NCBI GenBank assembly: GCA_011050235.1
Contig: DRGC01000011.1
Span: 1 to 53,755, forward strand
Origin: Phycisphaerae bacterium
GTDB lineage: Bacteria; Planctomycetota; Phycisphaerae; SM23-33
DNA length: 53,755 nucleotides
Direction: 5' to 3'
The notes under the pieces are model-generated. The model was not told the origin of the DNA, ran no database searches, and saw only the letters and a program-made list of their open reading frames with translations. Made by a program: the position numbers and the translations under genes. Positions 1 through 53,755 of the stretch are shown here, piece after piece. Positions within the stretch are counted from its first letter, which is position 1, and every line of letters begins with the position of its first letter.

Positions 1-1311
1 GATCTCGTAGCCGCCGTTGTCGAAGGCGCGTTTTGTGGGCAGGTAGCTCACGTCGGGCCAGGCCGGCAGGTGGGCGACGTAGGTGAAAGCGGCGGGGGAG
101 TTGATCTTGATCTCCAACCCGGCCTCGACGAACGGCTCGCCCGGGAGGCCCACGATGGCCACGTCGCCGATCCGAAGGACTTGAATCTCATACTCGTAGT
201 TGCCTTGTTCGGCTAACAGGTGGGTCTCCAGCCGCCAGGCTGCATTGACCCATTCGGGATCGACGGCGCGGTGCGTGTCGTCGGCCCAGGTGGGCTCGGG
301 GTGCTTGGCCATGAATGCCTGGGCCTTCTCGAGCCCCGTGTCGGGCCCGTCGTGCCAGGGGAGTTTTACGTGCCGGACGGCGAAGTCCAGTTCGACGTCG
401 TCGGAGTAGAGAATCTCGTCGACCACCAACTCGGCCGTGCTTGCCAGGATGCGGCCCATGCGTTTGTGGTCGCGGACGAAGTCCGGATCCCACGGGTCCC
501 ACGGGTTGATGTTGCCGCACGCCCCGTTGAGCACCAGCGGCGTGCAGGCCTGGCCGTAAATGCCTTTCATCTCCTTCGACAGGGCGCCCGGCCAGTCGGC
601 TGAGATGATGTACTCCATCCGCGTGGGGTGGAGGTTGACCGGATGGGCGGTGTAGCTGAGCAGCATCGCCAACGGCTGGAGCGACTCGCCGCGGATGCAG
701 ACCACGCCCAGTTCGGGGTCGATGGGGCCTTCCATGTAGCGATACTGGTTGCGGTCCATGAACATCGGCATGCCGATGCCGCCGCCCTTCATGATCATCC
801 GCCGATTGAAGGCCACGCGACCCTCGACGCCGCTGGCGGCCCCGAGCTTGGCGGGGGCGAGGTTGGCGTTGGCCTGCTCGACCGCGCTGATGATTCGCTC
901 CATCGCGTACGCTCGGTAGCGGTCGTCTCCGGCCGACAGTTCATCCCAGAACGCCGCGGGCTTGCGGAAGAACTCGGTGGTCTTCTTGACATAGCCCAGT
1001 TGCGGGCAGGAGTGGTTCTGGTGGGCGTGACACATCACGGCCTCGGGCTCGATGCCGCATCGGTCCGCGGCGGCCTGACGAAGCTCATCCCGAACGCGAT
1101 TGTCGATGGAATTGAGTTCGACCGCGATGATGCAGAGCTTCTTCCTGCCCTGAGCCGAGTCGAAGGGGCCGGCGCTTTCCAGAACGAGCGCCTGTGCGTG
1201 TAGCGGATCGATGGCTGTCCGCCAATGCGCCTGGTTCAGGAAGTTCTTCTCCAACGTGTGGTGCACGTCGGGCAGGGGGGTGATGTCGACTGAGGCGGCT
1301 CCGGCTTGCAT
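1..1311 (-). CDS. Neutral ceramidase-like hydrolase (partial, C-terminus beyond window)
   Basis: At least 437 codons are open from an ATG at 1311, preceded by GGAG about 7 nt upstream; the 3' end lies off the left edge. The protein starts MQAGAASVDITPL, the usual opening of the neutral/alkaline non-lysosomal ceramidase-like family. It continues with a His-rich motif (CHAHQNHSC), SYTAHPVNLHP and NGACGNINP, matching the zinc-binding and oxyanion-type segments of this family. Planctomycetes carry many such paralogues, and their substrates (ceramide or another amide/ester) are mostly untested. No signal peptide is visible. It is divergent from a paralogue starting at 1470. Residues around DSAQGRKK are coded by a dispersed palindromic element (1144-1166) that seems to be an in-frame insertion. 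Family assignment is confident; substrate is not. Confidence 0.8.
   Translation of the reverse strand, partial: MQAGAASVDITPLPDVHHTLEKNFLNQAHWRTAIDPLHAQALVLESAGPFDSAQGRKKLCIIAVELNSIDNRVRDELRQAAADRCGIEPEAVMCHAHQNHSCPQLGYVKKTTEFFRKPAAFWDELSAGDDRYRAYAMERIISAVEQANANLAPAKLGAASGVEGRVAFNRRMIMKGGGIGMPMFMDRNQYRYMEGPIDPELGVVCIRGESLQPLAMLLSYTAHPVNLHPTRMEYIISADWPGALSKEMKGIYGQACTPLVLNGACGNINPWDPWDPDFVRDHKRMGRILASTAELVVDEILYSDDVELDFAVRHVKLPWHDGPDTGLEKAQAFMAKHPEPTWADDTHRAVDPEWVNAAWRLETHLLAEQGNYEYEIQVLRIGDVAIVGLPGEPFVEAGLEIKINSPAAFTYVAHLPAWPDVSYLPTKRAFDNGGYEI
1144..1166. repeat. Dispersed short element of the CTTCGAC..GCTCAGG family, copy 1
   Basis: Read on the minus strand this is CCTTCGACTCGGCTCAGGGC followed by AGG. 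Related copies occur at 42604-42625 and 42628-42650 (in ligA), and an expanded form occurs at 25543-25572. It lies in frame within a ceramidase-like gene and encodes about seven residues (FDSAQGR). Confidence 0.55.
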
Positions 1312-1328
1312 GGACGGTCTCCAACTGG

Positions 1329-1367
1329 AAATGCCCAATGTCCAATGTCCAAGGCCCAATGTCAAAG
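1329..1367. repeat. AATGCCCAATG-type dispersed repeat, copy A
   Basis: The sequence is built from CCAATG and CCAAGG steps (AATGCCCAATG ... CCAAGGCCCAATG). It matches the reverse complement of 37642-37675. It lies in the 158-nt gap between two divergent ceramidase-like genes. Confidence 0.5.
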
Positions 1368-1469
1368 GTGTCGTCCGATTTATTCAGGTCGATATGTCGG
1401 GCCGGCGTTTCATTGCTCCCGGATGATCGTTCGGATATTCTCGCGGCGGCCAAGCCAAAGGAGATGTCT

Positions 1470-2810
1470 ATGAAAGCCGGTGTTGCTCACGTCGACGTTA
1501 CCCCCCCGGTGGGGTGTTGGATTCTGGGGCCGGTCGCACAGAGCACGGGTGTGCACGACCCGCTGATGGCCCGGGCGTTGGTGCTGGATGACGGCAAGAC
1601 AAAGGTTGCTATCCTCGGCATCGACCTGATCGGTATGGGGTGGGAGCTGGCCGATGAGCTGAACGGTCTGATCCGCGAGAAGGCGGGCGTGGACGTCGTG
1701 CTGCTGCAATTCAGCCACACGCACAGCGCCCCGTTCCCGCCGACGTGGATGACCAGCATCTATAAAAGGGACATCGAGCTGCTGGCCGACTGGCGCGACG
1801 GGTTGCGGGAGTCGCTGCCGCGGATCGTCAAGGAGGCGGCCGACAGCGCCACACCCGTCGAACTCCGCGCCGGGCGGGCGAAGGTGCAGGTGGGCTTTAA
1901 CCGTCGCGTTGTGGGCGATAACGGCTTCGTTCATATGGCCGTCAACGAGGACGGCCCGGTCGTGCCGTGGACCGACGTGCTGGGCGTCTATCATGAGGAC
2001 GGCTCGCCGATGGCGGTCCTGTACGGCCACGCGGCCCATCCGGTGATCGTCCACGCGGCCAGCACGGAAATCAGCGCCGACTACCCGGGCTTCGCCGCCG
2101 CCCGCATCCGCGAGAAGCTGGGCCCCGATGTGATGCCGATCTTCGTGCAGGGCTGCGGGGCGAACATCAACGGCCATCCGCTGGCGAAGGGCTTCGACGA
2201 GGCCAAAGCCGCCGGCGACAAGCTGGGCGATGCGGTGGCTGCGGCGCTGGAGTCGGCTGACGTGATCCAAGCGGATTCGCTCACGACGGTCACCAAGCGC
2301 GTGGACCTGCCGTGTATCGATTTCCCCCCGCGCGAGGAGGTCCAGGCCAAGCTGGATAAGGCCAACGCTCAAATCGCCGAGCAGGCCGAGGGCGGCCAGG
2401 CGTGGCTGGGCGCCTGCGATGAGATCGAGGCGATGACCGACCTGCTGGGGATGATGGATTTCGGCGAGCGGCCGGACTTTCGGCTGGCGATGGCGATGGT
2501 CTCGCTCGGAAAGGAGTGGGGCATGGTGAGCTTCTCGGGCGAGGTGTTCTGCGAGTACCAACTGTGGATCGACGAGAACGCCCCCTTCGCCCACACGTTC
2601 GTGGGCGCCTACGCCAACAACTTCGGCGGCTACATCGCCTGTGACGCCGATCTGGCCATGGGCGACAAGGGCGGCTACGAGGCCGGCTGTTGGCCGACGA
2701 TGAGTTGCGCCCTGATCGTTCCCACCCGCGTCGCCCTGCAGGTCGGCATCGAAGAGATCATCAGGTCCGCCGTGCGGGACATGTGGGCGACGGTGCAGAA
2801 CGACGAATGA
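1470..2810 (+). CDS. Neutral ceramidase-like hydrolase
   Basis: A 446-residue protein. The start at 1470 was chosen because AAGGAG (1458-1463) sits 6 nt upstream and the protein then opens MKAGVAHVDVTPPVG, as is typical of the neutral/alkaline ceramidase-like family. Upstream in-frame ATGs lie in repeat sequence. Motifs seen include FSHTHSAPFPP, YGHAAHPVIVHA (probable zinc-site histidines), STEISADYPGFA and VQGCGANINGHP. No signal peptide is visible, so the enzyme is probably cytoplasmic or exported by another route. It is paralogous to the divergent gene ending at the left edge, and both may act on a related set of N-acyl or sugar-linked substrates (inference). A perfect 20-bp palindrome starts 5 nt after the stop codon. 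Confidence 0.82.
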   Translation: MKAGVAHVDVTPPVGCWILGPVAQSTGVHDPLMARALVLDDGKTKVAILGIDLIGMGWELADELNGLIREKAGVDVVLLQFSHTHSAPFPPTWMTSIYKRDIELLADWRDGLRESLPRIVKEAADSATPVELRAGRAKVQVGFNRRVVGDNGFVHMAVNEDGPVVPWTDVLGVYHEDGSPMAVLYGHAAHPVIVHAASTEISADYPGFAAARIREKLGPDVMPIFVQGCGANINGHPLAKGFDEAKAAGDKLGDAVAAALESADVIQADSLTTVTKRVDLPCIDFPPREEVQAKLDKANAQIAEQAEGGQAWLGACDEIEAMTDLLGMMDFGERPDFRLAMAMVSLGKEWGMVSFSGEVFCEYQLWIDENAPFAHTFVGAYANNFGGYIACDADLAMGDKGGYEAGCWPTMSCALIVPTRVALQVGIEEIIRSAVRDMWATVQNDE

Positions 2811-2814
2811 TGAA

Positions 2815-2834
2815 CCTGCCTGCCGGCAGGCAGG
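2815..2834. repeat. Perfect 20-bp palindrome (CCTGCCTGCCGGCAGGCAGG)
   Basis: CCTGCCTGCCGGCAGGCAGG equals its own reverse complement. It is flanked by GAATGATGAA on the left (2805-2814) and a TGAATGATGAA copy on the right, resembling a target duplication. A degenerate copy lies at 49043-49062. It follows the stop codon of the ceramidase-like gene, so it could also form a hairpin at the mRNA end. Confidence 0.7.
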
Positions 2835-2890
2835 TGCTGAATGATGAATGTGCGGCGGGTTCCCCAGGCCGCCGCGCGAAGCATACGGGT

Positions 2891-3250
2891 ATGGACTACT
2901 CTCATTGCACGCTTTGTGGGGCGACCGGGTCGGCGACGGCTGACGGGAAGGCCGTCATCGCCAGTTCGACCGACGATCCGTTTACGACACGGACGCGGGT
3001 TGTCGTCGAGGCGCCGGCCGGTGGGTACAAGTTTGTGGCGGCTGAGAACGTTCCCGTCGCCGATAGTGCATTCATCTCCTGGGAGCGGGCGCACATGGGG
3101 GGGGCGGTGGACTATCCGGGCGAGCAGTTGTACCAGGATCGCTCGTGGGGGCGGTTCGAGGCCTTTTGCGTGGATAATCTCGAGCCGGGGGTGTATGTTA
3201 CTGTTGACGGCCAACGGACGCCGTTGGCGAATCGATGCCGGGCCACGTAG
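2891..3250 (+). CDS. Short Ntn-hydrolase-like (C45-type?) protein, possibly truncated
   Basis: A 119-residue ORF starting MDYSHCTLCGATGSATADGK. The pattern of a cysteine followed by GATGSATADGKAV and a DDPF segment recalls the N-terminal nucleophile region of acyl-CoA:6-APA acyltransferase/C45-type hydrolases, where the Cys becomes the N-terminal nucleophile after self-cleavage. Family members are usually 300 or more residues, so this would be only the front part. I see no continuation in another frame before the next gene at 3311. No clear ribosome site precedes the ATG. The family call is weak; the ORF may be a decayed fragment or an unrelated small protein. Confidence 0.4.
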   Translation: MDYSHCTLCGATGSATADGKAVIASSTDDPFTTRTRVVVEAPAGGYKFVAAENVPVADSAFISWERAHMGGAVDYPGEQLYQDRSWGRFEAFCVDNLEPGVYVTVDGQRTPLANRCRAT

Positions 3251-3310
3251 ACGTTCGAGTCTGCGAGACCCGATCAGGGAAGTCAGTGCACACGTGAAGG
3301 GAGAACTGCA

Positions 3311-3832
3311 ATGAAGAGCAAGTCAATTATCGCGATTGTGTTAATGGTCCTCGGCGTGATGGTTCTGGCGACATGGCAGAGAGCTGATGCCGCCAGGGGA
3401 AGGCCGCCCATCCTGTCGAAAAAGGCGACGAAAGCCATTGAGAAGGCTTTCCCCCAGGCGAAGATTGTGAAGGTCGAGCCGGAAAGAAAGAGCGTGGTTG
3501 TCTACGAAGTCGAGCTGATCCGCGACGGCAAGGAAGTTGAGATCCTCGTCACGTCAGATGGTCAGATTGTGGCAGCGGAAAACGAGATCAGCAAAGACGA
3601 TCTCCCCGCCGCCGTTGCCGCCACCGTCGCCAAGCATGCCGGCGATGCGGAGATCAAGGAGATCGAGAAGGAGGAGATACGCGCCACCCTCCAGTTCGTC
3701 GATCTCGAAACGCCGCAGATCGTGTACGAAGTCGAGTTCCTCCACGAAGGGCACGAGGTGGAGTTGAAAATCGACGGAGACGGCAATATCCTTGGCAGGG
3801 AAGTTGAAGACGAAGAGGATGATGCGGACTAA
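3311..3832 (+). CDS. Exported PepSY-like domain protein
   Basis: A 173-residue protein. GGGAG lies about 8 nt upstream of the ATG. Residues 1-28 form a signal peptide (SIIAIVLMVLGVMVLATW core, then RADA). Two similar units follow: KATKAIEKAFPQAKIVKVE...YEVELIRDGKEVEILVTSDGQIV, and AAVAATVAKHAGDAEIKEIE...YEVEFLHEGHEVELKIDGDGNIL. Each has the PepSY-like pattern of a helix, a KV/I-E strand and a YEVE...DG.I hairpin. The tail is very acidic (EVEDEEDDAD). PepSY-like proteins are periplasmic and are thought to inhibit proteases or sense ligands; no specific role can be assigned here. Confidence 0.7.
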   Translation: MKSKSIIAIVLMVLGVMVLATWQRADAARGRPPILSKKATKAIEKAFPQAKIVKVEPERKSVVVYEVELIRDGKEVEILVTSDGQIVAAENEISKDDLPAAVAATVAKHAGDAEIKEIEKEEIRATLQFVDLETPQIVYEVEFLHEGHEVELKIDGDGNILGREVEDEEDDAD

Positions 3833-3935
3833 GCGCAGTGGCCGGCGATGGGGCCTTTTACCCCAGACGATAATCTCGTAATCTCTTGAATCCCAAAATC
3901 CTGCTCGTACTTGTTGTTCAGAAAAGGACCGGTGC

Positions 3936-4838
3936 ATGAGCATTGAATTGAGCGGTCTTGTTGCAGCCGTGTTTACGCCGATGCGCGGCGACGGGGCACT
4001 GAACTTGGCGGTCGCGGGCGATTATGTGAGCCTGCTGGCCGAGCGGGGGGTGGGCGGCATCCTGCCGTGTGGGACAACGGGCCAGTTTCCGGCTCTGAGT
4101 GTAGATGAACGTCAGGCTGTGGCCGAGGCGTTCGTTGAGGCGGCCGCGGATAAGATGCCGGTCGTCGTCCACGTCGGCTGCGACAGCATCGATAGCGCGC
4201 GTCGGCTGGCGGCCCATGCCGCCGACATCGGGGCCGATGCGATTGCTGCATTGCCGCCGAGCTATCTCAAGCCGCCCGATCTCGACGCGGTGGTCGACTG
4301 GTACCAGCGCCTGTCCGAAGCGGCCCCGCAGACGCCGCTGTTCTACTACCACATTCCGTCGCTGACGGGTGTTGAGCTTTCCGTGCTGCAGTTGCTTCGT
4401 AAAGCGATCGGCCGCGTGGCGACCCTGGCGGGTGTGAAATACACACACGAAGCCCTGGACGAATACGCCCTCTGCGTGGATGAGTTCGGCGACCGTCTGC
4501 AGATACTGTTCGGCCGCGACGAGACATTGCTGTCGGCCCTGGTGGTCGGAGCGACCGGGGCGATCGGCAGTTGCTACAACTTCGCCTCGCCGCTGTATCG
4601 TCGGCTGTGGGATGCGTTCAACGCCGGCGACCTGACCGCCGCGCGGAAAGACCAGCTCAAGGCCATCCGCCTGATCAACACGCTCAAGGGCTACGGCTAT
4701 CCGGCCGCCAGCAAGAGTTGCATGAAACTCCTAGGCATCGATTGCGGCCCGCCGCGCCCCCCGTTCAAACCCCTGACGGCCGAGCAGGAGTCCGCCTTGG
4801 GAGAGGATTTGACAGCGCTGGGGTTGATCAATCCGTAA
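3936..4838 (+). CDS. N-acetylneuraminate lyase / dihydrodipicolinate synthase family aldolase
   Basis: A 300-residue TIM-barrel lyase, the standard length for the DapA/NanA superfamily. GTTGQ replaces the usual GSTGE substrate loop. The Schiff-base lysine lies in GVKYTHEALDEY and the catalytic tyrosine in YYHIPSLTGV. The latter matches the N-acetylneuraminate lyase form (YNIPALSGV in E. coli NanA) better than DapA. VVHVGC and GSCYNF are also NanA-like. The expected reaction is reversible aldol cleavage of a sialic-acid-like 2-keto acid to pyruvate plus an aldose. AAAAGGA about 8 nt upstream supports the ATG. No transporter or NanE/NanK neighbour is present, so the true substrate is open. Confidence 0.8.
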   Translation: MSIELSGLVAAVFTPMRGDGALNLAVAGDYVSLLAERGVGGILPCGTTGQFPALSVDERQAVAEAFVEAAADKMPVVVHVGCDSIDSARRLAAHAADIGADAIAALPPSYLKPPDLDAVVDWYQRLSEAAPQTPLFYYHIPSLTGVELSVLQLLRKAIGRVATLAGVKYTHEALDEYALCVDEFGDRLQILFGRDETLLSALVVGATGAIGSCYNFASPLYRRLWDAFNAGDLTAARKDQLKAIRLINTLKGYGYPAASKSCMKLLGIDCGPPRPPFKPLTAEQESALGEDLTALGLINP

Positions 4839-4888
4839 GGTGATTCACTTTACCGTCGAAGGAATGTGGACCTGGGGACGTCCAACAT
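4836..4888. other. Paired short hairpins between the aldolase and serpin genes
   Basis: GTAAGGTGA/TTCACTTTAC overlaps the aldolase stop and could form an 8-9 bp stem. It is followed by ATGTGGAC ... GTCCAACAT, a second imperfect inverted repeat with a G-rich loop. No T tract follows, so terminator function is uncertain. Confidence 0.3.
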
Positions 4889-4923
4889 AGAGACACACGC
4901 AGCATGTGCGAAGGACCAGGGGA

Positions 4924-6294
4924 ATGGGAATGGGTCATCGAAATCGAAGACGTTCGCTGAGCGGCCTATGGCCAGTTCTGCTGGCTGTTGTCGCCATGTG
5001 GGGAGCAGGCTGTGGGCCCAGGCTGCAGCCGACCAAGGACGGGCAGGCAGCGGAGAATACTGCGCCGGTTTCACGATCGGATGCAGCTTCGCCAACGATT
5101 GAGTTGCCCGAAGTCGGCGACGAACCGATCGAGACGTTGGCCGAAGCATCGAATGCCTTCGCGCTCCGCTTATACGCCTCCCTGCTGCGCAACGGACGTG
5201 AGAGCAATGTGATTGTCTCGCCGACCGGCTTGTTCTTCGGGCTGATGATGGCCCGTGAAGGGGCTGGCGGCCGGACGCGAGAACAGTTCGACGCGGTTCT
5301 GCAGCTAACGCGCCTGACGGACATGGCGGATCGAGATCTGCCCGGCGAATGCAGTGAACTGCTTGGGAAGCTTAGGGTTGTTGGGGATACGGCCCCCCTG
5401 GAAGTGGGCGAGGCCACCGAGCTGAACGTTGCCAATAGCTTGTGGGGTCAGCAGGGCCTGGACTGGAAGGACGCATTCCTGAAAACGCTCGAACACGATT
5501 TCGATGGGCCGCTCAACGAGGTCAATTTTGCGGAGGCCCCTGCGGCAGCCCGGGCCATCAACCGCTGGGTTGCCGAGCGGACCCGCGGGCGAATCGGGGA
5601 TGTGATCTCCGCTGATCGGCTGGGGCCGGGTACGGACATGGTGCTGGCCTATGCGGTGTACCTGACGGCGAGTTGGAAGGGGCCGTTCGTCCGGACGGAG
5701 GCGGAGCGATTCCACGTCTCTGAGGATGAGACCATCACCGTCAACATGATGCGACAAAAGCGCCAGCTTCGAATGGCCCGGGTCGAAAAGTTGAAGCTGC
5801 TCCGACAGCAATGCTGGGGGGGCATCTCGGCGGTGTTCATCCTACCAGATACGATCGAGGGCTTGGCCGACGCGGAGGCTTGGCTGATCTCGGGCAAGCT
5901 CAACGACGGCCTCAAAGCGTCGCAGACCCGGGAAGTCGACGTTCACTTGCCGAAGCTGGATCTGGAATCGACCTTCCGGCTGCAAGACCACTTGAAGGCG
6001 ATGGGACTGGTCGATGCATTCGATCCGGGCCTGGCGGATTTTTCGCACGCCGTCGGTCGGCGAGGTGATACGTGGATGGATATGGTCAGCCAGGTCGCGC
6101 GAGTCAAGATCGAAGAAAAGGGCCTGGAGGGCGTCACGGCCGGCGTCTTGGATTTCCTCCACGGGCCGGTGGACATGGGCCAGTTCAGAGCGGATCACCC
6201 CTACCTGTTCGTGATCCGGCACGACGAGTCGGGACTGATTCTTTTCATAGGTCGCGTCGTCCGGCCGAACGAGGTCGAGGAACAATCGCCCTGA
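4924..6294 (+). CDS. Serpin-family protein, predicted lipoprotein
   Basis: A 456-residue protein in the size range of serpins plus a signal. The start at 4924 follows AAGGA by 8 nt; ATG 4930 is also possible. The N-terminus has basic residues, a hydrophobic stretch and a lipobox-like WGAGC, suggesting a lipid-anchored envelope protein. Serpin marks include IETLAEASNAFALRLYASLL, NVIVSPTGLFFGLMMAREGA, ELNVANSLWGQ, AINRWVAERTRGRI, AYAVYLTASWKGPF and the C-terminal signature FRADHPYLFVIRH plus GLILFIGRVVRP. The hinge region reads IEEKGLEGVTAG, not the EEGTEAAAAT pattern of inhibitory serpins, so suicide inhibition of a protease is doubtful. It could be a non-inhibitory serpin or have altered specificity. 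Confidence 0.88.
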   Translation: MGMGHRNRRRSLSGLWPVLLAVVAMWGAGCGPRLQPTKDGQAAENTAPVSRSDAASPTIELPEVGDEPIETLAEASNAFALRLYASLLRNGRESNVIVSPTGLFFGLMMAREGAGGRTREQFDAVLQLTRLTDMADRDLPGECSELLGKLRVVGDTAPLEVGEATELNVANSLWGQQGLDWKDAFLKTLEHDFDGPLNEVNFAEAPAAARAINRWVAERTRGRIGDVISADRLGPGTDMVLAYAVYLTASWKGPFVRTEAERFHVSEDETITVNMMRQKRQLRMARVEKLKLLRQQCWGGISAVFILPDTIEGLADAEAWLISGKLNDGLKASQTREVDVHLPKLDLESTFRLQDHLKAMGLVDAFDPGLADFSHAVGRRGDTWMDMVSQVARVKIEEKGLEGVTAGVLDFLHGPVDMGQFRADHPYLFVIRHDESGLILFIGRVVRPNEVEEQSP

Positions 6295-6295
6295 A

Positions 6296-6354
6296 AGTGG
6301 CGAGTGATGGCCGAAAACCGCGCCAACCCAACCCCAACCGCGTCACTCGCCGCT
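6296..6354. terminator. Bidirectional terminator-like hairpin between convergent genes
   Basis: AGTGGCGAGTGA (6296-6307) pairs 11 of 12 with TCACTCGCCGCT (6343-6354). It sits between the serpin stop and the stop of the convergent membrane gene, which it overlaps. The loop is long (35 nt) and there is no clear T run. Confidence 0.4.
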
Positions 6355-7557
6355 GCCATCGGCGCTGGTCGGCCCGTTCATCGCTCGCAGAAGCCACAGC
6401 GCCGCCAGGAGCGGCAGGGCGTACTTGTCCCATGCGATGTGGGCCTTCATCATCAGCGCCGCGTTGGCCAGCACGAGTGCGGATTCGATTCGAAAACGGC
6501 TGAATCGCACGCACGCCAGCAGGGCCAGGGCGTAGAAGCCCACCATCCGCACGCCGTCCCCGGCTGCGGCGCAGAAGGCCTTGTCCAGGTACCCCATCGT
6601 GGCGATCCCGTAGCTGGGTGGATTGCGCAACGGCGGAAAGAGCACGAACAGCCCCGCCAGCGCCGCCGCGACGATCAGCAGAGCGGGCCGAAACACAAGC
6701 TGCCCCCGCCGCTGGCGCCAAAACAGCAGCGTCTCCGGGATCACGTAATAGGCCCCCACGCACGCCAGGAAGTACAGGGCGTTATGCGGCAGCAGGCGCA
6801 ACACTCCGGCCGTCTCGACGGGCTGATGGGCTAGGGCCGCCGGCGGGGCCAACCCGCCCCAAAGCGCATACCATAGCCCCAGCGATGCGCACGCCAGCAA
6901 CGAGTAGGCCGCCATGACCGGCCGCGTCTTAGCGGTCGCCTCACCCAGCCGGGCCGGCTCGACAGCCCCGGCGGATGGGCCCCGTCGGCGCTGCCTGAGG
7001 AACTGGATGAGTTCGTAGGCCGCAATGGCCGCCGGAAAGGCCACCATGTACTGGCGAGAGGCGATCGCCAGCACAAAGGCGATCGCGCTGAGCGCACCCC
7101 AGCCCTTGCGATAGGCTGCGATCCCGCCAAACACCAGCAGCGCCGCCAGCATGTCGGTGTAGAGATGCGTGGCGCAGGCGAAGAAGTATGGAAAGATCAT
7201 CAGAGCCGCAATCGCCCGGGCGGCGCGGCTGGGAGCATCTCGCGCTGCCAGCACACAGCCAAGCACAATCAGCAGGCTCGCCACAAGGTTGACCGCGCGC
7301 CCGGTGCGGATGCCCCCGCCAAACGCCCGCTCGACACCCCCAAAAACCACAAACGGCAGCGGCGCGTTGAGTTCGTCGTAGCCGCGCAACTGCTCGATCG
7401 ACGGAACCCAACGCTGGCTGAACTGCAGGCTCGTCGGCCAGAAGTGGACCTCGTCCTTGCGCGCGTCAAAGTCCAGACCACCGGCGGCCACATAGATGGC
7501 GGCATAAACTGCCGCCACACACGCGATGAGTATCCACAGCCGATAACGCTTGCTCAT
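6343..7557 (-). CDS. Polytopic membrane protein, GT-C/ALG10-like
   Basis: A 404-residue protein with about ten hydrophobic segments. The start at 7557 (MSKRYRLWILIA) puts the first membrane segment directly at the N-terminus; the frame is open further upstream. The first extracytoplasmic loop carries acidic residues (ARKDEVHFWPT, RGYDELNAPLP), and a later loop reads CATHLYTDMLAALL. These patterns resemble polyprenyl-phosphate-sugar-dependent GT-C glycosyltransferases, in particular the ALG10 type (DE.H, Y.TD). The likely role is transfer of a sugar from a lipid carrier to an envelope glycan, but this is inference. It is convergent with the serpin gene and divergent from the tRNA-Asn locus. 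Confidence 0.6.
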   Translation of the reverse strand: MSKRYRLWILIACVAAVYAAIYVAAGGLDFDARKDEVHFWPTSLQFSQRWVPSIEQLRGYDELNAPLPFVVFGGVERAFGGGIRTGRAVNLVASLLIVLGCVLAARDAPSRAARAIAALMIFPYFFACATHLYTDMLAALLVFGGIAAYRKGWGALSAIAFVLAIASRQYMVAFPAAIAAYELIQFLRQRRRGPSAGAVEPARLGEATAKTRPVMAAYSLLACASLGLWYALWGGLAPPAALAHQPVETAGVLRLLPHNALYFLACVGAYYVIPETLLFWRQRRGQLVFRPALLIVAAALAGLFVLFPPLRNPPSYGIATMGYLDKAFCAAAGDGVRMVGFYALALLACVRFSRFRIESALVLANAALMMKAHIAWDKYALPLLAALWLLRAMNGPTSADGSGE

Positions 7558-7671
7558 ATGCCCAATCTCACCGTCGCCCCCGCTCAGCGGGAGCGACCTT
7601 CGAGTCAGCGACGCCGACAAGCGAACCACGGCCCGCCGTCGTCTTCTCGCCGCGGCAGCGCGATCAGGGCC

Positions 7672-7699
7672 TTGACTGATCGCCGCGATGCGATATCAT
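7672..7699 (+). promoter_or_regulatory. Sigma70-type promoter upstream of the tRNA-Asn array
   Basis: TTGACT (7672-7677) and TATCAT (7694-7699) are separated by 16 nt. They lie about 50 nt upstream of the first tRNA-derived unit and point toward it. The tRNA-Ala promoter near 25.7 kb uses the same 16-nt spacing. Confidence 0.55.
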
Positions 7700-7746
7700 A
7701 CGAAGCTCAAGGCGGCGGGCCAAGCTGTCCGACCCCCGCAAAAGTT

Positions 7747-7986
7747 CCCCCGATAGCTCAATGGGTAGAGCGAGTCCGCCGCGGGCGGATTAACCGCGAG
7801 TTCGTCGGGCTGTGACAACAGAATATTCCCCGATAGCTCAATTGGTAGAGCGAGTCCGCCGCGGGCGGATTAACCGCTAGGGCGTCGGTCCGTGACAACA
7901 GAATATTCCCCGATAGCTCAATTGGTAGAGCGAGTCCGCCGCGGGCGGATTAACCGCGAGTTCGTCGGGCTGTGACAACAGAATAT
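7747..7986 (+). repeat. Three 80-bp tandem tRNA-Asn-derived units carrying a palindrome
   Basis: CGATAGCTCA starts at 7751, 7831 and 7911, and again at 7991 in the intact tRNA: an exact 80-bp period. Each unit holds the tRNA-Asn 5' half (acceptor strand, D arm, GAGCGAG). A perfect inverted repeat, TCCGCCGCGGGCGGA (7775-7789, 7855-7869, 7935-7949), then replaces the CGGCTG that carries the first anticodon base. TTAACCGC follows, then about 35 nt unlike a T arm that ends ACAACAGAATATTC. Anticodon GTT and the T arm are lost, so the units are not functional tRNAs. Units 1 and 3 share GCGAGTTCGTCGGGC; unit 2 differs (GCTAGGGCGTCGGTC), so the copies have diverged. Confidence 0.85.
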
Positions 7987-8059
7987 TCCCCGATAGCTCA
8001 ATTGGTAGAGCGAGCGGCTGTTAACCGCTAGGTTCTAGGTTCAAGTCCTAGTCGGGGAG
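7987..8059 (+). tRNA. tRNA-Asn (GTT)
   Basis: A 73-nt cloverleaf. Acceptor TCCCCGA pairs with TCGGGGA, with discriminator G at 8059. The D arm is GCTC...GAGC. The anticodon stem AGCGG/CCGCT has loop CTGTTAA, giving anticodon GTT. The T arm is CTAGG/CCTAG with loop TTCAAGT. CCA is not encoded. It is the fourth member of the 80-bp periodic array and the only intact one. It probably shares the promoter at 7672-7699. Confidence 0.93.
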
Positions 8060-8080
8060 TTCTTTTCTTAGGGGTCAGCC

Positions 8081-8356
8081 ATGTATTGGGTGTATGTGCT
8101 TGTTAGCGAGAGCACGGGTAAACGCTACGTCGGCCAGACCGCCGATCTCAAGCGTCGCCTGGTTGAGCACAACACCCCTGAGCACAATCGACGCAAACAC
8201 ACGAGCCGAAACGCCGGCCCGTGGCGGCTGGTCCACCGGGAGAACTATCCCACCCGAGCCGAAGCTATGCGCCGAGAGAAGTGGCTGAAATCCGGTGCCG
8301 GCCGTCTGTGGCTGGATGAGACGATCGGTAGAGCAAGTCCGCCGCAGGCGGATTAA
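8081..8356 (+). CDS. Small GIY-YIG endonuclease-domain protein (between tRNA-Asn and a tRNA-Asn fragment)
   Basis: A 91-residue, single-domain GIY-YIG protein of the UPF0213/URI type. It opens MYWVYVLVSESTGKRYVGQT (the GIY and YIG strands as YVL and YVG). QTADLKRRLVEHN supplies the catalytic Arg helix, then WRLVHRENYPTRAEAMRREK contains the probable metal-binding Glu. AGGGG lies about 7 nt before the ATG, and the gene starts 21 nt after the tRNA-Asn. Its last codons (IGRASPPQAD) are read from a tRNA-Asn D-arm-like segment plus the palindrome TCCGCCGCAGGCGGA, and its stop TAA is the TTAA of the tRNA anticodon loop. The natural C-terminus has therefore been replaced or fused. It may be a homing-type nuclease of a small mobile unit, or simply a house-keeping paralogue; activity is unproven. 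Confidence 0.8.
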   Translation: MYWVYVLVSESTGKRYVGQTADLKRRLVEHNTPEHNRRKHTSRNAGPWRLVHRENYPTRAEAMRREKWLKSGAGRLWLDETIGRASPPQAD

Positions 8357-8413
8357 CCGCTAGGTTCTAGGCCGCAGATCCGCCTCCGGCGGGTCCAAGT
8401 CCTAGTCGGGGAG
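8324..8413 (+). pseudogene. tRNA-Asn fragment interrupted by two palindromic elements
   Basis: The segment keeps ATCGGTAGAGCAAG (D arm), TTAACCGCTAGGTTCTAGG (anticodon 3' side, variable loop, T stem) and TCCAAGTCCTAGTCGGGGAG (T loop, acceptor 3' strand). TCCGCCGCAGGCGGA (8338-8352) replaces the anticodon 5' side. A second palindrome-bearing insert (about 8372-8393, with CCGCC TCC GGCGG) splits the T loop. The 5' acceptor strand is missing, because coding sequence of the GIY-YIG ORF takes its place. Confidence 0.75.
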
Positions 8414-8650
8414 ATGTCGAATAGGCTGTGCTTTGGGCGGTCTTGTTGTGTTTCGGTGGGACTGGCCGGTTGGTGTGGGGTGTTCGAAAGATCGGAACGT
8501 TGTAGGGCGGGTGGGGTGGTTGGATGATCGTTGGGAGGTGTGGTTTGGGGAGTGGGGCGGAGCGATCACGCAATGCTTCAGTGCAGTTCAGGCTCGGGAA
8601 GGTGGTCCCCGTCTATGGGGATGGGGCCGGGGATCTGCGGAGTCCAGTCT
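8414..8650. other. Gene-free G-rich spacer holding repeat copy 1
   Basis: About 237 nt between the tRNA fragment and the end of the PEP-CTERM gene. It contains a 30-nt sequence (8462-8491) repeated exactly at 21801-21830. I see no convincing gene, RNA or terminator in the rest. Confidence 0.5.
8462..8491. repeat. 30-nt dispersed repeat, copy 1
   Basis: The segment begins CTGGCCGGTTGGTGTGGGGT and is identical over 30 nt to 21801-21830. Looser similarity continues for about 30 nt (a CGGAA, TTGYAGG and GGGG series). Confidence 0.7.
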
Positions 8651-9958
8651 CTAGCGGAACAATGGGGCTAGTTCCCTTCCCTTGGGGATCTTCGACCCCT
8701 TGGGGATCTTCGATCTGCGACGCAGCAGCGCCAGCCCGCCCAGGGCAAGCAGGGAAAGCGTGGCGGGTTCTGGAACCGCGCCCATCGGAGCCTCGAAGCC
8801 AAAATTAGTCTTCAGGATGGCCAGGTCCGTCGCGTCAACGATGTCATCGCCGTTGGCGTTGCCACCAGCCCAGCCGATGCCGGTGTTGCCGAAGTATTGC
8901 TTCATGATGGCCAGGTCCGTGGTGTTGACCATCAGATCGCCGTTGAAGTCGGGGACGATTCGTATCGCATCGGCCCCCTGAAACTCGGTGCCATCCATCA
9001 TCGCGCCGGTCAGGGCCAGTTCGGTCATCCCCGGCTCGATTCCCAGCGCCTGCATCTCGAAGTGCATGACCATGTCGAGCAGCAAATCGCCATCCACGTC
9101 CTCGAACGAGACGTGCCAGCTGCCGTTCGGCTTTACTCTGGGCCCAACGCCGTTCAGGAGAAGCGTGTCCAGGTCGACCTCGGTGAGGTCCAGGCCTTCA
9201 CTACCGTAGACGACCACAGGCAGGAGGCCCTTGGACTTGAGGTTGACGCTGTTGGGGTCGCTGCCCGGCTTGATGTCCACCACCAGCGTGGCGAGTTCTG
9301 GCACGAGGAAGCTTGTCTGAACGTCTCCGGCCGGGCCTGGCTCCAGGATTCCTGAGATGGCGAAGTCCAGCGAGATCGTCGTGCCGCTGCTGGCAACGAG
9401 CTGGGCGATCTGCCACGTGTCGCCCGAAGCGCCGCCGCTCAGGGCGAACGTGCCGCTCAGCTGGTCGCCGAACGTCGTCTCGACGCCCGGGGCCAGCGGC
9501 GGCGGCGAGTCGCTTGGCTCGGCGCTAGGCCCGACGTTGCGCGTCTCGAAGGGCGCTGTCACCGCGATCAGCTCAGCCAGCGTATTGAGAAAGTGTGTGT
9601 CGATGGCCGTGGCGAACAGACTGCTGTCGGCTGTCGGCGTGTAGACACCCAGGATCGGATCGTCGTGCTGGTGCAGGCTGCCGGAGAACCCCGAGTGGCC
9701 GAAGAACACACCATCGAAGCCCATCGGGTCGTGGCCCGCGTTGCCCGTCGTGTTGACGACGTAGAGCGTCGTCGAGTAGAGACTCTCTGCGCCAGTGCCG
9801 ACGGGCGTGGGGTTGGTGACGAATACGTCGTAGATCGCCGTCTGGCTGAGCAGCGTGTCGGCGTGACTGCCGGCGGCGGTGACAAGGAGCATCGCCAGTG
9901 ACCATAGAGCGATCCTGCGGCACTTTCCTGCTAGGCGTGTTGAAGTCAATTGATACAT
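8651..9958 (-). CDS. Secreted PEP-CTERM protein with dockerin-like repeats
   Basis: A 435-residue protein. The start at 9958 was chosen for GGGAGG 5-6 nt upstream and for the signal peptide it gives (RRIALWSLAMLLVTAAGSHA). The middle is a beta-rich region of unknown family. Two EF-hand-like dockerin units follow: DFNGDLMVNTTDLAIMKQYF and GNANGDDIVDATDLAILKTN. The C-terminus is a PEP-CTERM sorting signal (VPEPATLSLLALGGLALLRRR), recognised by exosortase-type systems. It then continues with an unusual tail made of a direct duplication, SKIPKGSKIPKG. The same dockerin style ends the giant protein encoded just upstream on the same strand, suggesting a shared surface assembly (inference). Confidence 0.78.
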   Translation of the reverse strand: MYQLTSTRLAGKCRRIALWSLAMLLVTAAGSHADTLLSQTAIYDVFVTNPTPVGTGAESLYSTTLYVVNTTGNAGHDPMGFDGVFFGHSGFSGSLHQHDDPILGVYTPTADSSLFATAIDTHFLNTLAELIAVTAPFETRNVGPSAEPSDSPPPLAPGVETTFGDQLSGTFALSGGASGDTWQIAQLVASSGTTISLDFAISGILEPGPAGDVQTSFLVPELATLVVDIKPGSDPNSVNLKSKGLLPVVVYGSEGLDLTEVDLDTLLLNGVGPRVKPNGSWHVSFEDVDGDLLLDMVMHFEMQALGIEPGMTELALTGAMMDGTEFQGADAIRIVPDFNGDLMVNTTDLAIMKQYFGNTGIGWAGGNANGDDIVDATDLAILKTNFGFEAPMGAVPEPATLSLLALGGLALLRRRSKIPKGSKIPKGRELAPLFR

Positions 9959-10021
9959 GTTAGCCTCCCGGACCCGACGAGCGGGCACAAGACTTCGCGC
10001 CCGCGGCGACCTTTCGGCCCG

Positions 10022-10027
10022 ATTATA
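10022..10027 (-). promoter_or_regulatory. Probable -10 element for the PEP-CTERM gene
   Basis: TATAAT on the minus strand, preceded directly by TG, lies about 64 nt upstream of the start at 9958, in the 119-nt gap behind the giant gene. No good -35 is seen at 16-18 nt. Confidence 0.35.
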
Positions 10028-10077
10028 CACCACAATCCGTTTGGGTGTCGTAGTATTATGCGTCAATTCCAGTGATA

Positions 10078-13000
10078 TCAGACACTAACCTTCATCAGAG
10101 CATCGATCTGGAGGATCGAGAACTCCTCTTCAAGATCGTCATCTCGGCGTTGGCGTCTCGTTGACCGGAGCGTCGGCGCCGTCGTAGCGATCGCGCCCTG
10201 GGCTGGCAGTGGCGCCGTCTTCTTACGGCCATTGTCACCACCCGTTGAAAGCTGCAACGCGCTGACGGCAACGGGCGGTCGGGGCTGCGACTGATGGGGC
10301 CGCTTGCCTGCCCGCTTGCGGCGGCGCCGGTTCCGCTGTGTCGTCGATTCGTAGACACCCATCGGTTCGTCAGCCGGTTCGGCTGCCAGGGAGGCCACCG
10401 GAGCTGAACTCGACAGCGTGTCGATTACGTCTGGCTGCGGTGCAAGCATCAGTGGGGCCGACGTCGCGATCAGTGTGGCGGCAACGTCACTTGCCAGTGC
10501 CGTATTGACTTCGGCCGGCGCCTGCTGCGTGGTGTCGGCCGTGACCTGCACGGGTGCTGCCGGCGTCTGCAAAGCCGCGGGCGGCGCCATCGAGGGCGCG
10601 GCCGCACTGGCGTTGAATCCGAAGTACTTGGCCAGGATCGACAGGTCCGTTACGTCGACCAGGCCGCTGCCGTTGAGGTCGCCGCCGGACCAGCCGACGC
10701 CCTGAGAGGCGAAGTTGGTCTTGAGGATCGCCAGGTCGGTCCCATCAACCAGGCCGTCGAGGTTGATGTCGCCGTATTCGGTGTTGAGGATGTCGTGGAT
10801 CAGCACGTCCATGTCGTCTTCGTCGGCGTCACCGTCGCCGTCGAGGTCGAAGGCAGCGTTTCCCTGGTGGGCGTAGAGCAGATCGATGTCCAAGCTGTCG
10901 ACCAGCCCGTCACCGTTGAAGTCACCCGCGACGGCTGGGGCCAGGTTGGCGAAGTCTCGGCCGTCAACGACCTCACTTGGGCCCAGGGAAATCGCGTAGT
11001 TCACAGGCCCCGACAGATTCGACATGTCGCCGCCCAGGCCGACAACGCTACCGGTTACGCCGCCGAGGGCAAAGCTGCCCAGAACCGCGCCCGTCGACGG
11101 GTCGATGCGATAAACCAAACTGCCGATGCCCGAACCGATCGCCAGCAACTCGCCGCCCACATAGGCCAACCCGCCGTCCAGCGCGCCCAGGCCGGTGGCG
11201 AAGGTGCTGAGCACCGAACCATCCGTCGGGTCAATGGCGATGATCTCGCCCGCGGCGTTGCTGTCAAACAGCACACCCAGATCAGCCGCGCCGGTCAGGC
11301 CGCCCGTCACCGCAGCCGATATCGTCAGCGTCCGGACGAAACTATCACTGGCGGGATCCCACACAGCTACTTGGTCGGACATGTATTGGATGTAGAGCAG
11401 CCCGTCGAGGTAGGCGAGCCCCTTGATGACATAGATAGCCCCAAACGTCAGCGGATCGGAATCGATCACCGCCCCGGTATCCAGGTCCAGCTCCCACAGC
11501 GTGGGCGTGAACCAGTCGTTGGCATCGACGTAGAACAGGCTATCCGGCCCGACGGCCAGGCCCTGATAGCCTACGCTGACTGGATTGGCCGGAGCGGCAA
11601 AGCTGTTGAGCGTGCTGCCGTCAGTCGGGTCGATCTCGTGGATCGTCATCGCCCCGCCAACCACCTCAGCGGCAAAGGCCCGCTCCTCCACGCCAATCGG
11701 GGCCGTCTGCTGCCACCCGGCGGGCACGACCTGACGAACCTTGTAGTCATCCTGCACCAGCCCGGCGAAACGGTAGCGCCCGCGCTCGGTGGCCGGATCG
11801 ATGATGCCGTCGCCGTTGAGGTCTTCGCTTGCGGTCGTGGCCGTGGCAATCACGCCGCTGGCCGGATTGACCAACTCCACCGTCCACCCGTTGACGCCAA
11901 CCTCGACGCCATCCCGCACGCCATCACCGTCCAGATCACCGAAGACCTGCCCGGCGACCTCCGCGTCGGCCGGCTCGTTGCCGAAGTCCAGGCCCTCGTA
12001 TGCCTGGCTGGCTTCAACAGTCAGCAGATATGTCTCGCTCACAGGAAAAGTCTGCGACCAACCGGCCTGGGCGACCTGGCGTACCTCATAGTCGCCCGGC
12101 AGGAGCGCATCAACGACATAGATGCCGCTCTCAGTCGCAGGATCGATCGAACCGCTGCCGTCCAGATCGACATCCATGGTCACTGCCGTCGCAACAACGC
12201 CCGACGTGGCGACATCAACCACCTCGATCGTCCAGCCGTTAATCCCGAACTCGCCAGCATCCTGTACGCCACTGCTGTTGAGATCGTTGAATATCTGGCC
12301 GAAGATCGTCCCGAGTTCGCCCACCCCAAAGTCCAAGCCCGACAGTGTTTCGCTCACCGCCAGCGTGGCCGTATGTATGCCGCCGGCAGGCGCTGTGACC
12401 GTCCAGCCCTCGGCCGTCACAACCCGGATATCAACCGTACCGACTCGCACGTAATCAAGCACATATAGGCCCGACTCCGTTTCGGGGTCGATTGTGCCGC
12501 TCTCGTCAAGGTCGATGTCCATGGTGACGGTCGAGGCGATGACGCGCCCGTCGATCGGATCGACGGCCTCGACGGTCCAACCGTTCAGTCCAACTTCGCC
12601 GGCGTCCCGAGCGAGATTGGCGTTGACGTCGTTGAAGAGTTGGCCGGTGACCACGCCGGCATCGGTATTGGCGAAGTCCATGCCGCTAAGCGACTGACCT
12701 ACAGCCAGCGAGAAGGTCAAGGACCTGGGGCCGTATGTGGCGCCGAGGTAGACTAGCGGAGTGGTGATCTTGCCGTATTGCGGGCTGTACTCCGTGCCGT
12801 CCGACCCTATCAGGCCGAAAACGCGGTTGGCGTCGCCGGTGCGGCCAAACACTTGAATGGTCCGGGCGACCGGATCGTCGATGACCTCGATGGTGATGTC
12901 GTCGAAGTCCTTGTCCGCGGTGGCCCATTGCTTCTGACTGCCCATTCTCATGTCTTCGACGACAAACCAATAGCGATTGGGATCGGTCCCGGGCGTATAG

Positions 13001-16000
13001 GCGGGGAAATCTATGCCGTGCAGTGAGCCGCTCGGCAGCGCCTGGAAGACGTCATCGTTGACCTTCCACAATCCGGGCGTGGGGTCGACCTCGAGGAAGG
13101 ACCCTTCGAGCCAGTAGGGCTCGTAGCTGAATATGTCGACAACGAAGTTTGTCCACCCAGCGTATATGTGCAGCTTCATGTCGAACGGCTCGCGGTATGT
13201 CTGCACCCACCCGTCCTGTTGCATTTCGCGAAGCTGGTAATCTTCGGCGGGCAGATCGGTGAAGGCGTACAGGCCGGCTTCGGTGATCGGATCGATCATC
13301 CCGTCGGTGTTGAGGTCCGCACTGGCCGTGACGGTTGTTGCGATGACAGCCCCCGTGCTGGGATCGACCAGTTCGATCGTCCAGCCGTCAAGTCCGGGCT
13401 CGGTCGGTCCGCGCAGGCCGTCGCCGTCGACATCGTGCCACTTCTGGCCGGCGACGCCGTTGGCCGGGCGGTTGCCGAAGTCGGCGCCCGTCTCGTGCTG
13501 GGCTACGGCAACGACAAACGTATAGCTTACGCCAGCGGGAACGGTCTGGGTCCATCCGTTCTGCCGGACCTGTCGGACGAGATACTCGCCCGGCTGCAGG
13601 TCCTCGAAGCGATACGTGCCGCGTTCACTCACGGGGTCGATCGAGCCGTTACCGTCGACGTCCTGGTCAGCTGTGGCGGCCGTGGCGACCACATCCCCGG
13701 TGGCGGTGTTGACCAGTTCGACGGTCCAGCCGTTCACGCCAGTTTCGGCAGGGCCGTGGAGCCCGTCGCCATCGGAATCGCTGAATATCTGGCCCGCTAT
13801 CGACGGCAGCGACACGACGCCAAACGAGGCATCCCCGTATGTCTGGCCGCTGAGCGCCGCAAAGGTGTGTCCGGGCGCCGCCGGATAGGTCTGCGACCAT
13901 AACTCCGGCATGACCAGGCGGGCCTCATAGTTGCCCGGCTTGATGCCGGCAAAGGCGTATCGGCCCGACTCCGTGTGTGGATCAATCGAGCCGCTTTCGT
14001 CCAGGTCCACGTCGGCGGTGATTGCCGTGGCCGCGATTCCGCCGGTGTCGACGTCGACTAGCTTGACGGTCCAGCCGTTCAGGCCGTTCTCAGCGACGCC
14101 CTGAAGGCCGTCGTAGTCGGCGTCGTCGAAGACCTGGCCGGCGGCCGACGCCCGCTCAAACAGGCCGAAGTCGACCCCGCTGACCGTTGCAGCCGCAACG
14201 GTGACAAACTGTGGGTAGCCGGTGTTGACGCGCTGGAACACGCTGACGGCGTCGTCGTACTCTCCGGCTGTATACACATACAGGCCATCGGGGCTCACGG
14301 ACACGTCGCTAATGCCATACAGCCCGTCGACGCCGGCCACGCCGTCCTGATGGATCTCCTGCAGAGCCAGCAGGCCGGTGTCGAGATCCCGCTCGAAGAC
14401 GACAAGTGCATTGTCATCATGGCCGCCAGCCAGCACGTGCCGGCCGTCCGGGCTTATGGCCAGCGCTCGCGTTGCTGCCAGGCCGTCAATCCCCCCCTGC
14501 CCGTCGACGTAGCTCGTCACGTACGTCAGCAGACCGGTGACCGGGTCCCTGTCGAACACGGACACCGCGCTGTCGCCGGGATAGGCTGTATAGACCTGCA
14601 AGCCATCCGGGCTGACGAGCAGGTCGCCGACGCCGGCCAACCCGTCGACGCCGTCCTGATTGTCGTAGAGCGTCTGGACGTGTGTCAGGCGGCCCGTGGC
14701 TGCGTCCCGGCTGAACACGACTAGAGAGCCCGGGCTGCTGCATGCAACATAGATGTTTAGCCCGTCAGCACTCACCGTCACCGCCCCCGGACCGGACAGG
14801 CCGGGAGCGTCAACGTCGTCGACCAGTGCCTGGTGCTGACTCAGAAGACCCGTAGTCGCACTGCGGACGAATACCAGCAAGCTGTCGTTCGCCTCACCGC
14901 TGGTGGTGACGTAGACGTAATTGCCGTCGGGGCTGTCCACCGCTGCCCTGGGGATGCCGTGGTCCAGCACGAAGTCCGACTCGGACCGGATGGCCTGGGC
15001 CCTCGTTACATAGCCGGTATCGCGGGAGCGGTCGTAGACAGCCAGCAGGCCCTCATAGTCGCCCCCGACGACAAGCAGCGACCCGCCGTCTGAGTTCATG
15101 GCCAGCCACACTGTCTCCTCGACGGCGTTGTAGTTGTTGCCCTCAACGACCTGTACGACACTCAGTTCGCCCGTCAGGCTGTCTCTCTGGAGAACAGTCA
15201 TGGCGTCGTCGTACCGTGTGCCGACATACAGGTGATTGCCGTCCTGCGAGACGGTCAGGACGCGCGCGCCGTCCAGGTAATCCGCGCCGCCGACACCGTC
15301 TCGCAGCATCTGACTGAAGACCAGCTCGCCCGTTCCGCCGTGGGGCATGCTCTGTAGCCAATCCGGGGCGGCAACCGGCTGCACTCGGTAATCTCCGGCC
15401 GCGACGCTGGCGAAGCTGTACACTCCCATTTCCGTCTGCGGATCGATCGTGCCATTGGAATCCAAATCGATACTGGCGGTAACCTGCGTGTCGACCACCG
15501 TGCCGCTGGCCACATCCACCAACTCCACGGTCCAGCCGTTGACGCCAACATCGCCGATGTCCTGGACGCCGTTGTCGTTGATGTCATCGAACACTTGACC
15601 TTCTATGTCGCCGTAGGCGATGTCGGCAAAGTCGACTCCGGCCACATCCTCGCCGATCGTTAGCGAAACGAGGTGCGAGCCGATTGGCGCAACCTGCGTC
15701 CAGCCGGCCGGAAGAACGTGTCGCACTTCGTAGTCGCCTGGAATCAGGTCGTCGAACGAATACAAGCCGCTCTCGGTGTCGGCGGCGATGACGCCGTTGC
15801 CGTCCAGGTCGATGCTGGCTGTTGTTGTGGCGCCCACTACAAGGCCGGTGGTCGGGTCGACAAGCTCAACCGTCCAACCGTCCTGGCCGAGATCGCCGGC
15901 ATCGTGCACGCCGTCGAGGTGACGGTCAGCGAACACCTGTCCGGAAATGTCGGCGAGCATGAAAACACCGAAGTCCAGGTCCTCGACCGTCTGGCCGTTA

Positions 16001-19000
16001 AGTGACAGGGCGTAGTTGCCCTCGGGGGTACTCTGTGCCCAGGCGATCGGTAGGACAACACGGACTTCATAATCGCCCGACAGGATTTCATTGAGGGTAA
16101 ACCATCCCGCTTCCGTGGCCGGGTTAATGACGCCGTCACCGTCGAGATCCTCACTAACGGTCACGGCGGCAGCGACGACAATGCCGTAAAGGTCGATCAG
16201 TTCGACGACCCAGCTGTTGGCGCCGTTCTCGCCGGCATTAAGGACGCCGTCGTTGTTGACATCCACGAACACTTGGCCGCTCAATGCGCTAACCCGCGCA
16301 TTGCCGAAATCGGCATCGCTGACAATCTCGCCGGCGGCCAACGTCTGTTCGATGGGCCCGACCGTATGGACGTGTTCAAAGACATCGATAACCGACGTGT
16401 CCGCCCAGGCTGAGGTGTAGAGGAATCGCCCGTCTTGACTGAGCGTCAGCGCCCAGGTGCCGACGAGCGTATCAGCTTGGTCAGCCAGCGTCAGTTCGCC
16501 GGTCGCTGCATCCCGGTGATACAACAGAAGGGAATTGCCGCTCCCGGCCGCATAGACGAACTGCCCGTCAGGGCTGATGGTCACGGCGTAAACCGCGTCG
16601 GCGTATACAGACCCCACTAGCGACAGTTCACCGGTGAGTTCGTCGCGGGCAAAGATCGTCACGGCGTCCTCAGCGGGTGAGACCGTGTAGACGTGTCGCC
16701 CGTCCACACTGCAGGCCAGATCCGTTGGTTTGCCCATCTGCGGCGCGTCGGTGCTGGCGTAGAGGGTCTGGAGATGAGTCAGGCGCCCGGTGACCGCATC
16801 GCGTGTGAATACGTAAAGGGCCTCATCACCGTCCACCAAGCGGGCACTGACGAAAGCGTGAGCCCCATTCGGGGAGATACGAATGACGTATGGCGCATTG
16901 AAATCATCGAGGCCGTTCGTGTCGTGTTCCACAACCTGTTCGACAGACAGCAAGCCGGACGCCGGATCCCGACGGAACACGGTTACCGCGCCGCGGAATC
17001 GTTCATCCGTAACATAGATGAATGCCCCGTCGGGGCTGATCGCCTGGCCTCGGGGGTAGCTCAGAGATGCGCCGTTCTCACCATCACGAAGGGTCTGCAA
17101 GAACGTTAGGTCGCCAGTGGCCGGATCTCGTTGGAACACGTAGAACGCATCAACTTCAGTCAGATAGACAAACAAACCATCCGGACTGACGATGACATTT
17201 GCGGCAAGGTTGAAGGCGTCGGGGCCGGCTGACCGGAGTTCCTGATCGAACGTCAACTGACCGGTGTAAGGATTGCGCTGGAAGATAGCCAACGCGTCCC
17301 CGAAGTTGTCGGTCACGTAAAGCTGTCGGCCATCGGGGGACAAGGCCGAGCTGGCGGCGCCGTTCAGCCCGCCCGTGCCGTCAGGCACTTGCTGGATCGG
17401 CGTTAGCTGTGCTGCCTCCTGGGAGGGAGCCGTTTGAGTCCAGCCCTGCCGAGCCACCTCGTGGATTTCGTAATCGCCCGGCAGGAGATGATCGAAGGTG
17501 TAGAGGCCGGCCTCGGTTTCGGGATCGATCGAGCCGTCGCCGTTGAGGTCCATGCTGGTCGTAACAGCCGTGGCTATCAGGCCGCCGGTGTCCGTGTCGG
17601 TCAGTTCGATCACCCACCCGTCCATGCCCGGCTCGCCGGCGTCCCGCTGACCATCGGCGTCGAGGTCTTCGAACTCTTGGCCGCTAATGGAAGAAGGATC
17701 GGTAACGACCACGCCGAAGTTCAAGTCCGTCACGCCGCTATCGCCGGAGAAAAGGGTGATATTGTGAGTGCCATCGGCGGGCAAAGTGAGCGTTACTTGC
17801 GAGTGGACAATCAGGCGGGTCTCATAACTCCCCGGCCGAAGACCGGCAAAAACATACAGACCGTTTTCGCTGGCGGGGTCGACAGAACCGTTGCCGTCCA
17901 GGTCGACCGGGCCGCTTCGAGTCAGGCCAAGGATCGCGCCCGTCTCGCTGTCGATCAGCTCAACCAACAGGCCGCCAACACCTTCCTCACCGACATCCCG
18001 CACTCCGTCGGCATTGTCATCATGGAACACTTGCCCGGACACGTCGACAGAAAGGAACGAACCGAAGTCTTGCCCGCTGATGACATCTCCGGCGGCGAGG
18101 TAGACCTGGTGGTACTGGCCATGCGGGAAGTCAAACACCGTCAGGCCATAGTAGCCCGTGACGAAGACGTGCTGATTGTCCGGGCTGATGGCGAGGGAAT
18201 TGGGTTGCCATATGTTGTCCATTACTTGGGACAGGGCCAGCTCGCCCGTGGCAGCATCTCGATCGAATATGGCCAGTGAGCCATCGTCGTAGCTGACGAC
18301 AAGCACATGTTGATCATCCGAGGTAACGGAGACAGCATAGGGCGTCTCCAGGCCGTCTATCCAGTCTGACCTATCCTGTAGGATCTGCCCGCGACTCAGT
18401 TCGCCAGTTATCTCGTCCCGCAGGAAGAGGGCAATGCTGTTGCCTCCGGTGGCAACAACGTAGATGTGTCGTCCATCGCCGCTGACGGCCAAGTCTGACG
18501 GGTTGTAAAGTCCATTCGGAGTTGCACCGAAAAGTTTCTGAATGTACGTCACGATGCCTGTGGCCGGATCGCGACTGAAGGTTGCCAGAATTCCGTTGGG
18601 TCTGTTGTAAGAATAGGCGTCGGAGATGACGTACACATACTGTCCGTCGGGCGAGACGGTCAGGCCATGGGGTCCCCAAAGGGCGTCATCGTTCTCGGCG
18701 CCATTGAAGACGGCCTGTACCTGCGACAGGAGCCCAGTGGTGGGGTCCTGTGTGAATATGGCCAGCGAGTCGTCCCAACTGGCGATAAGCACATCACGAC
18801 CATCAGGGCTGAGGGCTATATCCCTAGGCGTGCCCAGGCCGACCACGCCGTCTACGCCTTCCGTTAACGTCTGCAGAAGCGACAATTCGCCCGTGGCCAC
18901 ATCTCTGCGGTACACGAGTAATGAGTAGTCCCCCGACGAACTACGCGCGTATACGTATAGGCCGTTCGGGTTGACCGCCAAGAAGCGTGCGACGTGCGGG

Positions 19001-21312
19001 AGGACCTGCGCTTCGGTCATCTCTCCGGAGACGGGATCCCGGCTGAGCACGGTCAGCCCGTCACTCGACGCGACGTAGACATGCCGCCCATCAGGCGAAA
19101 CGGCCAACTCCTCCGGCCGTCTGAGGTTGTCAATTCCATTGACGCCATCGGCAAGGATCTGCTCGATCGTCAGATCGGCCGGCACGCCGACCGGCATGGA
19201 TGCCTGCCAGCCGGTGGGAAGGACCTGACGTACTTGGTATTCGCGCGGCGCGAGGCCGGCGAAACTGTAAAGCCCGGCCTCGGTGGCTGGGTCGATCACC
19301 CCGTCGCCGTCGAGGTCGCTGGCGGCCGAGACGCCCGTCGCCACGACGCGCCCCAGCACGACGTCGAACAGTTCAACCGTCCGGCCATCGACGCCCAGTT
19401 CTGCGACGTCGTGAACGCCGTCCGCATTCAGATCGTCGAACGCCTGACCATGGATTTCTCCCAGAACAGCGACGAACAGGCCCAAGTCAAGGTCCGTCTG
19501 GTCCGCCCCACCGGACACCAGTGACAGATGTGCTCCCCCCGCCGGTGATGTCTGCGCGACACCGTCGGGCAGGACCAAGTGCAGCTCGTACGCGCCCGGC
19601 CAAATGTTCTGGAAAGAATATAGACCCGCTTCGGTCATCGGGTCGATCACGCCATCGCCGTCCAGATCGCTTTGATCGGCTATCATGCTCTCGACAGCGA
19701 AGCCGGTGGTCGTATCGATCAACTGCACCTGCCAACCATCGACGCCCGTTTCTGCGGGATCTCGCAGACCGTTGTTGTTGGCGTCGTTGAACACCTGCCC
19801 GGCGATCTCGCCGATCGTTTGCACATTGCCGAAGCTGGCATTCGCCGCGCCGCCTGGCCCGCCCATCAGGAAGGTGTGGTAATCGTTGAAGACGTGCTCG
19901 AAAACGCCGATGGAATCCTTGTTGTGGCTGACAACATACAGGAATCTGCTGTCAGCGCTGCTTGTCATATCATCTATCGCTCCCAGTTTCACGCCAGAGG
20001 CGGCACGATATGTCGTCACGTAGGTCAGCGCGCCGGTAGTTACGTTGCGGCGGAAGCTGACAACCCGTCCTGGGTTATACTCCGTGCCGACGAAGACATG
20101 CTGGCCGTCCGGGCTGACCTCGACCGAGATGGCATTGTACATGTCCTCGATGCCATCCTCGCCGTCCTCATACTTATAGTCAAAGGTCAGCTCACCTGTC
20201 GCTGGATCACGCTGGAACAGCGCGACGCTGTCCGTCCCGGAAAGATAGACATGCTTGCCGTCTTCGCTGATGGCGACGTCTCTGGCGTTCAAGCCGTCCA
20301 CACCGGCTACGCCTTGGGCCAGGGTCTGCACATACGTCAAGTTTCCGGTCGCGATGTCCCTGGCGAATACAATCAAGGTGGGGGAGTACGATGCATATTG
20401 ATCCGATGCGAGCACATACACGCTCGTGGCGTCCGGGCTCATCGCCAGATAGTCGGGGTTGAATAGGTCCGCCAGACCCTCTTGACCTCTGGCGATCACT
20501 TGCTGACTGGTCAGCCCGCCCGACCCATCGTGCGAGTAAACAGTAATGCGGTCGTTATAACCTGTCACGTAAACGTTGGCGCCATCAGGGCTGATGAGAA
20601 TATCGTTGCCGTCGCTGCCGGCCAAACTGTCAACAAATGTAAGCCGACCGGTTTCCGCGTCTCGGTCGAAGACGACTATCCTGGAAGTGCTGCCAAAGAA
20701 CAGATGGTTGCCGGCTTCGTCCATTGTCATGCCAGTCGGATAGGACAGCATGTTGATATCTTCGTGCGATATGCTCTGCTCGAACGATAATTCACCGGTC
20801 TGTCCATCACGGCTGAAAACCGCGATCGCCTGGTCGTACCAGGACAACACATACATGTGACGACCATCCGGGGAATTGATCACGCGTGTTGGATAGTCCA
20901 ACCCGTCGACGTCGTCCACGCCATCCAACAGCACCTGTGTGAGGGCCAGCTGGCCTGTGGGAATTGATGGGGACGTTTGCGTCCAGCCAGCCTGGTCCAT
21001 CTGGCGGACCTGGTATTCGCCTATAGTCAGGCCTTCGAAAGCGTACCAGCCGGCCTCGGTGACAGGGTCTATCACGCCATCGCCATTGCGATCACTGTCG
21101 GCCGTACTCATCGACTGGAGCCCCGCGCCTGTCGTCACGTCGACCAGCTCTACCGTCCAGCCGTTCAAACCGGGCTCGCCGGGGTCCTGAAAACCGTTGC
21201 CGTTGAGGTCTTCCCAGACTTGCCCTTCGATCGTGCCGTTTAGCAGCAAACGTGGTTCGAGGGCCTCAAAGGCCGGTCGATTTGGACAATCCCGTCTGTC
21301 TTCGCCTTTCAT
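10078..21312 (-). CDS. Giant LEPR-XLL surface protein: SdrD B-like repeats, beta-propellers, dockerin-like end
   Basis: A 3744-residue protein. The start at 21312 has GGGAG about 7 nt upstream; residues 15-26 hold the LEPR-XLL motif (FEALEPRLLLNG) typical of planctomycete giant surface proteins. I count 14 SdrD B-like units of the form GQVFxDxNxDGxxDxGExGxxGWTVELVD, each followed by a DLDGDGVIDPxTEAG Ca-binding-like loop. Their starts run at roughly 21.2, 19.8, 19.5, 18.0, 17.7, 16.3, 15.9, 15.6, 14.1, 13.8, 13.5, 12.7, 12.3 and 12.0 kb. Four lactonase/YVTN-type propellers (LxVSPDGxxVYV, VFxRDxATGxLT) lie at about 20.9-19.9, 19.2-18.1, 17.4-16.4 and 15.3-14.2 kb. A smaller YncE-like propeller lies at 11.7-11.0 kb. 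Dockerin-like EF-hands (10.9-10.6 kb) and an Ala/Pro then basic tail end the protein. Likely an adhesive or matrix protein; ligand unknown. Confidence 0.9.
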   Translation of the reverse strand: MKGEDRRDCPNRPAFEALEPRLLLNGTIEGQVWEDLNGNGFQDPGEPGLNGWTVELVDVTTGAGLQSMSTADSDRNGDGVIDPVTEAGWYAFEGLTIGEYQVRQMDQAGWTQTSPSIPTGQLALTQVLLDGVDDVDGLDYPTRVINSPDGRHMYVLSWYDQAIAVFSRDGQTGELSFEQSISHEDINMLSYPTGMTMDEAGNHLFFGSTSRIVVFDRDAETGRLTFVDSLAGSDGNDILISPDGANVYVTGYNDRITVYSHDGSGGLTSQQVIARGQEGLADLFNPDYLAMSPDATSVYVLASDQYASYSPTLIVFARDIATGNLTYVQTLAQGVAGVDGLNARDVAISEDGKHVYLSGTDSVALFQRDPATGELTFDYKYEDGEDGIEDMYNAISVEVSPDGQHVFVGTEYNPGRVVSFRRNVTTGALTYVTTYRAASGVKLGAIDDMTSSADSRFLYVVSHNKDSIGVFEHVFNDYHTFLMGGPGGAANASFGNVQTIGEIAGQVFNDANNNGLRDPAETGVDGWQVQLIDTTTGFAVESMIADQSDLDGDGVIDPMTEAGLYSFQNIWPGAYELHLVLPDGVAQTSPAGGAHLSLVSGGADQTDLDLGLFVAVLGEIHGQAFDDLNADGVHDVAELGVDGRTVELFDVVLGRVVATGVSAASDLDGDGVIDPATEAGLYSFAGLAPREYQVRQVLPTGWQASMPVGVPADLTIEQILADGVNGIDNLRRPEELAVSPDGRHVYVASSDGLTVLSRDPVSGEMTEAQVLPHVARFLAVNPNGLYVYARSSSGDYSLLVYRRDVATGELSLLQTLTEGVDGVVGLGTPRDIALSPDGRDVLIASWDDSLAIFTQDPTTGLLSQVQAVFNGAENDDALWGPHGLTVSPDGQYVYVISDAYSYNRPNGILATFSRDPATGIVTYIQKLFGATPNGLYNPSDLAVSGDGRHIYVVATGGNSIALFLRDEITGELSRGQILQDRSDWIDGLETPYAVSVTSDDQHVLVVSYDDGSLAIFDRDAATGELALSQVMDNIWQPNSLAISPDNQHVFVTGYYGLTVFDFPHGQYHQVYLAAGDVISGQDFGSFLSVDVSGQVFHDDNADGVRDVGEEGVGGLLVELIDSETGAILGLTRSGPVDLDGNGSVDPASENGLYVFAGLRPGSYETRLIVHSQVTLTLPADGTHNITLFSGDSGVTDLNFGVVVTDPSSISGQEFEDLDADGQRDAGEPGMDGWVIELTDTDTGGLIATAVTTSMDLNGDGSIDPETEAGLYTFDHLLPGDYEIHEVARQGWTQTAPSQEAAQLTPIQQVPDGTGGLNGAASSALSPDGRQLYVTDNFGDALAIFQRNPYTGQLTFDQELRSAGPDAFNLAANVIVSPDGLFVYLTEVDAFYVFQRDPATGDLTFLQTLRDGENGASLSYPRGQAISPDGAFIYVTDERFRGAVTVFRRDPASGLLSVEQVVEHDTNGLDDFNAPYVIRISPNGAHAFVSARLVDGDEALYVFTRDAVTGRLTHLQTLYASTDAPQMGKPTDLACSVDGRHVYTVSPAEDAVTIFARDELTGELSLVGSVYADAVYAVTISPDGQFVYAAGSGNSLLLYHRDAATGELTLADQADTLVGTWALTLSQDGRFLYTSAWADTSVIDVFEHVHTVGPIEQTLAAGEIVSDADFGNARVSALSGQVFVDVNNDGVLNAGENGANSWVVELIDLYGIVVAAAVTVSEDLDGDGVINPATEAGWFTLNEILSGDYEVRVVLPIAWAQSTPEGNYALSLNGQTVEDLDFGVFMLADISGQVFADRHLDGVHDAGDLGQDGWTVELVDPTTGLVVGATTTASIDLDGNGVIAADTESGLYSFDDLIPGDYEVRHVLPAGWTQVAPIGSHLVSLTIGEDVAGVDFADIAYGDIEGQVFDDINDNGVQDIGDVGVNGWTVELVDVASGTVVDTQVTASIDLDSNGTIDPQTEMGVYSFASVAAGDYRVQPVAAPDWLQSMPHGGTGELVFSQMLRDGVGGADYLDGARVLTVSQDGNHLYVGTRYDDAMTVLQRDSLTGELSVVQVVEGNNYNAVEETVWLAMNSDGGSLLVVGGDYEGLLAVYDRSRDTGYVTRAQAIRSESDFVLDHGIPRAAVDSPDGNYVYVTTSGEANDSLLVFVRSATTGLLSQHQALVDDVDAPGLSGPGAVTVSADGLNIYVACSSPGSLVVFSRDAATGRLTHVQTLYDNQDGVDGLAGVGDLLVSPDGLQVYTAYPGDSAVSVFDRDPVTGLLTYVTSYVDGQGGIDGLAATRALAISPDGRHVLAGGHDDNALVVFERDLDTGLLALQEIHQDGVAGVDGLYGISDVSVSPDGLYVYTAGEYDDAVSVFQRVNTGYPQFVTVAAATVSGVDFGLFERASAAGQVFDDADYDGLQGVAENGLNGWTVKLVDVDTGGIAATAITADVDLDESGSIDPHTESGRYAFAGIKPGNYEARLVMPELWSQTYPAAPGHTFAALSGQTYGDASFGVVSLPSIAGQIFSDSDGDGLHGPAETGVNGWTVELVNTATGDVVATAATADQDVDGNGSIDPVSERGTYRFEDLQPGEYLVRQVRQNGWTQTVPAGVSYTFVVAVAQHETGADFGNRPANGVAGQKWHDVDGDGLRGPTEPGLDGWTIELVDPSTGAVIATTVTASADLNTDGMIDPITEAGLYAFTDLPAEDYQLREMQQDGWVQTYREPFDMKLHIYAGWTNFVVDIFSYEPYWLEGSFLEVDPTPGLWKVNDDVFQALPSGSLHGIDFPAYTPGTDPNRYWFVVEDMRMGSQKQWATADKDFDDITIEVIDDPVARTIQVFGRTGDANRVFGLIGSDGTEYSPQYGKITTPLVYLGATYGPRSLTFSLAVGQSLSGMDFANTDAGVVTGQLFNDVNANLARDAGEVGLNGWTVEAVDPIDGRVIASTVTMDIDLDESGTIDPETESGLYVLDYVRVGTVDIRVVTAEGWTVTAPAGGIHTATLAVSETLSGLDFGVGELGTIFGQIFNDLNSSGVQDAGEFGINGWTIEVVDVATSGVVATAVTMDVDLDGSGSIDPATESGIYVVDALLPGDYEVRQVAQAGWSQTFPVSETYLLTVEASQAYEGLDFGNEPADAEVAGQVFGDLDGDGVRDGVEVGVNGWTVELVNPASGVIATATTASEDLNGDGIIDPATERGRYRFAGLVQDDYKVRQVVPAGWQQTAPIGVEERAFAAEVVGGAMTIHEIDPTDGSTLNSFAAPANPVSVGYQGLAVGPDSLFYVDANDWFTPTLWELDLDTGAVIDSDPLTFGAIYVIKGLAYLDGLLYIQYMSDQVAVWDPASDSFVRTLTISAAVTGGLTGAADLGVLFDSNAAGEIIAIDPTDGSVLSTFATGLGALDGGLAYVGGELLAIGSGIGSLVYRIDPSTGAVLGSFALGGVTGSVVGLGGDMSNLSGPVNYAISLGPSEVVDGRDFANLAPAVAGDFNGDGLVDSLDIDLLYAHQGNAAFDLDGDGDADEDDMDVLIHDILNTEYGDINLDGLVDGTDLAILKTNFASQGVGWSGGDLNGSGLVDVTDLSILAKYFGFNASAAAPSMAPPAALQTPAAPVQVTADTTQQAPAEVNTALASDVAATLIATSAPLMLAPQPDVIDTLSSSAPVASLAAEPADEPMGVYESTTQRNRRRRKRAGKRPHQSQPRPPVAVSALQLSTGGDNGRKKTAPLPAQGAIATTAPTLRSTRRQRRDDDLEEEFSILQIDALMKVSV

Positions 21313-21800
21313 GACAATCTCCCTATAGCGATGCCCCGTATTAGACGCATGGCCTCCCACGAGAAGTCGGTGTTTTTTTCGAAGAATCCCCAGCCGGCGA
21401 TCTGGTGGCGGCCCCGTGTCCGTCCATATCGCACCCGTTCAATGGCCACATCCCCGTGATTGACAATCCCATCATCTCCTCTACCAAAGGCCCGGGCCCG
21501 CATCCCACTGTCGCAGGAGCCGCGCACTGCCAACGGCCTCCGTCAGCTTGCCTCTCGTCGCTTCCGCCCTCCGGCTGCCTCAATCTGTACAGCCCCATCA
21601 TAGAAGGACGTAACCGCCGAGCAGTACGCAAATTGTACCATGGCTACCCTTTACTGCAAGACATTCCCAGCAGCATTATCCGGGGCAACGCGACCCGCCG
21701 GAGCTACGATGAAACGACCAGCGGCGGCCGTCTCTGGCCCCTACTTCCCGGCGACGAATCTGTCCAACACCGACAGGTCGATCAATCTTCGCAGACCTGC

Positions 21801-21830
21801 CTGGCCGGTTGGTGTGGGGTGTTCGAAAGA
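21801..21830. repeat. 30-nt dispersed repeat, copy 2
   Basis: Identical over 30 nt to 8462-8491. Here it ends 8 nt before the putative -35 of the VWA gene promoter. Confidence 0.7.
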
Positions 21831-21838
21831 CGGGAATC

Positions 21839-21868
21839 TTGCAGGCTGGGGCGGCTCGGTGCTATAAT
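21839..21868 (+). promoter_or_regulatory. Putative sigma70 promoter of the VWA gene
   Basis: TTGCAG (21839-21844) and a perfect TATAAT (21863-21868) with an 18-nt spacer, about 70 nt upstream of the ATG at 21937. Confidence 0.55.
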
Positions 21869-21936
21869 CGGCCGGCCTGCCCGATGGAGCGGGTTGGGCG
21901 AGTCTGGGCGATCGTGTCGAGAAGGACATTCCTTTC

Positions 21937-22878
21937 ATGTCAATCAAGGTCCGTTGCAGCCGATGTGCGAAGCGCATTTCTATCGACGAGGCGTTTGCCG
22001 GCGGCGTGTGCCGGTGTCCGTACTGCACGGCGATCAACAACGTTCCCGGCGGTCATTTGGCCGGCGGGCGGTCACCGTCGCCTGCGGCTACGCCGGCGCG
22101 AAAGGTGGCCAGCCGAGCGAAGGCGGCGGGCCGAGTGAAGGCGGCCGGACAGAAGCCCGATGCCGACATTCCCGTGGCCGACCGTGTTGCGCTGCAGGGC
22201 ATCGCGGGGATCGTCCTGCTGGTGGCGCTTCTGGCGATGGTGGCGGGGGGGGTGTTTATCGCTGTGAAGATCGTCGGGTCGGAAGACGGCAAACCCGATG
22301 ACGGCACGCCCGCGGTCCAGAGCAATCCCTTCATCCCCGCCGATCGGGCGATGGTGGTGGGCGATATCGCCGTGCGGCCGCCCGTGGTCTACGTGTTGGA
22401 CGCCAGCGGGTCGATGCAGGCGGCCTATGCGTATGGGGGGCGAATGATCGACGCGTCGCTGGCGTCGCTGCCGGGTGGGGCCAAGGCCGGCGTCATTGTT
22501 GGCGCCGAAGAAGCTCCGACGGGGATCTCGGGGGGGTATGTGACCATGCCGACCGGCCGGGCCGCGGCGAGCCGGTTAATCGAATCCATCCGGCCCGCCG
22601 GGGGTGCGGATATTGCCGAGGCGTTGGAGGCGGCCTTGGCCCTGAGCCCGAAGACGATCGTTCTGCTGACACGACAATATGTCGACGACGCCTCCCTTCT
22701 GGCCCTGGCCGACCGGGCCAGGCAGCGGGGCGTTGTCATCATCGTCATCGTGCCCGGCTACCGGGCCGACGTCGCCGAAAGCGCCAGCGTCCTGGCCAAG
22801 CGAACGGGAGGGGAAAGTCGCGCCTATTCGCTGGACCAACTGAGCGAGTGGGCGTCCCAGGCCGGCGGGGCCGACTAG
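21937..22878 (+). CDS. Zinc-ribbon, single-TM, von Willebrand factor A protein
   Basis: A 313-residue protein; GAAGGA lies about 10 nt before the ATG. Residues 7-30 form a zinc ribbon with two CxxC pairs (CSRC ... CPYC). A basic Ala/Lys/Arg linker leads to one membrane helix (about 88-110, GIAGIVLLVALLAMVAGGVF). A VWA domain (about 148-300) opens VVYVLDASGSM, a complete DxSxS MIDAS motif, and contains GGADIAEALEAAL with the downstream Thr position replaced. A cytoplasmic zinc ribbon and an outward VWA domain suggest a membrane protein-interaction module, common in planctomycetes. Partners are unknown. Confidence 0.75.
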   Translation: MSIKVRCSRCAKRISIDEAFAGGVCRCPYCTAINNVPGGHLAGGRSPSPAATPARKVASRAKAAGRVKAAGQKPDADIPVADRVALQGIAGIVLLVALLAMVAGGVFIAVKIVGSEDGKPDDGTPAVQSNPFIPADRAMVVGDIAVRPPVVYVLDASGSMQAAYAYGGRMIDASLASLPGGAKAGVIVGAEEAPTGISGGYVTMPTGRAAASRLIESIRPAGGADIAEALEAALALSPKTIVLLTRQYVDDASLLALADRARQRGVVIIVIVPGYRADVAESASVLAKRTGGESRAYSLDQLSEWASQAGGAD

Positions 22879-23016
22879 GCCGATCCGACGGGCGGCAAAA
22901 GCGCCGAATCCATCCTTGCCAAGGCCGCGCCCGTGGACTATGGAGTATCGCGTTTGGACCGGACAGGCCGGCCGACCACCGGCGAGAAGAACCACCACAG
23001 GCCACAGGAGAGGCAG

Positions 23017-23814
23017 ATGATCATCATCGGTGAGAAGATCAACGCGACCCGCAAGGCGATCGGAGCGGCCATCGAGGCCGGCGACGCCGAGCTCATTATC
23101 AAGACGGCGACCGAGCAGGCCGAGGCGGGGGCCGACTATATCGATATCAACGGCGGCAGCCCCAAGGAAGGCCAGGAAGCCAAGAACATGCAGTGGCTGA
23201 TGGACCTCGTCCAGGCCAACACCGACACACCCGTGGCGGTCGACTCGGCCAATCCCGAGGCGGTCAAGATCGGCCTGGGCCTGGCCAAGATAAAGCCGAT
23301 CCTCAACAGCATCTCGCTGGAGACCGACCGGATCGAGCAGATTCTGCCGCTGGCCAAGGATCACGATTGCATGGTCGTGGCGCTGCTGATGAGCGACGAC
23401 GGCACGCCGATGAGCAAGGACGACCGCGTCACCCGGGCCGACGACCTGATCGAAAAGCTCACGGGCATCGGCAAGAAGATCGACGAGATCATCGTCGACC
23501 CGTGCTTCCTGCCCGTCTCCGCCGACCCCGGCAGCGGGCGGACCGTCATCGACGCCGTTGCCGCCATCCACGAGAAATATCCCGACGTCCACATCGGCGG
23601 CGGGTGCTCGAACATCAGCTTCGGCCTGCCCAAGCGCAAGCTCGTCAACTTCGCCCTGCTCAGCCAGGCGATCTACGTCGGCATGGACACGGGTATCATC
23701 GACCCGTGCATTCCCGGCATCATCGCGACGATCCTGGCGGCTGAGGCGGTGGCCGGCAAGGACGAGTTCTGTATGGGCTACGTCACGGCCGAGCGGGAGG
23801 GCCGCCTGGGCTGA
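23017..23814 (+). CDS. Methyltetrahydrofolate:corrinoid methyltransferase-like pterin-binding protein
   Basis: A 265-residue protein. The ATG at 23017 follows GGAGAGGC; MIIIGEKINATRK is the usual start of the pterin-binding family. ADYIDINGGSP, TPVAVDSANPEAVKIGL, KPILNSISLE and IIVDPCFLPVS are the strand ends that bind the pterin in dihydropteroate synthase and in methyltransferases such as AcsE and the MetH middle domain. Length and sequence fit the stand-alone methyltetrahydrofolate methyltransferase type rather than FolP. It would move a methyl group between methyl-THF and a corrinoid protein, but no corrinoid protein or activation gene is adjacent. Confidence 0.75.
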   Translation: MIIIGEKINATRKAIGAAIEAGDAELIIKTATEQAEAGADYIDINGGSPKEGQEAKNMQWLMDLVQANTDTPVAVDSANPEAVKIGLGLAKIKPILNSISLETDRIEQILPLAKDHDCMVVALLMSDDGTPMSKDDRVTRADDLIEKLTGIGKKIDEIIVDPCFLPVSADPGSGRTVIDAVAAIHEKYPDVHIGGGCSNISFGLPKRKLVNFALLSQAIYVGMDTGIIDPCIPGIIATILAAEAVAGKDEFCMGYVTAEREGRLG

Positions 23815-23883
23815 ATCGCTCCGGCTTGTGCGCGGGGCAGGGGGGGCTTGTGATGCCGCCCCGGCCGTGGTATCGTTCGGCTC

Positions 23884-24609
23884 ATGGCCGTCACCAAAGG
23901 GAAGATCCAGAAGAACCTCGCCGCCATTCGCGAAACGATCGCCGAACATTGTCAAATCGCCCGGCGAGATCCCAGCGAGGTATCGATTGTCGCGGTCGTC
24001 AAGTCGGTCGACCTGGAGACCATCAAGAACCTGCTGGACGTCGGGCTCACCGAGTTTGGCGAAAGTCGCGTCCCTCACATGGTCGACCGCGCCGCCGAGA
24101 TCGACGCCCATCTTCGCCGCCGGCAGAATCCACTGCCAAGGCCGCTGCGGTGGCACATGGTGGGCCACCTTCAGCGGAACAAGGCCCGGGCCGCCTGCGG
24201 GGTCGCCGATGTGATCCACTCGATCGATTCCCTGCGACTGGCCGAGGAGGTCAACAAGCGGGCGGAGCAGGCCGACAAGGTGATGGATGTGATGCTGCAG
24301 GTCAACTGCTCGCAGGAGAAGCAGAAGTCCGGCTGCGCCGTCGGAGCGTCGGTGCACCTGGGCGAGATGATGACCTCGCTGAAGAACCTTCGGCTGGTGG
24401 GGCTGATGACGATGGGGCCGTTAACGAAGAATATGGACCTGTCGCGGCACACGTTCACGCGGCTGCGGGAGATCTTCGAGGAAATGCAATTGGAGAAGAT
24501 CGGCGGGGCCGATTTTCGCCATCTGTCAATGGGGATGAGCAACGACTACGCCATGGCCGTCGAAGAAGGCGCCACCATCGTCCGCATCGGCACGGCGCTG
24601 TTCAAGTAG
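23884..24609 (+). CDS. yggS: YggS/PLPBP-family pyridoxal phosphate homeostasis protein
   Basis: A 241-residue TIM-barrel PLP-binding protein of standard family length. The cofactor lysine is in IVAVVKSVDLETIKNLLDVG. Family motifs follow: EFGESRV, WHMVGHLQRNKAR, VIHSIDSLRLAEEVNKR, VMLQVNCSQEKQKSG, LVGLMTMGPL, LSMGMSNDYAMAVEEGATIVRIGTALF. It holds PLP without known catalysis and buffers vitamin B6 and amino/keto acid balance. It lies downstream of the methyltransferase-like gene on the same strand with a 69-nt gap, and is convergent with the PfpI-like gene. Confidence 0.9.
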   Translation: MAVTKGKIQKNLAAIRETIAEHCQIARRDPSEVSIVAVVKSVDLETIKNLLDVGLTEFGESRVPHMVDRAAEIDAHLRRRQNPLPRPLRWHMVGHLQRNKARAACGVADVIHSIDSLRLAEEVNKRAEQADKVMDVMLQVNCSQEKQKSGCAVGASVHLGEMMTSLKNLRLVGLMTMGPLTKNMDLSRHTFTRLREIFEEMQLEKIGGADFRHLSMGMSNDYAMAVEEGATIVRIGTALFK

Positions 24610-24625
24610 CGCCGAACCGCCCTGC

Positions 24626-25144
24626 TCAGGCCAGGGCCTGGATGATGGCCTGGCAGAAAGCGGGCAGATCATCGGGCTTGCGGGATGTGATCAGCTTGCC
24701 GTCCACGACCACCTCCTCGTCGACGTAGTCGGCGCCGGCGTTGATGAGGTCGTCCTTGATCGCCATGAAACACGTCGCGCGTTTTCCCCTGGCCGCTCCG
24801 GTCGAGCACAACATCCACCCGCCGTGGCAGATGGCGGCGATGATCTTATCGGCGTCGACGGCGTGCTGCAGGAACCGCACCATCGACGGGTCGCGCCGCA
24901 TGAAGTCCGGCGCCCATCCGCCGGGGACGATCACGGCGTCGAAGTCGCCCCCGTTGACATCCGCAGCGGCGACATCCGAATCGCAGGGATAGCCGAGCTT
25001 GGATGGATAGCTCGCATGAGCCTTGGGGCCGACGCGCAGGACCTGGGCGCCGGCCTCGACCAGCCGGTAGTAGGGGTACCAGACCTCAAGCTCCTGGTAT
25101 TGCCGATCCACCATCACAGCGACGCGTTTGCCCTTCAGCGACAT
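24626..25144 (-). CDS. DJ-1/PfpI family protein
   Basis: A 172-residue single-domain protein. The start at 25144 (MSLKGKRVAVMV) has AAGGAG 8 nt upstream. The conserved nucleophile elbow is IIAAICHGGWML (Cys-His), with the supporting Glu in YQELEVWYP and a FDAVIVPGG strand. Members act as deglycases, chaperones or peptidases (YhbO/PfpI group); which applies here cannot be told. It follows the GIY-YIG gene on the same strand. Confidence 0.85.
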   Translation of the reverse strand: MSLKGKRVAVMVDRQYQELEVWYPYYRLVEAGAQVLRVGPKAHASYPSKLGYPCDSDVAAADVNGGDFDAVIVPGGWAPDFMRRDPSMVRFLQHAVDADKIIAAICHGGWMLCSTGAARGKRATCFMAIKDDLINAGADYVDEEVVVDGKLITSRKPDDLPAFCQAIIQALA

Positions 25145-25217
25145 GGCCGTTCTCCTTGCACCCAAGATCTCAGGGGTTGTGGCAGTTTCTGCAACAGACG
25201 ATACGACGTCGAGGGCG

Positions 25218-25580
25218 TTATGGCAACAGGGAGGCGAAGGTGCGGGGGCGTCGGCGGCCGAGTGTTTTGAGTTTCACCATGTCGCCAGCGATCAGGGCCT
25301 GTTTCTTGTGGTGCGTCCATCGTTTGACTTGGCGCTCACGTTCGACAGCGTCGCCTCGGGATGGGAATCGCTGGTGATAGACAAGACGGACGGGTCGGCG
25401 TGCAGCGGTGTAGGCGGCGGCTTTTCCCGTCTGGTGCGCGCGAAGGCGAAGCTGAAAGTCAGCCGTCGAGCCAACATAGAAGCTTCCGTCGGCGCACTGG
25501 AGAATATAGGCGAAATGGGCCTTTTCGGTGGCCAAGAGATTGCCCTTCGACTCGCTGCGCTCGCTCAGGACATTCTCCAT
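25218..25580 (-). CDS. Second small GIY-YIG endonuclease-domain protein, downstream of tRNA-Ala
   Basis: A 120-residue ORF. The GIY-YIG core is HFAYILQCADGSFYVGSTADF (YIL and YVG strands), then LRLRAHQTGKAAAYT with the catalytic Arg, and PSRGDAVERERQVKRW with the conserved Glu. The first 13 residues (ENVLSERSESKG) are coded by a dispersed element (25543-25572). The only ATG lies directly after the palindrome 25582-25601, whose AGAAGG could act as ribosome site. A TTG start nearer the domain (LLATEKAHF) is an alternative. The gene begins 30 nt after tRNA-Ala in the same orientation, mirroring the tRNA-Asn/GIY-YIG arrangement at 8 kb. The C-terminus (KTLGRRRPRTFASLLP) is basic and unlike the first copy. 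Confidence 0.75.
   Translation of the reverse strand: MENVLSERSESKGNLLATEKAHFAYILQCADGSFYVGSTADFQLRLRAHQTGKAAAYTAARRPVRLVYHQRFPSRGDAVERERQVKRWTHHKKQALIAGDMVKLKTLGRRRPRTFASLLP
25543..25572. repeat. Expanded CTTCGAC..GCTCAGGACA element
   Basis: CCCTTCGACTCGCTGCGCTC followed by GCTCAGGACA. It is the same family as the copies in ligA and the left-edge gene, with an inner TCGCTGCGCTCGC hairpin-like expansion. On the minus strand it encodes LSERSESKG of the GIY-YIG ORF. Confidence 0.6.
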
Positions 25581-25581
25581 A

Positions 25582-25601
25582 GCTCCGCCTTCTGGCGGAG
25601 C
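25582..25601. repeat. GCTCCGCC/GGCGGAGC palindrome between tRNA-Ala and GIY-YIG ORF
   Basis: GCTCCGCCTTCTGGCGGAGC has an 8-bp perfect stem and a 4-nt loop. It lies between the tRNA 3' end and the start codon of the GIY-YIG ORF. Confidence 0.7.
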
Positions 25602-25610
25602 GACGGAGAA

Positions 25611-25683
25611 TGGAGCCGAGGGGAATCGAACCCATGACCTGCTGATTGCGAACCAGCCGCTCTCCCAACTGAGCTACGGCCCC
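25611..25683 (-). tRNA. tRNA-Ala (CGC)
   Basis: 73 nt on the minus strand, starting GGGGCCGTAGCTCAGTTGG. The anticodon arm is GCTGG/TCAGC with loop TTCGCAA (anticodon CGC). The T loop is GTTCGATTC, the acceptor end CGGCTCC and the discriminator A. CCA is not encoded. A GIY-YIG ORF follows 30 nt downstream. Confidence 0.93.
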
Positions 25684-25696
25684 ATGGGTAGGCACG

Positions 25697-25724
25697 ACTA
25701 TATCGGACATCAGGCCGATTTCAA
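25697..25724 (-). promoter_or_regulatory. Sigma70-type promoter of tRNA-Ala
   Basis: On the minus strand, TTGAAA (25724-25719) and TATAGT (25702-25697) are separated by 16 nt. The -10 lies 13 nt before the tRNA 5' end. Confidence 0.55.
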
Positions 25725-25905
25725 ACAGGTTTCTCGCGCCCTTGCAGGGCGAGGGGGCGGGCGGTATTGTGGTCTGTGGCGGCGCAAGGCGGTTTCGATC
25801 TAGAGCGTGTTGTGTTGGCCCATAGCGCCGCGCGATACACCCGAATGCAATGCGATCTAACGTGTGAGGGCGAGGCCCTTTGGCTGATTGCGGGCCGGAT
25901 GGATG

Positions 25906-26262
25906 ATGACGAAACAACGGGCCACCAGGCGTTATCGCGTTCGACATCGCGCGGATTTTGCGCGGGTGTTCGCGGCAGGGCAAAGTGCTCGGGACGAGTT
26001 GGTCACGGTGATGGCCGTCGCTAACGGCTTGCGGCAGGCGCGGCTGGGCACGGCCGTCTCCAAACGGCTGGGCGGGGCCGTTCGCCGAAACCGGATGAAA
26101 CGACTGATCCGCGAGGCGTTCCGGCTGATCCGGTGCGAACTTCCCGGCGGGTACGACTACGTGGTTCTGCCACGTTCCGGCGCCCGGCTAACGGTTGGAG
26201 GCCTGCAAGAATCTCTTCGACGCCTAGCCCCACGAGCGGCTGACAAGGCGGCGACGACATGA
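25906..26262 (+). CDS. rnpA: Ribonuclease P protein component RnpA
   Basis: A 118-residue basic protein of normal RnpA length. RHRADFARVFAAGQ, LGTAVSKRLGGAVRRNRMKRLIREAFR (the RNR signature helix) and GYDYVVLPRSGA are the conserved blocks. It binds RNase P RNA and pre-tRNA for 5' maturation. The start at 25906 gives MTKQRATRRYRV; ATG 25903 is equally possible and no strong ribosome site is seen. It overlaps yidD by ATGA. The usual upstream neighbour rpmH is absent; a divergent tRNA-Ala lies there. Confidence 0.92.
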   Translation: MTKQRATRRYRVRHRADFARVFAAGQSARDELVTVMAVANGLRQARLGTAVSKRLGGAVRRNRMKRLIREAFRLIRCELPGGYDYVVLPRSGARLTVGGLQESLRRLAPRAADKAATT

Positions 26263-26516
26263 CGGGCCGGGCAAATATATCCGAAAGCTGCCCATCCCCG
26301 TCAGTGGCGGCAAAAGTGTTGATTCTTATGGCGAGGCTGTATCAGTTGACGCTATCACCACTCATAGGCGGGCACTGCCGGTTCGCGCCCACGTGCAGCC
26401 GGTATTTCGTCCAGGCCGTCCTCCGCCATGGCGCCCTGCGCGGCGGGTGGTTGGGGCTGCGACGGCTGGTCCGTTGCCATCCTCTTGCCCGAGGAGGGGT
26501 CGATCCGGTGCCCTGA
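26259..26516 (+). CDS. yidD: Membrane protein insertion efficiency factor YidD
   Basis: An 85-residue protein with the family signature spread over LYQLTLSPLIGGHCRFAPTC, SRYFVQAVLRHGALRGGW and RLVRCHPLARGGVDPVP. YidD assists YidC-dependent insertion of inner membrane proteins. Its start codon overlaps the rnpA stop (ATGA), the classic rnpA-yidD coupling. yidC, often next, does not follow here. Confidence 0.92.
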   Translation: MTGRANISESCPSPSVAAKVLILMARLYQLTLSPLIGGHCRFAPTCSRYFVQAVLRHGALRGGWLGLRRLVRCHPLARGGVDPVP

Positions 26517-26656
26517 GGCTCATTGTGACGCCTCGACCAAGCCGATGTTGGAGGAAAGTCGTTGAGAGGTCCGACGAGGCCCGTCCCCCTGCCCCTTCCA
26601 GTCGGCTGGGCGAGTTTGACAAATGTTCCGGGATGGGGCCTAATGATACTGGGCCA

Positions 26657-27910
26657 ATGAGTAGGCAGCAACTGACCCTCGTGGTGGGACTTCTGGCTGG
26701 GCTGATGGCCGGCTGTGGGGGGCATTACATCCTGACGGCGCCCGATCAGATGGCGCCGGCCGGCGGGGACGCGCCCGTTGTCGTCCGCCTTCAGCGGAAC
26801 GATTTCTTCGTGCTGGACCTCGCCTGGAAAGACGAGCCGATCACATTTCGTATCCATGGCGGCGACGAGCGAAACGCTTGGACTGACGATCTGGGCTACG
26901 CCGGCACCCTCGTGCCGGCCCCGGAAACGCCCGGCAATTACGTCATGAGCATCTATTACAAGGACCCCGACGGCGAAGAACTGCTCGGGCAGGCGCCGGT
27001 CTACGTTTGGGATCCTGACACGCCGATTATCGCGATCGATGTCGATGCGCTGCCGATGACCGACTTCGAAGGCGACGCCAGCGATGCCGTCGAGGCGGTC
27101 ACCCGGATGGCCAAGGCGGCGAACATCATCTACATGACGCGGCAGGACGTCAAAGACCACGCCTGGGTGCACGAGATTCTCGAGCTGGGCGGCTATCCGT
27201 CGGGCCCGGTGCTCAAATGGCGATCGCAGCGGTACGGCATCACCCGCGATACGTCGGGCCGTGTGCCCATGCTCAAGATCGAGTCGCGTCTGGTAAGCCA
27301 ACTGGGTCAGTTGAAGGACGCCTTCGACGGCCTGACCGCCGGGATCACCGACAATACGCTGTCGGCCCAGGCGTTCGCCGACGTCGGCCTGAGCGTTCAC
27401 ATGGTCGGTTGGGCCGCCGACCCCGTGGGCGTCGAGGTCAGCCGGACCAGCTGGGCGGAACTTATCTCCAACCCGCCCGTCAAGCCTGCCCGCCGGTCTC
27501 GCCGAGCTGCCGCAGCATCCCGCCGTCGATCGGCAACCATCCGCCGGCCGTTGCCCGACCCATCGTTGCGACCGGCCGAGCGACCACGGGCCGAGAGGCC
27601 CGCACGCCCCGATCCGCGCCGCCGACTGAGCATGAGGCCGCGCAGCACCGAGCAGCCCGTGCGAACTGATAAGCCGCTGCGCACGAGCGAACGCCCGCGT
27701 CACATTGAGCAACCCGAGACCCGGCCGGCGACCGACGATCAGCGCCCTCGTCCTCGCCGACGGCCGCGGCGCGTCGTTCGGCGCGTCGTAACGACCAGGC
27801 CTCGCCCCGACGAGGCCGACGAGCCCGAACTGCCCCGTCGCCACCGTATCGTCGGCGTCGCCAAGGGCCCCATCGATCTGCGGGAGTTGCCGGCTACCCC
27901 GGACGAATGA
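26657..27910 (+). CDS. Lipoprotein with HAD/LNS2-like domain and Arg/Pro-rich tail
   Basis: A 417-residue protein. The start at 26657 gives a lipoprotein signal (MSRQQLTLVVGLLAGLMAGC). A beta-sandwich-like N-terminal part (30-120) is followed by PIIAIDVDAL at about residues 124-133. DAVEAVTRMAKAANIIYMTR and YPSGPVLKW come next. This order resembles LNS2/HAD-like phosphatase domains (DxD, then a YxTAR-like strand), found also in bacterial lipoproteins. The first Asp motif is present, but the usual DGT is DAL, so catalysis is uncertain. From about residue 275 to the end the chain is Arg/Pro-rich and probably disordered. It precedes the envelope glycosylation operon. Confidence 0.55.
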   Translation: MSRQQLTLVVGLLAGLMAGCGGHYILTAPDQMAPAGGDAPVVVRLQRNDFFVLDLAWKDEPITFRIHGGDERNAWTDDLGYAGTLVPAPETPGNYVMSIYYKDPDGEELLGQAPVYVWDPDTPIIAIDVDALPMTDFEGDASDAVEAVTRMAKAANIIYMTRQDVKDHAWVHEILELGGYPSGPVLKWRSQRYGITRDTSGRVPMLKIESRLVSQLGQLKDAFDGLTAGITDNTLSAQAFADVGLSVHMVGWAADPVGVEVSRTSWAELISNPPVKPARRSRRAAAASRRRSATIRRPLPDPSLRPAERPRAERPARPDPRRRLSMRPRSTEQPVRTDKPLRTSERPRHIEQPETRPATDDQRPRPRRRPRRVVRRVVTTRPRPDEADEPELPRRHRIVGVAKGPIDLRELPATPDE

Positions 27911-27946
27911 CCGGGGCGTCTGGCAATTCCGCGTCATCCGATTAGA

Positions 27947-29056
27947 ATGATCGCCATGAAGTCTGCGCCGTCGGCAAATGTCCCGAAGCGAATCGCCGTC
28001 TTTCTGCCCGGTTGGATCGGCGATGTGGTTATGGCCACACCCGCTCTGCGGGCGCTGCGGGCCCATTTCGAATCGTCCTGGATTGCCCTGGTCGGCAAGG
28101 CGGGCGCGTTGGAGGTCCTGCGCGGAGCCGGCCTGGCCGACGGGACCATTACGGATACGTCGGCCGGCAGGTCGTGGCGGCCGCTGCGGCTCCTTCGGCC
28201 GGCCTGGCGCGTGCGGGGCGGGCGATTTGATCTTGCGCTGCTGCTGCCCAACAGCTTCCGAGTGGCGCTGCTGGCGATGATGGCCGGCGTGCCGCGGCGG
28301 CTGGGCTATGCCCGCGATTGGCGAACGTGGCTGCTGAGTGAGTCCCTGGCGCCGCCGATGGACGGGAAACGCCCGGCCGTCTACCCGGCCCTGCAGTATT
28401 ACATAGACCTTGTCGGCCTGCTCGATGTGAGCGTTACCGATCGCCGGATGGCGTTGGCCGTGACTGCCGACGGCGAAGAATCCGCCGAACGCCTTTTGAG
28501 CGAGGCAGGCTGGGATTCGGCCCGGCCGCTGGTGATGCTCAACCCGGGCGGGGCGTTCGGCCCGTCGAAACGTTGGCCGGCCGAACGTTACGCGGCCATC
28601 GCCGATGCACTGATTGCAGGTCGCGATGCGCAGATCATCCTCAACGCCGCCCCCGGCGAACAGTCGGTCGCCGACGAGGTGGCGGGGCTCATGCAGAATC
28701 GCCCGCTGATCAATTTCGCCGAGCGTGACAATTCGCTCGCCCTGGTCAAGAGCGTCCTGCAACGCAGCCAATTGCTGGTGACCAACGACACGGGCGCCCG
28801 CCACATCGCCGCGGCGATGGGGACGGCTGTGGTGACGATCTTCGGCAGCACCGACCCCGACTGGACGACCATCGACTACGACCGCGAGCGAATCGTCCGA
28901 ACCGATGTGCCCTGCGCTCCATGCCAGAAGAAGGTCTGCCCCAACCCACCCGGTCCGACGTTCCACCAATGCATGCTGGCGATCGAGCCGGCCGAGGTGA
29001 CAGCCGCCGCCGAGCAGATCCTGTCGGGGCCGACCGATAGCGGGGGCCGGCCATGA
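27947..29056 (+). CDS. Glycosyltransferase family 9 (heptosyltransferase-like)
   Basis: A 369-residue GT-B enzyme. Family 9 marks are FLPGWIGDVVMATPALRALR near the N-terminus, VMLNPGGAFGPSKRWP in the middle and TNDTGARHIAAAMGTAVVTIFGSTDP toward the end. A cysteine cluster (CAPCQKKVC) is common in heptosyltransferase II-like proteins. Members add heptose or similar sugars to the lipopolysaccharide core at the inner membrane. ATG 27956 is an alternative start; neither has a good ribosome site. It overlaps the next gene by ATGA, so it is the first gene of a four-gene coupled operon. Confidence 0.88.
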   Translation: MIAMKSAPSANVPKRIAVFLPGWIGDVVMATPALRALRAHFESSWIALVGKAGALEVLRGAGLADGTITDTSAGRSWRPLRLLRPAWRVRGGRFDLALLLPNSFRVALLAMMAGVPRRLGYARDWRTWLLSESLAPPMDGKRPAVYPALQYYIDLVGLLDVSVTDRRMALAVTADGEESAERLLSEAGWDSARPLVMLNPGGAFGPSKRWPAERYAAIADALIAGRDAQIILNAAPGEQSVADEVAGLMQNRPLINFAERDNSLALVKSVLQRSQLLVTNDTGARHIAAAMGTAVVTIFGSTDPDWTTIDYDRERIVRTDVPCAPCQKKVCPNPPGPTFHQCMLAIEPAEVTAAAEQILSGPTDSGGRP

Positions 29057-29901
29057 CAAACGTCGTTCGATGCGGCGGCCCGCTGCTGGCGATCATTCGT
29101 CGCGAGCATCTCGATACGGTCGAAGGGGCCTTCCAGTACGCCGGAGGCGAGGACCTGATCAAGAGCGGCTTGGGCACGCGCCGGCGAAGCAGGATCCGCC
29201 TGACCGACGATACGGGCCAGTCGCACACGCTCTACATGAAATGCTATGGCTGCGAGGGGCTGTTCACCCGATTGCGGCGATGGCTGCGCACGGGCCGGTG
29301 CGCGAGCCAAGGGGCGGCCGAGTTCGCCAACATCGAGCGCGTGCGGGCCCTGGACATCCGGACCATGGAGCCGCTGGTGTTCGGAGACGATTACGCGCCC
29401 CTGGCCGGCGGGCGCAGTTTCCTGCTGGTCGGCGAGGTCCCCGGGGAGGCCCTGGAACGGTGCGGTGAGGACGTTCTATCTCGCTGGGCCGACCGGCCCG
29501 AGCGGATCGACGCGCTGACCGACCAGTTGGCGGACCTTGTCGCGCGATTGCACCGTGGCGGCTGCGTGCATCAGGACCTGTACGCCTCGCACCTGTTCCT
29601 CGATGAGGGGGCGGACGGCGATGAGCTTTACCTCATAGACCTCGCGCGGGTGTTTCGCCCGCGATGGCGCCGATTTCGATGGCGGGTGAAGGATCTGGCT
29701 CAGTTGAAGTATTCCATGCCCGCTCGTTGGGTCGATGGGTCGTGGGAGCGATTCCTGACCCGCTATCTTGGGCCGGAGCAAACCGACTTGCGGGCGACGT
29801 TCGAAGCGGCGGTCGACAGGCGTCTTGGCTGGATGCAGCGGCGGCATGAGCGTAAGCGGAGCGCCGGGGCCGACTCCCGGCCGATGGAGGGCGGATCGTG
29901 A
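29053..29901 (+). CDS. Lipopolysaccharide core kinase-like protein (WaaP/Kdo kinase family)
   Basis: A 282-residue protein kinase-like fold. VHQDLYASHLFL (around residue 170) is the HxDL catalytic loop and LYLIDLARV (about 194) the DFG-like metal site. An early MKCYGCEGLF segment corresponds to the Lys region. This matches the Kdo/WaaP group that phosphorylates heptose or Kdo of lipopolysaccharide. Start and stop overlap both neighbours by 4 nt, tying it to the glycosyltransferases. Confidence 0.85.
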   Translation: MTNVVRCGGPLLAIIRREHLDTVEGAFQYAGGEDLIKSGLGTRRRSRIRLTDDTGQSHTLYMKCYGCEGLFTRLRRWLRTGRCASQGAAEFANIERVRALDIRTMEPLVFGDDYAPLAGGRSFLLVGEVPGEALERCGEDVLSRWADRPERIDALTDQLADLVARLHRGGCVHQDLYASHLFLDEGADGDELYLIDLARVFRPRWRRFRWRVKDLAQLKYSMPARWVDGSWERFLTRYLGPEQTDLRATFEAAVDRRLGWMQRRHERKRSAGADSRPMEGGS

Positions 29902-31052
29902 GGATTGCGCTGGTCATCGAGCGCCTGGACATCGGCCGCGGCGGGCGAGAAACGTCCACCGCCCAGATCGCCGCCGCCCTTGCCGGGCGCGGCCATGGCG
30001 TGACCGTGCTCTGTCAGCAAAGCTCCTGGAACTGTCCGGGCGTTGAGGTCCGCGCATTAGGCCGGCGTGGGTTGTCGCGGGCGGGCAAGCTCCGCCAGTT
30101 CATCGCCGACGTAAGACGCGAGATGGACGGCGCGGGCTTTGACATCGTCCACTCCGTCCTGCCCGTGCCGGGCGCGACGATCTATCAGCCTCGCGGCGGC
30201 ACGATACCGGCCCAGCGGCGCGCCAGCCGGCGACGCCGCTCGCATCTCGGCGCCGCGATAAGCGCGTTGACTGAGCCGTTGAATCGCCATCGGGCGGCCA
30301 TGGCAAAGCTCGAACGCGATGTCGTCTGCGATCCGGCTACCACCTGCCTGGCCGTCAGCGACATGGTGGCCGAGGAGTTCGTGGAGTTCTACGGCCGCTC
30401 CGAGGGTGTGCGGACGGTTTTCGGCGGGGTGGATCTGCCGGCGATCGACGAGGAGACACGGGCCCACTGGCGGGTGCGACTTCGCCAGAAGCTGGGCGTC
30501 ACCAGCGGTGATCCGGTCTTCCTGACGGTGGCGGTGAATTACGAATTGAAAGGCGTCGCCGAGACGATTGACGCCTTTGGGGCGTGGCGACAGCGGGGCG
30601 TGGCTGAACATGCGCGCCTGATGATCGTCGGGCGCGATCCGGCGCTGGCCGAAGGATATCGGCGGATGGCTTCACTTCGGGGTATCGGTGGGCAGGTCAC
30701 CTTCGAACCGCCCACCGACGAGATGTGGAAGCTCTATGCCGCCGCCGACGTCTGTGTCCTGCTGAGCTGGTACGATCCGTGCAGCCGGGTCGTGCTGGAG
30801 GCGACGCGGCTGGGCATTCCGTCGATCACGACGGCTACCAACGGCGCGGCCGAAATCGTTCACGCCGGCGCCGGCGTCGTCGTTCGGTCGCCGGGCGATC
30901 GGGCGGGCGTGGTCGCGGCGATGACAATGCTGGCCGACCCAGACCGGCGGGCCGAGTGCGCCAACGCTTGCCGACGGGCGGCGGATGGGTTAAGTATGGG
31001 CCGACACGTAGACGAACTCATCGACACCTACACTCAGGTAATGACCACATGA
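29898..31052 (+). CDS. Glycosyltransferase family 4 (WaaG-like)
   Basis: A 384-residue GT-B enzyme starting at GTG 29898, which overlaps the kinase stop. The opening IERLDIGRGGRETSTAQIA fits the GT4 N-terminal glycine-rich loop. The C-terminal nucleotide-sugar site is WYDPCSRVVLEATRLGIP followed by ATNGAAEIV, which carries the EX7E-like motif region. It is similar to LPS core alpha-glucosyltransferases (RfaG/WaaG). It probably extends the same core glycan as the flanking enzymes. Confidence 0.85.
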   Translation: MRIALVIERLDIGRGGRETSTAQIAAALAGRGHGVTVLCQQSSWNCPGVEVRALGRRGLSRAGKLRQFIADVRREMDGAGFDIVHSVLPVPGATIYQPRGGTIPAQRRASRRRRSHLGAAISALTEPLNRHRAAMAKLERDVVCDPATTCLAVSDMVAEEFVEFYGRSEGVRTVFGGVDLPAIDEETRAHWRVRLRQKLGVTSGDPVFLTVAVNYELKGVAETIDAFGAWRQRGVAEHARLMIVGRDPALAEGYRRMASLRGIGGQVTFEPPTDEMWKLYAAADVCVLLSWYDPCSRVVLEATRLGIPSITTATNGAAEIVHAGAGVVVRSPGDRAGVVAAMTMLADPDRRAECANACRRAADGLSMGRHVDELIDTYTQVMTT

Positions 31053-31738
31053 CAATCGATCAACCATGGGTGCTGTTTGGCGTGTTTCCGCTGGTGGCGT
31101 ACCTGGCCGGGTCGATCCCGTTCGGGGTGCTGATCGCCCGGTCGCGGGGCATCGACATTCGCGCACATGGCAGCGGCAATACTGGGGCCACCAACGTCCT
31201 GCGCATCGTGGGCAAGCGATGGGGGATTCTGTGCTGTGTCCTGGACGTGCTGAAGGGGTTGCTGCCGTCGTTGGCGGCGGGCGTGCTGCTGACGGGCCTG
31301 AGCGGCAAGACGGCCCCGACCCCGGCGCAGCAGCTCAGTTGGGTGCTGGTGGCGCTGGCGGCGATCTGCGGGCACGTGTTCAGTGTCTGGCTGAAGTTCC
31401 GCGGCGGCAAGGGTGTGGCGACGGCGTTTGGGGTTGTTGTCGGCATTTGGCCGTTCTTCACCGTGGCGGGCCTGGCGGGGTTGGGGGTATGGATCGTCGT
31501 AACTCGCGTCAGCCGCTTTGTTTCGGTGGGCAGTATGATGTCGGCCCTTTCGCTGGCGCCGCTCTTTGTGGCGTGGAACTGGATGATACTGGGATGGACG
31601 GCGGTGATCGACCTGTGGCCGATGGTGGCGATGGCCGTGGTGATGGGCCTGCTGATTGTCATTCGCCATCGCAGCAATATCGCCAAGCTCCTGGCCGGCA
31701 CGGAAGGCAGGATCGACGATCCGCGCGGGCAGGAATGA
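31049..31738 (+). CDS. plsY: Glycerol-3-phosphate acyltransferase PlsY
   Basis: A 229-residue inner membrane protein with about five helices. AGSIPFGVLIA, GSGNTGATNVLR and FRGGKGVATAFG are the three conserved PlsY motifs. It uses acyl-phosphate to make lysophosphatidic acid, the first step of phospholipid synthesis. ATG 31049 overlaps the upstream stop (ATGA), so it is translated with the LPS core genes. Membrane lipid and LPS supply may therefore be co-expressed (inference). Confidence 0.93.
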   Translation: MTIDQPWVLFGVFPLVAYLAGSIPFGVLIARSRGIDIRAHGSGNTGATNVLRIVGKRWGILCCVLDVLKGLLPSLAAGVLLTGLSGKTAPTPAQQLSWVLVALAAICGHVFSVWLKFRGGKGVATAFGVVVGIWPFFTVAGLAGLGVWIVVTRVSRFVSVGSMMSALSLAPLFVAWNWMILGWTAVIDLWPMVAMAVVMGLLIVIRHRSNIAKLLAGTEGRIDDPRGQE

Positions 31739-31863
31739 TGCGGGAGGATTTCTCAAGCTGAGTGCTTGCGGCTGTTGCGGCAACAGGGCATGATGGGGCA
31801 GTTCAATGAATAGACGCTCGGGCGGCCGCAGGCGGCGAATGTGTAATCGAAAGGAGTCGACGC

Positions 31864-33324
31864 ATGTTCTATCATCTGTCCAGACTGTTGGGGAAGCTGC
31901 AGGCGAAACCCGTCCAGTCTCTGGTGACCGCGGCGCTGGTGGTCCTGATCGTCAGCGTGATCGTCTATCGTCTGGCGGTTTGGCTGCGACGGCGCCGAAC
32001 GGCGCACAAGAGCTGGCTCATGTTTGTCAGCGATGCGTCCGGGTCGGTCGTAAAGGTGCTGATCGGCTTGGTGGTCATTGCCGCGATGGCGCTGCACCTG
32101 TCATTTCAGGGGATCGAGTTCGAGCGCAAGCGGGGCGGCGTGACCGAGCGGAACTACCAGGCGGTCCAGACCATCTGGGGGAGGCCGCACGTTCAGAAGG
32201 AACTGAGCGCCAAGCTGACCTACTGGACGGAGCACACCTACAACAAGGACGGCCTGGAGATCGATCCGGCCAAGCTCGAGGCCACCACCCAGCCGGTCGG
32301 GTTCCGCAAGGCCAAGAAAGAACATACGGTCAAAGGCAACCCCATTGTCTCGACCGACCATGAGATTAGACTCAGCCTGAACTACCGCCGCAAGGGCGGC
32401 GCACTGTATCCGGGGTTCGATACGGTCTGTCAGTTTCGCTATCGCCTGCTCAACTTCAGTGACCGTCAATTGAAGGCCGTGCTGAGCTTCCCCTTGCCGG
32501 CTCGGCAGGGGCTGGTCGACGATCTGGCGATCATGATCGACGACCAGCCGTATGATCGGCCTCTGGAAATATCGCGTGATACGATCCGCTGGCAAATCGA
32601 CATGGCGCCCGGCCAGGCGCGAGGCCTCACGGTGAGCTATCGTAGCCGCGGACTGGACTATCTGCGATTTAACCCCGGCTCGGGACGTGAACTGGCCAAC
32701 TATCGCGTGCGGATGATCTGCGAGGGGATCACCCGGGAGCAGTTGGACTATCCGATCGGATGCATGACGCCGACGTCGATCGAACAAGAAAACGGCGCGA
32801 TGGTCCTGACGTGGGAACTCCGCCGGGCCGTGACGCGATTGGGAATGGGATTGATTGTGCCCAAGCCCGAACAGGCCGGTTACCACGTGGCCCGTGTTCT
32901 CGCTGCCGCCCCGTGGGGGCTGGTGCTGCTGGTGGGGCTGGTGATGGTCACGTACCTGACGGCCGGGGCGCGGTTGCGATGGCCGGCGCTGTTGCTGCTG
33001 GCGGTGGCGTACCATCTGTACTATCTGCTGATGGCCCATATCGGCGACTACCGGCCGGGCCTGATCGGGGCAATGGTGATTGCCGCGATAGCGCTGACAT
33101 CGCTGGTGACGATCGTGCAGTTGAGCTTCTACCGCGGCCTGTCGCGATGGGCCCCGGTGGGCGTGTTCCTGGTGTTCAGCATCGTCTATCCGCTGCTGAG
33201 GATCAGCGAGGAAGCGGGCCTGCTGACGACGTGCCTCTATGTGGTGTTGCTGGGCTACGTGGTCGTGCTGGCGGCAACGGCCGGACGGCGAAGCCGAGGC
33301 GGCGGAGGTGCGGGGCAGCCCTAG
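31864..33324 (+). CDS. Multi-pass membrane protein, CreD-like layout
   Basis: A 486-residue protein; AAAGGAG lies 7 nt before the ATG. Two N-terminal helices (about 20-40 and 63-82) are followed by a large extracytoplasmic beta-rich region (about 85-335). Five or six C-terminal helices come next (AAPWGLVLLVGLVMVTYLTA onward), ending in a short Arg/Gly tail. This order of a soluble central domain and a C-terminal helix cluster recalls CreD-type inner membrane proteins, but no signature motif confirms it. Its stop codon shares bases with the stop of convergent mcsB. Confidence 0.5.
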   Translation: MFYHLSRLLGKLQAKPVQSLVTAALVVLIVSVIVYRLAVWLRRRRTAHKSWLMFVSDASGSVVKVLIGLVVIAAMALHLSFQGIEFERKRGGVTERNYQAVQTIWGRPHVQKELSAKLTYWTEHTYNKDGLEIDPAKLEATTQPVGFRKAKKEHTVKGNPIVSTDHEIRLSLNYRRKGGALYPGFDTVCQFRYRLLNFSDRQLKAVLSFPLPARQGLVDDLAIMIDDQPYDRPLEISRDTIRWQIDMAPGQARGLTVSYRSRGLDYLRFNPGSGRELANYRVRMICEGITREQLDYPIGCMTPTSIEQENGAMVLTWELRRAVTRLGMGLIVPKPEQAGYHVARVLAAAPWGLVLLVGLVMVTYLTAGARLRWPALLLLAVAYHLYYLLMAHIGDYRPGLIGAMVIAAIALTSLVTIVQLSFYRGLSRWAPVGVFLVFSIVYPLLRISEEAGLLTTCLYVVLLGYVVVLAATAGRRSRGGGGAGQP

Positions 33325-34379
33325 TGGTCGCTGAGACGCTTCTGGATGAGCTCGGCGCGGGCTTCGGCGCGCTGGCGGGCGTTCATTTCCCGCTGGAGGA
33401 ATCGCTGCAGATGAGCGGGCTGGGTCAGCAGGAACAGTTCGTTGACGGTCTGCAGGGGGATGTCCGTAATGCGGCCGAGGTTGACCCCCAGCCGCACCAG
33501 CGACAACAGGTACATCATCTCGTCGCTGTTCATCATTCGGGCCGATCGCAGCAGGGCGATCGCCCGATAAATCTTGTCATCGAGGCCCGTTCGCTCGGGG
33601 CCGTTGGCCAGGGCGTCGCGGGCCTGCATTTCGTACTGAATGTACCCCGGCAGGGCCTGCTGGGTGAACTCCTCGACGATCTGCTGCTCGGTCTTGCCGA
33701 GCGTCGTCTGATTCGATAGCTGAAAAAAGTCGCCCGCCGCCTTCGTGCCCTCGCCATACAGGCCTCGAAGCGCCAAGTGCATGTCGCGTGCGGCGTGGAA
33801 GACCTTGTCGAGTTCGCCGGTGAGTTTCAAAGCCGGCAGGTGCAGCATGACGCTGATCCGCAACCCCGTGCCGACGTTGGTCGGGCAGGCCGTCAGGTAG
33901 CCGAACCGCCCGTGGAAGGCCCAGTCCAGGCGCTGTTCGAGGGCGTCGTCGATCCGGTTGATCTGCTCGATGGCCTGGTCGAGCTGCAACCCGCTGCGGA
34001 GGACCTGCATGCGAAGGTGGTCTTCCTCGTTGACCATGATGGCGACGGTCTCATCGGCGCTAATGGCGACGCCGCGGGGATATTTGGCGTTGGCCAAATG
34101 CCGCGAGATCAAATGTCGCTCGACCAGCATCTGGCGATCCAACGGCTTGGCCGCGGTCAGGTCCACGTAGAAGCCGTTGCCCATGACGTCCGAAGCGACA
34201 ACGTGCTGTCGCAGGCGCTGTTCGAGCTCGGTCTGCTGGCTGGGCGTGCACTTGGACAGAAACGGCATGCCGGCCAGGTTCCGGGCCAGCCGGACGCGGG
34301 AGGAGATCACGACCTCGTGGCTGGGCCCGCTCGCGCGGAGCCATTCGGAAGCCTGTTGGGTCAGATCGGCCAGCTTCAT
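33321..34379 (-). CDS. mcsB: Protein arginine kinase McsB
   Basis: A 352-residue phosphagen-kinase-fold protein. VVISSRVRLARNLAGMPF holds the nucleotide-binding arginines, and GYLTACPTNVGTGLRISVML the catalytic Cys loop and phosphate-binding arginine. Length matches McsB rather than creatine/arginine kinases. It marks proteins by arginine phosphorylation for ClpCP. It starts within the stop of mcsA (ATGA overlap). No ctsR or clpC is adjacent, unlike in Firmicutes. Confidence 0.92.
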   Translation of the reverse strand: MKLADLTQQASEWLRASGPSHEVVISSRVRLARNLAGMPFLSKCTPSQQTELEQRLRQHVVASDVMGNGFYVDLTAAKPLDRQMLVERHLISRHLANAKYPRGVAISADETVAIMVNEEDHLRMQVLRSGLQLDQAIEQINRIDDALEQRLDWAFHGRFGYLTACPTNVGTGLRISVMLHLPALKLTGELDKVFHAARDMHLALRGLYGEGTKAAGDFFQLSNQTTLGKTEQQIVEEFTQQALPGYIQYEMQARDALANGPERTGLDDKIYRAIALLRSARMMNSDEMMYLLSLVRLGVNLGRITDIPLQTVNELFLLTQPAHLQRFLQREMNARQRAEARAELIQKRLSDH

Positions 34380-34867
34380 AGCTCTTCCAGTTCGTGAATC
34401 TGGTCGCGCAGCACAGCCGCACGTTCGTAGTCTTCGGAGGCGATGACGCGTTTGAGTTCGGCCCTCAGCCGCAAAATGGAGGTCGCCTTCTGCTGGTCCC
34501 CGCCGGCGCGGTGGGGCACCTTGCCAACATGCTCGGTGGCGCCTTCGTGGGCGTCTTGCAGCAGCGGCGTCAAGGGCTCGGCGAAGGCGTCGTAATCATG
34601 CGGGCAGCCCAGTCGGCCTTCCTCTTGAAACTCGCCGAACGTCGTGCCGCACACATCGCACGCCACCGTTTTCGACGGATCGGCGGATGTGGTCGACAGG
34701 ATGAACTCCTCCAGCAACTGGCTGATGGGGACGTCGGCCTTGACGTGGATTCCTTCATCGGCGGCGCAATCGGCGCAGAGGTGCTTGACCACCGCCTCGC
34801 CGTCATCGGAGATATCGGTCAGGTGAAACGTAGCCGGGTTGTCACATCTGTCGCATTTGAATTTCAT
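34376..34867 (-). CDS. mcsA: McsA, zinc-finger activator of McsB
   Basis: A 163-residue protein. Two CxxC pairs lie near the N-terminus (CDRC, CADC) and a second zinc site in the middle (CDVC, then a single Cys-His GCPHDY). The C-terminal UVR motif (LKRVIASEDYERAAVLRDQI) completes the McsA pattern. McsA stimulates the kinase McsB. In the second site only one Cys is seen in the GCPHDY half, as in several relatives. Confidence 0.9.
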   Translation of the reverse strand: MKFKCDRCDNPATFHLTDISDDGEAVVKHLCADCAADEGIHVKADVPISQLLEEFILSTTSADPSKTVACDVCGTTFGEFQEEGRLGCPHDYDAFAEPLTPLLQDAHEGATEHVGKVPHRAGGDQQKATSILRLRAELKRVIASEDYERAAVLRDQIHELEEL

Positions 34868-34929
34868 GGGTCTATTATCATCCTAGCGCCCCATTGACGC
34901 AGCGTCAAGGATGCAGGGCTGTCGGGCGT

Positions 34930-35337
34930 CTAGCTTTGCCCGTTGGGCAGGTAGGCGGCACTGCAGCCCGGCGCCTCGGTGACCTCCAGGCGATCCAGCT
35001 GCGGCCCGTCCTCGCCGGCGCCGAGGGCGCTGCCCAGCGCATCGATCAATCGCTCGGCGATCAGTTTGGCGACGCGCTCGGCCGACGCCCGGCCGTCCAC
35101 GAACGCGTCCAGGTCATTTAGGTTGGTCCCCTCCAGGTCCCGCGCGATGTCGGCCAACGCGTCCTGGACGAGCACAAAGTCGATGACGACGCTCATCGTT
35201 TCGTCAAGCTTTGACGAGCGGAAGGTCGCCGTGATCACCCAGGTGTGCTTGTGGGAAGGCTCGTGGCCTCCGGCGGGCAGGGGCAGGGCATGGGTTGCGG
35301 TGAAGGCCTGCTGGATGGTTGCCTCGTAGGTGCTCAT
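34930..35337 (-). CDS. 6-pyruvoyl-tetrahydropterin synthase / QueD-like protein
   Basis: A 135-residue T-fold protein of QueD length. Zinc ligands are His16 (FTATHALP) and His29/His31 (SHKHTW). The family catalytic Cys, four residues before the HxH pair (CxxxHGH), is His25 here (HEPSHKH). VVIDFVLVQDAL, LEGTNLNDLDAF and a late LEVTEAPGCSAAY (Glu at the pterin site) match the family. Standard queuosine synthesis needs the Cys, so the reaction may differ. No queC/queE neighbours are present. A decayed pta fragment lies just upstream. Confidence 0.75.
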   Translation of the reverse strand: MSTYEATIQQAFTATHALPLPAGGHEPSHKHTWVITATFRSSKLDETMSVVIDFVLVQDALADIARDLEGTNLNDLDAFVDGRASAERVAKLIAERLIDALGSALGAGEDGPQLDRLEVTEAPGCSAAYLPNGQS

Positions 35338-35365
35338 CCACGTTGCTCCCTGTCGGCGCGTCCAG

Positions 35366-35600
35366 CTAAATCGCCTTAACGGCCGTGATCGTCGTAGTCA
35401 GCACAATATCCTCGACGCTGCAGCCGCGAGATAGATCATTGGTCGGCCGGGCCGGACCCGCCAGAAGCGGGCCCAACGCCGTCGCCTAGCCAAGGCGCTC
35501 GACCAGCTTATAGCCGATATTGCCCGACGACAGGTCCGGAAAAACCAGCGTGTTCGCCCGCCCGGCCACCGGCGAGCCCTTGGCCGACACGGCCCGAGGC
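35366..35600 (-). pseudogene. pta: Phosphate acetyltransferase (pta) C-terminal remnant
   Basis: The reading frame gives [29 protein letters not shown], then stop TAG (35488-35486). It continues in the same frame as [28 protein letters not shown] and [11 protein letters not shown], then stop (35368-35366). This is the conserved Pta C-terminus, with a stop codon replacing the glycine after ERLG. Similarity fades upstream of about 35600, so the rest of the gene is lost or scrambled. Confidence 0.75.
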
Positions 35601-35718
35601 GAACGTTGCGGAGACGCCGTGATGCCGGTAGGATGGCTGCCTGTGTTGCGGCGCGAGCGTCGGCTACCCAAACGGCGCGACATAATAGCGACGCTGCGCC
35701 GGGATGTCGAGGACATTG

Positions 35719-36768
35719 ATGGATCAGGAACAAATACGACAAGTTCGACATCGGCTGGCCATCGAGAAGGGCGGCGTGGAGATTCTGACGCTAGCGGCGA
35801 TGGTGGCGGTGTTTGCCGTGGCGGGCCCGCTGGTGCGGCGGATGGACCCGCTGTCGGCGTGGGCGTTTCTGCCGGCCGGCGAGTGGGGCCGGTTGCTGAC
35901 GACCGTCCAGTTGCTGTGGGTGCTGGCTGCGGTGTGCGGAGCGGCAATGGTGTTCGCTCGCCCGGAAGGGGTGCTGACGACGGTGCTGGTGGGGCTGGCC
36001 GGCATGAGTGTCGCGTCGCCGCCGATGCGGACGTTGCTGTGGCGACATCAGGACCACCTGTCGGGATTCTACCTTATCCTGGTGGGCGAACTGGCCCTGC
36101 TGGGCGTGGCGATGGTGGTGGCGGCCTCCATTGTGGTGATGGTCGGCCGGCTGACCCGGCCGCTGGCGGGCCGGTGGGCGTGGCGGTCGCCTTTGGCGGT
36201 CGCGGGCATCGACCAATCCGATGCGATCAATGACACGGCGCGGATACGCGACCTGCCGCTGTACAAGCTGAGCCCAGACTTGGCGATAGTGGTCTGGGCC
36301 GTGCTTTCTCTGACAGGCCGAGCGCCTGCAGGCGGGGCCGCGATAGCCGGGGCCAAGGATCCCTCTGGAATCAAACGGCGGGCGGCTTGTGCAGGCGTAA
36401 CGCTGGTGGTGGCGGTGGGCCTGCTGATCGTGCTGATGCAGACGGCCGAACGATATCAGGTGCTGTTTGCGGTGGGGGCCAGTTTCTTCCTGGCCTCGCT
36501 GCTTGCCCACCAAATCTTCCCGACGGCGTGCGGGCCGGTGATGTGGGCGATGCCGCTTGCCATAGGCGTAGCGGTTTATGTCCTGGCCGCCTACACGGCT
36601 GGCGGCGTGGGCGCGACATCCATGGATTGGCTGGAGACGCCGCGACTTGCCCAGGCCTTGCCGATCGACTGGATCGGCGCCGGCGGCGGCGGGGCCGTTG
36701 CGGGCCATTGGGTCAGCACCCGCATGCACGAGACAAAAACTCTTGAGCACTATATGCAATCGCTCTAA
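35719..36768 (+). CDS. Multi-pass membrane protein of unknown function
   Basis: A 349-residue protein; the start at 35719 ([13 protein letters not shown]) follows GAGGA by about 5 nt. About eight hydrophobic helices are visible: [40 protein letters not shown] and others. A charged cytoplasmic loop containing [20 protein letters not shown] lies in the middle. I recognise no family. It lies 33 nt before the sugar isomerase-like gene and could be co-transcribed with it. Confidence 0.5.
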
Positions 36769-36800
36769 CCGCCCCTGTGCGGCCCGAAAGGATAGTCACG

Positions 36801-37577
36801 ATGTCCGGACCCATCATCGGAGCGCAACTGTACACCTGCCACGACTACACCCAGACGGCCGCCGACCTGGCCGAGACGTTCAAGAAGGTGGCGGCGATCG
36901 GCTATACGACCGTTCAGCTCTCGGGCATCGGCCCCGATCTCGACCCCAACGACGTCGCCAAGATGCTGGCGGACAACAATCTGACCTGCAACGCCACGCA
37001 TATGGGGTGGGACGAGTTTCTCAACGATCTCGACACCGTGATCGAAAAGAATAGGTTGTGGGGCAACCCGCACCCGGCCATCGGCGGGCTCGACCACAGA
37101 AAATACGGGACGCTGGACGGCATCAAACAGTTCGGTGAGGAAGTGGCCGGCGTCGTCGAGAAGCTTGCGCCCGAGGGAATGGATTTCTCCTACCACAATC
37201 ATCACGTGGAGTTCTTCAAGCTTCCCGACGGTCGCACGTGGCTGGAAGCGCTTTACGATGAGATCAGCCCCGACGTTCTCAAGGCCGAGATCGACACCTA
37301 CTGGATCCAGGCCGGCGGCGGAAGCCCGGCCGCTTGGCTGCGCAAGTGTGCGGGCCGAATTCCCATCGTGCACTTCAAGGACATGGTCTTCCGCGACAAC
37401 GAAGTGGTCTTCGCCGAAATCGGTGAGGGCAATCTCGATTGGCCCGCGATCATCCAGGCCTGCGACGACGGCGGCTGCGAATACGCCTTCATCGAACAGG
37501 ACGACTGCTACGACCGCACGCCCTTCGAATGCCTCGAGACCAGCTACCGCAACCTCGAGGCGATGGGGCTGGGCTAG
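36801..37577 (+). CDS. Sugar phosphate isomerase/epimerase family protein (xylose isomerase-like TIM barrel)
   Basis: A 258-residue TIM barrel; GAAAGGA lies 10 nt before the ATG. IGAQLYTCHDYTQT, AIGYTTVQLSGIG, FSYHNHHVEFF, LKAEIDTYWIQAGG, IPIVHFKDM and EIGEGNLDWPAI are the standard metal-site strands of this family (acidic and His ligands in YHNHHVEF, EIDTYW, HFKD). The class includes inositol catabolism and ketose epimerases. The substrate cannot be named. An inverted repeat lies behind its stop codon. Confidence 0.8.
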   Translation: MSGPIIGAQLYTCHDYTQTAADLAETFKKVAAIGYTTVQLSGIGPDLDPNDVAKMLADNNLTCNATHMGWDEFLNDLDTVIEKNRLWGNPHPAIGGLDHRKYGTLDGIKQFGEEVAGVVEKLAPEGMDFSYHNHHVEFFKLPDGRTWLEALYDEISPDVLKAEIDTYWIQAGGGSPAAWLRKCAGRIPIVHFKDMVFRDNEVVFAEIGEGNLDWPAIIQACDDGGCEYAFIEQDDCYDRTPFECLETSYRNLEAMGLG

Positions 37578-37604
37578 GGAAGTGAAGTACCCCATTCCAA
37601 CTGA

Positions 37605-37675
37605 CCAATGACCAAACAGCGCCGTGGCAATCGCGAGGCGTCTTTGGTCATTGGGCCTTGGTCATTGGGCATTCG
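37605..37675. repeat. AATGCCCAATG-type repeat, copy B, forming an inverted repeat
   Basis: CCAATGACCAAA (37605-37616) is perfectly inverted by TTTGGTCATTGG (37643-37654), and a second GGTCATTGGGC unit follows to 37671. The right part is the reverse complement of copy A at 1329-1367. It lies between convergent genes, so it may also act in transcription ending. Confidence 0.5.
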
Positions 37676-37685
37676 TTAGGGCTGT

Positions 37686-38783
37686 TCAGCTTCCGTACAG
37701 CCTTCCCTCATCAACCATCGCCAGATAGTTATCGACAGGGATGTAGTTCGCCGGGGTGTTGCCGGTGCCGAGGCAGTAGCCGCCGCCGGGGAGGCATTTG
37801 TCCAGCGTGTTACGGACGCGGGCGCGGATGGCCTGCTCGTCGCGGCGGCAGAGGAAATCCACGTCGATCCCGCCCAGCATGGCGATCCGCCGGCCGTAGG
37901 TGTGCTTGACGTCGCAGACGTCTTCGATGGTGTCCTCGAAGCTGTGCTTGCCGTCGATCTTCACGTCGTCGATGAGATCGTCGATGATGCACGCCAGATT
38001 TCCACAGGCATGCAGGATCAGGGGCCGGCCGGTGTCGTGGGCGATTGCGGCCAGTTCCTTGTGGCCGGTGAGGAAGAAGTGCTTCATGTCCTCGGGGCCC
38101 AGGAACGTGCCGTTGCGAAAGCCCATATCGTCGGAGGGGAAGAATATCTTGATGCGGTCCAACTCGACGATGCGCGGGTAGATGACGCGGTAGTACTCGA
38201 GGATTCTATCGCGGATGGCCTCGACCAAGTCACGCTGGTCGAACAGCGAGAGGCACAGCGTCTCGTAGCCCATCAGCCACGTGAGGTACTCACAGTAGTG
38301 GCCGATCTCGTGGCAGGCGATGCACATGTCGTCGGGCAGGTTCTCCTGGTACCACTCCAGTTCACTGGTGAGGTCGCCGGCGTTGGGGTCGGGCCATGGG
38401 TATTTGTCGAACTCTTCCCACGTGGTGATCGGCCCGCGAGATTCGTCGATGAAATAGCGGTCCCCCCTGGAGACCTCAGCGGGGGCGGTGTCGGCGATGG
38501 CCGTGGCCGAGAACGTCCAGTTCTGTCCCACGGTTCCGCAGTAGACATAGTCGAACCCCAGGAACCGCAGGAACTTGATCAACAGCCAGCGGTGGAAGTC
38601 CGGATCGTTCTTATCCAGCCCATCGGCCAGGTCGAACCGGTCGATGATGGCGTTTCGCAATTCACCGTCGTGGAACAGTTCGATGTGATAGCAGCGGTCG
38701 GGCGTGCCTTTGCGCAGGATATTATCCACCAGTCCCTCCCAGTTGGGCTGGAACGGTTTGGTGAAGCCCTCGAACGTCGGCAT
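37686..38783 (-). CDS. Uroporphyrinogen decarboxylase-family protein
   Basis: A 365-residue protein of the URO-D fold. PLILHACGNL carries the HxC metal motif seen in corrinoid/thiol methyltransferases of this superfamily (MtaA/CmuA type) and not in true HemE. IKIFFPSDDMGFRNGTFL and IAMLGGIDVDFL are the other conserved strands, and GGYCLGTGNTPANYIP the C-terminal loop. Likely a methyl transferase, or an uncharacterised planctomycete relative. It starts 2 nt after the plsC stop, as the last gene of a reverse-strand operon. Confidence 0.75.
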   Translation of the reverse strand: MPTFEGFTKPFQPNWEGLVDNILRKGTPDRCYHIELFHDGELRNAIIDRFDLADGLDKNDPDFHRWLLIKFLRFLGFDYVYCGTVGQNWTFSATAIADTAPAEVSRGDRYFIDESRGPITTWEEFDKYPWPDPNAGDLTSELEWYQENLPDDMCIACHEIGHYCEYLTWLMGYETLCLSLFDQRDLVEAIRDRILEYYRVIYPRIVELDRIKIFFPSDDMGFRNGTFLGPEDMKHFFLTGHKELAAIAHDTGRPLILHACGNLACIIDDLIDDVKIDGKHSFEDTIEDVCDVKHTYGRRIAMLGGIDVDFLCRRDEQAIRARVRNTLDKCLPGGGYCLGTGNTPANYIPVDNYLAMVDEGRLYGS

Positions 38784-38785
38784 CG

Positions 38786-39532
38786 TCAGTCCTTTCGGTT
38801 CGCTCGCTGCGGGGCGGGTGAGCCATCATAGTGCAGCGGAGAGTGGCCCGCGCGACGTCGAACGCTCCCCTGGAGAACGATCAGGCGTTGACGCACCGTG
38901 TCGATAAACTCCTGGGACGTCATGTTGCGGGCCTGCTCCTGGGAAATCGGTCGGTCGTATTGGACCACAACGCTGCCCATGGAGGGGATCTTCTGCGATC
39001 GCGGCCAGCACTCAAAAGCGCCGTCGATGATGACGGGCACGGTCCAGGTGGCCGCTCGCTGGGCCAGCATCGCCACGCCGGGCAGAAATTTTCCGATCCG
39101 TCCGTCGCGCGTGCGCGTGCCTTCGGGGAACACCACGAGCGTTCGGCCCGCCTTGAGGCGTCGCACGGCCTCTTTGAGGGCGGCGTTGTCGGAGCCTTGG
39201 CGCCGAACGGGAAATGCGTTCAGCGATTCGATCAGCCATTTCATCGGCTTGGTGCGAAACAGTGATGCGCGGGCCATGAAGCTTGCCGGGCGCATCAGGG
39301 CGAACGCCGCCAACATCGGATCGAGAAAACTTTGATGGTTGCAGATGTACAGCACGCCGCCTTCGCTGGGCTCATACCGGCGGTTGAACACCCGGACGCG
39401 CCAGAAGAGGCACATCATCACCTGGACGAGTCGCTGGGCCATGCGATACCAGATCGATAGCGGCCGAACGTCGAAACTTAGCTTCAGTCGATGCAGATCG
39501 GCGTTGGGATAGCTCGACAGCGTCATCGGCAT
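38786..39532 (-). CDS. plsC: 1-acyl-glycerol-3-phosphate acyltransferase (PlsC-like)
   Basis: A 248-residue protein with the acyltransferase motifs ICNHQSFLDP (HX4D), FPVRRQG and VVFPEGTRTRDG. It would acylate lysophosphatidate at sn-2, the step after PlsY. GTGGAG lies 8 nt before ATG 39532; a second ATG (39526) overlaps the cmk stop as ATGA. The plsC-after-cmk order is known from other bacteria. Confidence 0.88.
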   Translation of the reverse strand: MPMTLSSYPNADLHRLKLSFDVRPLSIWYRMAQRLVQVMMCLFWRVRVFNRRYEPSEGGVLYICNHQSFLDPMLAAFALMRPASFMARASLFRTKPMKWLIESLNAFPVRRQGSDNAALKEAVRRLKAGRTLVVFPEGTRTRDGRIGKFLPGVAMLAQRAATWTVPVIIDGAFECWPRSQKIPSMGSVVVQYDRPISQEQARNMTSQEFIDTVRQRLIVLQGSVRRRAGHSPLHYDGSPAPQRANRKD

Positions 39533-40191
39533 CGGCGTGTCTCCACCCACCTCAGCAGTTCGCCGAAAACCTGCTCGACGGTCTTGCTCGTGGTGTCGAT
39601 TTCGATGGCCCCATCAGGCTTGACCAGCGGCGCGATGGGCCGGCTGCGGTCGCGGCCGTCGCGCTGAAGCACGTCGGCCAGGACCGTCTCCAGCGCCACC
39701 GGCTTGCCGGCGGCGGCCAGTTCGTCGCAGCGGCGGCGGGCGCGGACCTCGGGGTCGGCGTCGATGTAGAACTTCACGTCGGCATCGGGGAAGACGACTG
39801 ATCCCTGGTCGCGGCCCTCGGCGACGAAGCTGCCCAGTTCGGAGCCGATTTGCCGCTGAAGTGCGACAAGCACCTCTCTGGCGGCTGCACAGCCGGCGAC
39901 GTAGTGAGCGTTGTTGGTCACGTCGAGCGAACGGATATCGTCGCTGACGTCCTCGCCGTCGAGGGTCACCCCGACGCCGTCCTGCCGGCAGGTCAGCCGG
40001 ATATCGGCGTGGCGGGCGAGGTCGGCGATCGCATCGGGATCGGCCAACTCGATGTTCTCACGAAGCGCTTTGAGCGTCACGGCCCGATACGTCGCGCCGG
40101 TATCGAGATAGGCGATACCGAGGCTGCTGGCGAGCATACGGGCGGCGGTGCTCTTTCCGACGCCGGCTGGGCCGTCGATTGTGACAATCAT
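39523..40191 (-). CDS. cmk: Cytidylate kinase
   Basis: A 222-residue P-loop kinase. The start at 40191 gives MIVTIDGPAGVGKSTAAR, the Walker A directly at the N-terminus. YLDTGATYRAVTLKAL, FVAEGRDQGSVVFPDADVKF and DRSRPIAPLVKP are CMP-binding and lid segments. The usual EGRDIGTVV is EGRDQGSVV here. It phosphorylates CMP/dCMP. Downstream, plsC overlaps its stop. Confidence 0.92.
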   Translation of the reverse strand: MIVTIDGPAGVGKSTAARMLASSLGIAYLDTGATYRAVTLKALRENIELADPDAIADLARHADIRLTCRQDGVGVTLDGEDVSDDIRSLDVTNNAHYVAGCAAAREVLVALQRQIGSELGSFVAEGRDQGSVVFPDADVKFYIDADPEVRARRRCDELAAAGKPVALETVLADVLQRDGRDRSRPIAPLVKPDGAIEIDTTSKTVEQVFGELLRWVETRRCR

Positions 40192-40274
40192 GGGCGAGAG
40201 TTTACCCCAACTCGCCTCCGCCGCCAAGCGGCCTGACGAATGCGGCGGCCTGTGGGGGCAGGAAAGGTCCGCGG

Positions 40275-41282
40275 CTACTCGCGCGTGCCGGTGGGCTTGA
40301 AGCCGCCGATGGTCTTGAGGTAATTGGCGCGCTCGAAGGCCCCGGGCTCGGAGCAGTTCGCGTGGCTCAGGACCCCCCGCATCCGATCGATCGATTCGTA
40401 CTCCTTGGCCCGGAGGATTTCGACAAGCCCGTCAAGGACGGCCGCCGCGTGGGTCGGACCGTTTTTCAGCAGGGCCGATGTCATCATCACCACATCGGCC
40501 CCGGCGAGGATCATCTTGGCGGCGTCCTCGGCGGTGTGGATGCCCGTCGACGCCGCCAGCGACGCCTTCACCCGCCCGCGTAGAATCGCGATCCACCGCA
40601 GGGGCAGTCGATTCTCCTGCGACGTGCTCAGGTCCAGTTGGGGGGTGACGTCCATGGTCTCGACGTTGATATCCGGCTGATAGAAACGGTTGAACAGCAC
40701 GAGGCCCTTGGCGCCGGCGTCGACCAATTTCTTGGCCATTGCGGCCGGGGCTGAGAAAAACGGTGACATCTTCACGGCCACGGGGATCGAAACGGTCTGG
40801 ACGACCGAATCGACAATGGCCGTGTGGGCGCCTTCGACCAGCTCGCCGCATATCTTGGGGTTGGTGGGCAGGAAGTTGACGTTCAGTTCGATCGCGTCGG
40901 CCCCGGCGGATTCGACCTGGCCGGCGTAATCGGTCCAGCCGGTGTCGGAGACGCCGTTGAGCGAGGCGATGACGGGGATGTCAACGGCCTTCTTGAGGGC
41001 GGCGATGTGATCGAGGTACTGCTGCGGGCCCGATTGAAAATCGCCCATATCGGGATAATAGCTCAACGATTCGGCGAATCGGTCGGCGCCGTAGTTGAGG
41101 AAGTATTCGAGCTGCTCGGAGTCCTGCTGGATCTGCTCTTCGAACAGCGAGGCCAGCACGACAGCCGCGATGCCGGCATCGGCAAGCTGTCGGACTTTTT
41201 CGGTATCCATGCACAACGGTCCGGCCGAGGCCGCCAGTGGATTGGCCAGCTTCAGCCCCATGTACTCGGTGGAAAGGTCCAT
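40275..41282 (-). CDS. Dihydroorotate dehydrogenase-like flavoprotein
   Basis: A 335-residue TIM-barrel protein. The start at 41282 has AAAGGA about 7 nt upstream. It opens MDLSTEYMGLKLANPLAASAG like PyrD class 1, with VIASLNGVSDTGW, ADAIELNVNFLPTNP, VAVKMSPFFS and GIHTAEDAAKMILAGADVV as FMN-site strands. The catalytic Cys loop of true PyrD is not evident at the expected SCPN position (NVNFLPTN instead). It may therefore be one of the dihydroorotate dehydrogenase-like proteins of unknown substrate. It is the first gene of the reverse operon. Confidence 0.8.
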   Translation of the reverse strand: MDLSTEYMGLKLANPLAASAGPLCMDTEKVRQLADAGIAAVVLASLFEEQIQQDSEQLEYFLNYGADRFAESLSYYPDMGDFQSGPQQYLDHIAALKKAVDIPVIASLNGVSDTGWTDYAGQVESAGADAIELNVNFLPTNPKICGELVEGAHTAIVDSVVQTVSIPVAVKMSPFFSAPAAMAKKLVDAGAKGLVLFNRFYQPDINVETMDVTPQLDLSTSQENRLPLRWIAILRGRVKASLAASTGIHTAEDAAKMILAGADVVMMTSALLKNGPTHAAAVLDGLVEILRAKEYESIDRMRGVLSHANCSEPGAFERANYLKTIGGFKPTGTRE

Positions 41283-41430
41283 TGGGAGTCCTTTCGTAAG
41301 CAGTAGAGTTGTCACCTGCACGGGCATGATAGCAGTGGGCCTTGGGTTCGGCTACGCTCGCCGTGGAAAATCTTGACCCCCGCGCGGCGGGCGTCTAGAT
41401 TCGTTTCACTATCAGTTCGGAGATAACCTT

Positions 41431-41898
41431 ATGACGCCGTCGAATGTGCAGCAGACCCTGGTGGTCCTCAAGCCCGACACCGTGCAGCGCCGGCTGATCG
41501 GGCGGATCGTCGATCGATTCGAGCGGAAGGGGTTCAAGATCACCGCCCTGAAGTTCGTGCAGCTCTCGCAGGACCAGGCCGAGCGGATGTACGCCGTTCA
41601 CGAAGGTAAGGAGTTCTACGAACGCCTGATGCGGTTCGTTCTCTCCGGCCCGGTCGTGGCGATGGTGCTGGCCGGGCCCGATGCGGTCGAGGTTGTGCGC
41701 GGTATGATGGGCCCCACCGATTCGGGACAGGCCCAGCCGGGGACGGTTCGGGGCGATTTCGGCATGGGCCAGCCGATGAACCTGGTGCATGGCTCGGACA
41801 GCGCCGACTCGGCGGCAAACGAAATCGCCGTGTTCTTCGAGCCCGGTGAGATTGTCGAATACACATTGGACACCGACGCGTGGACCCACGGGGGCTAA
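41431..41898 (+). CDS. ndk: Nucleoside diphosphate kinase
   Basis: A 155-residue protein of Ndk size. QQTLVVLKPDTVQRRLIGRI starts the ferredoxin-like fold. KEFYERLMRFVLSGPVVAMVL, TDSGQAQPGTVRGDFG and NLVHGSDSADSAANEIAVFF (phospho-His in VHGSDS) are complete. It equalises NTP pools. It lies 9 nt before ligA, probably co-transcribed. Confidence 0.95.
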   Translation: MTPSNVQQTLVVLKPDTVQRRLIGRIVDRFERKGFKITALKFVQLSQDQAERMYAVHEGKEFYERLMRFVLSGPVVAMVLAGPDAVEVVRGMMGPTDSGQAQPGTVRGDFGMGQPMNLVHGSDSADSAANEIAVFFEPGEIVEYTLDTDAWTHGG

Positions 41899-44199
<2,301 letters not shown>

Positions 44200-44261
44200 G
44201 CGGCGCAAGAAAAACGGCCTGCCGAGAACAGTGGGCAGACCGAAAGTTATGACAATGGCCG

Positions 44262-44286
44262 TGTGCGGGCCTTATCAGCCCCCACA
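44262..44286. terminator. Terminator-like hairpin between convergent ligA and rpsI
   Basis: TGTGCGGGC pairs with GCCCCCACA around loop CTTATCA (one mismatch). It lies between the convergent ends, and no T run follows on either side. Confidence 0.4.
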
Positions 44287-44300
44287 AGATCAACTGCCGC

Positions 44301-44387
44301 TTAGCACATCGCCGCAAAGCTAAGCAGGATCAAGAACGCCATCCGGAACTTCTTTCGCCATTCGCTTGGCATGGGATCGCCTCGCAT
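44301..44387 (-). CDS. Possible 28-residue membrane micro-protein
   Basis: The ORF reads MRGDPMPSEWRKKF followed by RMAFLILLSFAAMC and stop: a basic N-terminus with a short hydrophobic helix. No clear ribosome site is seen. It lies downstream of rpsI on the same strand. It could be chance. Confidence 0.2.
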   Translation of the reverse strand: MRGDPMPSEWRKKFRMAFLILLSFAAMC

Positions 44388-44536
44388 GCAATCGCCAGAA
44401 CTAATGCTGACGACACATTATAGCACACCATTGTGCTTTCGTCTACCGGCAAAGTTTCCCCACCAAGAACAACGGCCCCAATGTTCGTAAGTGAGCAAGA
44501 AGCCGTTGGTTATGTTGCGGTTGGATCTTGGGTTGT

Positions 44537-45412
44537 TTATCTCTTGGAGAATTGGAATCTCTTGCGAGCGCCAGGCTGGCCGTACTTCTTGCGTTCGACC
44601 TGTCGAGCGTCGCGGGTGAGGAGGCCTAGGTGGCGGAAGGTGCTCTCGAGTTCCGGCATCGCCTTGGATAAAGCCCGCGCAAGACCCAGAGAGACTGCGT
44701 CGGCCTGACCGGTGGTCCCGCCGCCGCCGACGTTGACCCACATATCCCAGGACGCCATCATCTCGGCCGCCTCGAGCGGGGCGACGATGGCGTTCTGATC
44801 GCGCAGGGCGGGGAAGTAGGCGGCCGGCTCGCGCTTGTTGATAAGAATCTTGCCGCTGCCCGGGCGAATCCGCACGCGGGCGACGGCGCGTTTCCGCCGG
44901 CCTGTTCCCCAGATGTAGTGCACGCCGTCAGGAAGCGCCGGGGCTGTGCGCTTCGGTGCGGCGGGCTTTTCCTCTTTAGGGGCCTCAGCCACAGGGGCGT
45001 CGGCTTCGGGGGCTTCAGCCTTGGGCTCTTCCTTTTTGGGGGCTTCAGCCTTGGGCTTTTCCTTTTTAGGGGCTTCAGCCTTGGGCTTTTCCTTTTTAGG
45101 GGCTTCAGCCTTGGGCTTTTCCTTTTTAGGGGCTTCAGCCTTGGGCTTTTCCTTTTTAGGGGCTTCAGCCTCGGGCTCTTCCTTTTTAGGGGCTTCAGCC
45201 TCGGGCTTTTCCTTTTTAGGGGCTTCAGCCTTGGGCTTTTCCTCTTTAGGGGCTTCAGCCTTGGGCTTCTCCTTTTTAGGGGCTTCAGCCTTGGGCTTTT
45301 CCTTTTTAGGGGCTTCAGCCTTGGGCTTCTCCTTTTTGGGGGCTTCAGCCTCGGGGGCGTCGTCGCCGGCGGGCTGGGGGTCGGCTTGCTGTGTGTCGTC
45401 GTCCTTAGCCAT
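44537..45412 (-). CDS. rpsI: 30S ribosomal protein S9 with long acidic/basic repeat extension
   Basis: A 291-residue protein; ordinary S9 is about 130. The C-terminal 135 residues are normal S9: IWGTGRRKRAVARVRIRPGS, GGGTTGQADAVSLGLARAL and the end GARKRFQFSKR that reaches the P site. Residues 1-150 are a low-complexity extension. It holds 11 near-identical decapeptides AEAPKKEKPK (residues about 22-131, 45020-45349), then two degenerate units (AEAPEADAPV, AEAPKEEKPA). Each unit is a nearly exact 30-bp DNA repeat, so copy number could change by slippage. The gene lies 14 nt after rplM, the conserved L13-S9 operon. Confidence 0.95.
   Translation of the reverse strand: MAKDDDTQQADPQPAGDDAPEAEAPKKEKPKAEAPKKEKPKAEAPKKEKPKAEAPKEEKPKAEAPKKEKPEAEAPKKEEPEAEAPKKEKPKAEAPKKEKPKAEAPKKEKPKAEAPKKEKPKAEAPKKEEPKAEAPEADAPVAEAPKEEKPAAPKRTAPALPDGVHYIWGTGRRKRAVARVRIRPGSGKILINKREPAAYFPALRDQNAIVAPLEAAEMMASWDMWVNVGGGGTTGQADAVSLGLARALSKAMPELESTFRHLGLLTRDARQVERKKYGQPGARKRFQFSKR
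45020..45349. repeat. 11-copy 30-bp tandem repeat in rpsI
   Basis: On the plus strand the core reads CTTTTTAGGGGCTTCAGCCT plus TGGGCTTTTC, with few substitutions per copy. It encodes the AEAPKKEKPK decapeptide. Confidence 0.9.
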
Positions 45413-45426
45413 AGGGATGGTTTCCG

Positions 45427-45858
45427 TCAGATCTCCAGCGGCTGAGGCTGCTGGGCTTGGTGGGGGTGATCGCTTTCGGCGTAGACCTTCAGCTTGGTCA
45501 GCATCTGGTGGCCGAGCTTTGTCTTGGGCAGCATGCGGCGGACGGCCTCTCGGATCACCCGGTCGGGGTGGCGCTGGAGCATTTGCTCGAGGGTCCGGAC
45601 CTTTCGCCCGCCGGGATAATGGCTGTAGCTTTCATAGATCCGCTGCATGGGCTTGTTGGCGCCCGTGACTTTGATCCTGGCGGCGTTGGTGACAATCACG
45701 AAGTCACCGCAGTCGACGTGTGGCGTGTATTCGGGGCGGTGCTTGCCCATCAGGATCGTCGCGATCCGCGTGGCCATCCGTCCGAGGACCTTGTCGGTCG
45801 CATCGACCAGATGCCACTTGGCGACCAATTCGCCCTTCTTGGCCATGTAACTTTTCAT
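45427..45858 (-). CDS. rplM: 50S ribosomal protein L13
   Basis: A 143-residue protein. The start at 45858 gives MKSYMAKKGELVAKWHLVDA, matching the usual MKTYMAK opening. VLGRMATRIATILMGKHRPE, CGDFVIVTNAARIKVTG, and MLQRHPDRVIREAVRRMLP with TKLGHQMLTKLKVYAESDHP are conserved. The tail HQAQQPQPLEI is typical. It is the first gene of the L13-S9 pair. Confidence 0.96.
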   Translation of the reverse strand: MKSYMAKKGELVAKWHLVDATDKVLGRMATRIATILMGKHRPEYTPHVDCGDFVIVTNAARIKVTGANKPMQRIYESYSHYPGGRKVRTLEQMLQRHPDRVIREAVRRMLPKTKLGHQMLTKLKVYAESDHPHQAQQPQPLEI

Positions 45859-46267
45859 AAGTCGTTCTATATTCCGTGCGCCATGCCCGGGTAGGCCGAG
45901 CGGCGCAACCAACGGGAACCCCGTATTATGCGGGACGGCGGGCGGATGTCAACGCCAATTTGGGCGGTTTCTTTCGTTCGATTATCCGTCGGGGTCTTCT
46001 TGTTTTTTCTGTGACTTTCTTGACAAGCTATGGTCAGCAAGGGCCTAATATTGATACAGATCACCTCATGGCGCTGCCGTCTGTATCTCGGACGGCGACC
46101 CCCGCACGGCTTCGGCGCCATGCAAAACAACTCGGGCGGGATGGTCCCGCCTTCGAACAGACATGGATGTCCGGACGAAGCACCACCGCTCCATCGGCCC
46201 GGCAGGATGAACAATTCTTGAGTGAGACGTCGGCCGACGGGCGGCAGGGCGCAGAGGAGACCGAAAC
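45859..46267. other. 409-nt divergent intergenic region
   Basis: Upstream of rplM (minus) and the repeat protein (plus). An AT-richer stretch is present around 46000-46055 with TTGACA (46020-46025) and TAATAT (46046-46051). The 20-nt spacer is too long for a confident promoter. No gene or RNA was recognised. Confidence 0.4.
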
Positions 46268-47620
46268 ATGCGTATGACGATCAAGCTGTTACTGTGCGCT
46301 GCTGTGTTGGCAGGCGGTGTCGCCCGCGCCGACTCGCTGAGTGAGCAGCAACGCGCCAAGCGGAAGCTGCTGGCCTATCGGGCCGCTCGCGCCGACGCGA
46401 TCCGCAAACTGGCCGAGCGCATCAAAGGCCTGATGATTACGTCGGAAACCACCGTGGCCGACTTTGTGACCGAGAGCGATCAGATCAATACCGCACTCAG
46501 CGCATTCCTGACGGGCGTCCGCGAGAAAGGCAAACCTCGCTACAACGACGACGGAACGTGTGAATTGACGATGGAGGTGACGCTGAAGACCATCATCGTC
46601 AACTTGAAGACCATCCACAATCGCTACTACAAGGGCAACACGATCAAGGCGAAGGACTTCGAGCAGATGACGGTCACCAACAAGGTGCAGGTGCTGGAAG
46701 AGACGGGCATGGGCGCCGAGCCCGAGCCCTTCGACGAAGGCGCCATGGTGCCCGTCACCAGCGGCAATCTGGCTGTAGCCAGCCATCTGGCGGGCCGGGC
46801 CAAAGCCTACTGGAATGCCCACGTGACCGGGCGGGGACGCCTGATGGCCGTTCGCGCCGCCCGCGTGGAGGGCATGCGCCGCCTGGCCGAGCGCATTGGC
46901 GGAGTCTTCATCGACTCGGAAACCACCGTTCAGGATTTTGTGGCCGACAGTGATTTCATCAACCTGGCGACCGGCACATTCCTGCGAGGCGTGCGGGAGA
47001 CGGGCATCAAGTATCACATGGACGAGTTGATCGTCGAGGTGAGAATGGAAGTCACCCTCGTGGACGTGCTGACGTCCATCAAGAGCTGGATGAAAAGCAC
47101 GCAGAAAGGCGGGCAGCTCAAAATCAAGCGGCTGGAGCAGGTCATCGTGACCACCAAGAAACGCGTGATCGCCGAGACCGGCATGGGGATCCCGCCCGAG
47201 CGGTACCTCAAGGATGTGCCCACCGAAACCATTGTGCTGATGAAGCTGGCTACCAATTCGCCCGCATGGGTCAGCACCAGCAAACGCGTGGTCGGCCAGG
47301 GCGCCTTGGACATGGATGCCGCCATCGCCCAGGCCAAACTGATGGCCTACCGGGCGGCCGAACTGGATGCACGCCGCAGGTTGGCCGAAGAGACCATGGG
47401 CCTGATGATTACCTCCAGCACGTCGGTGGCCGATTTTGTGACCGCCCATGACGAGATCCGCACGGCCATGCTGACGTTCCAGCAGGGCGCCCACGTGGTG
47501 AACGGCTCGCAAAGGCTCATGGACGACGGCACGGCGGAAGTGACCGTGGAAATCGACCTTGAGCCGCTGTGGGAGACGATCCTGATCTATCAGCGGAAAT
47601 ACCGCGTTACGATTCGCTGA
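46268..47620 (+). CDS. Exported protein with three LPP20-like repeats
   Basis: A 450-residue protein; GGAG lies 8 nt before the ATG. The signal peptide is MTIKLLLCAAVLAGGVARA. Three homologous units start near residues 33, 190 and 355: AYRAARADAIRKLAERIKGL, AVRAARVEGMRRLAERIGGV and AYRAAELDARRRLAEETMGL. Each is followed by xSxTSVADFV and, about 40 residues later, a VEVTLxxL strand. This helix-strand pattern (AxRAAxxDAxRxLAE) is that of LPP20-like periplasmic domains. The function is unknown. It is the first of three exported-protein genes on this strand. Confidence 0.65.
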   Translation: MRMTIKLLLCAAVLAGGVARADSLSEQQRAKRKLLAYRAARADAIRKLAERIKGLMITSETTVADFVTESDQINTALSAFLTGVREKGKPRYNDDGTCELTMEVTLKTIIVNLKTIHNRYYKGNTIKAKDFEQMTVTNKVQVLEETGMGAEPEPFDEGAMVPVTSGNLAVASHLAGRAKAYWNAHVTGRGRLMAVRAARVEGMRRLAERIGGVFIDSETTVQDFVADSDFINLATGTFLRGVRETGIKYHMDELIVEVRMEVTLVDVLTSIKSWMKSTQKGGQLKIKRLEQVIVTTKKRVIAETGMGIPPERYLKDVPTETIVLMKLATNSPAWVSTSKRVVGQGALDMDAAIAQAKLMAYRAAELDARRRLAEETMGLMITSSTSVADFVTAHDEIRTAMLTFQQGAHVVNGSQRLMDDGTAEVTVEIDLEPLWETILIYQRKYRVTIR

Positions 47621-47655
47621 CCGGCGACGACCGAACTGGCGATTGGAGAAACACG

Positions 47656-47793
47656 ATGCTCAAGAAAATCCTGATGACGCTGCTTCTCGGCGGCCTGTTC
47701 TTGTCGCTGCCGCTGCTGAGCGGGTGCGAAGAGTCGACAAGCGAGACGCAGCTCGAAGTCGAAGTCGAAGAAACCCATATGGTCGTCGAGTAG
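47656..47793 (+). CDS. Small acidic lipoprotein
   Basis: A 45-residue protein; GGAGAA lies 7 nt upstream. A lysine pair precedes a hydrophobic stretch and the lipobox LLSGC (MLKKILMTLLLGGLFLSLPL). The mature peptide is only about 22 residues, mainly Glu/Val/Thr. It lies between two LPP20-like exported proteins, 35 nt after the first, and is probably part of the same transcript. Function unknown. Confidence 0.6.
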   Translation: MLKKILMTLLLGGLFLSLPLLSGCEESTSETQLEVEVEETHMVVE

Positions 47794-47822
47794 ATTTCGA
47801 CGGCGAAGTGGGTCTTTCAACT

Positions 47823-47865
47823 GCGCAGCGCCGCACGCCCGGACGACGGACGGGCGGCGTTGCGC
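47823..47865 (+). other. Long GC-rich hairpin behind the small lipoprotein
   Basis: GCGCAGCGCCGC...GCCCG pairs with CGGGCGGCGTTGCGC around a GACGACGGA loop, with a 2-nt bulge. No T tract follows. It may stabilise mRNA or attenuate transcription before the next gene. Confidence 0.4.
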
Positions 47866-47886
47866 CATATGTAAGGGATACATCCA

Positions 47887-49023
47887 ATGCGCAGAACGCT
47901 CGCGATGGGGATGACATGGGTGGTGGCCCTGCTGCTGGCCGGCTCAGCCGTCGGTCAGAACGTCGTCCAACGAGGCGACAACCTCGTTGAAGTGACCGTC
48001 ACCGGGGTGGGGATGACCAAGAAAGAGGCCGTCAACGACGCCCTTCGCAAAGCGGTCGAGCAGGGGGCGGGGACCTTTATCTACTCCCAGTCTCAGACCG
48101 AGGACTTTGTGCTGGTGCGCGACACGGTGCTGGCGCGGTCGGCGGGGTTCGTGCAGGAAAAGAAGATCCTCTCGGCCCGGGAGGATCCCATCGAAGGCAC
48201 GTGGGAGGTGAAGCTCAAGGCCGTTGTCTCCGTCCAGGGGATCGAGGATACCTGGGGCGTCGTCAAGAACCTCCTGGCCCAGATGGGCCGGCCCAAGATC
48301 ATGGTCGCCATTACCGAGGCGATCGATCAGCAGGAGCAAGCGGATGCCACCGTCCAGACGCGGATTGAGAACCTGTTGCTTGAGAGCGGCTTTCGCCTGG
48401 TCAACAAGGAGCAGCTCAGCGCGATCGAGAAGAAGCAAATCACCGCCGCCGTGGTGGCCAACAAGCCCGAGGCCGTCCAGGCCATCGCACAGAAGTTCGG
48501 CGCGCAACTGTTCATCACCGGCAGCACCAGCGCCGCCAAGGGCGCATCGGGCGGGGCCTACGGCATAGACATCCATCGCTACGGCGCCGACGGCGATATC
48601 AAGTGCTATCGCAGCGACACGGCCGAGCTGCTGTCCAGCAGGAACGGGCGAGCGTTCTCGGCCGATCGGACAAAACGGCTGGCCGCCAAGAAGGCCCTGT
48701 CGGAGCTCGGCAATGCGATCGGCCCCATCATCCAGCAGGATATTTTGTACTACTGGCAGGACGCCCTGCAGGGACGCGGCAGCGCCAAACTGGTTGTCGA
48801 GGGCATCAATTTCGACGACGCGATGTCGCTGGAGGATGCCCTGGGCGCGCTGGAAGAAATCACCTCCGTCGATACCGAGTTCAACGATACGATCGCCGAG
48901 TTCGAGCTGGAGGCGAGCCTCCCGGCCAAGAAGCTCGCCCGGGCGCTCAGCAAGAAAATCAAAACGATCAAGATTACCAACGTATCGCAGAACGTGATCA
49001 AGGCGACCTACCGCGGCGACTGA
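47887..49023 (+). CDS. Exported FlgT/LPP20-like protein with CsgG-like middle
   Basis: A 378-residue protein with a signal peptide (TWVVALLLAGSAVGQ). Residues 30-120 read VEVTVTGVGMTKKEAVNDAL, RKAVEQGAGTFIYSQSQTED and GTWEVKLKAVVS. This is the FlgT N-terminal/LPP20-like pattern. From about 135, RPKIMVAITEAIDQ, ENLLLESGFRLVNKEQLSAI and AQKFGAQLFITGSTSA form a CsgG/FlgT-like middle domain. A C-terminal ferredoxin-like unit may follow. No flagellar gene is nearby, so a general envelope role is more likely than flagellar assembly. Confidence 0.65.
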   Translation: MRRTLAMGMTWVVALLLAGSAVGQNVVQRGDNLVEVTVTGVGMTKKEAVNDALRKAVEQGAGTFIYSQSQTEDFVLVRDTVLARSAGFVQEKKILSAREDPIEGTWEVKLKAVVSVQGIEDTWGVVKNLLAQMGRPKIMVAITEAIDQQEQADATVQTRIENLLLESGFRLVNKEQLSAIEKKQITAAVVANKPEAVQAIAQKFGAQLFITGSTSAAKGASGGAYGIDIHRYGADGDIKCYRSDTAELLSSRNGRAFSADRTKRLAAKKALSELGNAIGPIIQQDILYYWQDALQGRGSAKLVVEGINFDDAMSLEDALGALEEITSVDTEFNDTIAEFELEASLPAKKLARALSKKIKTIKITNVSQNVIKATYRGD

Positions 49024-49031
49024 GAAGCTTG

Positions 49032-49098
49032 TGGCATGGGCGCCTGCCTGCCGGTAGGTAGGTTTCGCCCATGCGTCGCACGGCCGTCTCGGCCGTGC
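49032..49098. repeat. Nested hairpins: degenerate CCTGCC palindrome and CGGCCG hairpin
   Basis: GGCATGGGCG ... CGCCCATGC brackets CCTGCCTGCCGGTAGGTAGG (49043-49062), a degenerate copy of the perfect palindrome at 2815-2834. It is followed by GCACGGCCG TCT CGGCCGTGC (49078-49098), a 9-bp perfect stem. The position behind a stop codon would suit a terminator. Confidence 0.6.
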
Positions 49099-49126
49099 AT
49101 ACGCCCGCCCGCAGAAAGGACTATCC

Positions 49127-49585
49127 ATGCAGTATGACGTTGGCCGCATCGGCCGCGTGATCGTCGCACGCGGCTACGACGGGGAGGATGTCTATGCGGG
49201 GATCGAACAGATCGCAGCCCGGGAGAATATTGCCGGCGGCGTCGTGATCGTCGTGGGCGGCCTGCGGCGCGGGAAGGTGGTCGTCGGCCCCAAGAACCTC
49301 ACCGGCCCGCCCGAGCCGATGTTCCGCGAGTTCGACGACGCCCGCGAGATCGCCGGCGTGGGGACGATCTTCAGCGACGACACCGGCCCCAAGCTGCACC
49401 TCCACGGCGCGATCGGCCGCGGCGATGACGTGATCGCAGGCTGTCCGCGCGGCGGGGCGGACGTATTCTGCGTGCTCGAAATCGTGATCATCGAGATCGA
49501 AGGCCTGACGGCCTCTCGATCGATCGACCCGGAATACGGCCTGAAGCTGCTCGCCCTCGCCGGCGCCAACGTCAAGAGCGTCTAG
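49127..49585 (+). CDS. PPC-domain (DUF296) protein
   Basis: A 152-residue protein; GAAAGGA lies 7-8 nt before the ATG. The order GRVIVARGYDGEDVYAGIEQ, AARENIAGGVVIVVGGLRRG, REIAGVGTIF, PKLHLHGAIGRGDDVIAGC and VLEIVIIEIEG is the plant-and-prokaryote-conserved PPC fold, a trimeric domain. LHLHGAIG is the conserved His pair. Plant forms bind DNA through AT-hooks, which are missing here. The bacterial role is unknown. Confidence 0.75.
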   Translation: MQYDVGRIGRVIVARGYDGEDVYAGIEQIAARENIAGGVVIVVGGLRRGKVVVGPKNLTGPPEPMFREFDDAREIAGVGTIFSDDTGPKLHLHGAIGRGDDVIAGCPRGGADVFCVLEIVIIEIEGLTASRSIDPEYGLKLLALAGANVKSV

Positions 49586-49618
49586 GCTGCATGTCGCGAG
49601 TTGGTCGAGGGTGTCTTA

Positions 49619-50458
49619 TCAGGGCTTGGGGCGAGGAGCTTCCAGGGGTCGCCGAAGGAGTTGAATGCGGCCTGGACGGAGCGTCAGGGAAATGCTGTCG
49701 GGGCTGACGATGAGGGTATCCTCCACCATCTGCGCCCGGTCAATGTATATGGGGGTCAGGTCCGTCCGGGCCGACGTCCACGTCGCGGTTCGCCGGGCCG
49801 TCAGGATCAGGAATTGGCCGTCGTCACTGATGCGCGGCAGGACGATCTGCTGCGCGTGCATGAAAACCAGCGCGGCGATCAGCGAGATGGCCACAACCCC
49901 CATGATCGCCGCCAGGCGAACGGTTGGTCGGCGGATCAGCAGGGCGCCGGTCATCACCACCAGCAGGGCCAGGCCGATCAGCATCACTCGCCGGCGGATC
50001 GAGGCCGGCCATAACGGGCGGTCGCTCTGATAGGGCTCGTAAGCGGCCGGATCGATGAAGGCGGCGGGGTTGACGAGGCGCTCGGGCCAGTAGATGTCGG
50101 CGGTGGCCCTGAGCGGCTCGTCCGTGCGGGCATCGCCGGTGGTCAGTTCAATGAGGTAGGTCTGGCGAATGGCGACGGCCGGCAGGACGACAGGCAGAGA
50201 GGCGGCGCTGCCGGGTGCGACCGTAATTGGATGGACGAACGTGGGGCCGCCGAGTTGCCAGCGAATAGTCGCCGAGGCGATGGCCGCGGGGGAGTGGTTG
50301 TGGATCATCAGGATCGCCCGGCGGTAGGGGGCGTCATCGGCGGCGTCATCGGCGGGCGACAACGTCACTGTCACCTGCTGCTGGGCCGGCGCGGCCGAGC
50401 AGTGCGCAGCTGCGGCCAGCAGCGCACAACCGGCCAGGATGAGTCTAGCCCGCGTCAT
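49619..50458 (-). CDS. Exported/membrane protein of unknown function
   Basis: A 279-residue protein. The start at 50458 overlaps the debranching enzyme stop (ATGA). It has a signal peptide (LILAGCALLAAAAHCSA), then a beta-sandwich-like domain (VTVTLSPADDA, SATIRWQLGGP, ASLPVVLPAVAIRQTYLIEL). Two membrane helices (about 160-205) precede a C-terminal domain with YIDRAQMVEDTLIVSPDSIS. I do not recognise the family. Confidence 0.5.
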   Translation of the reverse strand: MTRARLILAGCALLAAAAHCSAAPAQQQVTVTLSPADDAADDAPYRRAILMIHNHSPAAIASATIRWQLGGPTFVHPITVAPGSAASLPVVLPAVAIRQTYLIELTTGDARTDEPLRATADIYWPERLVNPAAFIDPAAYEPYQSDRPLWPASIRRRVMLIGLALLVVMTGALLIRRPTVRLAAIMGVVAISLIAALVFMHAQQIVLPRISDDGQFLILTARRTATWTSARTDLTPIYIDRAQMVEDTLIVSPDSISLTLRPGRIQLLRRPLEAPRPKP

Positions 50459-52470
50459 TCGACCGGCTCTCTGCATGCGGCCACCAGCAACTTGGCCCGC
50501 AGCACCTCGGCGACCGACCAGGCTTGGGCGATGCAGCCTCCGGGCTGACGGGGCTCATCGCCGTCGAAAACTTCGCTGATCGTTCCCAGCCCCGCCTCGC
50601 CCAGGTGCGCGTCGAACTCCGACAGCCACGACTCGGCCTGGTCGGCGGCGGCGGGGGAGTGCTCGTGGACCTTCAGGTAGGCTTCGATGAAGGGCCCGAT
50701 GAGCCACGGCCAGACCGTGCCCTGATGGTACGCGCGGTCGCGGGCCAGGCGGTCGCCGCTGTAGGACCCTCGATAGGCCGGGTGCGAACTCGCCAGCGTT
50801 CGCAGCCCAACCGGGGTCAGCAATTGCGTCTGCACGACACGCACAACGTCGCGCTGCTGGTCGGTTGACAGGGGGCTGTATGGGAGAGAGACGGCGAAAA
50901 TCTGGTTCGGCCGGATGGCATCGTCGATGCCGTCAAGGCAGAGGCAGTCGTAAAGGCATCGCTCTCGCTGGTTCCAGAACGTCTTGGCGAAGGCGGGGGC
51001 GATCAGTTCAGCCAGGTGGCCGTGTTGATCGGCCAGGCCGTCGTCGATACCGCGGCAGCGATGCTCCATGATCCGCTGGGCCGCATACCACAGAGCGTTG
51101 ATCTCGACGGCCTTGCCGTAACGCGGCGTGAACACATCGTCGTCGACCGCAGCATCCATCCACGTCAGTTGCGTCTGGGGCGATCCGCCCATCAGCAGGC
51201 AGTCGCCATCGGCGTGGATGTCGAACCGCGTGCCGTCGTGGTAGGCCTGCAGGATGGCGGCCGCTGCCGGCAGGAGTTGCTGCGACCAGAACTCGGTATC
51301 GCCGGTCGCCTGCAGGTATCGCTCGGCCGCGATGATAAACCACAGCGACGCGTCGATGCTGTTGTAGTGCGCGCTCGTGCCGTCGTCGTCGAAACAGTTC
51401 GGCGCCAGCCCGTCACTGATCCAGGCGGCGAAGGTCTTGAATACCTGGCGGGCCACGTCGAATCGGCCCGTGGCCAGGCACAACCCCGGCAGGGCGATGA
51501 AGGCGTCGCGGCCCCAGTCGGCGAACCAGTGGAAGCCCGCCAGGATCGTCGCCGACGATGGGGCGTTGACGAACTGGCGACGAACGATAAAGGCGTCGCC
51601 GGCAACGGCCAGGCGCCGCGCCGTGTCGTCGGCCTTATCGCCGACCGCCGCTGCCGCCGCGGCCAGGCGCTGCCGCCGCCGGTCGTGGGTCGAGGCGAAC
51701 AGGATTCGCCCCGCCTCGTCCAGGCCGCCCTGCACCTCGCAAGATTGGCCGTCGGCGAGCTCGCAGATGAACATGCCGGGGGAGTAGGTGTCTTCGGGCT
51801 CGCCCTGGCCGCGGGCGATGTCGGCGCGGTAGCAGAAGGCGTACCACCATTGCGGGCTGGCCTGGAAGGCCGCGCCCGTGCTGGTGAGGTACAGGCTGTG
51901 GGCAAGGTTCGTTCGATCGTGAACGACCACGCCGTCATCGATGCGGTCGAATGTCATGCGATGGGGCATCTCGGCGCTGCGAACGTGGTGGTAGTCGCGC
52001 AGGGCTGCGAACGGGCGAACGTGCAGCGTTGCCGATCCGCCGCGCAGCGTGTAGCGGATGACGACGGCGTTGGCCGATTCGGCCAGGATTATCTTCTTGG
52101 TCAACTCGAGATCGCCGATGCGGAAGACGAAACGCGGGGCGACGTCGTTGACGAACGTCTCGAGATGCCGCCACCCCTGCGGCGACATCGCCCGGTCGAA
52201 CTCGTTGGTGGCCAGCTCATGGGTCTGGCCGGAGGCGTCCAGATGCTCCATCACCGTCGCCAACGCCATGATCCGCCCGACGGGCGGCTGTGCGGCGGCG
52301 ACTAGTAACCCATGGTATCGGCGAGTGTTACAGCCGGTTATGCTGGCCGATGCATAGGCGCCGATGCCGTTGGCGATCAGCCATTCCTTGTTCAGCAGCT
52401 CGTCCAGATCGCCGTCGCGGCAGTCGATCGTCAACGGGGGCGGCAGCTTGTCGTTGGGGGGGTGGTTCAT
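50455..52470 (-). CDS. Glycogen debranching enzyme, archaeal-type amylo-alpha-1,6-glucosidase
   Basis: A 671-residue protein. The N-terminal GDE domain opens LNKEWLIANGIGAYASASIT and NTRRYHGLLVAA. The C-terminal alpha/alpha barrel has FHWFADWGRDAFIALPGL, NCFDDDGTSAHYNSIDASLW, MDAAVDDDVFTPRYGKAVEI and YHQGTVWPWLIGPF. Acidic residues in DWGRD and the later YNSIDASLW/WMDA segments are the probable catalytic set. It removes alpha-1,6 branches from glycogen or similar glucans in the cytoplasm. Start 52470 (MNHPPNDKLPPPL) is chosen over ATG 52482 without strong support. Confidence 0.9.
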   Translation of the reverse strand: MNHPPNDKLPPPLTIDCRDGDLDELLNKEWLIANGIGAYASASITGCNTRRYHGLLVAAAQPPVGRIMALATVMEHLDASGQTHELATNEFDRAMSPQGWRHLETFVNDVAPRFVFRIGDLELTKKIILAESANAVVIRYTLRGGSATLHVRPFAALRDYHHVRSAEMPHRMTFDRIDDGVVVHDRTNLAHSLYLTSTGAAFQASPQWWYAFCYRADIARGQGEPEDTYSPGMFICELADGQSCEVQGGLDEAGRILFASTHDRRRQRLAAAAAAVGDKADDTARRLAVAGDAFIVRRQFVNAPSSATILAGFHWFADWGRDAFIALPGLCLATGRFDVARQVFKTFAAWISDGLAPNCFDDDGTSAHYNSIDASLWFIIAAERYLQATGDTEFWSQQLLPAAAAILQAYHDGTRFDIHADGDCLLMGGSPQTQLTWMDAAVDDDVFTPRYGKAVEINALWYAAQRIMEHRCRGIDDGLADQHGHLAELIAPAFAKTFWNQRERCLYDCLCLDGIDDAIRPNQIFAVSLPYSPLSTDQQRDVVRVVQTQLLTPVGLRTLASSHPAYRGSYSGDRLARDRAYHQGTVWPWLIGPFIEAYLKVHEHSPAAADQAESWLSEFDAHLGEAGLGTISEVFDGDEPRQPGGCIAQAWSVAEVLRAKLLVAACREPVE

Positions 52471-52537
52471 CACCGCCAGCATATCAGCTGATCGGCGAAC
52501 GGGCAATGAGCCGGCCGGCAACGAGATGACGGCTGGT

Positions 52538-53449
52538 TCATGATTTCAGATAGATCGGGTTGGTCCAGGCGGATCGGCCCGTGGCGTCGGTGACGACAGC
52601 TCGGACGTAGGGCCAGCTTGATGGCGTCTTGATCTTGAAGCTGCTGACGCTCTTGCCGTCGCCTGCCTCACGGCGCTCGCCCTGGCCCGGGCCGGACTTG
52701 AATGTGATCCGCGCCGCCGGCGAGCAGCGCAGCGTGATCTTGCCGTCGGTGACGCGGAAGTCGTGGACCTTCGGCCCGCAGGACGCGTAGGTCGCGCCGG
52801 TGCGAACGGCCTTGAGGACATTGGCGACCGTCAGCGACCGCATCTTCAGCCACGTCCAGCCGCCGAATGTGTCGGTGGCCCCGGGGCGGCCGCCCGAGTG
52901 CGTGTCGTCGACGGCGACCGCCGGCAGGCGCCGGTTGCGGTCGAGAATGTAGGCCCATTCGTTTTCGCTGCATCCCCGCCCGGCGCCGGCGTCGCAGATC
53001 GTGTTCCAGACCTCCACGGCCGCGACGTCCTTGAGATCTTTGTAGTCGGCGAACTCCATCCCGCACCAGAACGGATGGCCCAGGATCGTCAACCCGCCGA
53101 CTTTGGCGACCTGTCGGACGCAACTGACGGCCTGGTTCTTGGCGCTGGTTGTTTTCGGCTTGAAGCCGTGCGGCACGTTCAGGGCGACCAAGTGAAAAGA
53201 ACTCTTGTAGGTCGTCATCGGCGGATGAAGCTCCGTCCCGCTGATCACGAGCAGGCTCTTGGTGGACAGGGGCCGGACGTCGTGCGTGGCCCCGTGGTCG
53301 GTGATCGCCAAGACGTCGTAGCCCTTGCGGCGGTAATTGGCGACGACCTGGCGGGGCGGCAGGGCCCCGTCGGAGGCGTTGGTGTGGGTGTGGAAATTGG
53401 CTTTGTACCACTGGCCGGGCTGTTCGAAGGGGTTGACGAAACGGGTCAT
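52538..53449 (-). CDS. PHP-domain phosphoesterase-like protein
   Basis: A 303-residue protein. The start at 53449 has AAAGGA about 9 nt upstream. PHP motifs are WYKANFHTHTNASDGALPP (HxH), DVLAITDHGATHD, VISGTELHPP, TILGHPFWCG and AVAVDDTHSGG: the ring of metal-binding His/Asp/Glu. A C-terminal beta domain (about 225-303, ITLRCSPAARITFKSGPGQG) resembles those on planctomycete PHP proteins. It probably hydrolyses a phosphoester; the substrate is unknown. It lies upstream of the debranching enzyme on the same strand (67-nt gap). Confidence 0.82.
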   Translation of the reverse strand: MTRFVNPFEQPGQWYKANFHTHTNASDGALPPRQVVANYRRKGYDVLAITDHGATHDVRPLSTKSLLVISGTELHPPMTTYKSSFHLVALNVPHGFKPKTTSAKNQAVSCVRQVAKVGGLTILGHPFWCGMEFADYKDLKDVAAVEVWNTICDAGAGRGCSENEWAYILDRNRRLPAVAVDDTHSGGRPGATDTFGGWTWLKMRSLTVANVLKAVRTGATYASCGPKVHDFRVTDGKITLRCSPAARITFKSGPGQGERREAGDGKSVSSFKIKTPSSWPYVRAVVTDATGRSAWTNPIYLKS

Positions 53450-53543
53450 ACTGAACGGTCCTTTCCGTTGGCCTCGCGTTGGATTGCAGCGCGGCGGGGC
53501 GGGTCCGCCTCCGCCGGTCATCTTGCTGCGCGTGCCCGAGTGG

Positions 53544-53755
53544 TCAGTCGGTGGGCGGGTCGTCGGTCGAGCTGTCGGCCGGCTGGTCGTCCGTATCGTC
53601 GGCGTCGCCGGGCTGGTCGGTCGGCTTGTCGGCCGCCTGCTTGGCCTTTTGGCGGACGAGTTCTTTGCGGACGCGGGCCCGGGCCAGAACGTATTGTTCT
53701 TCGGCGTCGACCTTGAACGCCTGGGTGTAGTAGCTCTCGGCGTCTTCCAGCCTCC
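53544..53755 (-). CDS. C-terminal end of a TPR-like protein with acidic tail (partial)
   Basis: The visible 69 residues read RLEDAESYYTQAFKVDAEEQ, YVLARARVRKELVRQKAKQA and an Asp/Pro/Thr-rich tail ending DDPPTD. The first helix pair (AESYYTQAFKVDAEE) looks like a tetratricopeptide unit. The start is beyond the right edge. Function cannot be assigned. Confidence 0.6.
   Translation of the reverse strand, partial: RLEDAESYYTQAFKVDAEEQYVLARARVRKELVRQKAKQAADKPTDQPGDADDTDDQPADSSTDDPPTD

Follow-up and report, generated by a model that had tools for sequence, protein, structure and literature searches.

A tRNA-Asn remnant array in a Phycisphaerae genome as the apparent left edge of a tiny, seemingly undescribed element with a GIY-YIG nuclease gene

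In a Phycisphaerae bacterium (assembly GCA_011050235.1), an intact tRNA-Asn gene is preceded by a tandem array of three truncated copies of itself, each bearing a short palindrome in place of the sequence that holds the first anticodon base, which raises the question of what kind of genetic object such an array belongs to. The window, i.e. the whole stretch of DNA analysed here, is the entire contig DRGC01000011.1 (53,755 nucleotides) of a 4.0-Mb genome whose assembly is 95% complete. A first, sequence-only reading had reported the exact 80-bp period of three units ahead of the tRNA, the palindrome, and a promoter pointing into the array, and Tandem Repeats Finder (7748–8014: period 80, 3.3 copies, 94% matches, zero indels), ARAGORN, Rfam and a motif scan bear out this description. 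The features of this left part are as follows.

7672–7699, plus strand: sigma-70-like promoter, TTGACT-16-TATCAT (motif scan)
7748–7827, plus strand: left remnant unit 1, tRNA-Asn 5' half, hairpin, TTAACCGC and spacer
7775–7789, no strand: hairpin TCCGCCGCGGGCGGA of unit 1, replacing CGGCTG
7828–7907, plus strand: left remnant unit 2, tRNA-Asn 5' half, hairpin, TTAACCGC and spacer
7855–7869, no strand: hairpin TCCGCCGCGGGCGGA of unit 2, replacing CGGCTG
7908–7987, plus strand: left remnant unit 3, tRNA-Asn 5' half, hairpin, TTAACCGC and spacer
7935–7949, no strand: hairpin TCCGCCGCGGGCGGA of unit 3, replacing CGGCTG
7987–8059, plus strand: intact tRNA-Asn(GUU) (ARAGORN; Rfam RF00005, E=4.9e-15)

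Each unit, exactly 80 bp long, consists of tRNA-Asn bases 1 to 26–28, the palindrome TCCGCCGCGGGCGGA, TTAACCGC and a spacer, and the tRNA segment lost is CGGCTG, the last base of which is the first anticodon base. The gene at 7987–8059 is the sole full-length tRNA-Asn detected across the 95% complete assembly; ARAGORN finds no insert in it, and Rfam shows no intron within 7000–9000. Promoter-like sites number two in 1 kb where 0.2 would be expected, and the one at 7672–7699 is probably the original tRNA-Asn promoter, now reading through the array, its position being judged from the empty site of a relative (see below).

The array is apparently the left edge of a larger, though still tiny, element that continues on the other side of the intact tRNA with these features.

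8081–8356, plus strand: single-domain GIY-YIG nuclease ORF, 91 aa (PF01541, E=3.7e-14)
about 8324–8413, plus strand: right remnant of tRNA-Asn, D-loop to 3' end (alignment to tRNA-Asn)
8338–8352, no strand: hairpin TCCGCCGCAGGCGGA in the anticodon arm of the right remnant (palindrome search)
8379–8393, no strand: second hairpin TCCGCCTCCGGCGGG, in the T-arm of the right remnant (palindrome search)

The ORF starts 21 bases past the intact tRNA-Asn, and its 3' end, last codons and stop included, overlaps the right remnant together with the first of the two hairpins there, the stop codon lying within TTAA just 3' of TCCGCCGCAGGCGGA. Between the left and right remnants of the window there is no recombinase ORF, just the tRNA and the GIY-YIG ORF. 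The element comprises one or more left remnants (5' half), an intact tRNA and a nuclease ORF, and in many cases the 3' half of the tRNA follows as a right remnant. The sequence-only reading, which had seen one side of this element, came close in calling the units palindrome-invaded tRNA copies or an integration landing array; what it overlooked was that a nuclease ORF and a right remnant lie beyond the tRNA, that the layout recurs at further tRNAs and that the hairpin tracks the nuclease lineage.

Elsewhere in the window, a second GIY-YIG ORF (25248–25684, minus strand) lies just downstream of a same-strand tRNA-Ala(CGC), with the palindrome GCTCCGCCAGAAGGCGGAGC between them. Other features of the window are a tandem array at 44963–45355, whose periods are 30 bp and 90 bp and whose 30-bp unit is present about 11.6 times, and an ORF of 3760 aa (10078–21360, minus strand) with repeated domains and many GQVFDDxNxDGVxDxGE motifs.

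The window ORF belongs to the GIY-YIG nuclease superfamily: its PF01541 score exceeds the gathering score, the conserved catalytic Tyr, Arg and Glu are present, and Y5, G18, R26, H30 and E66 are invariant across 15 relatives. Its nearest PDB matches, by sequence and by fold, are UPF0213 proteins (1zg2, 1ywl) and then Slx1, with I-TevI far lower; the fold model has a mean pLDDT of 81 and the Foldseek TM-scores are moderate (0.5–0.6). PHROG homing-endonuclease matches to this nuclease are weak. The UPF0213/SLX1-like structure-specific nucleases are not known as mobile elements, whereas the proteins described here, whose nuclease activity is predicted from sequence, are encoded in a putative mobile element.

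Relatives of the window ORF occur in 28 of 60 related genomes, and of the 298 genomes of the class, 143 give a match to a profile built from 15 of these ORFs. A same-strand tRNA lies within 260 bp in 59 of 125 related GIY-YIG loci, compared with an opposite-strand tRNA in a single one, so that the nuclease gene adjoins its presumed target gene, in the manner of homing-type genes, in those 59. In more than 30 loci an intact tRNA (Asn, Pro, Val, Ile or His) stands beside hairpin-bearing remnants, and alignment of the tRNAs back to the flanks showed that remnants on one or both sides of the ORF loci derive from the same tRNA. Left remnants mostly start at the 5' end and reach the T-loop, frequently terminating in GGTTC or GGTTCA, and right remnants extend from the D-loop through the 3' end. 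Two layouts recur, the order being left remnant(s), intact tRNA, ORF and right remnant in the window, L018, L034, L072, L081, L098, L129 and L149, and left remnant, ORF and intact tRNA in L020, L023, L052, L054, L060, L080 and L086. The exact Asn-type pattern was found in 15 named contigs, mostly from planctomycetes and two from Chloroflexi (the only two Chloroflexi loci, both from this exact-pattern search), and in one IMG/VR contig. Some loci are not independent, as L161 and L169 apparently lie on the contigs of L098 and L092, respectively, and L174 shares its ORF with L103. Arrays similar to that of the window occur in independent assemblies at L034, L072, L129, L168 and L173, which makes it unlikely, on this comparison of sequences, that the window array is an assembly artefact.

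The genome of the window has a further locus of this kind (L149, G000:C25:7200-9800), at tRNA-Val(GAC), with left and right remnants carrying GCCCGACGGGC and GCCCAACGGGC; its nuclease match is divided over two frames and the gene may be broken. At L103, L159, L165 and L174, ARAGORN takes the hairpin loop of remnants for an anticodon and labels them as tRNA-Cys(gca), tRNA-Arg(cct) or tRNA-Thr(agt); calls of this kind in annotations are probably spurious.

Considering the remnants themselves, nearly every one that covers the anticodon lacks the native arm and has a short GC-rich palindrome in its place. At Pro, Val and Ile tRNAs the remnants have lost precisely the 17-nt anticodon arm, with its 5-bp stem and 7-nt loop, and a hairpin of 10–15 nt stands there instead; in Asn elements six bases (CGGCTG) are exchanged, or ten in one family. 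The His locus L045 retains a native anticodon arm and has most of its T-arm exchanged for CCCGTACGGG; a second hairpin in or near the T-arm is found in several right remnants (window, L062, L072, L098, L167, L172 and L173), and at L070 a hairpin lies in the D-loop of remnants. A script that collects replaced segments returned 59 sites from 37 loci; 35 different inserts are represented, and almost all are hairpins, although the sound count is somewhat lower, as the rows for L022, L067, L070 and one of L045 are weak or partial. Compared with shuffles, the insert palindromes typically score 0.0001–0.03, most being reached by fewer than 3% of shuffles and many by fewer than 0.5%. Within any one element, the hairpin on the left side matches that on the right.

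The hairpins also follow the nuclease. In a tree of 131 ORFs over 72 columns, with many forks unresolved, the main Asn clade, two Pro clades, a second Asn clade and an Ile pair are all separate. Hairpin stem classes, assigned by eye from stem sequence, need 7 changes for 8 states on this tree, which is the minimum and entails no homoplasy, compared with 7 changes for tRNA identity (minimum 5) and 3 for layout (minimum 1). L072 illustrates the point, being a Pro element within a Val-type nuclease clade that carries the Val-type hairpin. Hairpin class therefore follows nuclease lineage better than tRNA identity does, a congruence that is strong but not final because the classes were set by eye and the forks are weakly supported.

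A comparison at the tRNA-Pro locus of the G008 genus points to the state before insertion. In the congener G028 an upstream gene is followed, after a gap of about 100 bp, by an uninterrupted tRNA-Pro(CGG), whereas in G008, which shares the upstream region, the gap is several hundred bp and holds a left remnant and the ORF. The upstream flank and tRNA lie on one contig in G028, and in G032 the tRNA is present with a portion of the flank; the comparison is made at gene level on the upstream side, the downstream flank being on another contig. As judged from sequence, the G028 tRNA-Pro is an empty target site. Among the Asn-element genomes checked, the linked tRNA-Asn is the sole full-length copy in nearly all, including two single-contig genomes (in G273 there is a second copy, 84% identical), and the element therefore sits on an essential gene. 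Two tRNA-Asn 3' fragments in another genome (L224 and L225, G087:C1 near 1200723 and 2304057) were considered as transposed copies of the element and rejected, as they have neither nuclease ORF nor hairpin; they may be att-like remnants of other integrated elements.

Given this anatomy, its recurrence, the co-orientation of tRNA and ORF, the empty site and the agreement of hairpin and nuclease, we consider it probable that these loci are small mobile elements in which a GIY-YIG nuclease homes on tRNA genes, accompanied by a working copy of the tRNA and by displaced copies disarmed by hairpins. Cutting, homing and immunity, as well as the reason for using a hairpin rather than another change, are what we infer. 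By analogy with the phage enzyme SegB, the nuclease would cut an uninterrupted tRNA gene, and repair of the break from the element-bearing copy would copy the element in. The working tRNA carried by the element would keep the host alive, so that loss of the element would risk an essential tRNA, and the hairpin on the displaced halves may either remove the cut site, giving protection, or mark the element ends for the nuclease. The window array would then be a tandem amplification of the left remnant, and the 26-bp tRNA 5' repeats that left remnant and intact tRNA have in common would have been the sites of repeated insertion or the partners in unequal exchange. L171, ordered intact tRNA, ORF, remnant, ORF, remnant, shows the right-hand counterpart that repeated insertion predicts.

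Several observations count against this model of a homing element. About half of the related ORFs (125 loci) have no intact tRNA nearby, and in the Ala, Ser, Met and most Leu clades a tRNA lies 50–200 bp away with no hairpin remnants; these clades may work in a different mode. Furthermore, the element's own intact tRNA would be expected to be a target as well, and no sequence feature accounts for its being spared.

A more specific and tentative version, which we would not expect to prove correct, is that of hairpin exchange, by which the element would move or protect itself. An SLX1-like nuclease would cut at the base of a stem-loop formed by a tRNA gene in cruciform or single-stranded state, and the element's cognate hairpin would take the place of the arm, nuclease and hairpin co-evolving in a selfish capture of the host's only copy of an essential tRNA. 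Compared with free-standing homing endonuclease elements, of which the locus would be a variant, this exchange is the part that could be categorically new. Snap-back repair copying the neighbouring tRNA was rejected as a source of the hairpins, whose arms do not match the adjacent tRNA.

The serious rival is an independent mobile palindrome, for which dead tRNA copies would be neutral landing pads and the GIY-YIG ORF a mere neighbour. Such a palindrome does exist in some genomes, where TCCGCCnnnGGCGGA is a dispersed repeat (178 copies compared with 0 for the control in G093, and 106 compared with 1 in G005), it also occurs outside a tRNA context in the genome of the window, and hairpins are found in the T-arms and, at L070, the D-loop of remnants as well. 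Neutral landing is nevertheless hard to square with hairpins at one position in almost every anticodon-covering remnant, with matching left and right hairpins, with a hairpin class that fits the nuclease tree without homoplasy, or with an arm that is substituted and not simply interrupted; in addition, the shortness of many hairpins (TCCCnnnGGGA, GCCCnnnGGGC) prevents their recognition as this dispersed repeat, and we regard this explanation as rather unlikely. In G093, G005, G190 and G087 the dispersed TCCGCCnnnGGCGGA has a variable 3-nt loop, the control being the reversed sequence, and several copies in the genome of the window share the flank GGGCAA-hairpin-CCCACCCTACG. A nuclease match is present in 15 of the 20 genomes with at least 14 TCCGCCnnnGGCGGA copies, compared with about half overall, which is suggestive only and is not counted as evidence.

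An RNA-level role, in which the hairpin would keep the cloverleaf junction of a truncated tRNA and the transcript would be processed, or serve as a leader or decoy in expressing the nuclease and the tRNA downstream, might be read from the exact arm boundaries in Pro, Val and Ile elements and from the position of the array between promoter and intact tRNA. It is distinctly improbable, as left remnants have neither a T-arm nor a 3' acceptor strand, and in right remnants the 5' acceptor strand is missing, so that no tRNA forms; Asn elements exchange only 6 nt, and, under DNA energy parameters, shuffled sequences fold as well as the units do (z -1.5 and -0.6). The processed decoy RNA of the sequence-only reading accordingly finds no positive support, a cloverleaf being impossible for the units, and a decoy tRNA was rejected for remnants that miss half of one. 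Tandem duplication of tRNA genes is common, and the locus could be pictured as ordinary duplication and decay with chance palindromes, or as an assembly artefact, yet 35 distinct replaced segments, nearly all hairpins and each unlikely by shuffling, at one tRNA position in many independent assemblies from two phyla contradict such an origin, which we hold to be very improbable indeed.

If the homing-element model is true, a widespread class of very small bacterial selfish elements has been overlooked because its parts look like tRNA annotation noise, and the class would account for odd extra tRNAs called by predictors in these genomes. It would live on single-copy essential tRNA genes with its own tRNA as insurance, and would pair a structure-specific-type nuclease with a matching DNA hairpin, making discrimination between self and target directly testable. 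The literature searched, which includes few subscription journals, contains no description of a GIY-YIG ORF accompanied by hairpin-substituted tRNA remnants and a rescue tRNA, and within it the earlier remark that no system of this layout had been described holds.

Among known systems, the nearest precedent is SegB, a free-standing GIY-YIG homing endonuclease of T-even phages, which is encoded beside tRNA genes, cuts within them and causes tandem segmental amplification through recombination between short homologies (PMC13096335). The window element resembles it in nuclease family, in a gene adjoining tRNA genes, in tandem arrays and, by analogy, in predicted cutting; unlike SegB, it resides in bacterial chromosomes, encodes a 90-aa single-domain enzyme closest to UPF0213/SLX1, and has, as constant components, a rescue tRNA and tRNA remnants with hairpin substitutions. 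Group I introns in bacterial tRNA genes also have a homing endonuclease gene inside a tRNA gene and spread by homing, whereas here no intron is needed, as the element brings a separate intact tRNA and the function of the interrupted copy is not regained. Integrative elements with tyrosine recombinases target tRNA genes, reconstitute the tRNA at their insertion site and leave pieces of tRNA behind; the element described here, in contrast, has no recombinase ORF, spans a few hundred bases and has a remnant arm exchanged for a hairpin. Lastly, Rickettsia palindromic elements, REP/RAYT repeats and the GC hairpins of fungal mitochondria are short mobile palindromes, often located in RNA loops, and REP palindromes are linked to a Y1 HUH transposase, whereas the linked ORF here is a GIY-YIG nuclease, and the hairpin, tied to the lineage of that nuclease and to tRNA remnants, replaces an arm.

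Follow-up and report, generated by a model that had tools for sequence, protein, structure and literature searches.

A palindrome-flanked GIY-YIG nuclease gene beside tRNA-Asn in a Phycisphaerae genome: a probable selfish element at a tRNA gene

The window that we analysed, i.e. the whole stretch of 53,755 nucleotides from a Phycisphaerae bacterium, carries a small GIY-YIG nuclease gene between an intact tRNA-Asn gene and a damaged copy of that same tRNA, and the question is what kind of genetic entity this arrangement represents. The intact tRNA-Asn(GUU) (7987-8059, plus strand; ARAGORN and Rfam, 71.1 bits) was the sole full-length tRNA-Asn found in the genome by DNA search, and its end is separated by 21 nt from the start of the nuclease ORF (8081-8356, plus strand, 91 aa). 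The last codons of the ORF (GGT AGA GCA AGT CCG CCG CAG GCG GAT TAA) consist of a copy of the D-loop/D-stem followed by the palindrome TCCGCCGCAGGCGGA (8338-8352, strand not assigned), which stands in place of the 5' side of the anticodon arm; the C-terminus GRASPPQAD comes from this D-arm copy and palindrome, and the stop is the TAA of the anticodon-loop TTAA. The ORF end overlaps a downstream pseudo-tRNA-Asn that runs from the D-loop to the 3' end (8324-8413, plus strand; direct repeats D2, D3 and D4) and whose T arm contains a second palindromic insert, CCGCAGATCCGCCTCCGGCGG (8372-8392, strand not assigned). The spacing of the ORF, its end within a D-arm-like segment, palindrome and anticodon-loop TTAA, and the splitting of the trailing copy by a second palindrome had all been described in a sequence-only reading of this DNA, and they hold.

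That reading understated the locus in one respect: absent from it were three tandem 80-bp pseudo-tRNA units on the plus strand directly upstream of the tRNA (7739-7818, 7819-7898 and 7899-7978; repeat family D1/D2), each of which contains the 5' part of tRNA-Asn, the palindrome TCCGCCGCGGGCGGA (7775-7789, 7855-7869 and 7935-7949, respectively) and then TTAACCGC, with a degenerate tail described for the first. The second unit is 91% identical to the first across a 116-nt repeat and the third 96%. The core of the third unit (7921-7961) recurs at 8324-8364, so that a 41-nt direct repeat (93%) links the upstream units to the downstream copy, at 403 bp from the third unit; the 403-bp segment between the repeats holds exactly one intact tRNA-Asn and the nuclease, and the ORF list gives no further ORF in it. 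In every pseudo-tRNA copy of the window a 15-bp palindrome substitutes part of the anticodon arm. The possibility that these copies are folded, anticodon-less tRNAs was rejected, as each is without part of the acceptor stem. A group I intron as the insertion was rejected as well: the Rfam matches above cut-off in the window are all to tRNA, and the tRNA-Asn is uninterrupted. The direct repeats of the tRNA 3' half (8021-8039 is identical to 8353-8371, 19/19; 8038-8059 and 8392-8413 agree at 95%) had been likened to att-type duplications. The repeats themselves stand, but they do not look like att-type duplications, since the copies are near-complete pseudo-tRNAs with palindromes that occur on both sides and often in tandem. 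Neither an integrase gene nor a short att core was found at the 403-bp unit, where near-full tRNA is copied and not a core, and the repeats would fit recombination between tRNA-derived repeats better than duplication by an integrase.

The product belongs to the GIY-YIG superfamily (PF01541, E=3.7e-14, residues 1-70 of 91), with the conserved Y, Y-G, R, H and E in place: Y5, Y16, G18 and H30 are invariant and R26 and E66 almost so among 33 relatives. The UPF0213/YhbQ-like and Slx1-like proteins are its closest solved relatives, by sequence (1ywl, E=2.6e-7; 1zg2, E=1.2e-6; both UPF0213 structures) and by fold: the AlphaFold model (pLDDT 84.5) matched 1zg2 best, then Slx1, and also I-TevI and the UvrC domain. 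A separate DNA-binding domain of the SegB type was seen neither with Pfam nor in the model of the 91-aa protein. The end of the palindrome-coded tail is modelled with very low confidence and is probably disordered. Slx1 is active on branched DNA, to go by the title of entry 6seh, and because of this an activity of the nuclease on hairpins or cruciforms would be a reasonable guess. Within the clade that we call Asn clade B, dN/dS values of 0.07-0.18 indicate purifying selection, in this one nuclease subclade.

The architecture of tRNA-Asn, GIY-YIG gene and pseudo-tRNAs lies far beyond chance, and it recurs at the tRNA-Val of the same genome and at Asn, Pro, Val, Ile and fMet genes elsewhere. 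With the window protein as query, four loci were recovered in its own genome, all four directly behind tRNA-Asn, tRNA-Ala, tRNA-Val or tmRNA, so that the check proposed by the sequence-only reading, whether other tRNA genes of the genome carry a GIY-YIG gene plus 3' tRNA duplicates, came out in its favour, with pseudo-copies at Val and the nuclease only at Ala and tmRNA. At tRNA-Val the entire arrangement is found again in different letters. An upstream pseudo-tRNA, with GCCCGACGGGC for the anticodon arm, precedes the intact tRNA; a GIY-YIG gene with a frameshift comes next, then a downstream pseudo-tRNA carrying GCCCAACGGGC and a T-arm palindrome, and past it a second nuclease copy, decayed, seems to begin. 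The tRNA-Ala(CGC) of the window (25611-25683, minus strand; ARAGORN, Rfam) is followed by a second GIY-YIG ORF (25218-25580, minus strand), which was placed in another subclade by protein search and tree; no tRNA duplicate or pseudo-copy was found at this locus or at the tmRNA locus. At a tmRNA locus (L004:1424-1466), nested palindromes lie between tmRNA and nuclease gene, with GGCCGAAGGTCGCCC within a GTCCTGAGCG..AGTCGAAGGGC repeat. At tRNA-Pro(UGG) of the genome (L025), two pseudo-tRNA units precede the tRNA, their palindromes sitting in the D-loop and the anticodon arm; the promoter is duplicated too, and no nuclease turned up at this locus. About 100 nt downstream of two tRNA-Gly genes (CCC, L018; UCC, L007), 18-19 nt of the tRNA 3' end are repeated, possibly as remnants of other integrations.

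We then collected 137 homologues from family-level and class-level searches plus fetched loci. The query alignment was built from four tRNA-adjacent proteins, and the finding that 74 of the 137 adjoin a tRNA or tmRNA (in a few cases the label comes from an RNA fragment at the edge of a contig) therefore describes this nuclease subfamily and not all GIY-YIG proteins. All RNA genes near homologues that were placed by ARAGORN are co-directional (68/68), and a random gene would have an RNA gene at most 330 nt upstream in about 0.2% of cases, given 47 such genes per 4 Mb. The class-level search gave a match in 103 of 248 genomes, and the relatives are mostly metagenome-assembled genomes. A scan of named genomes added Planctomycetia, Dehalococcoidia (tRNA-Asn), Patescibacteria (Pro, Gln), Bacteroidota (Phe, Ser, Met), and Ignavibacteria, Zixibacteria and Kryptoniota (initiator-type Met); the pseudo-tRNA architecture was also seen in Chloroflexota, Ignavibacteria, Zixibacteria and Patescibacteria. 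The phage record collection gave no match to the nuclease, and IMG/VR gave one strong match (L252) and 12 weak ones; as L252 lies near a contig end and has a C-terminus identical to that of a bacterial copy (in G087), the idea of a phage-borne element was dropped. The 'tRNA-Cys' that ARAGORN reports in L252 and in the bacterial copy L127 is a palindrome-bearing pseudo-tRNA-Asn and not a gene.

The loci show two recurrent layouts. In layout I an upstream pseudo-tRNA that ends around GGTTC in the T-loop is followed by the nuclease and then by the intact tRNA with its own copy of the promoter. Layout II contains optional upstream pseudo-tRNA(s), the intact tRNA, the nuclease, and a downstream pseudo-tRNA from D-loop to 3' end; the nuclease often starts less than 30 nt past the tRNA and often stops inside the pseudo-tRNA. 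Promoter and leader are duplicated and near-identical in two layout I loci (L123, L233) and in two layout II loci (L220, L231) the duplicated part is the terminator behind the tRNA, so that the repeat consists in part of host sequence and not only of carried-in DNA. In Asn clade A, which contains the window protein, the C-terminus GRASPPxAD is the translated D-loop plus palindrome, with GRASPP, A and D invariant in six members. One locus (L038, G010:C70) has a tandem pair of small GIY-YIG genes behind tmRNA. In another (L130), a group I intron (RF00028, 79.6 bits), located upstream of the nuclease at about -420 to -320, directly precedes the 3' half of a tRNA-Asn beginning at the anticodon, so that this tRNA-Asn is apparently intron-split; behind the half come a small GIY-YIG gene and more tRNA-Asn 3'-end copies.

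In different families and phyla alike, the protein subclades follow the tRNA isotype. Mapped onto the nuclease tree, the RNA labels require 30 changes, against 69.7 after shuffling, and none of 200 shuffles was as low. Asn clade A is found at tRNA-Asn in 7 of 7 cases from six families, two Pro clades are at tRNA-Pro in 6/6 and 9/9, Ile and Gln each form one group, and Val almost does. The tRNA-associated clades stand apart from a YhbQ-like sister clade (SH-aLRT 99) which, unlike the clades of the window, was never at a tRNA or tmRNA (0/27, class-level set). Many forks are weak because the protein is short.

Presence and absence were read at the tRNA-Asn site of 20 family genomes. Leaving the window aside, about 13 of the 20 sites are empty; a decayed nuclease of the window type stands at two (G022, G007), upstream pseudo-tRNA scars with no nuclease at two more (G002, G014), and a different GIY-YIG subtype at one (G019). 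Empty sites, which the sequence-only reading had named as the thing to look for, thus occur alongside scars and decayed copies, and a fixed presence with no empty site, the outcome it had named as refuting, was not seen among the relatives. The gene therefore lies, as SegB-type genes do, beside a conserved presumed target with occupied and unoccupied alleles, and here also scarred ones. One scarred genome (G002) shares genus and tRNA promoter region with G003; two 85-bp pseudo-units lie between promoter and tRNA in the former and none in the latter. In a second pair with common genus, common flanking genes and an orthologous tRNA-Asn site, one genome (G093) contains a nuclease remnant, palindrome pseudo-units, the tRNA, a nuclease and a pseudo-tRNA, and the other (G098) the tRNA and a palindrome-TTAACCGC remnant only; this best same-genus pair reads as loss with a scar and not as a pristine empty site. 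A stand-alone, full-length pseudo-tRNA-Asn with palindrome (L094, in G001, which has another intact tRNA-Asn) would be the leftover expected if recombination between upstream and downstream pseudo-copies had removed tRNA and nuclease. Frameshifted or truncated nuclease copies are common (the Val locus, G022, G054, G007). Beside the truncated nuclease of G007, the pseudo-tRNA has the acceptor strand TCGAGGAG, where all 16 readable tRNA-Asn genes of the family have TCGGGGAG. Families f14 and f17 have TCGAGGAG as their acceptor form. The nuclease of G007 is closest to L252, and L252 shares its C-terminus with the f17 copy L127, which stands behind a TCGAGGAG-type tRNA. Judging from this foreign acceptor strand and the L252-like nuclease, nuclease and pseudo-tRNA seem to have moved as a pair.

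The palindromes stand for the anticodon arm (or its 5' side) in the Asn, Pro, Val and Ile pseudo-copies and for the D-loop in the fMet copies. Their letters vary by locus while the inverted repeats are kept: TCCGCC/GGCGGA, TCAGCC/GGCTGA, TCCCGAT/ATCGGGA, GTCGCC/GGCGAC, GCCC/GGGC and GCCGTACGGC. They are not exclusive to pseudo-tRNAs, an idea that we rejected, as TCCGCCNNNGGCGGA is dispersed in several genomes: it has 178 copies in G093, 126 in G238 and 47 in G087, against 0 for the reversed control, and is rarer in the genome of the window (16, against 3 for the control), where four of the 16 are at the tRNA-Asn locus. In G093 (178 sites), G238 (126 sites) and the loci L282-L311, TCCGCCNNNGGCGGA is nested in other intergenic repeats, which in G093 form intergenic repeat mosaics. 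Separately, five YhbQ-like GIY-YIG genes away from tRNAs (L170, L177, L175, L176, L155) have matching palindromes, ATTCCCGC..GCGGGAAT, on both sides; in L170 and L177 the loops of these palindromes are in opposite orientation, with an anatomy like that of RAYT/REP. The dispersal of TCCGCCNNNGGCGGA far from tRNAs, together with additional palindromes in the T arm and other sites, would fit palindromes that are neutral passengers, a dispersed repeat family accumulating in tRNA copies that are no longer needed and without a role in the element. This we consider a possible but somewhat doubtful view, as the palindromes sit at the same spot in nearly every pseudo-copy that covers the anticodon arm, including in motif-poor genomes (G000, G002), their arms covary between loci, and the nuclease frame and stop pass through them invariantly in Asn clade A.

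Taken together, we think it probable that the locus is a selfish, free-standing, SegB-like GIY-YIG nuclease element that parasitises a tRNA gene and spreads and amplifies by recombination between tRNA-derived repeats. Its unit would be promoter-tRNA-nuclease followed by a palindrome-bearing pseudo-tRNA. The nuclease would be co-transcribed from the tRNA promoter and would break an unoccupied cognate tRNA gene near its loops; repair templated by the occupied locus, with the tRNA halves of the pseudo-copies as homology, would then copy the nuclease in beside an intact tRNA. Recombination between the tRNA D-arm and the D-arm copy at the nuclease 3' end, or between tandem copies, could subsequently amplify or delete the unit, and on deletion the upstream pseudo-tRNA units would stay as scars. 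The element would be tolerated because one intact tRNA is always kept. This agrees with the minimal mobile unit that the sequence-only reading had proposed, targeting tRNA genes and restoring the tRNA at one side, with mobility suggested by the comparison of genomes. The reading draws on architecture, recurrence, isotype specificity, presence/absence, decay, the foreign-strand signature and the purifying selection in one subclade, all taken from sequences, and we infer the cleavage, the cut position, the copying by repair and the role of the palindromes. In the array of G093 a nuclease C-terminus and palindrome precede the pseudo-units, and in each of these the 5' part of the tRNA seems to pass, at the D-arm, into the D-arm copy with which the nuclease gene terminates. 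Such junctions, which recombination between tRNA D-arm and nuclease end would leave, together with the SegB precedent, are the reason why a nuclease-driven recombination element is favoured. Against it stand a protein of no more than the GIY-YIG domain, lacking the DNA-binding domain that classical homing enzymes have, the nearest folds (UPF0213, of unknown function, and the structure-specific Slx1), the tmRNA and Ala loci without pseudo-copies, and the consideration that the intact tRNA itself should be a target too.

The other explanations account for parts of this evidence. Islands integrated at a tRNA gene characteristically have the tRNA at one end and a partial copy of it at the other, and prokaryotes commonly carry partial tRNA genes that stem from integrated elements (PMC9897764), so that the locus could be what is left of a phage or plasmid that integrated at tRNA-Asn and lost its integrase, with a passenger GIY-YIG gene and att-like repeats remaining. 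This is very unlikely given the lack of any other ORF between the repeats, the palindrome-bearing pseudo-copies on both sides, and the occurrence of one nuclease family at many isotypes and in many phyla in a constant compact layout without integrase. A vertically kept, co-transcribed host gene for tRNA processing, quality control or repair, with pseudo-tRNAs as by-products of tandem duplication, would explain the strict co-direction and tight spacing to the RNA gene, the low dN/dS in one subclade, and the stop codon and tail built from a tRNA copy. We nevertheless hold it to be improbable: the distribution is patchy (103/248 class genomes; about 13 of 20 family sites empty), broken copies are frequent (the Val locus, G022, G054, G007), and the acceptor strand in G007 is foreign.

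The correlation of nuclease lineages with tRNA isotype and the fact that the anticodon arm is the altered part of the Asn, Pro, Val and Ile pseudo-copies might instead point to an isotype-specific anticodon nuclease, i.e. a toxin, for which the pseudo-tRNAs without anticodon loop would be decoys or resistant copies. We rate this as the least likely of the readings considered here, as an incomplete acceptor stem would keep the copies from folding as tRNAs, the fMet copies are altered in the D-loop, the relatives of known function are DNA nucleases and the tmRNA loci do not fit. A broader reading, which we put forward tentatively and regard as unlikely, is that of a cross-phylum class of minimal mobile elements made of a structure-specific GIY-YIG nuclease and palindromes, with essential tRNA/tmRNA genes as home and homology arms and each lineage tuned to an isotype; the nuclease would act on hairpins or cruciforms (tRNA stem-loops, palindromes) and so drive the spread of palindromic repeats around GIY-YIG genes, as a counterpart of RAYT/REP.

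Various known systems resemble the favoured selfish element in part. In REP/RAYT systems and the Rickettsia palindromic elements, short palindromes are scattered in the genome. Dispersed short palindromes and, at the YhbQ-like loci, nuclease genes flanked by palindromes are shared with REP/RAYT, although the enzyme is a GIY-YIG nuclease here and an HUH transposase in RAYT. Like tRNA-targeting integrative elements, the element is inserted beside a tRNA, with the intact tRNA kept and a partial copy on the other side; unlike these, it has no integrase and no cargo, and has pseudo-copies on both sides, tandem arrays and palindromes. With I-TevI and the group I introns in tRNA anticodon loops it has in common a nuclease tied to a conserved gene and a working tRNA left despite insertion around the anticodon, whereas at the window there is no intron and the tRNA is kept by duplication, not splicing. 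The closest parallel in action is SegB of T-even phages, a GIY-YIG gene beside tRNA genes that is thought to amplify the tRNA-segB segment via homology of the tRNA 5' region and segB 3' region (PMC13096335); here the nuclease 3' end carries a tRNA D-arm copy. Unlike SegB, the element of the window is on a bacterial chromosome, its 91-aa product is without DNA-binding domain, the tRNA elements mostly keep to one cognate isotype per clade and have palindrome-bearing pseudo-tRNAs, and the phage collection has no match. We therefore do not class it as a SegB-family member, as the DNA-binding domain is missing, and regard it as a putative variant of the free-standing GIY-YIG homing-type elements, likened to SegB in its presumed cleavage and action.

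Full-text literature searches found, among the papers covered, no published description of a tRNA-associated GIY-YIG element, and the matching passages of the 2006 survey of the GIY-YIG superfamily (PMC1564403) contain no association with tRNA genes, so that the element is apparently undescribed so far. If many phyla carry such a one-gene element, some 400-700 bp long, at essential tRNA genes, this would account for many small GIY-YIG genes, stray tRNA fragments and part of the palindromic repeats. The coexistence of a selfish nuclease with its target would become testable in a compact system, and the tRNA amplification recently shown for phage SegB would have a parallel in bacteria.

Elsewhere in the window, an ORF of 3760 aa (10078-21360, minus strand) has, from its translation inspected by eye, repeated surface-protein-like and propeller-like segments and a dockerin-like C-terminal part.

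Follow-up and report, generated by a model that had tools for sequence, protein, structure and literature searches.

Small GIY-YIG genes are located directly downstream of tRNA and tmRNA genes at a frequency far above chance, and one such gene, found behind tRNA-Ala(CGC) in a 53,755 nt stretch of a Phycisphaerae genome (contig DRGC01000011.1, here the window), is on balance best read as the coding part of a small homing-like mobile cassette residing at tRNA and tmRNA 3′ ends. A probability of about 0.6 is assigned to this reading, in which the nuclease specificity and the mobility are inferred. The location, the layout, the copies without an ORF, the patchy presence and the tracking of tRNA isotype in one class of loci are shown. 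The pattern points to little-known mobile DNA that would use essential RNA genes as landing sites, mobility again being an inference.

The tRNA-Ala(CGC) gene is located on the minus strand at 25611–25683 (Rfam RF00005, 62.2 bits; placed at 25610–25684 by ARAGORN) and stops at the discriminator base, so that CCA is not encoded. It is followed by a co-oriented ORF of 120 codons (25218–25580, minus strand), whose first ATG follows the tRNA 3′ end at a distance of 30 nt; this arrangement, proposed in an earlier sequence-only reading of the window, held in Rfam, ARAGORN and Pfam searches. The UPF0213-like product has a GIY-YIG domain (25305–25517, minus strand; PF01541, 59.5 bits in the genome search) as its sole Pfam domain (E-value 6.5e-16, 58.8 bits versus a cut-off of 22.6), and no extra DNA-binding domain was found by Pfam behind it within the 120 amino acids. 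In the alignment A1 of GIY-YIG proteins, Y4 and E61 were invariant and R24 was present in ≥90% of the sequences; these conserved Tyr, Arg and Glu residues we take to be the catalytic residues of GIY-YIG. The nearest relatives in PDB were the UPF0213 proteins 1zg2 and 1ywl.

The start codon of the ORF is uncertain, as the upstream ATG is perhaps over-called and a later TTG start after AAGGG is a possible option. The earlier reading had derived the first 13 residues from a dispersed element; the element itself was confirmed (ST core, 25544–25569), and its residues would fall outside the protein if the later start is used. Proteins encoded around the ORF were assigned by Pfam scan to DJ-1/PfpI, alanine-racemase-like, rnpA and yidD. 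No integrase was among these scanned neighbours, which leaves an integrase-borne element unsupported, and no Y1 (RAYT) transposase was seen beside the palindromes, the scanned neighbouring ORFs belonging to other Pfam families. A group I intron origin was likewise rejected for lack of Rfam support: the scan of 24600–26600 returned the tRNA and one sub-threshold YrlA with no intron, and the NCBIfam model grpIintron_endo scored far under its cut-off.

The window's own genome contained six PF01541 matches in five genes. All four of the small GIY-YIG genes were just downstream, on the same strand, of tRNA-Asn, tRNA-Ala, tRNA-Val and tmRNA, respectively, and the uvrC-size GIY-YIG gene had no tRNA within 1.5 kb. 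Among 77 small GIY-YIG loci of 100 related genomes, a tRNA or tmRNA gene was present ≤300 nt upstream on the same strand at 36 (tmRNA in eight cases) and on the opposite strand at none; downstream neighbours were on the same strand at seven loci and on the opposite strand at none, resulting in 40/77 loci with a neighbour on either side. With 50 RNA genes per genome, only ca. 0.16 upstream neighbours would be expected among the 77 loci, and 0.003 for tmRNA alone against the eight observed, and P is ~1e-75 for the adjacency at 36/77 loci under this simple model. The 77 loci represent 78 rows down to E 1e-8 minus L070 (478-aa frame); G061:C17 (581-aa frame) was also excluded. Neither of the two control sets had a tRNA or tmRNA neighbour, i.e. 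0/11 uvrC-size frames (rows weaker than E 1e-8, labelled by frame length without a family search) and 0/13 members of the sister subfamily “YVYILASKRNGTLYIGVTNN”. Outside this subfamily, 40/64 loci were beside a tRNA or tmRNA gene according to ARAGORN (either side), and 49/64 when tmRNAs recognised by Rfam only (L067, L072), partial tRNA copies beside the ORF (L009, L020, L023, L025) and insertions in 23S rRNA genes were added. Class and subfamily labels were given by eye. The genome-wide count had been named in the sequence-only reading as the test that could refute a non-random association of tRNA and GIY-YIG genes; with 4/4 and 36/77 loci it did not, and that claim is supported.

The theme proved broader than first suggested, with tmRNA and 23S rRNA genes also among the hosts and the palindromes forming part of the element; the copies without an ORF, the replaced anticodon arms and the T-loop break points described below had not been foreseen at all. 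Three GIY-YIG ORFs were located inside 23S rRNA genes, in L024, L041 (about 1501–1782) and L031 (about 1501–1761; ORF-oriented coordinates). An almost perfect inverted repeat closes off each of them (e.g. TCCGTCACTTGATTTA / TAAATCAAGTGACGGA). In one genome (G054), the 23S GIY-YIG insertion was present in two rRNA copies.

Beyond the lineage, the 80 best of 555 type-A relatives from named genomes had a tRNA or tmRNA gene upstream on the same strand at 4/80 loci versus 0.13 expected, and these four include Nitrospirae and Kiritimatiellae. In 78 Omnitrophota genomes the neighbourhood was found at 14/49 loci (10 upstream on the same strand, one opposite, four downstream on the same strand; 29 new loci and 20 more high-ranking rows), and in seven named genomes at 5/21. 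The tRNA link is thus strongest near the window's lineage and weaker elsewhere. The nearest named match was from Phycisphaerae. One Omnitrophota genome (G104, with locus L123) had 11 GIY-YIG matches, located beside tRNA-Leu and tRNA-Gln among others. IMG/VR returned 17 type-A relatives, two of which, on the viral contigs L319 and L325, had tRNA-Arg(TCT) 15 nt upstream of the GIY-YIG ORF on the same strand.

Two architectures were found, the Ala locus representing class II and the Asn pair of the window class I. Against phage records, the class II window ORF produced 24 matches, each with <60% identity; the class I ORF had no match among 50,697 phage records, which leaves a phage origin for it without support there.

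Class II loci have the order RNA gene end, palindrome P1, palindrome P2, ORF, as seen in loci of the own genome, the relatives, Omnitrophota, Nitrospirae and Kiritimatiellae. In the window, P1 (25571–25612, minus strand) is an inverted repeat with 19 nt arms (25571–25589 and 25594–25612; 89% complementary), anchored on the last two nucleotides (CA) of the tRNA-Ala(CGC) gene with TG at the other end, and with an inner hairpin CTCCGCC-AGAA-GGCGGAG. A palindrome at 25582–25601 had been noted earlier at the ORF start; it was confirmed, yet it is only the inner part of this larger repeat, whose end overlaps the tRNA gene by 2 nt. P2, the ST element (25542–25571, minus strand), has the core CCTGAGCGAGCGCAGCGAGTCGAAGG at 25544–25569, i.e. 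CCTGAGC-N-GTCGAAGG, and occupies the same position in other class II loci, with a T run after it in several. Window P1 and P2 folded together reached −38 kcal/mol (z −4.4), and the anchored repeat of P1 was 8 nt long (shuffle P 0.005). In 41 class II loci, the inverted repeat starting at the tRNA end had a mean arm of 9.5 nt versus 4.5 nt in shuffled sequence; the anchored repeats met P<0.05 at 30 loci and were not significant at 11, and at 31/41 loci the arms started within the last 1–3 nt of the RNA gene as defined by ARAGORN. Strong folds (z −2.3 to −9.2) were obtained for five example loci.

P1 also occurs without the ORF. One P1 pattern without tRNA bases had 10 sites in 100 genomes, nine of which begin at the first base after a tRNA or tmRNA gene (two tRNA-Ala, three tRNA-Leu, and tmRNA, Val, Tyr and Glu once each); the remaining site, downstream of one of these tRNA-Leu genes, is an inverted copy. 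In G004, the P1 copies at tRNA-Val, tRNA-Tyr and tRNA-Glu were on contigs without a GIY-YIG match; hence copies without the ORF exist. At tRNA-Ala(GGC), P1, P2 and the ORF were present in G008, and G028 of the same genus had P1 and P2 of another sequence and no ORF, for which reason the palindromes at tRNA-Ala could be tRNA terminators.

The strict 25 nt form of P2 occurred once in the window's own genome and the ST core five times; the core was present in 29/40 searched genomes (own included) with up to 63 copies, the reversed-pattern control giving 0–2. Around type-A ORFs (80 loci), 69 copies were counted in 63 kb near the ORF versus 12 in 631 kb elsewhere, a 58-fold enrichment that holds even away from tRNAs; the nuclease is thus associated with palindromes more widely than with tRNAs. 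The core was nearby at 34/80 type-A loci, and inverted copies flanked the ORF on both sides at 11/80. A second, isolated ST core (CCTGAGCCGAGTCGAAGG) was detected in the window at 1149–1166. The short palindrome TCCGCC-N-GGCGGA had 46 sites in the own genome versus eight for the reversed control; it may be a moving unit, which is left undecided, as short palindromes can have other causes.

The class I Asn pair of the window spans 7754–8413 on the plus strand. Three left pseudo-tRNA-Asn copies with an 80 nt period (7754–7956), in which TCCGCCGCGGGCGGA takes the place of the anticodon arm, are followed by the intact tRNA-Asn(GTT) (7986–8060, ARAGORN), the first small GIY-YIG ORF (8081–8356), and a right pseudo-tRNA-Asn (8323–8413) that contains the last codons of the ORF and consists of the D arm, the palindrome TCCGCCGCAGGCGGA, a second palindrome at the border of T-stem and T-loop, and the 3′ end. 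Such second palindromes were also found in the right copies of L036, L020 and L042. An ORF among partial copies of its own tRNA was identified at 17 loci (the distant copy of L065 left out), in addition to L017, L039 and L063. Class I copies match the tRNA to nt 27–29, a short palindrome then replaces the anticodon arm, and identity is back at nt 45–49, or already at nt 36 in the Asn copies; the palindrome sequence varies between genomes, its palindromic nature being kept. In left copies outside Asn, identity was lost at nt 53–59 in 7/8 cases, nt 55–57 being the start of the T-loop; in the exception, L061, identity continues into the T-loop after a mismatch at nt 52. The comparison covered 11 class I loci; L010 and L075 had no exact-seed copy, and three Asn copies had no seed. 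Tandem pseudo-tRNA arrays with hairpins for anticodon arms are strange under any reading. Two contigs, L189 (G029:C524) and L192 (G094:C5), had arrays of pseudo-tRNA-Asn, the anticodon arm again exchanged for a palindrome, ahead of an intact tRNA-Asn, and no listed GIY-YIG match, and the relatives' contigs in L189, L190, L192, L197 and L198 end shortly behind tRNA-Asn, as if the repeats break assemblies.

An empty and an occupied state were seen at tRNA-Pro within one genus: G028 has a single tRNA, and G008 adds a 5′ half, a palindrome and the ORF, an insert of only ~335 nt between common flanks. On the protein tree, which is short and weakly resolved (L004, L026, L030, L058, L070 and rows <60 aa left out), the class I isotype tracks the proteins (seven changes versus 12.4 shuffled, n=21), and the class II isotype hardly does (27 versus 30.8, n=46).

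In the proposed reading, the cassette consists of the tRNA end, P1, P2 and the GIY-YIG nuclease gene. Transcription reading through from the RNA gene would express the nuclease gene, at a level kept low by the terminator-like P2. The nuclease would cut cassette-free tRNA or tmRNA genes at or near the conserved T-arm GTTCRANTC, and the break would be repaired by host recombination from a cassette-bearing copy, as in homing, with the RNA gene staying intact. Copies that lose the ORF may persist as palindromes at tRNA ends; here the ORF-less copies are observed, and their loss of the ORF is an inference. The window Asn pair and the other class I loci would be a sister form, whose insertion would have left behind tRNA copies in which a palindrome stands for the anticodon arm. 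The T-arm is suggested as target because it is common to tRNAs and tmRNA, because class I break points fall there, and because of a motif fit: the GIY-YIG enzyme SegB of phage T6 prefers RAWTSGAAC (PMC13096335), the reverse complement of which, GTTCSAWTY, fits the tRNA T-arm by our own inference. T-arm cutting by the window-type nuclease is consequently borrowed by analogy from a phage enzyme. A recoded replacement tRNA in class I was ruled out, the Pro and Asn anticodon stems being identical in occupied and empty relatives (pattern searches, 100 genomes); as the intact tRNAs are not recoded, self-cutting must be avoided in some other, unexplained way. After this prediction failed, the anticodon arm as the only nuclease site was dropped, and the T-loop fits the break points better. 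Against the cassette reading stand, besides this failed prediction, the facts that no copy was observed moving, that only 4/80 type-A relatives across many phyla are behind tRNA or tmRNA genes, that class II elements have no defined right-hand border, and that 11/41 anchored repeats lacked significance.

A bolder reading, which we regard as somewhat less likely than not, posits palindrome-bounded mobile elements whose sole gene, a GIY-YIG nuclease of ~100 aa, would be aimed at the T-arm of all tRNAs and tmRNA and would seed ORF-less palindromes at tRNA 3′ ends, with elements common in the window's lineage and Omnitrophota and palindrome-flanked relatives in many phyla. For class I it supposes that the original tRNA is turned into flanks without an anticodon; precise loss of the element would then leave behind a non-functional tRNA gene.

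The most serious rival to the cassette reading, although an unlikely one, is a simple SegB-like free-standing homing endonuclease that homes next to tRNAs, with palindromes that are only terminators or chance REP-like repeats. SegB is free-standing, has its cut sites within phage tRNA genes and is over-represented close to phage tRNAs (PMC13096335), and both the T run after P2 in several loci and the isotype tracking of class I fit this view. However, P1 is anchored on the last tRNA bases and recurs at tRNA ends without the ORF (as pattern-tested), and the ST core remains enriched around type-A genes even away from tRNAs. A housekeeping role, i.e. an immobile structure-specific nuclease that is transcribed together with tRNAs and serves repair or RNA processing, would account for the nearly consistent co-orientation and for UPF0213-like proteins being widespread; it is very unlikely in the face of the varying host gene (Ala, Asn, Val, Leu, Pro, Ile, His, Met, tmRNA, 23S), the patchy presence among genomes of the same genus, and the tandem pseudo-tRNA arrays and ORF remnants.

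Integrases classically insert at tRNA and tmRNA 3′ ends, which speaks for cargo or remnants of ordinary integrative elements with attachment sites at tRNA ends; with no integrase among the scanned neighbours and so short an insert in the Pro pair, this explanation is very unlikely too. An assembly or gene-calling artefact could be suspected in a 98-contig assembly, and contigs often end near these tRNAs, but it is all but excluded by the same layout on chromosome-size contigs (G087, G093, G054) and in other phyla.

On present evidence the element behaves like a free-standing GIY-YIG element, its membership being unproven and site-specific cutting and biased inheritance inferred. The segB gene of phage T4 is located between tRNA genes (PMC2988022), and SegB is tRNA-linked in phages (PMC13096335); phage Seg-type genes share with the present family the GIY-YIG domain, the free-standing gene, the position beside tRNA genes and the motif that fits the T-arm. 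In contrast to them, this family is chromosomal in bacteria, encodes ~90–120 aa, has tmRNA and 23S hosts, and displays palindromes between RNA gene and ORF, ORF-less copies and pseudo-tRNA arrays. The SegB-type family carries an extra DNA-binding domain behind GIY-YIG. The UPF0213 entries 1zg2 and 1ywl are alike in sequence and domain and are called hypothetical, and a tRNA link of UPF0213 proteins was not found in the open-access literature searched. REP/RAYT systems resemble the family in palindromic repeats tied to a gene for a small DNA-cutting protein and in orphan copies, these RAYT features being general background; here, GIY-YIG stands in place of the Y1 transposase, which was not seen, and the sites are at tRNA ends. 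Intervening sequences of 23S rRNA can hold an ORF, and the 23S hairpins of L024, L041 and L031, closed by inverted repeats, are similar to them; unlike those sequences, the present ones code for GIY-YIG, and most family members are behind tRNAs. The ORF-less copies at the same kind of site (Val, Tyr and Glu in G004) are reminiscent of MITE-like non-autonomous families.

No GIY-YIG genes linked with bacterial chromosomal tRNA or tmRNA ends, or with REP-like palindromes, were recognised in the open-access literature searched. If the cassette reading is true, tRNA-homing GIY-YIG nucleases extend from phages to bacterial chromosomes, tmRNA and tRNA ends gain a new type of resident, and a candidate nuclease becomes available for part of the many orphan palindromes in bacterial genomes. 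The finding makes it a direct question whether a 100-aa protein recognises the T-arm. As a separate observation, a ~155 nt A/T-rich palindromic repeat, found at L038 (oriented 1050–1202), recurred dozens of times, in both orientations, in G008, G032 and G034.
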